Origin: Arcobacter sp. 31_11_sub10_T18
Lineage (GTDB): Bacteria > Campylobacterota > Campylobacteria > Campylobacterales > Arcobacteraceae
Reading direction: 5' to 3'
Assembly: GCA_002163065.1 (NCBI GenBank)
Contig: MAAG01000069.1
Span: forward strand, 1-39,785
DNA: 39,785 nucleotides
A program made the translations under genes and the position numbers. The notes below the pieces were generated by a model. It saw only the letters and a list, made by a program, of their open reading frames with translations. It had not been told where the DNA came from and did no database searches. Positions 1 to 39,785 of this stretch are shown piece by piece. How positions within the stretch are numbered: the first letter of the stretch is position 1; every line of letters starts with the position of its first letter.

Positions 1-13
1 ATTAAATCATAAT

Positions 14-1846
14 CTAAAAGTACTTATTAACGTGATTCAAAAAGTCCTCAGGATCTTTAAACCCAATCAACTCAGCTTGCTGTACCTCTTTGCCATCTTT
101 AGTCCAAAAAATTATTCCAGGAGGTCCAAAAAGATTAAACCTTTTTAATAAAGCTTTGTCATCATCATTGTTTTCAGTAACATCTGCTTGAACCAAAGTA
201 AATCCAGCTAATTTTTTCTTGACTTTTTCATCTGCAAAAGTAATGTGTTCCATCTCTTTACAAGAAATACACCAATCAGCATAAAAGTCTAACATCACTG
301 GTTTAGATGAGTTTTTAATGGCAAGGTCAAGTTCTTTGATACTTCGTACTCTTGCAAATACAACTTCAGAAGATGAAGAACTAGCAACGCCAACAGCTGT
401 GAATTTTTTAAGAGGATTTAGAGGATTCGTTGCTCCACTAATAGCTCCTACGAATAAGATTACACCAGTAAGTAATAAAATGATTGAAAATAGTTTTACT
501 AATTTTAATTCGCCTCTAGTATTTTCTTTAATAGGTGAAAATAATCCAGCATAAACCGAAGCCCCAATTAATAAAATTGCCCATAGGTACATTGTAATAG
601 TTGCGGGTAATACTCTATCTAACATCCATAAAGCAGTGGCTAACATCAATACCCCAAATACTTTGGAAACATTGTCCATCCAACCGCCAGGTTTTGGCAT
701 GAATTTTCCTGCACCCAAACCAATAAGAAGTAAAGGTACACCCATACCAATACTAAGAATAAATAACGCCGCTCCACCAAGTACAGCATCACCTGTTTGC
801 CCTATATATACCAGAGCTCCAGCAAGTGGTGCAGCTACACAAGGTCCAACTATTAATGCAGATAAAAATCCCATAATAGCTATTCCAAAGACACCTTGTT
901 TTTCTTTACCATCAGTAGTTTTAGAAAGCTTTGTCTGAAGTGATTTTGGTAATTCTAGTTTGTAATAACCAAACATGGAAAAAGCAAGTCCAACAAAAAT
1001 TGCAGAAAAAACAGATAGTACTATTGGATTTTGAAGTGCTACTTGTAAGTTTGCACCAAATACTCCCGCAAATACTCCTGCTATTGTATAAGCTGATGCC
1101 ATTGATAAAACATAAACCAGTGATAGGAAAAAACCTCTGGCTGTGGTCATCTTTTGTTTGTTTCCTTCACTTACTATGATACTTGATAAAATAGGAATCA
1201 TAGGAAAGACACAAGGAGTTAAAGATAACAATAATCCAAAACCAAAAAATGTTATCAAAATTAAAAGTACATTTCCATTTTTAAGTGATTCGGTAATAAG
1301 TCCAGCTTCACTTTGACTTGCACCTGAAATCTCTTCTGTTTTCTTGATTATAGTTGGTGCAGTAGAGTTTTCTGATGTTTTACTCAAAACAACATCAGAG
1401 TTTTTTTCTTTGATTTCAAGGTCTTTTTTTATCACATCTGCATAAGTGAATTTAAAATTATCCGTTATGGGAGCATAACAAATTCCCCCAGTTGAACAAC
1501 CTTGATATTGAAATGCCAATTCAAAATCATTTTTTCCAATTTTTTCTTCAATGAGTTTGAGAGGTACAATTATTTTTAAGTTTTCAAAAGTAACTTGTTC
1601 TCCATGATAATCTTCAGGAGTGGGTTTTGCAAGTTCACTTGAGAGTTCAATTCTTTTTGGTTTATTAATAAATACTTTTATTTTTTCATCATAAAGGTAC
1701 ATTTTTTCATATAATTCTAGTTTTAAAATAACGCTATCAGCTGTTTTGACGGCACTTGATTTAAAGGCCTCATCTGGTCCTACAAACTTTTGCTCTAAAG
1801 CAAAAGAATATATCACCATAAAAAGTATTAGTAATATTTTTTTCAT
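14..1846 (-). CDS. dsbD: Thiol:disulfide interchange protein DsbD
   Basis: Full-length DsbD (610 aa) that should carry electrons from cytoplasmic thioredoxin across the inner membrane to periplasmic thiol proteins. All three modules are visible. After a signal peptide comes an N-terminal periplasmic domain with the redox pair in QGCSTGGIC (C117, C123). The membrane domain (about residues 193-470) has the paired cysteines in [10 protein letters not shown] (C212) and [10 protein letters not shown] (C336). The C-terminal thioredoxin domain has ADWCISCKE (C526, C529). The ATG lies inside the end of the upstream DUF255 gene (4-nt overlap), so translation is probably coupled. It is the last gene of the thiol operon, and the upstream Trx-fold proteins are its likely electron acceptors. 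Identification is secure; the partners are inferred from context. Confidence 0.95.
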
Positions 1847-3897
1847 AATTTTTCATTGTCCTTAATCACTGTATTAATTTCACCAATGATTTCTTTAAAG
1901 TTTTTGCTATAAGCAAAACAAACATCCACTTTACACGCTAAATAAGTATCATCATCAGTCACTTTTCTAAGTAAAAAAGGATGATCAGGTAATATTTTAT
2001 TGGCAAGCATATTTTTATTGGCTTTTAAATTAATATAGCCTTTTTCAAATCCTATTAGAGTTCTTAATAACCAAGCAGCACTGCTGGGTTGACTAGCAAG
2101 TAATAAAGAATTGTTTTCAAAATTACTTTTAGCAAGTTCTTGTAAATCCAAATCATCATTTAATATGGCTACTTTTAAAATATTATCAATCATATTTGAT
2201 AATGAGCTTTTATAAGAGCTATCATAAACTGAAGCCATACTTTCAAACTCATCATTACTCATATACCAGTTGGAATCTTTGTAAAATTTGTCTTTGGCCT
2301 CATGGGTCAACTTAGTTGCCAGAGATAAGTATTTTTTATCCAAGGTATAGTCATACGCTTTTAGAGAAGCACTTATAATAAAAGAGTAATCCTCAAATAA
2401 ACCCGCAACTTTAGGTTTTTTATGAACCAATCTTTGGTGGTATAAAATATTGTTAACATATAATTTATCAACCAAAGTATCTAAGTACTTTAATCCAAGT
2501 TTTGAATAGTTTTCATTTATTTTTCCAGCTTCAAAGAGTGCAGAGATATACATCGCATTCCAAGCTGTTAATATTTTATAATCTACAAAAGGATATTGCC
2601 TTCTGCTTCTAAGTTCTTTTAGTAGTGTTTTAACTTTTTCTAAATTGGGGGGTACTTCTTCATCGCTGAGATAAACATTGTTCATTTGATGTTCAAAGTT
2701 ACCTGTTTCTGTGATATTAAAATAGTTTAGTATTTTTTCAATTTCTTCAGTGTTATATCCATTTTCTTTTAAGAAGTTTGAAGTTAAGGTGTAATCAAAG
2801 ACAAAATAAGCACCTTCTTCTTTTTCACTGCCCACTTGACTATCTGCGTCACTGGCACTATATAATAAATTGTTATCTTCAAATCGTATTTTAGTAAAAC
2901 TAATAAGTTCATCAACTATTTTTTTAAAAAACTTGTCTTTTGTTATTCTGTATGCTTTTGAATACACACTTAACAATTCTGCATTGGTATATAACATTTT
3001 TTCAAAATGTGGAATCATCCATTCTTCATCTACACTATATCTATAAAACCCACTCTCGATTTGATCATAGATTCCACCATTTCCCATGGCTTTTAACATT
3101 GACGTTGCCATTTCAAGAGCTTTATCATTTTTAAAAGTGGCATAGATGTCTAAAAGTGTTTCAATACTTGCTGCATGTGGGAATTTAGGTGCGGTTCCAA
3201 TTCCAGGGTTTTCTTTATCAAAAGAGTTTTCAATTTCATCTACAAATTTGTTCACCAAAGCCAAACTAAGGTCTTTTTTCTCGCCTTTATAAGCATTCTT
3301 ATACTGTTTTAAAGCCGATTCAATTTGCAAAGAAGTGCTCACCACTTTTAAAGAATCAAACTTATATACATCTGCAAGTTTGTTCAATACCTCTTTGATT
3401 CCCATACGTCCATATTTACTTACATTGGGGATATATGTTGCAGCATAGAAAGCTTTTCTTTCAGGAGTTAAGATGATATTTAAAGGCCAACCCCCTGCTC
3501 TATTGTTAAGCAGGTTATATACATCTTGATAATATTTGTCCACATGGGGCATTTCTTCTCTATCAACTTTGATTGAGATGAAGTTTTTATTTAATATTTT
3601 TGCCACTTCTTCATTTTCAAAAGATTCTTTCTCCATCACATGACACCAGTGACAAGTACTATATCCTATGGATAAAAAAATCAACTTTTTCTCTTCTTTA
3701 GCTTTTTTAAAAGCTTTGTCTCCCCATGCATACCAATCAACAGGATTGTGTGCATGTTGTTGTAAATATGGAGAGTCTTCGTTAATAAGTTCGTTTGTAA
3801 ACTTTTCTTGCGCACTCATCATTGTGAACACGCCAAACAATACAAGCAAGACTTTTTTAAATGAGAAAGTGGGTTGATTTTTTAATCCATTGAACAT
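1843..3897 (-). CDS. DUF255 thioredoxin-domain protein (YyaL/SSP411-like), probably exported
   Basis: 684-aa protein of the DUF255 family, recognised from [13 protein letters not shown] followed by a thioredoxin-like site CHWCH (C82, C85). A long C-terminal region resembles the alpha/alpha-barrel (glycosidase/epimerase-like) part of the family. The biochemical function of the family is not established. The unusual point is the N-terminus: about 30 residues precede the usual family start, with basic residues, a hydrophobic stretch ([12 protein letters not shown]) and a possible cleavage site near SAQ, so this copy looks exported. Most relatives I know start near the [14 protein letters not shown] motif with no leader. 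The ATG lies 2 nt after the stop of the DsbC/G-like gene and the gene overlaps dsbD, so it is firmly inside the thiol operon. A periplasmic redox role reduced by DsbD is inference. Confidence 0.88.
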
Positions 3898-3899
3898 TT

Positions 3900-4739
3900 C
3901 TAATTACCTAAAGCGCCAAATAGTTTTCTTGATTTATCATTTTTACCATTAACATAAATTGTTGGCGTTCCTTGGATTCGCATTGCTTCACCCATAGTCA
4001 TGTCTGATTGAACTTCATCAACTGCTTTGGCTGTTTTTAACTCTTCCATTGTAATATTTGTTTTAAACGCTTTGTTAAAACCATCTAAAATTGTAGCTGA
4101 GTTTGTTTCTCTTGCATTAAAGTAGTTGCTAAAGTTAGTTAAGTACATTGTCATTTCTACATCTTTAACACCCTTTTCTTTTGCAATAACCATTGCTCTA
4201 CTTAAATCAAGCGCTGCAGGATGAAGACTGATAAGTGGGAAGTGATAGTAGTATAATGCGATATCATCTGGATTTGCATTAACTTTTTGAATCATTCCAG
4301 GAATAGTTTGTTGACAATAAGGACAAAGAGGATCAGAGAAAACCACTACTTTATTTTTTGCATTTTCATTTCCTGCAATTAAATTCTTTTTTTGATAATA
4401 TTTAGCAGTTAATTTTGGTTCAAAGATAGTTTTATAACTTGACCCATCTTTCATATTTAATAAGTCAGTTGAAACTGCTTCACCATTTGAAAACAAAATG
4501 TCATTTCCACTTACAACTCCACGACCTGGTACATCAGCAGTTATTTTTAACATATAACCATACCAACCAGGAACCCCTAATGATTCTTTTTTCTCTACAA
4601 CTACTTTTTGTAATGAAATACCTTGATTTGCTAAAAATCTCATTTTTTCAAAATCAATCACTTTTTGATCAACAGCAGCTGATGCAAATAATGATGCTCC
4701 TAATAATAATGTTGATACCCCATATTTAAATAATTTCAT
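3900..4739 (-). CDS. DsbC/DsbG-like periplasmic thiol:disulfide protein
   Basis: 279 aa with a clear signal peptide (cleavage near ASA, residue 21), an N-terminal region of about 100 residues that could be a dimerisation domain, and a DsbA/DsbC-type thioredoxin domain with CPYC (C139, C142). The cis-proline motif is GTPTIYVNG near the C-terminus. DsbC/G proteins isomerise or reduce wrong disulfides and are kept reduced by DsbD, which is encoded two genes downstream. The CPYC pair also occurs in other Dsb proteins, so isomerase versus oxidase or reductase cannot be settled from sequence. It sits in the operon between the small thioredoxin (23-nt gap) and the DUF255 gene (2-nt gap). Confidence 0.85.
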
Positions 4740-4762
4740 GTTTTCTTTCCCTTGTTTTAATT

Positions 4763-5122
4763 TTAGTTAAATTTTTCGTAAATACTTTCTTTGATTTCAG
4801 TGGGGGATTTTACACCCATTTCAGTCGAAATTAGTTTACCATTTTTTAAATAAAGAATGGTAGGAAGTGCACGGATTGAGTACATCTGAGTCAATTCTCT
4901 TTGCTGTTCAATATCCACTTTATATAAGGTCACTCCAAGTTCATTTAAGTCAACTTTATTGAAGTTTTTTTCCAATGCTCTACAGTTTGGACACCAAGTC
5001 GCATGAAACTTCACAATGGTATTTTTGCCACTGATTTTTTCACTAAAATTCTCTTTAGTAATTTCTTCATAAGCAAATAAAGAAACAACAGTAAAGGCCA
5101 TCATTAATAAAATCTTTTTCAT
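4763..5122 (-). CDS. Small exported thioredoxin
   Basis: 119-aa single-domain thioredoxin with an N-terminal signal peptide (MKKILLMMAFTVVSLFAYEE). The active site is WCPNC (C44, C47) rather than the cytoplasmic WCGPC, and the cis-proline lies in RALPTIL. The exported location and the CPNC site suggest a periplasmic reductant or carrier fed by DsbD. It starts 9 nt after the stop of the TlpA-like gene and precedes the DsbC/G-like gene, all on the same strand. The substrate is unknown. Confidence 0.85.
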   Translation of the reverse strand: MKKILLMMAFTVVSLFAYEEITKENFSEKISGKNTIVKFHATWCPNCRALEKNFNKVDLNELGVTLYKVDIEQQRELTQMYSIRALPTILYLKNGKLISTEMGVKSPTEIKESIYEKFN

Positions 5123-5131
5123 GTTATCTCC

Positions 5132-5656
5132 TTATTCCGCTTTGAGTAAATCCATATAACCAATAATTTCATTTGCATCAGCATGAAAATCATTAAACCG
5201 TACTACTCCATTTTTATCAATAATTACAGTCCATGGTGTTCCACCACTTCTATAATTTCTCATAAACTCAGATTTTTTGTCACTACTTCCACTGTGTCCT
5301 ATTGGCATAGTTAAAGAATATTTTTTAATAATATCTTTGGCTGCATTTACAGAGTTAACCATAAATCCTTCAAAAACTGTTTGAATCGCCACAAAAGCTA
5401 CTTTATCATCTCCTTGATAATGAGAAGAGAGTTTTTGCAAAGTAGGAAAACCATGAGAATGACATCCTGGACACCAAGCTTGAAAACCATAAAGGTACAA
5501 TACTTTCCCCTTGTAATCTTCAATATCTATCTTTGAAGCACCATTAGACTGTACCCAAGTATCTACACCAAAACTTGGTGCTTTTTGACCTTGAATACCC
5601 AAAGCAAACACATTTAAAGAAAATACAAATGTAAGTAATAAAAGTTTAAATTTCAT
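5132..5656 (-). CDS. TlpA/peroxiredoxin-like periplasmic redoxin
   Basis: 174 aa with a signal peptide (about 19 residues) and an AhpC/TSA-TlpA-type thioredoxin fold. The active site is WCPGC (C62, C65), followed by GTPWTVIIDKNG with the cis-proline. Proteins of this type are periplasmic thiol reductases or thiol-peroxidase-like redoxins. It is the first gene of the five-gene thiol operon and lies directly behind the promoter element shared with the rhodanese gene. Whether it reduces cytochrome apoproteins, peroxides or sulfur compounds cannot be told from sequence. Confidence 0.8.
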   Translation of the reverse strand: MKFKLLLLTFVFSLNVFALGIQGQKAPSFGVDTWVQSNGASKIDIEDYKGKVLYLYGFQAWCPGCHSHGFPTLQKLSSHYQGDDKVAFVAIQTVFEGFMVNSVNAAKDIIKKYSLTMPIGHSGSSDKKSEFMRNYRSGGTPWTVIIDKNGVVRFNDFHADANEIIGYMDLLKAE

Positions 5657-5676
5657 TTTAAATCCTAATTATTTTA

Positions 5677-5709
5677 TGTTATTATATTTGGCTTTCGTGT
5701 AGGATTTGT
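5677..5709 (-). promoter_or_regulatory. Promoter of the thiol operon, copy 1 of a twin element
   Basis: On the minus strand the sequence reads ACAAATCCTACAC, 10 nt, then TATAATAACA, 21 nt before the ATG of the TlpA-like gene. TATAAT is a perfect -10 hexamer, but no TTGACA-like -35 exists. The conserved 13-mer occupies the -35 position, as expected for an activator-dependent promoter. The same arrangement is found before the rhodanese gene. Confidence 0.7.
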
Positions 5710-5738
5710 AAAGAGAAAGGATTGAAACCTTTTTTCTT
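5710..5738 (-). terminator. Weak hairpin after the rhodanese gene
   Basis: An imperfect inverted repeat (about AAAGAGAAAGG against CCTTTTTTCTTT, 7-nt loop) lies just past the rhodanese stop and just before the thiol-operon promoter. It may end rhodanese transcription. The arms are A/T rich and there is no clean U tract, so confidence is low. Confidence 0.3.
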
Positions 5739-5739
5739 T

Positions 5740-6147
5740 TTATTTGACAGTTTTTTTATTGTCTTTCATCCAAGATACAATTCCACCTTCTAGGTGATAT
5801 ACATTTTTATATCCAGCTTTTTGAGATAGAAAATCTCCAACGATTCCTGTTCTTCGGGCACTTCTACATACCAAAATAAATTTCTGATTTTTATTTTTTA
5901 CTATTTTTTCAAACTGGCTCATCCATTTTGATAAATCGTATTTTCCTTTTTCATCAAAAAATGTCAGTTTATGAGAACTAGGAACCACCCCAGTATCACT
6001 CCATTCATCTAACCTTCTTATATCAATGACCGAAATTCCTTCTTTTATTGCAGCTTCCAAGTTTTCATTTGATATTGTTTTAAAATCAGCATACAAAAAC
6101 GATGTGAAGATGAACATACTTAAAATGCTTAGTATTATTTTTTTCAT
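5740..6147 (-). CDS. Exported single-domain rhodanese
   Basis: 135 aa with a signal peptide (MKKIILSILSMFIFTSFLYA) and one rhodanese domain. The active-site loop is VCRSARRTG with the sulfur-carrying cysteine at C94. GYKNVYHLEGGIVSWM is the typical C-terminal signature. Exported rhodaneses carry persulfide sulfur in the periplasm, and the arginine-rich loop suits an anionic donor such as thiosulfate. That substrate is inference. The gene has its own promoter, almost identical in design to that of the downstream thiol operon, which suggests co-regulation. Confidence 0.88.
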   Translation of the reverse strand: MKKIILSILSMFIFTSFLYADFKTISNENLEAAIKEGISVIDIRRLDEWSDTGVVPSSHKLTFFDEKGKYDLSKWMSQFEKIVKNKNQKFILVCRSARRTGIVGDFLSQKAGYKNVYHLEGGIVSWMKDNKKTVK

Positions 6148-6172
6148 GATTTCTCTTATTATAGATTGTTAG

Positions 6173-6205
6173 TGTTATTATAATTTGTGAGTGTGTAAGA
6201 TTTGT
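6173..6205 (-). promoter_or_regulatory. Promoter of the rhodanese gene, copy 2 of the twin element
   Basis: The minus strand reads ACAAATCTTACAC, 10 nt, TATAATAACA. It matches the thiol-operon promoter at 22 of 23 specified positions with identical spacing. The predicted start site lies about 20 nt before the ATG. A second TATAAT at 6158-6163 is too close to the ATG to leave room for a leader. Confidence 0.7.
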
Positions 6206-6213
6206 GGAGTTTT

Positions 6214-6245
6214 GACATAAAAATCTTTAGATTGATTTTTATGTC
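6214..6245. repeat. Perfect 12-bp inverted repeat
   Basis: GACATAAAAATC and GATTTTTATGTC pair perfectly around an 8-nt loop. It lies between the 71-aa gene and the rhodanese promoter. It may be a terminator for the 71-aa gene, although no U tract follows on the minus strand, or an operator next to the rhodanese promoter. Confidence 0.55.
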
Positions 6246-6286
6246 AGTAGTAACATTTTTTTTCGTGTCTTATAATTTATATGGTT

Positions 6287-6502
6287 TTATTTTTGAGCGT
6301 CTTGTAATACTTTTATCACTTCAGCAAGATTGTCATAAGGGATATGAGACTTCCACTCAACATCTTTACCATTTAATGCAATTCCAATACTAACCACATC
6401 ACCACTACCTGCACCGTACGGTTCTTTTACATCCATAATTGAAATAATACCTTTTTTCGTACCTGCTAAACCGATTTTAGCCAGTTGTGTTTCATTTGCC
6501 AT
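6287..6502 (-). CDS. Conserved-looking 71-aa protein of unknown function
   Basis: A 71-aa soluble protein without signal peptide, membrane segment or cysteine. It begins MANETQLAKIGLAGTKKG. A strong ribosome site (AAAAGGAG, about 5 nt before the ATG) supports real expression. The sequence alternates short beta-like stretches with turns (GIISIMDV, YGAGSGDVVSIGIAL) and ends in a predicted helix. I do not recognise a family. It lies between the Cache-EAL gene and the rhodanese gene and is followed by the 12-bp inverted repeat, so it may be monocistronic or follow the EAL gene (32-nt gap from the EAL stop). Confidence 0.75.
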   Translation of the reverse strand: MANETQLAKIGLAGTKKGIISIMDVKEPYGAGSGDVVSIGIALNGKDVEWKSHIPYDNLAEVIKVLQDAQK

Positions 6503-6534
6503 ATTTTCTCCTTTTGTTTATATTTTATTATACA

Positions 6535-8991
6535 TTATATTTCTTTGATTGGCTCTGAGAAATAATAACCTTGAAATTCATCCACTCCCAAGTCATATAC
6601 AATGTCAAAAACCTCTTTGTTATGTATAAATTCAGCGATGGTTTTAATATGTAACTCCTGAGAAAAACGAACGATTGATTTTACCAGCTCTAATGAATCA
6701 CTGTCTTCATTTATATTTTTAATTAAAGAACCATCTATTTTAATATAATCAGGTCTAATGGTTAAAATATGTGTAAAGTTTGAATACCCCGTACCAAAAT
6801 CATCAATGGCAAAACGAATACCCAGTTTTCTGTATTTAAAAATAAATTCTTCAAATATCTCATAATCTGAGATATGATCACTTTCTAAAATTTCAAAGAC
6901 GACTCTTTTACAGAATACTTCTGTATTTTTATTAAAATACTCGTCTAACAAATTTAAGATATTGGGATCTTCAATATCTGCAAAACCCAAATTTATTGAT
7001 AGCTGGTAATTGGTATTAACAGCTTGTTGTAGGGCTTTTCGGATAACTATCTCGGAGAGTCGTGCATACTGTTTTGTTTTTGTTGCAATATCTAAGAAAA
7101 TAAAAGGTGAAATATAAGTAAGTGCACCTTTATCATCGGTTTTTTTCATTCTCATCAAAGTTTCGTATTTTTCGATTTCTTTATTTCTATTATAAATTGG
7201 TTGGTAAAAAGGCAAGATTTTGTCATTTTCAATTGCATCTTTAATTTGCTCTCTCCAAATTTTGATATTTTCTACCCTTTTATCACCATCTAAGGTACTG
7301 TTATAAACAACAAATCTTTTATTGGTTTGTTTCGCTTTTTTTAAGGCATTGTTGGCTTTTTTAAGAACATTGTCTTGAGAAATTGCTGCGCCCAAGGTAA
7401 TTTCTATATCAATATCTAAATTAATCTCTTCAATAAATACCTTATAATACTTGGTAGAATCCACCAATTCATTAATATCAATTTCATATTTAGTAATAGT
7501 GACTAATTCTTCTTTATCTAAAAGAGCAAAGGTATTTCCATATAATCGATAAATTTCATAGGATTTACCAGTACAAAAACGCTGTAGAAATTTACTGTAT
7601 TCAATCAAAACCTTGTTTCCGATATGATAACTATACAATTCATTAATATCATCAAAAGCTTCAATATCTAGGATAAGTAAAGTAGATGCTTCATGTACTT
7701 TCAAGTCTTGTAAAAGAGAAAACTTGTTGCGAAGTTTTGTTAATTCGTCAAAATGAAGTTTATCGTTAAGTTCTTTTGTTCTCAAACTTACTTTGTTTTC
7801 TAAATTTATAATATTATCTTGTAAAGAACAGACCATATAATTAAATTGTTCAGCTAAAAGACCCAGTTCATCATTACTATGAATGTTATTTCGAATTGAG
7901 AGATCACCTTGTTGAATAGCTTGAGCATTTTTTGACAATATCTCTATGGGAGAGATTAATTTTCTAATAAACCTTAGACCTACGATAAAAAGAAATGATA
8001 ATACAATAAGAGAAATACTTAAAATAGTATAGTTAATATTTCTGGACATATGATATAACTCATTTTTAGGTACTGTTGCTACCATATACCAATCATAATA
8101 TTGATTATAATCAACCCAGGCAATTTTTTCTTGCATCACACTTCCATGTTTAATTGAAAAATTAATTGCTTCTTTATTTTTATAAGCTTCATTAAGAGTT
8201 TTTATATTTAAAGGTTTTTCATGTTTATGGGGATGTATCATCATTTTGGTATCACTTGAGATTAAATATACATATCCATTCATAGCCAGCTTGGTTGAAA
8301 GAATGAGTCTTTCCAGCTCTACTTGTACTTCTAGTTTTTGTAGAGAAACACTTTTTTGTATATCATCAATATACACGCCAGTTGAGATATAAACATCCCA
8401 AGGTTTAAAATATGTGGTGTAAGCAATTTTTTCTAATACTTTTTCTTTTTTATTCTTCACCCACCAATATCGAGTATAGGCGTACCCATTTTTATAAGCT
8501 TGAGCCATTAACTCTTGGGCAAAAAACTTACCCTTTTCATCGGCACGATTGTAAAGATTCAGTCCAAGAAACCTAGCATCAGCGTGTTGCACTAAAACCC
8601 CTTGATTATTTAAAGTATAAAAGTAATCATTTTCTCCATATCTAATTTTACTTAATTCTTCAAAGGCCATACGCTGCGCACGTTCTAGGGAAAATTCACC
8701 ATTATTATATCTTTGGTGATAAGCTTTGATAATATTATTACCAATTTGGGCAACATCTTTGATTCTATTTTTATGATTTTGGAGTGAAAGTTCAGTAAAA
8801 GTTTCTAAAACTTTTGATTTATATTCTACAACAGTAGATATTTTTTGGAGTTCATCTTGTATATGTCTTGTTTCAGATTCAAAAACATATTCTTTTATTT
8901 TAGGAATGGTGATAAATATAATTGACATTAAATATGTGATGATAATTAATGCCAATAATGCAGTTATTTTTAAAGACAACTTATTCAACAT
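6535..8991 (-). CDS. Cache-HAMP-GGDEF(degenerate)-EAL phosphodiesterase
   Basis: About 818 aa. TM1 is near the N-terminus, followed by a periplasmic region with two Cache-like units (IRYGENDYFYTLN and NGYVYLISSDTKMMIHPH), TM2 near residue 325-345, HAMP, GGDEF-like and EAL domains. The GGDEF motif is replaced by RLYGNTF, so cyclase activity is unlikely. The EAL domain keeps ETLMR, the Asn in SINLG, FEILES, DDFGTGYSN, KIDGS, AEF and FQGYYF, the residues for metal binding and catalysis, so c-di-GMP hydrolysis is expected. The ORF track starts at a GTG (9015), but AAAAGG lies 7 nt before an ATG at 8991 that gives MLNKLSLKITALL, so I prefer that start. A TATAAT lies on the minus strand around 9045. 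Confidence 0.9.
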   Translation of the reverse strand: MLNKLSLKITALLALIIITYLMSIIFITIPKIKEYVFESETRHIQDELQKISTVVEYKSKVLETFTELSLQNHKNRIKDVAQIGNNIIKAYHQRYNNGEFSLERAQRMAFEELSKIRYGENDYFYTLNNQGVLVQHADARFLGLNLYNRADEKGKFFAQELMAQAYKNGYAYTRYWWVKNKKEKVLEKIAYTTYFKPWDVYISTGVYIDDIQKSVSLQKLEVQVELERLILSTKLAMNGYVYLISSDTKMMIHPHKHEKPLNIKTLNEAYKNKEAINFSIKHGSVMQEKIAWVDYNQYYDWYMVATVPKNELYHMSRNINYTILSISLIVLSFLFIVGLRFIRKLISPIEILSKNAQAIQQGDLSIRNNIHSNDELGLLAEQFNYMVCSLQDNIINLENKVSLRTKELNDKLHFDELTKLRNKFSLLQDLKVHEASTLLILDIEAFDDINELYSYHIGNKVLIEYSKFLQRFCTGKSYEIYRLYGNTFALLDKEELVTITKYEIDINELVDSTKYYKVFIEEINLDIDIEITLGAAISQDNVLKKANNALKKAKQTNKRFVVYNSTLDGDKRVENIKIWREQIKDAIENDKILPFYQPIYNRNKEIEKYETLMRMKKTDDKGALTYISPFIFLDIATKTKQYARLSEIVIRKALQQAVNTNYQLSINLGFADIEDPNILNLLDEYFNKNTEVFCKRVVFEILESDHISDYEIFEEFIFKYRKLGIRFAIDDFGTGYSNFTHILTIRPDYIKIDGSLIKNINEDSDSLELVKSIVRFSQELHIKTIAEFIHNKEVFDIVYDLGVDEFQGYYFSEPIKEI

Positions 8992-9063
8992 ATCCAAACC
9001 TTTTAAGTGTGACACACAAAGAGTAAGAAAATAAGTGTAAAAATTATAGTATTTATTTTATTC

Positions 9064-9870
9064 TTATTTTATAGTTGAAATTATTCTCCCGTAATTAACC
9101 TTTTGTTTTGTTAAATTATCTAAATTAACAAAATTCTTTTCCCATATCATAACAACTGTTGAGCCCATTTTAAAGTATCCCATACACTCGCCTTTTTTAA
9201 TATGAAGGTCATCATACTCATAAACAACCATATCATCAGGTTTGGTATTTGTCTCAACTCGTGGTTCAAAATCAAAGACCATTTGTCCCACATTTAAAGC
9301 CCCTACAAAAACCATGTAAAATATCTTCTCATCTTTTAAACACTCAACGATGACTCTTTCATTTTGTACAAAAAGTCCCAGTTCTTTTTTAAGGTATTTG
9401 AAATTCACAGGATATAATTTACCAGGAACATGAATCAGTTTTGTTATTTGACAATCAATGGGAGCATGATATCTGTGATAATCTTTTGGTGATAAATAGA
9501 AGTTCATGTATTCACCATCAAGAACTCTGTTAACATTTGAACTACAATGATAGGTTAAAAGTTCATCTACATTATATTCCATACCTTTAATTTGCATCAA
9601 GGTATCATTTTGTAAAGTTCCACACTGTGAAATTAAACTATCTGCAGGTGAAATAAAATTACCCTCTTGAGTATCTATGTCTCTTGGTTTTTCTAAAGCC
9701 CTCGTAAAAAGAGCATTTAAAGAGTCATATTCATTTGGATGTTTAAATTCGCTCATATCTAAACCCATACATTTAACATATGTCTTATTGATTAAGTTTT
9801 GCATTGGTTTAGGAAAGGGTTTTTTAGCAAATTTTCCAAAAACTCTTGAAATTTGATTTGTAATGTGCAT
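9064..9870 (-). CDS. psd: Phosphatidylserine decarboxylase proenzyme
   Basis: 268 aa. It converts phosphatidylserine to phosphatidylethanolamine at the inner membrane. The self-cleavage site FKMGST (S237 becomes the pyruvoyl group) is a variant of the usual LGST. DYHRYHAPID is the conserved His motif, and SPADS carries the conserved Asp. Length is normal for the short bacterial class. The start is supported by AAGGA ahead of the ATG. The gene lies between the Cache-EAL gene and the split SulP gene on the same strand with gaps of roughly 70-90 nt. Confidence 0.95.
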   Translation of the reverse strand: MHITNQISRVFGKFAKKPFPKPMQNLINKTYVKCMGLDMSEFKHPNEYDSLNALFTRALEKPRDIDTQEGNFISPADSLISQCGTLQNDTLMQIKGMEYNVDELLTYHCSSNVNRVLDGEYMNFYLSPKDYHRYHAPIDCQITKLIHVPGKLYPVNFKYLKKELGLFVQNERVIVECLKDEKIFYMVFVGALNVGQMVFDFEPRVETNTKPDDMVVYEYDDLHIKKGECMGYFKMGSTVVMIWEKNFVNLDNLTKQKVNYGRIISTIK

Positions 9871-9955
9871 CTAGTTCCTTGATTATTTATATAAATCGTA
9901 TTCTATCTAAAATAATCTAAAACTTAAATTTACCTTTATAAAATGTTTTCTGTAC

Positions 9956-10987
9956 CTATAAAGCTTCTTCAATCTTGTTATAAATTTTTACTTTTTCAAA
10001 GATTTTCATTTGGTCAATTCTATTTATTTTTCGCATATGCCTATGTTTTAACACCAAAACAACTTCAATATCCAAGTCTTGTAGTTTTAGAATCATCTCT
10101 TCAAGTGCAAAGATAGCTGAGATATCTATAAAAGGAACATTACTACAGTTGACAATTAATTTTTTTGTATCTAATATATTCTCAATTTGATCCTCAAACA
10201 GTGAGGCTGAACCAAAGAAAAATGCACCATTAATATTTAGAATTCGAAGATCTTTATTATCGACATCGTGTAAATCCTCTTTATGAAACTCAATTTTGAC
10301 CTTTGATTCAATTGAAATTCTATACACGATTAACATAGATGCCAATAAGATACCAACACCCACAGCCACAATTAAATCTACAAATACTGTTAAGAAAAAG
10401 ACAACCAACATTACAGCCAAATCATTTTTAGGAGCAAAGTTAATGATTTTTAAAAACTTGTAGTCTAAAATATCAATACCCACCTTCATTAAAATTCCAG
10501 CCAGAACGGCAAGGGGGATCTCTTGAGCAATAGGCGCCATAAACAAAACAATACACAATAAAGAAATAGAATGAATAATTCCTGAGAGTTTTGTTGTCCC
10601 TCCACTTTTAATGTTTACTACCGTTCGCATGGTTGCACCTGCTCCCGCAATTCCACCAATAAAAGAGACAAATATATTTCCAAGACCTTGTGCCATTAAT
10701 TCTTTATTTGAGTTATGTTTTGTTTTGGTAATTGAATCTGCTACTAAAGAAGTTAATAAGGTATCAATTGAGCCCAGAAGAGCTAAGGTAATGGCTAAGG
10801 TTATAATTTGTTTCAATTGAGATACTTCAAAAGAAGGAATTTTAAACTCAGGTAAACTCGTAGGAATTATTCCTATAGTAGCAATATCAAATTTAAAAAA
10901 TATAGTGATTGTTGTCATCACAACTAAAGCAATTAATGCGGCAGGAATGATACTGGATATTTTTTTAGGAGTAAAAACATAATACAC
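9956..10987 (-). CDS. SulP transporter, C-terminal half with STAS domain
   Basis: The 343-aa ORF covers the later membrane helices of SulP and the cytoplasmic STAS domain (about residues 245-343). GAGATMRTVVNIKSGG is a conserved SulP region. The GTG proposed by the ORF track lies inside the overlap with the first half and has no clear ribosome site, so independent translation is doubtful. See the pseudogene entry for the whole locus. Confidence 0.6.
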   Translation of the reverse strand: MYYVFTPKKISSIIPAALIALVVMTTITIFFKFDIATIGIIPTSLPEFKIPSFEVSQLKQIITLAITLALLGSIDTLLTSLVADSITKTKHNSNKELMAQGLGNIFVSFIGGIAGAGATMRTVVNIKSGGTTKLSGIIHSISLLCIVLFMAPIAQEIPLAVLAGILMKVGIDILDYKFLKIINFAPKNDLAVMLVVFFLTVFVDLIVAVGVGILLASMLIVYRISIESKVKIEFHKEDLHDVDNKDLRILNINGAFFFGSASLFEDQIENILDTKKLIVNCSNVPFIDISAIFALEEMILKLQDLDIEVVLVLKHRHMRKINRIDQMKIFEKVKIYNKIEEAL

Positions 10988-11487
10988 AGTGTTGAGAAGG
11001 CAATAAACAAGGCTTCTTTATTCATATTGGTAAAAGTATTTGGAAGATTATATAAAGATTCAAGAACAGAACCATATCCTGCTAATCCAAAAAATGGATT
11101 CACTTGTAATATAATAATAATTAAACCAATTCCACTCATAAAACCAGAGATGACTGGATAAGGAATATATTTTACATATTTACCCACTTTAGTGATTCCA
11201 AAAATTATTTGGAAAAGTCCTGTGAGTAAAACTACTGCCATTACTGCATTCATATCAGAAGAGAAAATAACCACTGCACTGGCAACAACAACGGTCATTG
11301 GTCCTGTTGGACCTGAAATTTGAGTGGGAGTACCACCTAAAAGTGAAGCAAAAAATCCAAGTACTATAGCACCATAGATTCCAGCAACAGCACCTGCTCC
11401 ACTTGCTACTCCAAAAGCTAAAGCTAAAGGTAATGCGATAACAGCAGCTGTGATTCCACCAAAAACATTACCTTTTATATTTTTCAA
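10933..11487 (-). CDS. SulP transporter, N-terminal half
   Basis: The 184-aa ORF begins MKNIKGNVFGGITAAVIALP, the normal SulP start, and includes GGTPTQISGPTGPMT, a substrate-region motif. It runs out of frame after FLLLKK, adding only YPVSFLPH before a stop. On its own it lacks half of the transport domain and would not be a functional transporter. See the pseudogene entry. Confidence 0.6.
   Translation of the reverse strand: MKNIKGNVFGGITAAVIALPLALAFGVASGAGAVAGIYGAIVLGFFASLLGGTPTQISGPTGPMTVVVASAVVIFSSDMNAVMAVVLLTGLFQIIFGITKVGKYVKYIPYPVISGFMSGIGLIIIILQVNPFFGLAGYGSVLESLYNLPNTFTNMNKEALFIAFSTLCIMFLLLKKYPVSFLPH
10960..10966 (-). other. A7 run at the SulP frame change (possible slippery site)
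   Basis: In the first-half frame the codons are CTA AAA AAA TAT, which contains A_AAA_AAA in the X_XXY_YYZ phase of bacterial -1 slippery heptamers. A -1 slip here enters exactly the second-half frame. I see no obvious downstream stem-loop, so a plain mutation is at least as likely. Confidence 0.5.
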
Positions 11488-11579
11488 CCTATACTCCTAA
11501 TTAGTGCAAATTAGCCTAAATTACAATATATCATAAAAAAATCACTCTTAAAATAAAAAAAATACTTAAGATTTAGTCT

Positions 11580-12680
11580 TTATATCTTGTTTGGAATCAA
11601 CATATAAAGAATACCTTTTTGTTTCATTTTACCAGCAACTTCTTCTGCTTCTTTTGTATTTCCCCAAAAAAAGTCTGCTCTAATTTGTCCTTTGATAGCT
11701 CCACCTACATCTGCGGCAATCATAAGTTGATTAATTTCTTTTTTATTGAGAGGATTATTTGTTTGGATAAAAACAGGCATTCCCAAAGGAATATAACTTC
11801 TATCAACGGCTAAATTTCTTTGTGCTACCAATTCAACCCCTAAAGCTCCCGTTGCACTTCTTTGTGATTCTTGAAAAAAGATATAACTTTCATTGATATT
11901 TAAAACCTCATCAACCTTTTTTGGATTGTTTTCAAACCACTTTTTAATACCTTGAAGAGAACCTTGATCTGGAGTAATATATCCTTTTTTAATCATGGCT
12001 TTCCCAATTGAATTATAACGTCGTCCATTTTGATTGGCATAACCCACGTTAATAATAGTCCCATCTTGAAATTTAACTTTTCCAGAACCTTGAATTTGTA
12101 AAAAAAACAGATCTACTTTACTGTCCACATAACAAATAGGCTCTAAATCTTTTTTACTTTCCATTTGCGCTCTTGTATTATATGGGACAAGTTTATTTCC
12201 TTTTATCTGTCCTCTTAATCTATATTTTTTTAACGCTGGGTATACAGAGCTTAAATCAACAGTAATTAAATCATTGGGCATTTTATAAATTGGGTATTGG
12301 AACTTTCCAGTTTTAATTCTACTTCCATTTAAAAGCGGTTCATAATATCCTGTAATTAAACCTTGTTCTGAGTCTTTATCATCGTATAATTTAAAAGGAG
12401 TAAAGTTATCTTGAAAAAATTGCTTGGCATTTGTCGCTATTTTTGCTTTCGCACAAGTTGCTTTAAAAGTATCATATCTTTTTGAGCGTACACAAGCTTT
12501 TTTAAATACCTCAAGAGATAAATCTAAATCATCATTCTCAAAGTCTTTTAACTCACTCCATGCACTTTGTTTTAAATTGGCTTTGGATATTTTCTCAAAA
12601 TCTTTATTATATTTTGGAGCACACCCGGTGATAAAAACTGTCAGTAGTATACCTGTGAAAACGTATAGTATATTTTTCAT
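11580..12680 (-). CDS. mltA: Membrane-bound lytic murein transglycosylase A
   Basis: 366-aa lipoprotein. The lipobox FITGC puts the lipidated cysteine at C20. It has the MltA domain (GYYEPLLNGSR, FFLQIQGSGKV) and the C-terminal 3D domain with ADVGGAIKGQIRADFFWG, which carries the conserved aspartates (D324 and D336). MltA cleaves peptidoglycan glycan strands from the periplasmic side of the outer membrane. The start is supported by AAAGAGG ahead of the ATG. It lies 92 nt upstream of the split SulP gene on the same strand. A TATAAT on the minus strand near 12713 may be its -10. Confidence 0.93.
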   Translation of the reverse strand: MKNILYVFTGILLTVFITGCAPKYNKDFEKISKANLKQSAWSELKDFENDDLDLSLEVFKKACVRSKRYDTFKATCAKAKIATNAKQFFQDNFTPFKLYDDKDSEQGLITGYYEPLLNGSRIKTGKFQYPIYKMPNDLITVDLSSVYPALKKYRLRGQIKGNKLVPYNTRAQMESKKDLEPICYVDSKVDLFFLQIQGSGKVKFQDGTIINVGYANQNGRRYNSIGKAMIKKGYITPDQGSLQGIKKWFENNPKKVDEVLNINESYIFFQESQRSATGALGVELVAQRNLAVDRSYIPLGMPVFIQTNNPLNKKEINQLMIAADVGGAIKGQIRADFFWGNTKEAEEVAGKMKQKGILYMLIPNKI

Positions 12681-12802
12681 TAGAACCTCTTTTAAGAATT
12701 TAAATTAAGAATATTATATTACCATCTTTTGCTTAATACTCTTGTACTTATGTTAAACTTAATAGTAAATCATTTTAATCAAAAGAAACAAAAGGAGTTA
12801 TT

Positions 12803-13561
12803 ATGTTAGGTAAATTTTTCATGGTTTTGGTCTTGGTTTTTTCTCTTGATTCATCGGCAATTGAGCTTGAAATTAAATTTCAAGATATAACTTACGGCAA
12901 TATGAATTACAAAAAACTTAATGGTTTTATGGCCAGTCCAAAAGAAATGGGTTCTTATCCTGCATTAATTCTCATTCATGAGTGGTGGGGATTAAACGAC
13001 GATATTAAAGCAAAGGCCAAAAAGTTCGCAAAACTGGGTTATGTCACCTTGGCCATTGATTTATATGGTGGTAAATCTAGTACCAATAGAGCAGATGCAA
13101 AAGTATATGCAAGTACTGTACGACAGAATCAATCTAAAGCTTTTGAAAATATCAAAAAGGCTCTAAAATTTATCAAAAATAAAAACAATGTCATCCAAGA
13201 TCGGGTGGGCTCTATTGGTTGGTGTTTTGGAGGTGGGTGGTCCTATCAAATTGCTAAAAACAATTTGGGTGTAAAATCTTCTGTGATTTATTATGGTCGA
13301 TTTAATCCAAAAGATGATTTACAAAAAATGAGAGCAGATATTATTGGTCATTTTGCACAAACAGATCGATCAATAAGTATAGATAATGTAAAAGAATTTC
13401 AAGTTAAATTAAAAACACTTAAAGGGAATCACGAAGTATATATTTATCCAAATACAAGTCATGGATTTGCAAGTAGACAAGGATCAAATAAAAAGTATGT
13501 GAAAGATGCAGCTGATTTAGCTTGGGATAGAACAATCAGTTTTTTAAAGTCTAATTTATAA
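12803..13561 (+). CDS. Exported dienelactone hydrolase family protein
   Basis: 252 aa. A signal peptide (about 19 residues) is followed by an alpha/beta hydrolase of the dienelactone hydrolase family. The cysteine nucleophile is in IGWCFGGG (C141), with the Asp at AQTDRS (D188) and His at TSHGF (H220) completing the triad. IHEWWGLND is the family oxyanion region. The ribosome site AGGAG lies before the ATG. It is the only plus-strand gene between 1 and 17.5 kb and stands alone. The true substrate is unknown, because many family members do not act on dienelactone. Confidence 0.9.
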   Translation: MLGKFFMVLVLVFSLDSSAIELEIKFQDITYGNMNYKKLNGFMASPKEMGSYPALILIHEWWGLNDDIKAKAKKFAKLGYVTLAIDLYGGKSSTNRADAKVYASTVRQNQSKAFENIKKALKFIKNKNNVIQDRVGSIGWCFGGGWSYQIAKNNLGVKSSVIYYGRFNPKDDLQKMRADIIGHFAQTDRSISIDNVKEFQVKLKTLKGNHEVYIYPNTSHGFASRQGSNKKYVKDAADLAWDRTISFLKSNL

Positions 13562-13582
13562 AAAACTGTAAAAGATAAAAGT

Positions 13583-13867
13583 TTATCTGCTTTGGGTATG
13601 GACTTCTTTTAGTCCACATTCACTGCATTTAAACTCAAATTCAATGGCACCACTACAGCCATGACTTTGTAAAATTCTTTTTCTAATAACAGGTACTTTA
13701 AATTCAGTATCATTATCTGTGTCAAGTATGATTTTTGTTTTAGAACCACAAGCAGGGCATACACCACTGTCTAAGGTATCAAACCTTGAGGATTTCTGCT
13801 TAAAATATAACATAACAGAAAAAATAAACATTAAAAAAATAAGTATAAGAAAGATAATTGTATACAT
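13583..13867 (-). CDS. Small membrane-anchored zinc-ribbon protein
   Basis: About 94 aa. One N-terminal membrane helix (MYTIIFLILIFLMFIFSV) is followed by a cytoplasmic domain with CPACG and CSECG pairs, plus a conserved-looking HGCSG between them, likely a zinc ribbon. The ORF track starts at a TTG (13885), but that codon lies in the arm of the hairpin at 13884-13909. The ATG at 13867, directly before the membrane helix, is a better start. It is convergent with the hydrolase gene and lies downstream of dnaK. Function unknown. Confidence 0.7.
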   Translation of the reverse strand: MYTIIFLILIFLMFIFSVMLYFKQKSSRFDTLDSGVCPACGSKTKIILDTDNDTEFKVPVIRKRILQSHGCSGAIEFEFKCSECGLKEVHTQSR

Positions 13868-13883
13868 AGTATTATTTATCAAC

Positions 13884-13909
13884 AAGCAGTAAGAAAACTC
13901 TTACTGCTT
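13884..13909 (-). terminator. Hairpin after dnaK
   Basis: Perfect 11-bp stem (AAGCAGTAAGA / TCTTACTGCTT) with a 4-nt loop, just past the dnaK stop. It probably ends or processes the hrcA-grpE-dnaK transcript. No U tract follows, so read-through into the zinc-ribbon gene is possible. Confidence 0.5.
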
Positions 13910-13918
13910 AATTAATAA

Positions 13919-15805
13919 TTATTCAACTTCCGCGTCAATTACGTCTTCGTCTTCTTTTTTGGCTTTAGCATCAGGTTTAGCACCATCTTTGTTTTCACCC
14001 TCTTTTTTATACATAGCTTCTGCTAATTTATGAGAAACTTCAGTTAATACTTTTAGTTTTTCTTCAATTTGCTCTTTCGTAGCATTTTCATCTTTTAAAA
14101 TTTCTTCTAACTCAGCTGCAGCATCAACGATTTTTGTTTTTTCTTCTTCGTTAACTGCATCTTCATTTTCTTCTAAAGTTTTTTTAGTTGAATGTAACAT
14201 TGCTTCTGCTTGATTTCTAATATCAATTACTTCTTTTCTTTTTTCATCAGCTTCTTTATTTGCTTCAGCTTCATTTACCATTTTTTCGATTTCTTCATCA
14301 GATAATCCAGATGAACCAGAAATAGTAATTTTATTTTCTTTACCAGTACCTTTATCTTTAGCAGATACATTTAACACACCATTTGCATCAATATCAAAAG
14401 TTACTTCAATTTGAGGTACACCTCTTGGAGCTGCTGGGATATCAGATAATTCAAACATACCTAAAGATTTATTATCTTTAGCAAATTCTCTCTCACCTTG
14501 ACCAACGTGAATAGAAACTGCAGGTTGATTGTCTTCAGCAGTTGAGAAAACTTGAGATTTTTTAACTGGAATTGTTGTACCTTTTTCAATAAGTTTCGTC
14601 ATAACTCCACCTAAAGTTTCAATTCCTAGAGATAATGGAGTAACATCTAGTAATAATACATCTTTAACGTCACCTTTTAAAACTCCACCTTGAATAGCAG
14701 CACCTGCAGCAACTACTTCATCAGGATTAACACCTTTATTTAAGTCTTTACCAAAAAAGTCTCTTACAATTGAAGTTGCTTTTGGAAGTCTTGTTGATCC
14801 ACCAACCATAATAATTTCTTGGATTTCATCTTTTTCTAATCCAGCATCTCTTAAAGCATTTTTGATGTGTACTAATGTTTCATCAATTAAGTCTTCAGTC
14901 ATTGCTTCAAATTTTGCTCTTGTTAATGATTTTACTAAGTGAATTGGTCCTGCATTTCCCATAGAAATAAATGGTAAATTGATTTCAGTCTCAGTTGCTG
15001 AACTTAATTCTTTTTTAGCATTTTCAGCAGCATCTTTTAATCTTTGAAGTGCCATTTTGTCATTTTTAACATCAAACCCATTTTCGTCTTTGAATTCTGC
15101 TGCTAACCAATCAATAATTACGTTATCAAAATCATCTCCACCTAAAAATGCATTACCATCAGTTGAAAGTACTTCAAAAGTTCCATCACCAATTTCAAGT
15201 GCAGTAACATCAAATGTACCTCCACCTAAATCATAAACGATAACTTTTTCTTCACCTTTTTTATCTAAACCATAAGCTAAAGATGCAGCTGTTGGCTCAT
15301 TGATGATTCTTAAAACATTCAGACCAGCAATAGTTCCTGCTTCTTGAGTTGCTTTTCTTTGTGCATCATTAAAGTATGCTGGTACAGTGATTACTGCATC
15401 AGTAACAGCAGAACCTAAAAATTCTTCAGCATCAGTTTTTAATTTTCCTAAAATCTTTGCAGAAACTTCTTGAGGAGTATATACTTTATCTGCAATTTCA
15501 ACTGCAGCTGCTCCATTTCTGTTTACGATTTTATATCCAACTTTATCTTGAGCATCTTTTGCATGTTCTTCATCCATCATAAGACCCATAATTCTTTTAA
15601 TAGAATAAATAGTTTTTTCTGGGTTTGTGATTGCTTGTCTTTTAGCTGGATCACCAACTAATACTTCACCTTTATCAGTGAATGCAACGATTGAAGGAGT
15701 AGTGTTTTTACCTTCTTTATTAGGGATAATTTTTGCTTCTCCCCCTTCATAAACTGCCATACAAGAGTTAGTTGTACCTAAATCAATTCCAATTACTTTA
15801 CTCAT
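13919..15805 (-). CDS. dnaK: Chaperone DnaK (Hsp70)
   Basis: 628 aa, normal length. The nucleotide-binding domain starts [11 protein letters not shown] and has [11 protein letters not shown] and VGGSTRLP. The interdomain linker [13 protein letters not shown] leads to the substrate domain, and the protein ends in an acidic tail ([11 protein letters not shown]). DnaK folds and protects proteins with DnaJ and GrpE. The ribosome site AAGGAAA precedes the ATG. It is the third gene of hrcA-grpE-dnaK, 82 nt after grpE. dnaJ is not in the window, as is usual in Campylobacterota. Confidence 0.98.
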
Positions 15806-15887
15806 TTTATTTCCTTATCATTTTTTTATTTTAATTTTAATTTTCAATTTAATATTCTAGTTTTTTGACATTACGGTCAAATCCAAA

Positions 15888-16451
15888 TTACTTCTTACAA
15901 ATGCTAACCATAGCAGGACGTAAAAGACGCTCTTTATACTTGTAACCTTTTTGCATCACTTGAACGATATCACCTTCTTCTTTGTTTTCATCTTCTACTT
16001 GCATAATTGCATTGTGGAAGTTTGGATCAAAGTGACCATCTGTTTCAACAAGAGAAATATCATGTTTTTCAAAAGCAGTATTAAAATTTTTAATTGTTAA
16101 ATTAATACCTTCTTTTAATTTCTCTAATAATTCTTCAGCACTTAAATCAGCAGTTGCTGAACTCATTGCCATTTCTAAAGAATCAATTGGAGCTAATAAA
16201 TCTTTCGCAAATTTTTCACTTGCATAATCAATTGCTTGGTATTTTTCTCGCTCTAATCTCTTTTTGATATTTTCAAAATCAGCATGAACTCTTAAATATT
16301 TTTCTTCTGATTCTTTTAATTTAAGTTCTAAATCACTCACTGGATCAGTAACTTCAACCTCAGTTTCAACTTCCTCATTTGTTTCTACTGTTTCATTTTC
16401 AGCAGTTTCTACTTGTTCTTCTAGTACTTCTTCTGTTTTTGCTTCACTCAA
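15888..16451 (-). CDS. grpE: Nucleotide exchange factor GrpE
   Basis: 187 aa. A long acidic N-terminal tail (rich in Glu/Thr/Val) leads into a coiled coil (KLKESEEKYLRVHADFEN) and the C-terminal beta domain (FDPNFHNAIMQVEDE ... GYKYKERLLRPAMV). It releases ADP from DnaK. It starts at a TTG that overlaps the hrcA stop (TTGA), preceded by AAAGGA at 7 nt, so translation is coupled to hrcA. Confidence 0.96.
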   Translation of the reverse strand: MSEAKTEEVLEEQVETAENETVETNEEVETEVEVTDPVSDLELKLKESEEKYLRVHADFENIKKRLEREKYQAIDYASEKFAKDLLAPIDSLEMAMSSATADLSAEELLEKLKEGINLTIKNFNTAFEKHDISLVETDGHFDPNFHNAIMQVEDENKEEGDIVQVMQKGYKYKERLLRPAMVSICKK

Positions 16452-17236
16452 GATGCAATCCTTTCATAAAAATATTCATAATTTTTTGATAACTCACCAA
16501 TAACAAGTATTTTTGAGTCTTTACCATTTATTTTACAGTTATGACAAATTCCAATATGTCCAACAGGTAATAAGTTTTCAAAATAAATATCTTCTTCACA
16601 TTTATCGAGAACTTCACCTTTTAGAAAACTGTTTATCATAAACTCATCTAAATCAAATTCTAGGGCCAGTTTTAAAAACTCTTTAGAGTTGATAATATTA
16701 AAACTACTGTTTTGCAAATACTCATTGATTTGCTCATATAATTCATAAGCACCTACTTGTTTTGAGATTTTTACAATATGATTGATATCTAAACCTACCA
16801 TATCTTGTAAAAATCGATGTAAAGCAGAGCTAAATTTAATAGTTATTGAAAAACTATTAAATTCTAAAATCATATATTTGTCTTCTACATTTAAGATATT
16901 TTGTAAGGTATCTGCTTTTTGTTCTTTTATAAAAACACAAACACCAATTTGATTTGCTACATATTTTAATGTTTCAAGATTTACAAAATCAAGTTTAAAG
17001 TTTAACCTACTAATCCAAAACTCTTTTAAAGCTTCAATAGTTGGTGTTCGCCCACTACTGATATGCTCTTGAGCCAGGTATCCTTCGTCTCCAAGTTTTT
17101 TAAAGTAACCTCTAATAGTTGCAGGAGAATAAGTAATGTCATACATTGATTTTAATTGACTAGAACCAATAGGTTCAAGATGTTCAATATATGCTTTAAT
17201 AATAGACTGTAATAAAAACTCTTTTTTATCAATCAT
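16448..17236 (-). CDS. hrcA: Heat-inducible repressor HrcA
   Basis: 262 aa, shorter than the ~340 aa of Gram-positive HrcA but normal for Campylobacterota. The N-terminal winged helix is recognisable from YSPATIRGYFKKLGDEGYLAQEHISSGRTPT. HrcA represses its own operon and other chaperone genes by binding CIRCE, with its activity modulated by GroEL. A near-consensus CIRCE lies 32 nt upstream of the start, so autoregulation is directly supported. Confidence 0.95.
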   Translation of the reverse strand: MIDKKEFLLQSIIKAYIEHLEPIGSSQLKSMYDITYSPATIRGYFKKLGDEGYLAQEHISSGRTPTIEALKEFWISRLNFKLDFVNLETLKYVANQIGVCVFIKEQKADTLQNILNVEDKYMILEFNSFSITIKFSSALHRFLQDMVGLDINHIVKISKQVGAYELYEQINEYLQNSSFNIINSKEFLKLALEFDLDEFMINSFLKGEVLDKCEEDIYFENLLPVGHIGICHNCKINGKDSKILVIGELSKNYEYFYERIAS

Positions 17237-17267
17237 GTTGACTCATTTTCTTAGGTTATTTTAGAAC

Positions 17268-17294
17268 TTAGCACTCAATATCTTAAACTGCTAA
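17268..17294 (-). promoter_or_regulatory. CIRCE operator of hrcA-grpE-dnaK
   Basis: TTAGCACTC-N9-AACTGCTAA matches the CIRCE consensus TTAGCACTC-N9-GAGTGCTAA at 16 of 18 positions. It begins 3 nt downstream of the -10 box and so covers the predicted transcription start. In addition CACTCAATA (17272-17280) is repeated inverted as TATTGAGTG (17307-17315) between the -10 and -35. Confidence 0.92.
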
Positions 17295-17297
17295 AGA

Positions 17298-17327
17298 ATT
17301 ATAACCTATTGAGTGTATATTTGTCAA
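17298..17327 (-). promoter_or_regulatory. Consensus sigma-70 promoter of hrcA-grpE-dnaK
   Basis: The minus strand reads TTGACA (17327-17322), 18 nt, TATAAT (17303-17298). Both hexamers are perfect, unusual in Campylobacterota where -35 boxes are weak. The strong promoter fits control by repression through CIRCE. Confidence 0.88.
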
Positions 17328-17560
17328 GGCATAAATATGTGAAAAAATAACATCACTTAATAGACCCTGCTTTATAGGCTTTATGCTAAGTGCTAGTTTT
17401 ATTTTCGTCTTCAAAATATATACCTATCTTTGTTTTTTGTAAGTAAATATTTAGTAAGGCCTATAAATTAGTAAAAATTATTAAGCTATATATGGGATAC
17501 CTTTATCAAACTTATGTATAATAAACTTAAACATTTATTATAAATTATTCAAGGTAGAGT
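17328..17560. other. Rest of the hrcA / RR-EAL divergent gap
   Basis: Non-coding, AT-rich. The only clear element is a TATAAT at 17517-17522 on the plus strand, a likely -10 for the receiver-GGDEF-EAL gene, without a recognisable -35. I see no RNA gene here. Confidence 0.5.
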
Positions 17561-19225
17561 ATGGGAATAAGACAACTTATTAGAAAGAGTAATGAAATAT
17601 CAGTTCTTTATATAGAGAATAATTTTCAAGAAACTTCAACCAAAGTAAAACTTCTAAAAACTATTTTTCCAAATATTCATTTGGCACACAATGGGCAAGA
17701 AGGATTAGATGCCTTTTTAGAATTTCACAGTACACATGGCAACTATTTTGATTTGGTTATAACTGAGCTAAATTTACCTATCATGTCTGGATTACAGATG
17801 TTAGATCAGATGAAGTTATATAACAATAATCAAAGAACGCTTATTGTCTCAGATTACGCGAGAAAAGAAGAATTTATTGATATCATTGAACTGGGTATTG
17901 ACGGATACTTACCCAAACCAATCAATCTTACAAGATGTATTTCTTTACTGGAAAAGATTGTAGATAGAATCACTTTTAGTAAACAAAAAGAAATCAGACT
18001 TTCTTTTGTTGATAATTTAACCAAATTAGAAAATAGAAGTGCCCTTTTAAAGCGATTAGAACAAGATGAAGCATCTACTATAATGATTATTGATGTGGAT
18101 ACTATTGAACATATTAATCTAATTTATGGATATGAAGTCGGAAATATAGTTCTTAAAGAATTCAGCCAATTTTTAAATACCTATTGTGCAGAGAAGAACT
18201 ATGTCTTATATAAAGTTGAAAATGAAACCTTTGTGATTTATGATACAAGCGAGTTCATCAACTTTAGTGAATTTGAGAGAAACTTTAATGAACTGCTTGA
18301 GCGAACTAAATTTCATAAAGTAAAAGTTATGGGGATGAATATTGATTTTGATACAACCATGGGAATTGTCATGTGTCAAGACAAAGCCTTTGCAAAAGCC
18401 AATTTAGCACTAGCAAGAGCAAAACAAGAAAATAAAAAATTCTTTACTTATCATAACGAATTTAAAGAACATGAACCCATTGAATATACCATGAAATGGA
18501 GGGAATCCATTAAACAGGCCATTTACAACAAGGAAATTGTGCCTTTCTACCAACCTATAGTAAATAAAAAACAAGAAATCATCAAATACGAAGCGCTTAT
18601 GAGAATTAAACAAGTAGTTGGAGATGAGACAAATTACATTTCTCCTATTTATTTTTTAGATACAGCTGTTAAAACAAAACAATATGAAGCCTTATCTACT
18701 GAAATGATAAAACAAGTTCTTGATCAACTAGAAGTTTGTGATGCAATAATCTCTATTAATGTATCTTATTATGATATTAAAGAAATTGGTTTATTAAATA
18801 TCATACAAGAGTTAATCAAGACTAAAAATACGGATATTTGTTCAAGACTTATCATTGAGATCATTGAAACCAGTAATATTTCTGAATGTGAATACTGTAT
18901 TGAATTTATTCAAGTTGCCAAACAAGCGGGTATTAAAATAGCTATTGATGATTTTGGTACTGGATATTCAAACTTCACCCATATCTTAGATATCAAACCT
19001 GATTACCTTAAAATTGATGGATCTTTGATAAAAAATATTCATAAAGATGAAAATGCTTTGGCTTTAGTAAAAGCTATTGTTGAGTTTTCAAGAAAACTAA
19101 ATATCAAACTTATCGCAGAATTTGTTCATAATAAGGATGTATTCGATGTGGTAAAAAAATTAGGTATTGATGAATTTCAAGGTTATTATTTTGGGGAACC
19201 AAAAAAGCATTTAGGTTGTAATTAG
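17561..19225 (+). CDS. Receiver-GGDEF(degenerate)-EAL protein with Glu at the phospho-site
   Basis: 554 aa, cytoplasmic. A receiver domain (residues 12-130) is followed by a GGDEF-like domain and an EAL domain (about 305-545). In the receiver the phospho-acceptor Asp is Glu (E69 in LVITELNLPIMSG), and the acidic pocket reads YIENN (E19, N20). K119 in YLPKP is kept. The GGDEF signature is replaced by VENETF. The EAL domain is complete: EALMR, SINVS, IEIIET, DDFGTGYSN, KIDGS, AEF, FQGYYF. It is thus likely a c-di-GMP phosphodiesterase with a phosphorylation-independent or phosphomimetic receiver. Its EAL half closely resembles the Cache-EAL protein at 6.5-9 kb, suggesting duplication. Confidence 0.9.
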   Translation: MGIRQLIRKSNEISVLYIENNFQETSTKVKLLKTIFPNIHLAHNGQEGLDAFLEFHSTHGNYFDLVITELNLPIMSGLQMLDQMKLYNNNQRTLIVSDYARKEEFIDIIELGIDGYLPKPINLTRCISLLEKIVDRITFSKQKEIRLSFVDNLTKLENRSALLKRLEQDEASTIMIIDVDTIEHINLIYGYEVGNIVLKEFSQFLNTYCAEKNYVLYKVENETFVIYDTSEFINFSEFERNFNELLERTKFHKVKVMGMNIDFDTTMGIVMCQDKAFAKANLALARAKQENKKFFTYHNEFKEHEPIEYTMKWRESIKQAIYNKEIVPFYQPIVNKKQEIIKYEALMRIKQVVGDETNYISPIYFLDTAVKTKQYEALSTEMIKQVLDQLEVCDAIISINVSYYDIKEIGLLNIIQELIKTKNTDICSRLIIEIIETSNISECEYCIEFIQVAKQAGIKIAIDDFGTGYSNFTHILDIKPDYLKIDGSLIKNIHKDENALALVKAIVEFSRKLNIKLIAEFVHNKDVFDVVKKLGIDEFQGYYFGEPKKHLGCN

Positions 19226-19380
19226 TTAGAGAAAAATAATTTTATTACTTGTTTCTTCATATTTAAAATATGTCATTTTTTTGTAATCTAAATGTAACAT
19301 TTTATGATATACTGTTTCATTGTTGAAATAAGGATTGAATATTTTAAACTGCCATTACCTTGTAAGTGAGTGTTCTTAGT

Positions 19381-21417
19381 ATGTTTAACGAAAAGAACAT
19401 ACCAAAATTTATTTCATATTTACCTCCTCTTGGAATTATATTTGTAACTATTATATTTATTTTACTTATTGTTAAAAATGACTATGACCAATTAGATTTT
19501 GAAAATGTACAAATCAAAGAATCCTATATCAAAGAAGAAACACAATCTTTAAAAAATAGTGTTAATGATGTCATACTCTATAAACAATTTCTTGAAAAGA
19601 AACAAGAGACCTTAAAGCAACAACTTCTTCAAGAAGATGTTATTAATTTCATAAAAAATGTACTCTCAAAAAATCATAATTATATTTTTATTATTGATGA
19701 CAAAGCCAATGTCATTTATCATCCTTTTATTGAAAAAGGAACAAATACATGGGATGTAACCGATCGAGCAGGCCTAAAATTAACGCAAACCTTCATTCAA
19801 ATAGCAAAAAATAATCAAGAAGGCGATTATCTAACTTACCTATGGAATAAACCTGAAGAATCAACAGCCAAAAAGAAAACTGCTTTTGTGTATTATTTAA
19901 AACAGTGGAATTGGATTTTGGGAACAGGAACTTATCTCGATGATGTGGAATCCAAAATTATACAAAATACCTATGCTTTAAATCAAAAAATAACTCAAAA
20001 TATTTCCTATACCATATTGTTATCTATTGTATTAACCCTTATTACTTTAATCATTTCTTTTTTCTTCTCAAGAATCATCAATCAGATTTTTGCCACTTAT
20101 AAAAAAGATGCGATTTTCAAAGAAAAAAAGCTTAAAAAACTCAATAGAAGTTTACAAAAACTGGCAAATGAAGAAATAAAAAAACGTTCTTTAAAAGAAA
20201 AAGAATTGGAATATGCGCATATAGAAAGACTAACAGGTTTACCCAATAGATTAAAACTCTCAGAAATACTAGAAGATGTGCAAAGTGCCAAACTGGCTAT
20301 TTTAAATATAGATAGATTTATAGATATCAATAATTTTTACTCACCCAAACTCTCAGATTTGTTATTAAAAGAAATCGCAAAACTCTTAGTGGAGTCTTTT
20401 AAAAACAAAAAAGATGTGACTATCTTTAAACTTCCTGTTGATGAGTATGCAATATTTACAAGTTCGCAATTCATATCTGATTTTGAGTTTACCAATATCT
20501 GTCAATTGGCTATTCGACTCATCGAGCGAAGACCATTTTTAATCCAAAATAATGAAATTCTTGTGTCAATAACTGCAGGAATTTCTTTATCTTGTGAAAA
20601 CACTTATATCAATGCAGATACCGCATTAAAAATTGCAAAAGATAAACACAAAAGTTTGTTTGTTTATAATAAAAATGACAATGTTGAGCTAAACTTCCAA
20701 AATAATATCAAGTGGACCAAAATTTTAAAAGCTGCAGTTAATGAACATCGAATTGTTGTTTTTAAACAACCTATCGTTTCTAATACAGATACAAACACTA
20801 AAAAATATGAATGTTTAATAAGAATCAAACAAAATGATGGGACTTTTATATCACCGTTTCATTTTTTAGAAATTTCTAAAAAAATAAAACTCTATCCTAA
20901 GTTGACCAAAATAGTGGTATCTCAAGCCTTTAAACATTTCTCACAAAATGACAGTGAGTTTTCTATTAATTTAACACTGGATGATATTACCAATAAAGAT
21001 ACCGTAAGATATATTACACACAAGCTGGAAAAGTATGATATTGCCAATCGTGTGATTTTTGAAATCGTTGAGAGCGAAGGTATTGATAGTTTTGAAGAGG
21101 TATCTGTATTTATAAAAACCATGAAAGAATATGGGTGTAAAATTGCTATTGATGATTTTGGTACTGGATATTCTAACTTTGAATACCTTATGAAACTCAA
21201 TGTTGATTATATAAAAATTGATGGCTCATTTATAAAAAACATCGATACCAATGCCCAATCACAACTTATATCTGATTTGATCATCACCTTTGCCAAAAAG
21301 CAAGGTATATCAACTATTGCAGAATTCGTCCATAGTAAAAAAGTACTTCGTAAAGTTCAAGAGATGGGTATTGATTATTCCCAAGGTTTTTATTTAGGCG
21401 AACCAAAGGAGATTTAA
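19381..21417 (+). CDS. Cache-GGDEF(degenerate)-EAL phosphodiesterase
   Basis: 678 aa from the ATG. TM1 (PPLGIIFVTIIFILLIV), a periplasmic single Cache_2-type domain (NYIFIIDDKANVIYHPF, WNWILGTGTYLDDVE), TM2 near residue 215-235, a coiled linker, a GGDEF-like domain and an EAL domain; there is no clear HAMP. The GGDEF motif is PVDEY. The EAL residues are intact: ECLIR, SINLT, FEIVES, DDFGTGYSN, KIDGS, AEF, SQGFYLGEP. The ORF track uses a GTG at 19366; neither start has a good ribosome site, and I prefer the ATG. It follows the RR-EAL gene on the same strand after about 150 nt, so the two may be separate units. Confidence 0.88.
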   Translation: MFNEKNIPKFISYLPPLGIIFVTIIFILLIVKNDYDQLDFENVQIKESYIKEETQSLKNSVNDVILYKQFLEKKQETLKQQLLQEDVINFIKNVLSKNHNYIFIIDDKANVIYHPFIEKGTNTWDVTDRAGLKLTQTFIQIAKNNQEGDYLTYLWNKPEESTAKKKTAFVYYLKQWNWILGTGTYLDDVESKIIQNTYALNQKITQNISYTILLSIVLTLITLIISFFFSRIINQIFATYKKDAIFKEKKLKKLNRSLQKLANEEIKKRSLKEKELEYAHIERLTGLPNRLKLSEILEDVQSAKLAILNIDRFIDINNFYSPKLSDLLLKEIAKLLVESFKNKKDVTIFKLPVDEYAIFTSSQFISDFEFTNICQLAIRLIERRPFLIQNNEILVSITAGISLSCENTYINADTALKIAKDKHKSLFVYNKNDNVELNFQNNIKWTKILKAAVNEHRIVVFKQPIVSNTDTNTKKYECLIRIKQNDGTFISPFHFLEISKKIKLYPKLTKIVVSQAFKHFSQNDSEFSINLTLDDITNKDTVRYITHKLEKYDIANRVIFEIVESEGIDSFEEVSVFIKTMKEYGCKIAIDDFGTGYSNFEYLMKLNVDYIKIDGSFIKNIDTNAQSQLISDLIITFAKKQGISTIAEFVHSKKVLRKVQEMGIDYSQGFYLGEPKEI

Positions 21418-21532
21418 AATTATAGAGGTACTTAACCACCTAAGCTTAATTATTTAACTATATATAATTATTAACACATTAATTAGCAATTAGAGAATAT
21501 ATTAGTGTACCCATTTATGGAAAGTAGCAACT

Positions 21533-23212
21533 ATGTTTAAATCAACAAAAGGGCTTTTAACACTATTTTTTATCTCACTGTTTATTAGTTTGTTTTTGAT
21601 TCTTTCTTTAGAGAAAAAAGAACAGGATGAATTTCAAATATTAAGTGAAGCCAGTTTACTGCTTGAAAAACTAAACTCGGATATTCTCATGTTACGTCGA
21701 CATGAAAAAGATTTTTTATCCAGAAAAAACAACAAATATATTATACTTTTTAATAAAGCTCACCGTACTATTCAAACACATATTCTTATTTTAATAGATG
21801 ATTTACAACATGAAAAAATTGATTCACATTTACTGATAACTTTTCGTAAGAGTATCAATAGATATGCCGACTTATTCAATCAACTGGCACTAAAACAAGA
21901 AACTCTGGGTTACCATGAAAGTGAATCCAAACACTTGGAGGTAACATTGATTGCCAAAGAACTCCAAACAGCAGTACAAAACAATAAAGAGTTAAATGAG
22001 TCTATACACTCCCTCGTAGATCATGAAAACAATTTTATTTTACAGCGAAATATGAGATACAAAGATTTTTTTATTTTTGAAAAATCCATATTATTAAAAA
22101 AAATAAAAGACCCAAAGATTAAAATACTTCTTGATATTTATACAAATAGGTTTTTAGACTTTGTACAAACAGAAATAGATATTGGATTAAATGAAAATTT
22201 AGGACTTCACGGGAAAATGAGAACTGAAGTACATGAAAGTGAAGATATTTTAGTCAATTTATCCAAACAATTAACATTTGATCTCAATGCTCAATCCGAG
22301 GATTTAAAAAAGTTCACACATCTCTTTACCTTCATTATTTTTGTAGTGATGATACTTATTTCTATTGTATTGGTTCGTTTTTTTATGAGTGAATCAAAAG
22401 TAGATGAATTAATTATTCTAAATAAAAAACTCAAACATACCTTAGATGAACTTGAACACACGCAAGACAAACTAATAGAGTCAGAAAAAATGGCCAGTTT
22501 AGGTAGTATTGTAGCAGGTGTTGCCCATGAAATTAATACCCCTTTGGGAATTGCACTGACAGGTATCACCTACTTTGATAGTATCTCCTTACATATACGA
22601 GAACTCTATACTGAAAATGACATGTCTCAAGATGAATTTGAAACCTATCTTAACAAAACAGAAGAAATATCTGAACAAATTGTTTCTAATATTACCAGAG
22701 CGAGTAATCTGGTTCAAGCTTTTAAACAAATCTCTGTGGATCAGACCCATGAAGAAAAAAGAAGGTTTTATGTAAAAGAATACACCGATGGTTTAATTTT
22801 ATCCATCTCTAGTCAAATTAAAAAGACACAATTAATTATCCACAATAACATTCCTAAAGATGTTAAAGTTAGTACTTATCCCGGTGCTTTTGGACAGGTA
22901 ATTACTAACTTGATTATGAATTCAATTTTACATGGGTATATCAATGAAAAAAAAGGCCACATTCATATTGAGTTAAAAGAAGAAGCTACACAAGTAGTGC
23001 TTTCATATAAGGATGATGGAAAAGGAATCAACCCAAAAGAGTTACCTTATATTTTTGATGCATTTTTCACGACAAAAAAAAGCTCTGGGGGTACAGGTCT
23101 TGGACTAAATATTTTATATAATATTGTTCAAAAACAATTTAAAGGAGAAGTGAGTTGTACCAGTGAAATTAACAAAGGTGTACACTTTACAATTACCATT
23201 CCTTCCATTTAA
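21533..23212 (+). CDS. Membrane sensor histidine kinase with a helical periplasmic domain
   Basis: 559 aa. TM1 (about 8-25), a periplasmic all-helical region (26-262), TM2 (263-285), a coiled coil, then the kinase core. The phospho-acceptor is H332 in VAGVAHEINTPLG. The ATPase domain has the N box NLIMNSILHGY, G1 box DDGKGI and G2 box GGTGLGLNIL. The sensor has two related stretches (MLRRHEKDFLSR and DHENNFILQRN), which resemble the helical bimodular (HBM) ligand-binding domain; that assignment is tentative. There is no response regulator next to it apart from the RR-EAL protein two genes upstream, so it is an orphan. Ligand unknown. Confidence 0.88.
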   Translation: MFKSTKGLLTLFFISLFISLFLILSLEKKEQDEFQILSEASLLLEKLNSDILMLRRHEKDFLSRKNNKYIILFNKAHRTIQTHILILIDDLQHEKIDSHLLITFRKSINRYADLFNQLALKQETLGYHESESKHLEVTLIAKELQTAVQNNKELNESIHSLVDHENNFILQRNMRYKDFFIFEKSILLKKIKDPKIKILLDIYTNRFLDFVQTEIDIGLNENLGLHGKMRTEVHESEDILVNLSKQLTFDLNAQSEDLKKFTHLFTFIIFVVMILISIVLVRFFMSESKVDELIILNKKLKHTLDELEHTQDKLIESEKMASLGSIVAGVAHEINTPLGIALTGITYFDSISLHIRELYTENDMSQDEFETYLNKTEEISEQIVSNITRASNLVQAFKQISVDQTHEEKRRFYVKEYTDGLILSISSQIKKTQLIIHNNIPKDVKVSTYPGAFGQVITNLIMNSILHGYINEKKGHIHIELKEEATQVVLSYKDDGKGINPKELPYIFDAFFTTKKSSGGTGLGLNILYNIVQKQFKGEVSCTSEINKGVHFTITIPSI

Positions 23213-23328
23213 TCCTACTAACTTTCCAATATACTTATGCTCAGAAATTATTAATTTCTTTTGTAAATATTCTGTAACTAAGCTGTCTTTTATAGGACTA
23301 ATCTTATCCTCTGTAAGAAGGATTAAAC

Positions 23329-23709
23329 ATGAGTGAAATAAAACTAGAAAAAGATACACTAATTGTTTCTGAAACAGATGAAAAGGGAATTCTCATTTAT
23401 GCAAATGAAGAATTTTGTAAAATATCTGGATATACAAAAGATGAATTAATTGGACAAGATAACAATATAGTTAGACATCCTGACATGCCAAAAGAAACCT
23501 CTTTAGAATTATGGAATGCAATTCAAGCTGGAGAGATTTGGAATGGTATTGTTAAAAATAAAACAAAAAATGGGGATTTTTATTGGCTCAATGCCACTGC
23601 TTATTCTTCAAAAGATGCCAATGGAAATAAAAGATATATTTCTATTCGAGTTAAACCAACAGATGCAGAAATTAAACATGCCATTGCATTATATAACTTA
23701 TCAGAATAA
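23329..23709 (+). CDS. Single PAS-domain protein (Aer/CetB type)
   Basis: 126 aa. It is essentially one PAS domain: EFCKISGYTKDELIGQDNNI, RHPDMP, then the FYWLNATAYSSKD core. This is the pattern of Aer and Campylobacter CetB PAS domains, which bind FAD for energy taxis. FAD binding here is inference. The ribosome site AAGGAT precedes the ATG. It ends 8 nt before the soluble chemoreceptor gene, so the two are almost certainly co-transcribed and probably work as a split sensor-transducer pair. Confidence 0.88.
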   Translation: MSEIKLEKDTLIVSETDEKGILIYANEEFCKISGYTKDELIGQDNNIVRHPDMPKETSLELWNAIQAGEIWNGIVKNKTKNGDFYWLNATAYSSKDANGNKRYISIRVKPTDAEIKHAIALYNLSE

Positions 23710-23717
23710 GGATCAAG

Positions 23718-24977
23718 ATGTTTTTTAATACAAAAAAAGATAAAAAAGCAATTCTAAACACATTAGATTTACTAGAAAAATATATAGTAGAAGATATTAA
23801 CAAAATTGACGAGACACACACATGTAGCTCAGGTGATTTTAAAGAAATAGAAAAAAAACTCTCTTCCATTAATACTTTAATACAAAAAAGAGATCAAAAG
23901 AACTTGACGGTTTATGGTGAGATCATGTTGGCTTGTGAAAAGTTATCTGATGGGTTTACCAATGATAAAATCACTTCAACAGCAGATGATATTAAAATCA
24001 ATTATATTGCAAAAAGTTTAAATACCATGTTTGACAAACTTAACACAGGAATAAACAATGCATTAGAAGTATTATCACAATACGAGAATCAAAACTATTT
24101 AAACAAAATAGAAACGCAACTCTTTAGAGGAGGTGCTTTTAAACAGCTATTTGAAGGAGTAAACTCTTTAAATGACAAAATTGTTGAACAAGTTTCATCT
24201 ACTTATAAACAAGGTTTAATTTTAGAAAAAGAATCCAGTATATTAACAAAAAAAGCAACCACACTTTCTAATTCTGCGCAGCATCAAGCAGCTGCCATTG
24301 AAGAAACAGCTGCAGCTATTGTTGAAATTTCATCTATATTTTCTAGTAATTCACAACACATTACTTCAGTCATTGAAGTTGGTAATAACGTAAAAGAATC
24401 ATCAATTAAAGGTCTATCACTAGCCAAAGACACAGATAGTGCCATGGATGAAATATATGGATTTACCAATAAAACCTTCGAAGCGGTATCTCAAATAGCC
24501 CAAATCGCCTTCCAAACCAATATTCTCTCACTTAATGCAGCTGTTGAAGCAGCAACTGCGGGTGAAGCTGGAAAAGGTTTTGCAGTTGTGGCTCAAGAGG
24601 TGAGAAACTTAGCAAACAGAAGTGCAGATGTGGCCAAAGAAATCGAAGGGCTCATGGATGTTTTACGTACAAAAGTAGAAACGGGTAAAAATATTGCAAC
24701 GGTTATGACTTCTGATTATGAAGAAATGATTGTAAACATTAATAAAACGGTAGAACTCATTGATACCATTTCATCCGCATCAAAAGAACAAGAAACTGGA
24801 GTTAATCAAATAAATAATGCCATTAATGATATTGATATCTCTACTCAAAAAAATGCTTCAATTGCACAAGATGTAAGTGAAATTTCATCAAAGAATTATA
24901 CTGTTGCACAACAAATGGTAGAAGCCAGTGAAAGTATTAAATTTGTAGGAAAAGAAAATATTGTTTTAGAAGACTAA
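23718..24977 (+). CDS. Soluble methyl-accepting chemotaxis protein, partner of the PAS protein
   Basis: 419 aa with no membrane segment and no HAMP that I can recognise. Residues 1-150 are helical and unassigned. The C-terminal half is a chemoreceptor signalling domain whose hairpin tip (FQTNILSLNAAVEAATAGEAGKGFAVVAQEVRNLA) is fully conserved, shown here as one known motif region in part. CheA/CheW coupling is therefore expected. Campylobacter CetA, the partner of CetB, is membrane-anchored with a HAMP, so this is a cytoplasmic variation on the same idea. It converges with the MFS gene. Confidence 0.9.
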   Translation: MFFNTKKDKKAILNTLDLLEKYIVEDINKIDETHTCSSGDFKEIEKKLSSINTLIQKRDQKNLTVYGEIMLACEKLSDGFTNDKITSTADDIKINYIAKSLNTMFDKLNTGINNALEVLSQYENQNYLNKIETQLFRGGAFKQLFEGVNSLNDKIVEQVSSTYKQGLILEKESSILTKKATTLSNSAQHQAAAIEETAAAIVEISSIFSSNSQHITSVIEVGNNVKESSIKGLSLAKDTDSAMDEIYGFTNKTFEAVSQIAQIAFQTNILSLNAAVEAATAGEAGKGFAVVAQEVRNLANRSADVAKEIEGLMDVLRTKVETGKNIATVMTSDYEEMIVNINKTVELIDTISSASKEQETGVNQINNAINDIDISTQKNASIAQDVSEISSKNYTVAQQMVEASESIKFVGKENIVLED

Positions 24978-24998
24978 GGTTTAATCATTTTTAATACA

Positions 24999-25024
24999 GA
25001 AGAGGCAAATATCCTGGCCTCTTC
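24999..25024. terminator. Hairpin between convergent MCP and MFS genes
   Basis: GAAGAGGC / GCCTCTTC, 8-bp stem with a 10-nt loop, overlapping the MFS stop. On the plus strand a T7 run follows 8 nt later. Possible bidirectional terminator. Confidence 0.45.
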
Positions 25025-26180
25025 AATCACCCTTTTTTTCAAGTACAAATATATGTCTATTAAAGTATACAAGAGTAAACACAAAAATCAGAGCCAATAT
25101 AAAAACTCCCAATAAAATATTCCATCCAAAATGACTATAAATAATAGAAGGTATTACAGAACCCAAAGCCCCTCCAATATAATAAAATGACAAGTACATT
25201 CCAGAAGTCAAGCCTTTTTGACTTTCTTTCATAGAGTTTGCCATACCCGTAGCAATTGAATGTACCGTAAACATTCCAATACATAGTAAGAACATCATAA
25301 TAAAAATAAAGGTTAAATTCTCAGCTGCAAAAAATATAGCCATCAAGATATAGAATACCCCGCCTGCCAGAATTGCTGTTATTTCACTGCCAAAGAACTT
25401 AATTATTTTTCTTGATAAAAGTGCTACAACAACACCCGATCCATATCCCAAATATAACAAACCAATGGTAAACTCAGAAACATCTCCAAAAAGTTCTTTC
25501 ATCCGAAAAGGAATAAGATTTAATAAACCTGCAAAAACAAAAAAGACTGTAAACATCAGCAAATAAATTAACGAAAATCTTTTATCTCTCAAAATCTCCA
25601 TAATATCTTTGATGTTTGCTTTTGTCATTTTTGTCGCCACATCTAAATTTAATTTTCGAATAAAAACAAGTCCCAGTAATAAGGCAATACTTAAAGTAAA
25701 AAAAACAGCTCTCCATCCAAATTCACTGGCAATATATCCCGACATCACTCTTCCCACCAAAGCACCAAAAACTGTAGATGCAACATAAATAGACATATTA
25801 TATTGAATATTTTTTTTGTCAATATTGGCTAAGATGGTCATGGATGATGTCAAAATAGCTGGAACGGTTAAACCTTCCAAACAACGTGCAAATAAAAACA
25901 TCTCAAAACTATTACTAAAGCCCAAGACCAGATTCGTAAAAAATAAAATGACAGAAGAAATACTCAGCATTTTTTTGGCACTGATACTTTCTAATATATA
26001 TCCATAAACAATAGGCGCTACAGCTAGCCAAAACATAATAACTGCTGTGAATAAAGAAGATTCAACTATTGAGATATTAAATTCATCTGATAAAAGAGGT
26101 TGGAGGGGTTGAGTAGCGTACATCACAGACAAGACCACAATGATATTATATATTATAATATATAGAGCATTTTTATTCAT
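25023..26180 (-). CDS. MFS transporter (drug/metabolite exporter type)
   Basis: 385 aa with about 12 membrane helices, typical of the major facilitator superfamily. The first helix is followed by YATQPLQPLLSDEF, similar to the YnfM-like group of exporters. The substrate cannot be predicted. It starts 31 nt after the XRE-cupin regulator gene on the same strand, so the pair forms an operon, and the regulator probably responds to a ligand of the transporter or of the divergent genes. Confidence 0.88.
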   Translation of the reverse strand: MNKNALYIIIYNIIVVLSVMYATQPLQPLLSDEFNISIVESSLFTAVIMFWLAVAPIVYGYILESISAKKMLSISSVILFFTNLVLGFSNSFEMFLFARCLEGLTVPAILTSSMTILANIDKKNIQYNMSIYVASTVFGALVGRVMSGYIASEFGWRAVFFTLSIALLLGLVFIRKLNLDVATKMTKANIKDIMEILRDKRFSLIYLLMFTVFFVFAGLLNLIPFRMKELFGDVSEFTIGLLYLGYGSGVVVALLSRKIIKFFGSEITAILAGGVFYILMAIFFAAENLTFIFIMMFLLCIGMFTVHSIATGMANSMKESQKGLTSGMYLSFYYIGGALGSVIPSIIYSHFGWNILLGVFILALIFVFTLVYFNRHIFVLEKKGD

Positions 26181-26211
26181 TAGGATGTCCCAGTGTGTTT
26201 ATAAAAAGAAT

Positions 26212-26793
26212 TTAAAAGGAAGGAGGAGTGATGACACTAATATATCTGGCTTTTACAGTACCCTTATTTTCAATTTTATGAGGAGATACAGGGTTAAAGC
26301 GAATACTATCACCTTCATTTAAGACAAACACCTGTTGTTCTAATAATACTTCAATAGTACCTTCTAGAACATAATCACATTCTTCTCCACCTTGAGTATG
26401 GGGTAAAACTTCATCTGTAACTCGACCAGGCTCTAGTTCCACTAAAATAAATTCTAATGCACCCTGTAAATTTGGAGTTAGTAATTCACATTTGTATAAA
26501 GGGTCTGGAAAGAATATTTTTTTTCTTGCATTTTTTCGTACCACATACATGGCTTCATTGTTAGTAGTATCAATGGTTTCATTTTCATCATCAGTGAAAA
26601 TATGTGCAATAGTCGTATCGAGTACTTTTGCAATTTTCCGAAGGGTTTCAACTGATCCAGAAGTTGAACCATTTTCTAATAGTGATAACATTCCAACAGA
26701 AATACCTGCATCAAGCGCCAATTTTTTGGCAGTCATTTTTTTTACTTTACGCAAAGACTTAATTTTTTGGCCTACTTCAAAATCTACTGACAC
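26212..26793 (-). CDS. XRE-family regulator with C-terminal cupin domain
   Basis: 193 aa. The helix-turn-helix domain (residues about 8-62) includes KKLALDAGISVGMLSLLENG, and the cupin domain (about 110-190) includes PHTQGGEECDYVLEGTIEV. Proteins of this class often control amino-acid or polyamine genes by sensing small ligands in the cupin. The GTG start is supported by AGGA 6 nt upstream. It is divergent from the flavoprotein-alanine dehydrogenase operon, and the gap holds several palindromes, so it may control both sides. Confidence 0.92.
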   Translation of the reverse strand: MSVDFEVGQKIKSLRKVKKMTAKKLALDAGISVGMLSLLENGSTSGSVETLRKIAKVLDTTIAHIFTDDENETIDTTNNEAMYVVRKNARKKIFFPDPLYKCELLTPNLQGALEFILVELEPGRVTDEVLPHTQGGEECDYVLEGTIEVLLEQQVFVLNEGDSIRFNPVSPHKIENKGTVKARYISVITPPSF

Positions 26794-26833
26794 ATTAATT
26801 CCTACTATTTAAGTGCCTTGAGTGTATCTAATT

Positions 26834-26849
26834 TTGGCTTTGAAGCCAA
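26834..26849. repeat. Inverted repeat TTGGCTT-N2-AAGCCAA
   Basis: A perfect 7-bp inverted repeat with a 2-nt centre, 41 nt upstream of the XRE-cupin start. Possible operator. Confidence 0.5.
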
Positions 26850-26858
26850 TTCACACTA

Positions 26859-26877
26859 AGTTCAATCAAATTGAACT
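26859..26877. promoter_or_regulatory. 19-bp palindrome, candidate operator
   Basis: AGTTCAAT-CAA-ATTGAACT is a perfect palindrome with 8-bp arms, 66 nt upstream of the XRE-cupin start. Its size and symmetry suit a dimeric helix-turn-helix protein. The regulator encoded next to it is the obvious candidate. Confidence 0.6.
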
Positions 26878-26915
26878 ATCAATATATTTAATATTATTGA
26901 AATATTTGTTGTTAA

Positions 26916-26976
26916 TTTAAACTATTTAAGGTTAATAATGTAATTTAATTTAATATGATTAAACTATTTAATAGTT
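26916..26976. repeat. Two palindromic direct repeats TTAAACTATTTAA
   Basis: The 13-mer TTAAACTATTTAA (itself a palindrome around CTA) occurs at 26917-26929 and 26959-26971, 42 bp apart, about four helical turns. The second copy overlaps a longer palindrome AACTATT-T-AATAGTT (26962-26976). The rest of this 306-nt gap is AT-rich; a further inverted pair ATTGAA / TTCAAT lies at 27038-27057, close to the flavoprotein gene. Confidence 0.5.
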
Positions 26977-27099
26977 AAGAAGACTTTTTTGTTACATTTT
27001 GTAGCACAAAATCTCATTTTCTTCATAATTTAATTATATTGAATATTTAGTTTCAATTATGTGTTAAAATTCAACTAGATTAAATAAAAAGGCTTTACA

Positions 27100-28236
27100 A
27101 TGCTCAATCAAAATCAAAAAACATTGGTTATTATTGGTGGTGGATATGCGGGTACCAGTATGGTACATAGTTTAAAAAATCAAAAAAACTTAAAAGTAAT
27201 TTTGATTAATAAAACACCTTATCATCTAGCTCAAACGGACATTCATAAATATTTATGTGATGAGATGAGTTTTGAACAAGTGGCACATGATTTGAATGAT
27301 TTCACACGAAACAATAAAGCTGAATTTATTTGTTCAGAAGTAAATGATATCTTATTTGAAGACAATAAAGTTTTATTAAAAAATGAGGAAATTATTTCTT
27401 ATGATTATTTAACTATTGCAACAGGAAGTATATCTTTTTTTCCAAGACAAATAAAAAACATCAATGAATATGCTGCAGATATCAAAGATATTGCAACACT
27501 TCAAGATTACAAAGAAAAATTTTTTAATCTAATAAATACAAACAGACAAAATAAAAATGTAGTTATTGTGGGTGGCGGACTAAGTGGGGTCGAAATTGCA
27601 CTAGAAATGTCTAGAAAATTAAAAAATAAACATATCAAAAGTGACGAGTGCCAAATTTCATTAATTGAACAACTTCCAAATATTTTACCAAATATGGATC
27701 CGTACTTGGTTTCAAATACAGAAAAAGCGTGTAATGACTTGAATGTTAAAAGATACCATGGCGCATTTGTAAATGAAGTAAAAAACAATACTGTATTTTT
27801 AAGTGATTCACAAGAAGTACCTTTTGATTTGATATTTTTTGTAATTGGAGTGACCTCTGAAAAACTGGTATCCAATGAAAATATTGAAATCAATATCAAA
27901 AATCAAATTGTAGTTGATCCGTATTTACGAATTGAGCAACACAAAAATGTTTTTGCAATTGGTGATATTGCACAAACCATAGATGAGGAAGGTAATTTTG
28001 TACTACCTACTGCACAAATGGCAAAATTGCAAGCAAAACTAACAGCAAAAAATATAATAAACAGTATAGAAGAAGAACCTTTATTAGCTAACAATCTTAA
28101 AACAAAAGGTTTGATGATTGACTTATCAGGAACAAATGCAGTAGGACTTTTTCTAAATCTCAAGGTAAGGGGTTTGATTGCATATTTGTTAAAAAGAGTT
28201 GTAAGTAAAGTTCATACGCGAATTTTTAATTATTAG
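27100..28236 (+). CDS. NDH-2-like FAD/NAD(P) oxidoreductase
   Basis: 378 aa, two-dinucleotide-binding-domain flavoprotein. The FAD site is VIIGGGYAGTS at the N-terminus. The NAD(P)H site is VVIVGGGLSGVEIALE (about residue 150). VFAIGDIAQ is the second FAD motif. The C-terminus (RGLIAYLLKRVVSK) resembles the amphipathic membrane anchor of type II NADH dehydrogenases. It is somewhat short for NDH-2 and could act on another acceptor. The alanine dehydrogenase gene follows after 42 nt, so a role in re-oxidising NADH made by alanine oxidation is reasonable inference. Confidence 0.82.
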   Translation: MLNQNQKTLVIIGGGYAGTSMVHSLKNQKNLKVILINKTPYHLAQTDIHKYLCDEMSFEQVAHDLNDFTRNNKAEFICSEVNDILFEDNKVLLKNEEIISYDYLTIATGSISFFPRQIKNINEYAADIKDIATLQDYKEKFFNLINTNRQNKNVVIVGGGLSGVEIALEMSRKLKNKHIKSDECQISLIEQLPNILPNMDPYLVSNTEKACNDLNVKRYHGAFVNEVKNNTVFLSDSQEVPFDLIFFVIGVTSEKLVSNENIEINIKNQIVVDPYLRIEQHKNVFAIGDIAQTIDEEGNFVLPTAQMAKLQAKLTAKNIINSIEEEPLLANNLKTKGLMIDLSGTNAVGLFLNLKVRGLIAYLLKRVVSKVHTRIFNY

Positions 28237-28278
28237 TATAGTATCAAAATAAAATAAATTTAATACAAGGGATAGAAA

Positions 28279-29385
28279 ATGAAAATAGGTTTAGTAAAAG
28301 AAATTAAAGTACACGAATATAGAGTTGGTTTAACACCAGATTGTGTTGAGGCATACGTTCAAAATGGTCATACAGTTTATGTAGAAAACAATGCAGGTGA
28401 CGGTGCTGGTTTTGGAAATGAATTATATGAAGCTGTTGGTGGTATTATTGTTGATGATAAACAAAAACTTTTTGATGATTCAGATATGATTGTTAAAGTA
28501 AAAGAACCACTTCCTGAGGAGTACGACTTTTTCCATGAAGGTCAAATTTTATATACCTATTTACATATTGCGGCAGATAGACCACAAGCAGAAGCATTGT
28601 TAGCTAAAAAAGTTAAAGCCATTGCATATGAAACAATTACAAGCCGTGAGGGTGGACTTCCTTGTTTAACTCCTATGAGTGAGATTGCAGGACGATTAGC
28701 TGCTCAAGAAGGTGCTAAGTACCTAGAGAGACCATTTGGTGGAAGAGGAGTTCTTTTAGGTGGAGTTCCAGGCGTTCAACGTGGTAATGTAGTAATTATT
28801 GGTGGTGGTATTGTTGGATTAAACGCTTGTAAAATGGCTGTTGGACTTGGTGCTAATGTTACTGTTATGGATATCTCAGCTTCTAGATTGGCATTTTATG
28901 ATGATTTATTTGGTTCAAAAGTAACGACACTTTTCTCAAACAGATCAAACATTGTAAAATCAATCAAAGCTGCTGATTTAGTAATTGGTGCAGTATTAAT
29001 TCCAGGAGCTGCAGCTCCTAAACTTATCTCTAAAGATGATTTAAAATTAATGAAAAAAAGAGCTGTAGTTGTAGATGTTGCAATTGATCAAGGTGGTTGT
29101 TTTGAAACTTCAAAAGCTACATATCATGATAATCCAACATATGTTGTAAATGACGTTTTACATTATTGTGTAGCTAATATGCCTGGTGCTGTTGCATTAA
29201 CTTCAACGTTAGCACTAACATCAACTACTTTAAGACATGGATTAAACATTGCCAATAAAGGTTTAGAAAAAGCCTTAGCAGATGACAAACATTTATTAAA
29301 TGGATTAAATACTTATGATGGTAAATTAACAAATGAACCAGTAGCAATTAGTTTAGATATCAAATACGAACCAGTTTCGTTTTAA
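28279..29385 (+). CDS. ald: Alanine dehydrogenase
   Basis: 368 aa, the usual length. It catalyses L-alanine + NAD+ to pyruvate + ammonia + NADH. The N-terminus MKIGLVKEIKVHEYRVGLTP is typical. K and H catalytic regions are visible in VKVKEPLPEEY and TYLHIAADRP. The NAD fold is VVIIGGGIVGLNACKMAVGLG. GGRGVLLGGVPGV is a family signature. The ribosome site AAGGGA precedes the ATG. It forms an operon with the NDH-2-like gene and is followed by a strong terminator. The amino-acid transporters and serine deaminase nearby fit growth on amino acids. Confidence 0.96.
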   Translation: MKIGLVKEIKVHEYRVGLTPDCVEAYVQNGHTVYVENNAGDGAGFGNELYEAVGGIIVDDKQKLFDDSDMIVKVKEPLPEEYDFFHEGQILYTYLHIAADRPQAEALLAKKVKAIAYETITSREGGLPCLTPMSEIAGRLAAQEGAKYLERPFGGRGVLLGGVPGVQRGNVVIIGGGIVGLNACKMAVGLGANVTVMDISASRLAFYDDLFGSKVTTLFSNRSNIVKSIKAADLVIGAVLIPGAAAPKLISKDDLKLMKKRAVVVDVAIDQGGCFETSKATYHDNPTYVVNDVLHYCVANMPGAVALTSTLALTSTTLRHGLNIANKGLEKALADDKHLLNGLNTYDGKLTNEPVAISLDIKYEPVSF

Positions 29386-29452
29386 TTTGTTTGGGGTTGA
29401 TAGTTTATAGGTATATTTTAAACATACCTATTTCCCCTCAACTATTAACCAT

Positions 29453-29487
29453 AAAAAGCCAATAACATAATGTTATTGGCTTTTTTT
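29453..29487. terminator. Bidirectional rho-independent terminator after ald
   Basis: AGCCAATAACA / TGTTATTGGCT, a perfect 11-bp stem with loop TAA, flanked by A5 and T7. It ends the ald transcript and would also stop anything coming from the minus strand. Confidence 0.92.
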
Positions 29488-29655
29488 ATGCTTCTTCTTC
29501 CTCAAAGCTTTTCACTTCTAAACATGTATCTTCTTGATTCATTTGTTATATTTATAAAATTGATAGTTCAGGTTAGATTATATTAATAAACTCTGTATCT
29601 TATTCATACCACTGTTTTCTTGATTTATTCTATGATTAGAGTATACCATCTACAT
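29488..29655. other. Gap between the ald and MCP terminators
   Basis: No recognised gene. On the minus strand there is a TATAAT (29577-29582), an 18-codon ORF (29486-29542, MNQEDTCLEVKSFEEEEA) and then the terminator hairpin. This could be a small transcript, but there is no clear -35 or ribosome site. Confidence 0.3.
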
Positions 29656-29690
29656 AAAAAAAGCCCAATACAAAAAGGTATTGAGCTTTT
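29656..29690 (-). terminator. Terminator of the double-Cache MCP gene
   Basis: AAAGCCCAATAC / GTATTGAGCTTT, 12 bp with one mismatch and a 6-nt loop, followed on the minus strand by U7. Confidence 0.88.
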
Positions 29691-29721
29691 AAATTCTTTT
29701 TGGAAATAATTTAGACTTGTT

Positions 29722-31968
29722 TTATATCTCTTTTTTTCCATTAAATTGATTTTTATTAACGTTTTCAACAACACCCAATGCAATTTTATTGGTATCCATT
29801 GAAATAGCGTTTGTTTTATCAGCAACAGAAGCATTACCTTGTGTAAATTGGTCAAGATTATTAATGGTATCACTAATTTGATTCATTCCTAATGTTTGCT
29901 CTTTAGCAGCATCTGCCACATCATTAATCAGAAGATTAGTTTCATCAATTTTGGTTTCAAGTTCTTCAAACCCTTTAATCATCACTGAACTAATATCTTT
30001 ACCATTTTTAGCTTGTATAGTAGCAGACTCAACAAGCTCTTTAATTTCTTTTGCAGCATCTGCTGATCTACTAGCAAGATTTCTAACTTCTTGAGCAACA
30101 ACAGCAAAACCTTTACCCGCTTCACCTGCAGTTGCAGCTTCCACTGCAGCATTAAGAGAGAGAATATTGGTTTGGAAAGCAATTTGATCGATAACTGCGA
30201 TTGATTCATTAATGGTTTGAACTTTATCATTAATTTCTTCCATTGAAGCCACTGTTTTAATTGCCAGTTGTTTTCCTTCAGTTGAAGATTCTTTTGTATT
30301 AGAAGATAAAGCAAACATGTCTTGAGCTTTTTGACTTGTATGTTGAATATTTTCAGATATTTCAGTCACTGAAGCTGCAATCTCCTCTAAAGAAGCCGCT
30401 TGGTTCGTTGCACTTTCATTTAAAACATTTACACTCTGAGACAATTGAGACGAACTATTTTTTAGATTAATTCCATCATTTTGATTGTCCATCAACATTC
30501 CAGTAATCATTTCATTCATATTAATGATTTCACTTCCAATTTTACCACTAGTTTCTGGATCAAGTACTTTTCGAAAGTCTCTTTTTGCATAACTTTCTAA
30601 TACTGCACTTAAAGTATTAATATCTTTACCCACAAAGTTTTCCAAGTTATCCAACATATTATTAATCAAGTCTCTTAATTCATTTAAAGAAGTGGTACTA
30701 CATGTTACTTGAATTCTTTTTTCTAGTTGTCCCGCACTTACATCATTCACTACTTCTTTAACATTCTCAATTAAACAATTGTCTTCATTAATATGAGATT
30801 CAATATCTTCAATATTTTTATTAACCACATTGGCCATCTGACCAATTTCATCATTACTTTTAAGTTCAATTTTATTCACTGTATCTTTTGTTTTATTTAA
30901 ATACGCGAAAAAATCCAATAATCCATTTTGAAATTGCTCCAAAGGATTAGATACCACTTTATTAACAAGAACAAAGATGATTCCAATTAGAACCAAGGTT
31001 AAAACGATGGTTGCAATAATAAGATTGGATTCAACTTCTTCGGAAATTTGTAAAAACTCATGTTGTTTAGACCCAGCAACAATTGTCCATCCCCACTTCT
31101 CATAATGTGCATATGCAGCTACTCGTTCATGAGTTTCACCTTTGTCAACAAAATTATAATGAATAACTCCGTTTTTTTGTTTTAATATGGTTTTTGCAAA
31201 AAATTTACCATCGGCATCTTTTACTTTTGTTAAGTCTTTGCCTGTCATAGTTGGGTGTAATAGCAATTTACCATCATTGCCTAAAACAAAAATATATCCA
31301 GTTTTTCCAATTTTTACTTTTTTAAGTTTCTTTTTTAATGTTTCTAAACCCTCGGTAAAATCATATCCAATATAAAAAGTACCTACTATTTCATCTTTAC
31401 TGATAATTGGAGAATAAACAGATAAATAACTTTTACCTGCGATTTTCTCTAAACCAATAAACTTCTCTCTATTTTGAATCTTTTTATATTTTTCACTATT
31501 AACGTCAATAGTATCAACCAAAATTCTCTCACCATTTTCATCTTTTAAAGAAGAAGTGATTCGAACATAATTATCACCATCTTTTACAAAAAGAGCAGCT
31601 GCTGCTCCTGTCATATCAGTAAATCTATCAACAGGAATAAAGTCTTTATTCACTCGAGCAAAGCCGTCATATAAACCTAAAGTTTCCACACCATTAACTT
31701 TTACTCTTGGTGCATTTGCTTTTAGTCTTAAATTTCTAAATGATTTTTCAAAAACACTCATCAATTTTAAAGAACTATCTCTCAAAGAATCATCATAAAC
31801 TTCTGCTGTTTGCAAATAGTTCCCAACTTGAATTTGTAAGTTTGTTTCCAAGTCTCTAACGATACTTTTATTGATGTTTATAATCATCATTGTTGTAAAA
31901 ATTATCATCAGTGATAATATTGTGATTCCTATTAAAATAGAAAACTTTTTGTTGATTGAATTAATCAT
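29722..31968 (-). CDS. Methyl-accepting chemotaxis protein with double Cache sensor
   Basis: 748 aa. TM1 (about 10-30), a large periplasmic Cache 3/Cache 2-type sensor (40-315, with IGKTGYIFVLGNDGKLLLHP as the membrane-proximal unit), TM2 (about 325-347), a HAMP-like region, and the signalling domain whose tip (FQTNILSLNAAVEAATAGE) matches the soluble receptor in this window. No C-terminal CheR-binding pentapeptide is present. The ligand is unknown; Cache receptors often sense amino acids or organic acids, and the surrounding amino-acid genes make that plausible. AAGGAG precedes the ATG. The promoter has an extended -10 (TGC-TACAAT) and upstream 11-bp repeats. Confidence 0.93.
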   Translation of the reverse strand: MINSINKKFSILIGITILSLMIIFTTMMIININKSIVRDLETNLQIQVGNYLQTAEVYDDSLRDSSLKLMSVFEKSFRNLRLKANAPRVKVNGVETLGLYDGFARVNKDFIPVDRFTDMTGAAAALFVKDGDNYVRITSSLKDENGERILVDTIDVNSEKYKKIQNREKFIGLEKIAGKSYLSVYSPIISKDEIVGTFYIGYDFTEGLETLKKKLKKVKIGKTGYIFVLGNDGKLLLHPTMTGKDLTKVKDADGKFFAKTILKQKNGVIHYNFVDKGETHERVAAYAHYEKWGWTIVAGSKQHEFLQISEEVESNLIIATIVLTLVLIGIIFVLVNKVVSNPLEQFQNGLLDFFAYLNKTKDTVNKIELKSNDEIGQMANVVNKNIEDIESHINEDNCLIENVKEVVNDVSAGQLEKRIQVTCSTTSLNELRDLINNMLDNLENFVGKDINTLSAVLESYAKRDFRKVLDPETSGKIGSEIINMNEMITGMLMDNQNDGINLKNSSSQLSQSVNVLNESATNQAASLEEIAASVTEISENIQHTSQKAQDMFALSSNTKESSTEGKQLAIKTVASMEEINDKVQTINESIAVIDQIAFQTNILSLNAAVEAATAGEAGKGFAVVAQEVRNLASRSADAAKEIKELVESATIQAKNGKDISSVMIKGFEELETKIDETNLLINDVADAAKEQTLGMNQISDTINNLDQFTQGNASVADKTNAISMDTNKIALGVVENVNKNQFNGKKEI

Positions 31969-31992
31969 TTAACTCTCCTTCATTAGTGTGGT

Positions 31993-31998
31993 ATTGTA
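31993..31998 (-). promoter_or_regulatory. Extended -10 of the double-Cache MCP
   Basis: The minus strand reads TGC-TACAAT, 24 nt upstream of the MCP start codon. No -35 is visible; the phased repeats begin 5 nt further upstream. Confidence 0.6.
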
Positions 31999-32003
31999 GC
32001 ACA

Positions 32004-32058
32004 AAATCACTTATTTGTGACACTTAAATCACTAAGTAATCATTAAATAATCATTAAA
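32004..32058. repeat. 11-bp-phased AATCAYT repeats upstream of the MCP
   Basis: AATCACT at 32005 and 32027, and AATCATT at 32038 and 32049, are spaced 22, 11 and 11 bp apart. The last two are exact 11-bp tandem copies (TAATCATTAAA). The array ends 5 nt from the MCP -10, a layout typical of OmpR/PhoB-family activator sites. Confidence 0.7.
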
Positions 32059-32094
32059 TAATTATACCTCTTATAACTTTTAAATAAATTCAAG

Positions 32095-32100
32095 TATAAT
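32095..32100 (+). promoter_or_regulatory. -10 box of the LysE-family gene
   Basis: TATAAT, 30 nt before the TTG start. No recognisable -35. Confidence 0.55.
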
Positions 32101-32129
32101 GATTAGATTTTTTTTTAAAGGACATTATT

Positions 32130-32756
32130 TTGGATTATATTAACCTTTCAATATTAGCAGTATTTATACCCACATTCTTTTTTGTATCCCTAACTCCTGG
32201 AATGTGTATGACACTATCTTTAAGTATGGGAATGAGTATTGGACTTAAAAAAACTCTTTTTATGATGTATGGAGAATTATTTGGCGTTGCATTAGTAGCC
32301 ACTGCTTCAGTAATTGGAGTTGCCACTATTATGTTGCAATACCCTCAAGTATTTGTTGTACTTAAGTATGGTGGAGGTATTTATCTTTCTTATCTTGGAA
32401 TTTCAATGTGGTTATCAAGGGGTAAAATGGCCCTAAATTTAGAGAAATGTGCATATGACATTTCAAATAAAAACTTAGCAATGCAAGGTTTTGTAACCGC
32501 TATTGCAAACCCAAAAGGCTGGGCATTTTTCATAGCACTTCTTCCACCTTTTATTAATGATAAGCTGGATCTGACTCCCCAGCTCTCTATTTTATTATTT
32601 TTTATTTTACTCTTGGAATTTATTTGTCTAATTATTTATGCAAGTGGTGGAAGTACCTTGAGAAAACTACTTCAAAACTCCTCAAACGTGAGATTATTAA
32701 ATAAAATTGCAGGTTCAATGATGATTGGAGTAGGAATCTGGTTGGCACTGTCTTAA
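32130..32756 (+). CDS. LysE/RhtB-family amino acid exporter
   Basis: 208 aa with about six membrane helices. The N-terminal motif FFFVSLTPGMCMTLSLSMGMS and the later AIANPKGWAFFIALLPPF are signatures of the RhtB/LysE exporters. These export homoserine, threonine, lysine or similar amino acids; the substrate here is not predictable. The start is TTG, fixed by AAAGGA 7 nt upstream and by the signature beginning soon after it. It is convergent with sdaA, consistent with overflow export in an amino-acid-consuming cell. Confidence 0.9.
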   Translation: MDYINLSILAVFIPTFFFVSLTPGMCMTLSLSMGMSIGLKKTLFMMYGELFGVALVATASVIGVATIMLQYPQVFVVLKYGGGIYLSYLGISMWLSRGKMALNLEKCAYDISNKNLAMQGFVTAIANPKGWAFFIALLPPFINDKLDLTPQLSILLFFILLLEFICLIIYASGGSTLRKLLQNSSNVRLLNKIAGSMMIGVGIWLALS

Positions 32757-32796
32757 AAAGATACTAACAATACTAATGTTTAGAAGTTAACTGTAT

Positions 32797-32830
32797 AATT
32801 TAAGGGAAATATATATTCATCCCTTAAATT
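32797..32830. terminator. Hairpin between convergent lysE-type gene and sdaA
   Basis: AATTTAAGGG / CCCTTAAATT, 10-bp stem with a 14-nt loop, followed by short T/A runs on both sides. Probably a modest bidirectional terminator. Confidence 0.5.
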
Positions 32831-32847
32831 TTAAAATATACTAGCTA

Positions 32848-34236
32848 TTAACATTCAATTGTATTAACAGCCAATCCACCTGTAGAGGTTTCTTTATATT
32901 TGGTCATCATATCTTTTCCAGTTATAAACATAGTCTTAATGACACTGTCTAATGAAACATAATGATGTCCATCTCCATTAATAGCCATACGTGCAGCATT
33001 TACAGCTTTCATTGATGCCATGGCATTTCTTTCAATACAAGGAATTTGAACCAATCCACCAATAGGGTCACACGTAAGTCCTAGATTATGCTCCATTCCA
33101 ATTTCTGCTGCATTCTCGATTTGATCAATGCTTCCACCCATATACTCTGCAAGTGCACCAGCAGCCATTGAACAAGCAACTCCCACTTCACCTTGACATC
33201 CAACATCAGCACCAGAAATGGATGCATTTTTTTGGTATAGTGTCCCAATGGCACCAGCGGTGAGTAAAAAGTTAAAAATACTTTCTTCATCAAATTCTTG
33301 TAAGTTTTTATTTAAAAATCGATTCATATAATGAATAACAGCAGGAACAATTCCAGCTGCCCCATTGGTTGGAGCAGTAACAACTCTTCCCCCACAGGCA
33401 TTTTGTTCATTGACAGCCAAGGCATATAAATCAATCCAATCCATTACTTCTAAGGGGTCAACCATAGAAAAGTTTTGTTTAGAGCTTAGTTTTTCATACA
33501 ATTTGTGAGCTCGCCGTGGAACATTTAACCCTCCAGGCATAATGCCCTCATGTTTAATTCCCTCTTTAACGCAAGTATGCATCACGTCCCAGATCTCTCT
33601 TAGGTTTTGTTTTATTTCATCTTCGCTTCGAACTGCTTTTTCATTTTCCATCACAAGCTGAGAGATTTTTAATGAATGTTTTTTACAAAGGTCCATTAAT
33701 TCATCTGCACTGCTAAAAGGATAAGGAACTTCAACAGTAGTAGTGGTTTCTTTTTTATCAATATCGTCTTCAGATATAACAAATCCTCCACCAATTGAAT
33801 AATATGTTTTATCAAAAAAAGGCTTATCATTTGAATCATATACTGTTAAAGTCATGGCATTAGAATGATAGGGTAAAAACTTGCTTGTATGTAATACCAG
33901 TTGGGTATCATAGTCAAAATCAATGAACTTTTCTTCCATTAATTTAATCTTTTTACTCTTTTTTATCTCTTCTACCATTTCATCAACACTATTGGTATCA
34001 ACAGTCTTTGGTGTTTTTCCAAGTAAACCAATTAAAACCGCTTTATCGCTGGCATGTCCAATACCAGTTGCAGCCAAAGAACCATAAAAATCAATTTTTA
34101 TTTTTTCGATTTTTTCCAATAAATTATTGTTTTTAATTTCTTTCAAAAACTCATTAGAAATAATCATAGGTCCAACCGTATGTGAACTTGATGGGCCAAT
34201 GCCAATTTTAAATATGTCAAATATACTAGTAGTCAA
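32848..34236 (-). CDS. sdaA: L-serine ammonia-lyase, iron-sulfur type
   Basis: 462 aa single-chain enzyme of the SdaA/SdaB type, converting L-serine to pyruvate and ammonia. The beta domain begins [17 protein letters not shown]. The alpha domain has [33 protein letters not shown] and [18 protein letters not shown], carrying the cysteines of the oxygen-sensitive [4Fe-4S] cluster. The start is TTG, preceded by AAAGGA at 6 nt. Serine catabolism is a main carbon route in many Campylobacterota. It follows the aap importer operon on the same strand after 155 nt, with a hairpin between. Confidence 0.96.
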
Positions 34237-34279
34237 GTGATGTCCTTTATATTGCGGAAGTTATTAAGTGTAAGATAAA

Positions 34280-34299
34280 ATAGTGGTACAAAAGTATCA
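34280..34299. promoter_or_regulatory. Possible AAAGTNNCA box upstream of sdaA
   Basis: AAAGTATCA (34291-34299) with a weaker copy ATAGTGGTA 11 bp earlier. It has the same orientation relative to its gene as the boxes upstream of aapJ. The second half-site matches only 5 of 7 fixed positions, so this is tentative. Confidence 0.35.
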
Positions 34300-34343
34300 A
34301 AAATTATGTATTTTTAATATAAGTAAATAATACTAATTTTGCT

Positions 34344-34374
34344 AATTAAAGTTGATGGGGAATCAACTTCAATT
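34344..34374. terminator. Hairpin after the aap operon
   Basis: AATTAAAGTTGAT / ATCAACTTCAATT, 12 of 13 pairs with a GGGGA loop, 17 nt past the last aap gene. No U tract follows, so it may be a weak terminator or 3'-end stabiliser. Confidence 0.5.
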
Positions 34375-34391
34375 AACAAATAAAAACCAGA

Positions 34392-35138
34392 CTAATGGTC
34401 TAGAATTTGTTCTAAGAATAGTTTTAATCTATCAGATTGAGGATTATCAAAAAACTCATGAGGTGTGTTTTCTTCTACAATTTGACCTGCATCCATAAAA
34501 ATTACTCTATCAGCAACTTTTTTTGCAAATCCCATTTCATGAGTAACACAAACCATAGTAATACCTTCATCTGCCAATTCACTCATAACATCAAGAACTT
34601 CACCAATCATTTCTGGATCTAGTGCTGATGTTGGTTCATCAAATAACATAATTTCAGGGTTCATACATAAACATCTTGCAATCGCAACACGTTGCTGTTG
34701 CCCACCTGATAATTGGTTGGGATACTTATCTGCTTGATCTGCAATTTTTACTCTTTCTAAAAAGTGCATTGCAGTTTTTATAGCTTCTTTTCTAGAAATC
34801 CCGCTAACCCAAGTTGGAGATAATATTAGGTTTTCTAAAATTGATAAATGAGGGAAAAGGTTAAAGTGTTGAAATACCATTCCAACATGTTTTCTAACTT
34901 CAATAATTCTTTTCACATCTTCAGTTAGTTCCAATCCGTTAACAATAATTTGTCCCTCTTGAAAAGGTTCAAGTCTGTTAATACATCTAATTGTAGTTGA
35001 CTTTCCAGACCCAGAAGGTCCACAAATTACAATTCTTTCACCTTTTTTAACTTTTAAATTAACGTCTTTTAAAACATGAAAGTCTCCATACCATTTGTTG
35101 ACTTCATTTAATTCTATCATATAATCTTGTGCGCTCAT
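34392..35138 (-). CDS. aapP: Polar amino acid ABC transporter, ATPase
   Basis: 248 aa, standard length for GlnQ/AapP ATPases. Walker [11 protein letters not shown]-loop [10 protein letters not shown], signature [13 protein letters not shown], Walker [15 protein letters not shown] and H-loop CVTHEMGF are all present, so it should power import. AAAGGA precedes the ATG. It is the last gene of aapJQMP, 85 nt after aapM. The gene name follows the rhizobial general amino acid permease, which has the same gene order. Confidence 0.95.
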
Positions 35139-35223
35139 AAACTATCCTTTATTTTTCTCCAAAGTTTGTGTATCAAACTTTTGGTTCAAATAAGTAGAGT
35201 GAATTACTCTACTTATACTACTT

Positions 35224-36303
35224 TTATCTTTCTGTATTATACTTTGTTGCTACTGATTGAGCATATTTAGACATACTAAAACAAATTACCCAATATATCA
35301 TCGTGACAAATACATAACCTTCTGTTTCAAAACCTAACCAATTGGTGTCTTTACTTGTTAAGTTAACCATGGCCAGGACATCAAATAATCCAATAATCAA
35401 AATCAAGGTTGTATCTTTAAATAATGAAATAAATGAACCAACAAGATTTGGAATAGATATTTTTAAAGCCTGTGGTAAAATAATCAGACCCATCTTTTTC
35501 CAATACGTTAATCCCAATGAATCAGCTGCTTCATATTGTCCTGTAGGAATTGCTTGTAATCCACCACGAACAACTTCAGCTATATATGCTGCTTGGAATA
35601 AAGTAATACCAATTAGTGCTCTTAACAGTTTGTTAAAATCCATTCCTTCTGGGAAAAATAGTGGTAAAATAACTGATGACATAAATAATAAAGTAATCAA
35701 AGGAACACCACGAATAAACTCAATATATCCAATACTAATACTTCTAATAATTGGCATATGAGATTGTCGACCCAGTGCAAATATAACTCCAATTGGAAAA
35801 GATGCAATAATACCAACTGAAGCCACTAGAATAGTTAACATTAAACCACCCCATTTTTCAGTCTCAACATGTTCTAATCCAAAAATACCACCAGAAACAA
35901 GGTAGAAAGTAATCACAGGGAAAGCAAGAATAATTGCTACTCTAGCTCTGGTATTATTAATTTTATTAAAAGCATATACAGCTACTAATAAAAGAATGAT
36001 AACTGAATTTGGTCTCCAGTATTCTTCAGGAGGATAAAATCCATACATAAATAAATTAAACTTTTCAGCAATAAAAATCCAACGTGCACCATTATTTACA
36101 ATTTCTTCTTTAGTACCTGACCATGTTGCATCAAATATCATCCAATCCAATAATGGAGGAATCGTGATATACATAAGATAAAACGAAAATAGTGTTAAAA
36201 TTGAACTCAAAATTGATTTGAATAAATTTTCTTTGGCCCAATGAATTGGTCCTTTTGTATTTGAAGGAGCTTCTCTTGCTTCTAATTTTCCATAAATAGC
36301 CAT
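35224..36303 (-). CDS. aapM: Polar amino acid ABC transporter, permease AapM-like
   Basis: 359 aa with about eight membrane helices, longer than the ~220 aa of simple His/Gln permeases and typical of AapM. The HisM-type inner-membrane domain is in the C-terminal half. The coupling EAA loop reads EVVRGGLQAIPTGQYEAADSLGL in part. The ATG overlaps the aapQ stop by one base (TAATG), with AGGGG just before, so translation is coupled. It pairs with AapQ to form the pore. Confidence 0.93.
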   Translation of the reverse strand: MAIYGKLEAREAPSNTKGPIHWAKENLFKSILSSILTLFSFYLMYITIPPLLDWMIFDATWSGTKEEIVNNGARWIFIAEKFNLFMYGFYPPEEYWRPNSVIILLLVAVYAFNKINNTRARVAIILAFPVITFYLVSGGIFGLEHVETEKWGGLMLTILVASVGIIASFPIGVIFALGRQSHMPIIRSISIGYIEFIRGVPLITLLFMSSVILPLFFPEGMDFNKLLRALIGITLFQAAYIAEVVRGGLQAIPTGQYEAADSLGLTYWKKMGLIILPQALKISIPNLVGSFISLFKDTTLILIIGLFDVLAMVNLTSKDTNWLGFETEGYVFVTMIYWVICFSMSKYAQSVATKYNTER

Positions 36304-37487
36304 TATCGCCCCTTAATTTGCATTCTAGCATTGATGAAGTTCATAAACATAGAAATAGTAATACTCATTGTTAAATAAACCGCCATGGTCATTAAAATAA
36401 TCTCAATTGCTTGCCCCACTTGATTCAGTGAAGTTCCAGCAAATAATGTAACCAACTCAGGATATCCAATGGCTGTTGCTAAAGATGAGTTCTTTGCTAA
36501 GTTAAGATACTGGTTAATAACAGGTGGGATAATAACTCTTAATGCTTGAGGAAGTACTACTTTTTTAAGTACTGTACTTTCTTTTAAACCAAGTGCATAT
36601 GCTGCTTCTTTTTGACCTTTTGGTACGGCTTCAATACCTGCTCGCACTGCTTCAGCAATATAAGTTGCAGTATAAATACTTAAAGCAAATGTAAGTGCCA
36701 TAAATTCAGGAATAACATTTAATCCACCAACAAAGTTAAATCCTTTTAGTACAGTTGGCTCCAATGTTGAAGGAGATCCAACAATAAAAAACACTAAAAC
36801 TGGTGTTACTATAATCATCGCTGTAGATACCCAAAATACAGGATATTCTTCTCCTGTTTCGTCATGTCTTTTTTTGGCCCAATTTGCAAGATAAATTACT
36901 CCTGCTATTGCTAACACAAATGCTGCAACTACCCATATAAATCCACTCTCTAATAGTGGTTTAGGCATAAGTAACCCACGATTATTTAAATAAATGGAGT
37001 CAAAAAAAGATATACTCTGTCTTGGTCCTGGTAATGCTGCTAAAACAACGTTGTACCAAAATAAAATTTGTAGAAGAATAGGAATATTTCTAAAAGTCTC
37101 TACATACACCATACAAAGTTTAGATACCATAAAGTTTGATGATAATCTTCCAATACCAACCAATAGTCCAATAATTGATGAAAGTACAATTCCAACAAAA
37201 GATACTAAGACTGTATTAATTAAACCTACTATAAATACTCTCCCATGAGTATCTGATTCATCATACTCAATTAAAGATTGAGTAATTCCAAAACCTGCTT
37301 CTGAACTTAAAAAGTCAAAACCAGTCGTAATACCACGTTTTTCAATGTTTTCAAACATATTTCCAATCATGAAATATACAAAAAAAGCAATTGAGGCAAG
37401 GGCTAAGATTTGATAGATAACCGCTCTAGTTTCTGGATTATTATAAAATGCAACAGAAGTTTCTGAGGGTCTAGTTTTATTCTTCAT
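36303..37487 (-). CDS. aapQ: Polar amino acid ABC transporter, permease AapQ-like
   Basis: 394 aa with about eight membrane helices. The EAA loop is EAVRAGIEAVPKGQKEAAYALGL in part. An extra central segment (about residues 150-260) with two more helices separates the first helices from the permease core, as in known AapQ. It follows aapJ after a 73-nt gap that holds a strong terminator-like hairpin, so it should be expressed at a lower level than the binding protein. Confidence 0.93.
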   Translation of the reverse strand: MKNKTRPSETSVAFYNNPETRAVIYQILALASIAFFVYFMIGNMFENIEKRGITTGFDFLSSEAGFGITQSLIEYDESDTHGRVFIVGLINTVLVSFVGIVLSSIIGLLVGIGRLSSNFMVSKLCMVYVETFRNIPILLQILFWYNVVLAALPGPRQSISFFDSIYLNNRGLLMPKPLLESGFIWVVAAFVLAIAGVIYLANWAKKRHDETGEEYPVFWVSTAMIIVTPVLVFFIVGSPSTLEPTVLKGFNFVGGLNVIPEFMALTFALSIYTATYIAEAVRAGIEAVPKGQKEAAYALGLKESTVLKKVVLPQALRVIIPPVINQYLNLAKNSSLATAIGYPELVTLFAGTSLNQVGQAIEIILMTMAVYLTMSITISMFMNFINARMQIKGR

Positions 37488-37498
37488 ATTTTTACCTT

Positions 37499-37527
37499 AA
37501 AAAAAAAGGGGATTAAATCCCCTTTTT
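37499..37527 (-). terminator. Intra-operon terminator between aapJ and aapQ
   Basis: AAAAAGGGGAT / ATCCCCTTTTT, 11-bp perfect stem with a 3-nt loop, followed on the minus strand by a U-rich run of nine. It probably stops most transcripts after aapJ, with partial read-through into the permease genes. Confidence 0.88.
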
Positions 37528-37560
37528 AAGTTTCTTATATTAAATTAATATAAAATGTGA

Positions 37561-38577
37561 CTATCTTACTGGAGCTCCGTATTGAATCCCACCTTTGTTC
37601 CATAAGTTATTTAAACCTCTGTCAATTTTAAGAGCAGAATCTTTACCAACGTTTCTAGCGAAAGACTCACCGTAGTTACCTACGTTTTTAATAATATTAT
37701 AAGCCCATTTAGCATCTAAACCTAAGTTAGCGCCAGCTTTACCTTGGTTACCTAATAATCTTTTAATACTTGGGTTAGCACTTTTTAACATAGCATCTAC
37801 GTTACCAGAGTTAACACCTAATTCTTCAGCATTTAACATTGCAATGTGAGTCCATTTAACAACATTAAACCAAGCATCATCACCTTGTCTTACAACAGGT
37901 CCTAATGGTTCTTTAGAAATGATTTCTGGAAGTACTTTAACTTTACTAGGATCTTTAACTGATAAAACTAGTCCATATAATTGAGAAGCATCTGAAGTTA
38001 CAACATCACAACGACCAGCTTTGAAACCTTCAATTGTTTGAGAAGATGTATCATAAGTAACTGATTTATAAGTCATTTTGTTAGCTTTAAAGTAATCTGT
38101 TAAGTTAAGTTCAGTAGTTGTTCCTGCTTGAATACAAAAAGTTGCACCATCAAGTTCTAAAGCTGAGTTAACCCCAATACTTTTGTTTACTAAGAAACCT
38201 TGTCCATCATAGTAGTTAACACCAGCAAAGTTTAAACCTAATGAAGTATCTCTAGTTGCAGTCCATGTAGTTGCTCTAGATAAGAAATCAATTTCACCAC
38301 TTTGAAGTGCTGTAAATCTTTCTTTAGCAGTTAGAGGAACATATTTAACTTTAGAAGCATCACCAAGAACAGCAGAAGCAACAGCTCTACAAGTATCTAC
38401 ATCAATACCAGTCCATTTACCAGTTGAATCAGTTGCAGAAAATCCAGCAATACCAGTTGAAACACCACAAGTTAATACACCAGCTTCCTTAACTTTGTCA
38501 AGAGTACCAGCAGTAGCTACTGTTGCCATTAACGCAGCACCAGCTATTGATATAGAAGCAATTTTAGATATTTTCAT
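37561..38577 (-). CDS. aapJ: Polar amino acid ABC transporter, periplasmic binding protein
   Basis: 338 aa with a signal peptide (cleavage near ATA, residue 23). Family SBP_bac_3: GVLTCGVSTGIAGFS and DSTGKWTGIDVDTCRAVA at the N-terminus, then ALQSGEIDFLSR and EGFKAGRCDVVTSD. It captures amino acids in the periplasm for AapQMP; broad specificity is known for rhizobial AapJ but is not shown here. AAGGAG lies before the ATG. It is the first gene of the operon and is divergent from the TAXI gene. Its promoter has TATACT 6 nt from two exact 11-bp repeats. Confidence 0.95.
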   Translation of the reverse strand: MKISKIASISIAGAALMATVATAGTLDKVKEAGVLTCGVSTGIAGFSATDSTGKWTGIDVDTCRAVASAVLGDASKVKYVPLTAKERFTALQSGEIDFLSRATTWTATRDTSLGLNFAGVNYYDGQGFLVNKSIGVNSALELDGATFCIQAGTTTELNLTDYFKANKMTYKSVTYDTSSQTIEGFKAGRCDVVTSDASQLYGLVLSVKDPSKVKVLPEIISKEPLGPVVRQGDDAWFNVVKWTHIAMLNAEELGVNSGNVDAMLKSANPSIKRLLGNQGKAGANLGLDAKWAYNIIKNVGNYGESFARNVGKDSALKIDRGLNNLWNKGGIQYGAPVR

Positions 38578-38643
38578 TTTTAATCTCCTTCAGATTAGTT
38601 TTTTCAGCTTTTTTATTTTTTAAATAAATAAACTCATGACGAA

Positions 38644-38677
38644 AGTATAAAAGAGTAAAGTAGCATTAAAGTAGCAT
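38644..38677 (-). promoter_or_regulatory. aapJ promoter with two tandem TAAAGTAGCAT boxes
   Basis: TAAAGTAGCAT is repeated exactly in tandem at 38656-38666 and 38667-38677. On the minus strand the boxes end 6 nt before a -10 (TATACT, 38649-38644). No -35 is seen, so the boxes probably bind an activator. Confidence 0.75.
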
Positions 38678-38708
38678 TTTGAAAAGAATTGCAAAAATAA
38701 GTGACACA

Positions 38709-38728
38709 AAAATTACATAAAAGTCACA
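38709..38728. promoter_or_regulatory. Third box pair in the aapJ-TAXI gap
   Basis: AAAATTACA (38709) and AAAGTCACA (38720), again 11 bp apart. The first differs from AAAGTNNCA at one fixed position. A further single reverse-oriented box TGGCACTTT lies at 38804-38812. The rest of this 412-nt gap is AT-rich with no gene seen. Confidence 0.5.
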
Positions 38729-38931
38729 AAATACCATTTTATGCACCTTCTAAAGAATTAAAGAATTTTAATATTTTTCAAATCTTTACAAATTGTTTCA
38801 AAATGGCACTTTTTTTTATGTTTCATTATGATATTATAATCACTTAAATACATCAGTATATAAGTAATGTAACTGGTTTACATTATTTTAAGCAAGACTA
38901 TAATGATTATATGATAGATTCATATGCAAAG

Positions 38932-38952
38932 TGTGACTTTCATGCTACTTTA
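38932..38952 (+). promoter_or_regulatory. TAXI-gene promoter boxes
   Basis: TGTGACTTT (38932) and TGCTACTTT (38943) are inverted copies of the AAAGTNNCA box, 11 bp apart. ATGCTACTTTA (38942-38952) is the exact reverse complement of the aapJ box. They lie 38 nt before the TAXI start codon. Confidence 0.65.
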
Positions 38953-38989
38953 TGTAATTTAAAAATTCCAATAATCAAAAAGGAGTTAT

Positions 38990-39785
38990 ATGAAATTTGT
39001 TAAAACCTTAATAATTATAAAAATTCTTTCTTTATCTGCATATAGTTCCCAGTTTGTAACAATTGGTACAGGTGGAGTTACTGGGACTTATTATCCAACT
39101 GGTTCAGCTGTTTGTAAACTTGTTAATAAGTATAGAGCCCAAACAAAAATAAGATGTTCTGTTGAATCTACAGGTGGTTCTGTTTATAATGTAAGTAATG
39201 TGCAAAATAAAGAATTTGATTTTGCAATTGCACAAAGTGATGTTTTATATCAAGCAGTTAATGGTACAGCATCTTTTAAAAATAAACCACTTAAAAAATT
39301 AAAATCTATTATGGCTATATATCCAGAACTGCTAACATTGGTGACCAGAAGAGACGCAAATATAAATACTTTAAAAGATGTTAAAAATAAAAGAATCAAT
39401 TTAGGGAACCCTGGCAGTGGAAATGAATCCACAGCATTGGCTTTGTTTAAAGAAAACCGAATCAAAAGATCAGATTTAAAACTGGCAGGTGTTTATGAAG
39501 CTACTGAAATGCCCGATGCCTTAAAAGAAAACAAACTTGATGGCTACTTTTACATGGTGGGGCATCCAACTGCCAATGTAAAAGAAGCTGCCAATGCAGT
39601 AGATGTAAAAATTGTACCTTTAACTGGTATAAAGATAAATAACCTTATTAAGAAGTATCCCTATTTTGCAAAGGCAAATATTCCAGGAGGAATGTATTTG
39701 GGTAATAAAAATGACATTCCTACTTTTGGAGTTAAAGCAGTTTTATTTAGTAGTTCAGATGTGAGTGAGAAAAAAGTTTATACCA
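38990..39785 (+). CDS. TAXI-family TRAP transporter binding protein, cut by the window end
   Basis: The first 265 codons are inside the window and the 3' end is missing; the ORF track omits it. A signal peptide (about 19 residues) is followed by the TAXI start FVTIGTGGVTGTYYPTG, then STGGSVYNV, KEFDFAIAQSDV and INLGNPGSGNEST, all typical of TAXI solute receptors. These feed Na+- or H+-driven TRAP permeases; some bind glutamate, but the ligand here is unknown. AAGGAG lies 5 nt before the ATG. The membrane subunit gene is expected just downstream of the window. It shares regulatory boxes with the divergent aapJ. Confidence 0.92.
   Translation, partial: MKFVKTLIIIKILSLSAYSSQFVTIGTGGVTGTYYPTGSAVCKLVNKYRAQTKIRCSVESTGGSVYNVSNVQNKEFDFAIAQSDVLYQAVNGTASFKNKPLKKLKSIMAIYPELLTLVTRRDANINTLKDVKNKRINLGNPGSGNESTALALFKENRIKRSDLKLAGVYEATEMPDALKENKLDGYFYMVGHPTANVKEAANAVDVKIVPLTGIKINNLIKKYPYFAKANIPGGMYLGNKNDIPTFGVKAVLFSSSDVSEKKVYT

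What the first reader, a model, noticed from the sequence alone, without database searches (positions are those of the whole stretch)
5677..6205. Twin promoter element for the rhodanese gene and the thiol operon
On the minus strand ACAAATCYTACAC-N10-TATAATAACA occurs before both genes (5677-5709 and 6173-6205). It matches at 22 of 23 fixed positions with identical spacing, although the surrounding sequence differs. The 13-mer sits at the -35 position where no TTGACA exists. I infer an activator site that co-regulates exported sulfur and thiol proteins. I do not recognise the motif as a known Campylobacterota regulator site.
Basis: partly seen in the sequence, partly recalled or inferred. Interest (0 to 1): 0.68.

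Follow-up and report, generated by a model that had tools for sequence, protein, structure and literature searches.

The report
Operator for an envelope thiol-stress regulon
The twin DNA element is very probably the docking site of a bacterial two-component stress regulator, because the same spaced double repeat sits before dozens of genes that repair oxidised or copper-damaged proteins in the cell envelope across this bacterial family, and it is lost or altered where that regulator is missing.

Summary
The conserved unit is not the 13-mer but two hexamers in 11-bp direct repeat, nine bases before a -10 box: T(A/T)(A/C)ACA-N5-T(A/T)NACA-N9-TATAAT, the geometry of OmpR/PhoB-family class II activators. 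Across 40 Arcobacteraceae genomes it occurs 124 times against 16 for the reversed pattern; 58 of 82 variable-gap matches have exactly N9. Downstream genes share a theme: periplasmic thiol-disulfide repair (Trx-DsbD, TlpA, DsbB, DsbH), methionine sulfoxide repair (MsrP, MsrA), copper handling (HvfA-like metallophore, PCuAC, P460/cupredoxin) and ovothiol synthase.

[quoted passage not shown] Its own promoter carries the element in 28 of 34 loci, this genome included. At trx-dsbD the element is present in 36 of 37 genomes with RR-A; in 11 complete same-genus genomes without RR-A the gene remains but the repeats are altered or gone. A Cus-linked regulator (RR-B) does not track the element, though binding is not excluded.

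Binding, activation and the copper/oxidant signal are predicted, not shown.

The parts
6177..6208 (-). Element 1, rhodanese promoter: hexamer TCCACA (6203-6208), 5-bp spacer, hexamer TACACA (6192-6197), 9-bp spacer, -10 TATAAT (6177-6182)
   Evidence: Sequence; top matrix hit in the window, 0 expected by chance
5681..5712 (-). Element 2, tlpA operon promoter: hexamer TTTACA (5707-5712), 5-bp spacer, hexamer TACACG (5696-5701), 9-bp spacer, -10 TATAAT (5681-5686)
   Evidence: Sequence; second matrix hit in the window, 0.3 expected by chance; conserved upstream of tlpA orthologs
5740..6147 (-). Rhodanese gene, 135 aa with signal-like N terminus; target of element 1
   Evidence: Pfam PF00581, E 6.8e-14
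5132..5656 (-). TlpA/ResA-like thiol-disulfide oxidoreductase, 174 aa; first gene after element 2
   Evidence: Pfam Redoxin/AhpC-TSA; ResA-like below NCBIfam cutoff
4763..5122 (-). Exported thioredoxin
   Evidence: Pfam PF00085, E 4.8e-19
3900..4739 (-). DsbA/DsbG-like exported thioredoxin-fold protein
   Evidence: Pfam Thioredoxin_4 and DSBA
1843..3897 (-). DsbH/DUF255-type protein
   Evidence: Pfam PF03190, E 6e-69
14..1846 (-). DsbD, thiol-disulfide reductase
   Evidence: NCBIfam NF001419 above cutoff, 537 vs 330 bits

Best explanation
Each copy is the operator of a class II activated promoter. Two subunits of an OmpR/PhoB-family response regulator (RR-A; own genome G000:C153:857-1519, with its sensor kinase HK-A at 1506-2669) bind the tandem hexamers T(A/T)(A/C)ACA-N5-T(A/T)NACA. 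If TATAAT is -12 to -7, the hexamers cover about -38 to -22, replace a -35 box and recruit RNA polymerase. RR-A controls its own operon and a regulon of envelope repair and copper-handling genes, so the rhodanese gene and the tlpA-trx-dsb-dsbH-dsbD operon switch on together. HK-A probably senses oxidative, thiol or copper stress in the periplasm. Shown by computation: the motif, its spacing, its gene set, its presence at the RR-A promoter and its covariation with RR-A. Inferred: binding, activation, phosphorylation and the signal.
For: Strict pattern 124 hits vs 16 reversed-control hits in 40 genomes. Fixed N9 spacing in 58 of 82 variable-gap matches. Coherent downstream genes. Element at tlpA orthologs in RR-A+ genomes 5/5, absent in this layout in three RR-A- genomes of genus g8. 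RR-A promoter carries the element in 28 of 34 loci, own genome included. trx-dsbD promoter: 36 of 37 RR-A+ genomes score at least 16.6, 2 of 32 RR-A- reach 16, and those two are only 76% and 87% complete. Within genus g11 17/17 vs 0/11 complete genomes. RR-A has receiver and winged-helix domains.
Against: No experiment. Genomes are related, so p-values overstate independence. Exceptions: G031 has element-bearing promoters but no RR-A was found (fragmented, about 290 contigs); G021 has RR-A but no element at dsbD; six RR-A loci lack the element at their own promoter. RR-A and RR-B recognition helices are similar, so RR-B may also bind. In some RR-A- genomes both hexamers change alike (TAAACT, TTTACT), which could mean retuning to another regulator and not simple decay. 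The tlpA site in the window is a weak match.
Confidence: 0.74

Rival explanations
1. The element is the operator of the Cus-linked regulator RR-B (own copy G000:C112:730-1383), a pair encoded next to CusCBA copper efflux genes, and not of RR-A.
For: In G032, G018, G100, G101 and G102 an RR-B gene is divergent from an element-bearing yceI or metallophore promoter; in G005, G060, G002 and G017 the element lies between cusA and yceI/hvfA in the same cluster. Similar recognition helix.
Against: G010, G026, G066 and G062 keep RR-B, CusCBA and yceI but lack RR-A, and there both yceI and trx-dsbD lack the element.
Confidence: 0.15
2. RR-A binds there but represses: the repeats overlap the core promoter and block RNA polymerase until a signal releases them.
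For: Overlap with the core promoter alone does not fix the sign of regulation.
Against: There is no TTGACA-like -35 for an independent polymerase contact, and the distance to the -10 is fixed, as in activators modelled to contact sigma (PhoB, PMC3348028; PhoP, PMC3413638).
Confidence: 0.08
3. Constitutive sigma-70 promoters of a family-specific type; the upstream repeats are a polymerase preference and not an operator.
For: The -10 is near-perfect and the family is AT-rich.
Against: Only a few sites per genome, nearly all before functionally related genes; presence covaries with one regulator gene.
Confidence: 0.04
4. Chance or local duplication: the two window sites resemble each other by accident or by copying.
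For: Spacer AATC and the trailing AACA are shared by the two copies but not by relatives; the pair alone has a simulated chance of about 1%.
Against: The hexamers, their phase and the N9 gap recur before orthologous and unrelated genes in many genera.
Confidence: 0.02

Closest known systems
E. coli PhoB and the pho box
   Same: Head-to-tail direct repeats over the -35 region, receiver plus winged-helix regulator, modelled contact with sigma (PMC3348028)
   Different: TGTCA-type half-sites (own knowledge), phosphate signal; RR-A scores 97.6-140.9 bits against PhoB models with cutoffs 270-471
E. coli CusSR / HprSR control of msrPQ
   Same: Two-component control of MsrP together with copper export, two regulators sharing a box (PMC9302797)
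   Different: Box is the palindrome CATTACAAAATTGTAATG; RR-A fails the CusR/CopR model, 100.8 vs 279.2 bits; regulon here adds DsbD/Trx, metallophore and ovothiol synthase
Salmonella CpxR control of scsABCD
   Same: Two-component control of a DsbD/TlpA/DsbG-like copper-protection operon (Lopez et al. 2018, cited in PMC8966772)
   Different: RR-A fails the CpxR model, 95.2 vs 341 bits; different half-site
H. pylori HP1043 (HsrA) / C. jejuni CosR
   Same: Campylobacterota OmpR-family regulator; two hexamers with 5-bp spacer overlapping the promoter (PMC8345958)
   Different: TTTAAG half-sites at -42 to -26, orphan regulator working without phosphorylation; here ACA-type half-sites at about -38 to -22 and a linked kinase
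M. tuberculosis PhoP
   Same: Direct repeats overlapping -35 at some promoters, proposed class II activation, autoregulation (PMC3413638)
   Different: Unrelated regulon; repeats of other sequence and a third repeat

Membership tests
OmpR/PhoB-type tandem operator with class II promoter | Two similar half-sites in direct repeat about one helical turn (10-11 bp) apart | tested here: met
   Hexamers 11 bp apart; ACA invariant or nearly so in both halves of 83 sites, with the caveat that the search pattern required it; orthologous sites found without the pattern agree
OmpR/PhoB-type tandem operator with class II promoter | Fixed placement over the -35 region relative to the -10 | tested here: met
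   N9 in 58 of 82 matches with gap free from 4 to 14
OmpR/PhoB-type tandem operator with class II promoter | Cognate regulator with receiver and winged-helix domains | tested here: met
   RR-A: PF00072 and PF00486; link to the element rests on covariation and autoregulatory sites
OmpR/PhoB-type tandem operator with class II promoter | Regulator binds the repeats and activates | not testable with these tools
   Needs footprinting and transcription assays
CusR/CopR/SilR heavy-metal regulators (TIGR01387) | Score above curated cutoff | tested here: not met
   RR-A 100.8 vs 279.2 bits
CpxR (NF008199) | Score above curated cutoff | tested here: not met
   RR-A 95.2 vs 341 bits
HP1043/CosR box | TTTAAG-N5-TTTAAG at -42 to -26 | tested here: not met
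   Half-sites are T(A/T)(A/C)ACA and lie about 4 bp closer to the -10 (paper)
Crp/Fnr-type site | Inverted repeat such as TGTAAC-N4-GTTACA | tested here: not met
   Window sites are not palindromic; such palindromes occur in the RR-A- genus g8
Ordinary sigma-70 promoter | TTGACA-like -35 about 17 bp before the -10 | tested here: not met
   Both window promoters read ACAAAT there; the -10 itself is a perfect TATAAT

The most novel reading that the evidence does not exclude
A hitherto undescribed two-component system (RR-A/HK-A) is the master regulator of envelope thiol, methionine and copper repair in Arcobacteraceae. Its kinase reads periplasmic redox state or copper through a conserved cysteine just outside the membrane (19 of 19 aligned kinases; a second cysteine in 14 of 19), and lineages that lost the system rewired the same promoters to another regulator.
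Probability: 0.4. Interest if true: 0.72.

Novelty: new member of a known kind. Interest (0 to 1): 0.58.

Why it matters
In gamma-proteobacteria the repair of oxidised or copper-damaged envelope proteins is spread over CusR, HprR and CpxR. Here one site type joins disulfide reduction (DsbD/Trx/TlpA), methionine sulfoxide repair (MsrP/MsrA), a copper-binding RiPP, a P460 heme protein and ovothiol synthase, in a phylum whose envelope stress control is little known. The prediction names the regulator, the operator, the critical bases and natural loss cases, so it can be tested directly. It also gives a functional context to poorly understood members such as the exported rhodanese, DsbH and the DUF3179 protein.

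Tried and rejected
(1) The literal 13-mer as the motif: rejected, because only the two hexamers and the -10 recur; the AATCY part is spacer. (2) The Spy/CpxP-RR-HK cluster next to tlpA in G032 and G009 as regulator: rejected, because the spy promoters carry GATTAA-N5-GATTAA repeats and not this motif. (3) Crp/Fnr-type regulator: in genus g8 the tlpA operon contains a Crp/Fnr-like gene and nearby promoters carry TGTAAC-N4-GTTACA palindromes, but the window sites are not palindromic. (4) RR-B as sole regulator: see rivals. (5) CemR/HP1021 of A. butzleri: the paper gave no motif to compare. (6) Sensor fold of HK-A (mean pLDDT 85): no PDB match below E 0.001; weak matches to WalK, PhoQ, CzcS and silver-bound CusS leave the ligand open. 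(7) The own-genome match before an O-acetylhomoserine sulfhydrylase-like gene (C37:1995) is 176 bp from the start codon and may be chance. (9) No paper describing this motif or regulator was found in the held library; absence there is not proof.

Full report
WHAT WAS CLAIMED AND CHECKED. The window lies in an incomplete genome (G000, 74.5% complete) of the family called f1 here; named relatives of its regulator gene (Aliarcobacter, Arcobacter) point to Arcobacteraceae. The second promoter heads tlpA, thioredoxin, a DsbA/DsbG-like gene, dsbH and dsbD. They are the only exact matches in the own genome.

WHAT THE ELEMENT IS. Upstream regions of tlpA orthologs from other genera read TTAACA-TAAAC-TACACA-N9-TAAAAT (G009), TTAACA-ATCAC-TAAACA-N9-TAAAAT (G032), TTAACA-ATCAC-TACACA-N9-TAAAAT (G107) and TTAACA-AAAAC-TACACA-N9-TAAACT (G015, G117). 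So the conserved parts are two hexamers 11 bp apart and the -10, not the 13-mer. Many relatives instead have a trx-dsbD or dsbD operon divergent from a rhodanese gene, and its promoter reads TTAACA-AACTC-TTTACA-N9-TATAAT or close to it.

SIGNIFICANCE. A strict pattern gave 124 matches in 40 genomes against 16 for the same pattern read backwards. With the gap to TATAAT left free between 4 and 14, 58 of 82 matches had exactly 9 and no other gap had more than 6. In the window, a matrix trained on other promoters ranks exactly these two sites first and second. The similarity of the two window copies alone has a simulated chance of about 1%.

THE REGULON. Genes shortly downstream of matches include exported thioredoxin-DsbD, DsbD, TlpA-like proteins, DsbB, a DsbA-like protein, DsbH, MsrP, MsrA, YceI, MlaA, PCuAC, an HvfA-like metallophore precursor, a P460-like heme protein, ExbB and an HMA-like small protein (the HMA name is from my reading of the sequence). 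In the own genome further sites precede a P460-like protein followed by a cupredoxin, an OvoA ovothiol synthase and a DUF3179 protein. An OvoA-like gene also has a site in G107. Some listed matches are likely chance, for example before a ribosomal protein gene in G004.

THE REGULATOR. A match before a response regulator gene in G118 led to RR-A, present in 62 of 104 family genomes when E of 1e-75 or better is required. The RR-A promoter carries the element 20-35 nt before the start codon in 28 of 34 loci, including the own genome (TACACA-AAAGA-TAAACA-N9-TAAAAT, L257:794-825, 31 nt before the start). The test that separates candidates used the trx-dsbD promoter, scored with a matrix trained without trx/dsbD sites. 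Of RR-A+ genomes 36 of 37 score at least 16.6; of RR-A- genomes 2 of 32 reach 16, and those two assemblies are 76% and 87% complete. In genus g11 the split is 17/17 against 0/11 among complete genomes (five of the 17 were read). In most RR-A- members of g11 the promoter stays in place with its -10 while the hexamers change, for example TAAACT-N5-TTTACT. G010, G026, G066 and G062 still have RR-B with CusCBA and yceI, yet yceI lacks the element; three of them carry GATTAA-N5-GATTAA there instead. So RR-A, not RR-B, predicts the element. Related genomes are not independent, so the p-values overstate the case. RR-A and RR-B are about 42% identical with similar recognition helices, so cross-binding is possible, as two E. 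coli regulators share the msrPQ box (PMC9302797).

MECHANISM. Shown by sequence: tandem hexamers, fixed spacing, no -35 consensus, gene set, site at the regulator's own promoter, covariation. Inferred from known OmpR/PhoB members: tandem dimer on direct repeats, contact with sigma, phosphorylation-dependent activation (PMC3348028, PMC3413638). The signal is inferred from gene content. HK-A has a short periplasmic domain between two transmembrane helices with one cysteine kept in 19 of 19 kinases that aligned over this region and a second in 14 of 19; the own kinase has only the first. The predicted sensor fold finds only weak matches, to WalK, PhoQ and CusS-type sensors, so copper, thiol redox or oxidant remain open.

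WIDER VIEW. In other families of the order the strict pattern also exceeds its control. Two subclasses appear: TACACA-type sites before HvfA-like, P460-like and CusA-like genes, and TTAACA-N5-TTAACA sites before TonB-type receptors, NosL-like proteins and ExbB (these names are from my reading of the sequences, not a profile search). This suggests sister regulators for copper excess and copper shortage, which was not tested.

VERDICT. It is a well-defined regulon of a known kind (OmpR-family two-component control of envelope redox and copper stress) with a named, testable and apparently undescribed regulator.

Noticed in passing
L387 14200-14325, L388 16990-17100, L390 14110-14235; spy promoters in L070 and L071: In RR-A- genomes the yceI promoter carries GATTAA-N5-GATTAA, the same repeat seen before spy-like genes next to another two-component pair; this looks like promoter rewiring to a different OmpR-type regulator.
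   Followed up: partly
G066, G010, G067 (L347-L349): In the trx-dsbD promoter of RR-A- genomes both hexamers change in the same way (TAAACT, TTTACT) with spacing kept, which could be retuning to another regulator and not decay.
   Followed up: no
L296, L299-L301, L303, L308, L314; L116, L174, L177, L138: TTAACA-N5-TTAACA sites with the same N9 gap precede TonB-type receptors, NosL-like proteins, ExbB and PCuAC, suggesting a sister regulon for copper shortage.
   Followed up: partly
L072 and L073 (genus g8): In these RR-A- genomes the tlpA operon contains a Crp/Fnr-like regulator gene, and nearby promoters carry TGTAAC-N4-GTTACA-type palindromes.
   Followed up: no
L164, L167, L172 (genus g19): ATCACATTAATTWCACA-N9-TATAAT recurs before a conserved 135-aa protein with no NCBIfam match; possibly a further regulon member of unknown function.
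   Followed up: no
window 6287-6502 (-): A 71-aa ORF upstream of the rhodanese gene has no Pfam or NCBIfam match; it may be a small unknown protein.
   Followed up: no
L258 10829-12686, L251, L252, L260: HvfA-like metallophore precursor with HvfB-type maturase and HvfC-like partner sit beside CusCBA and the RR-B pair, with yceI in front.
   Followed up: partly
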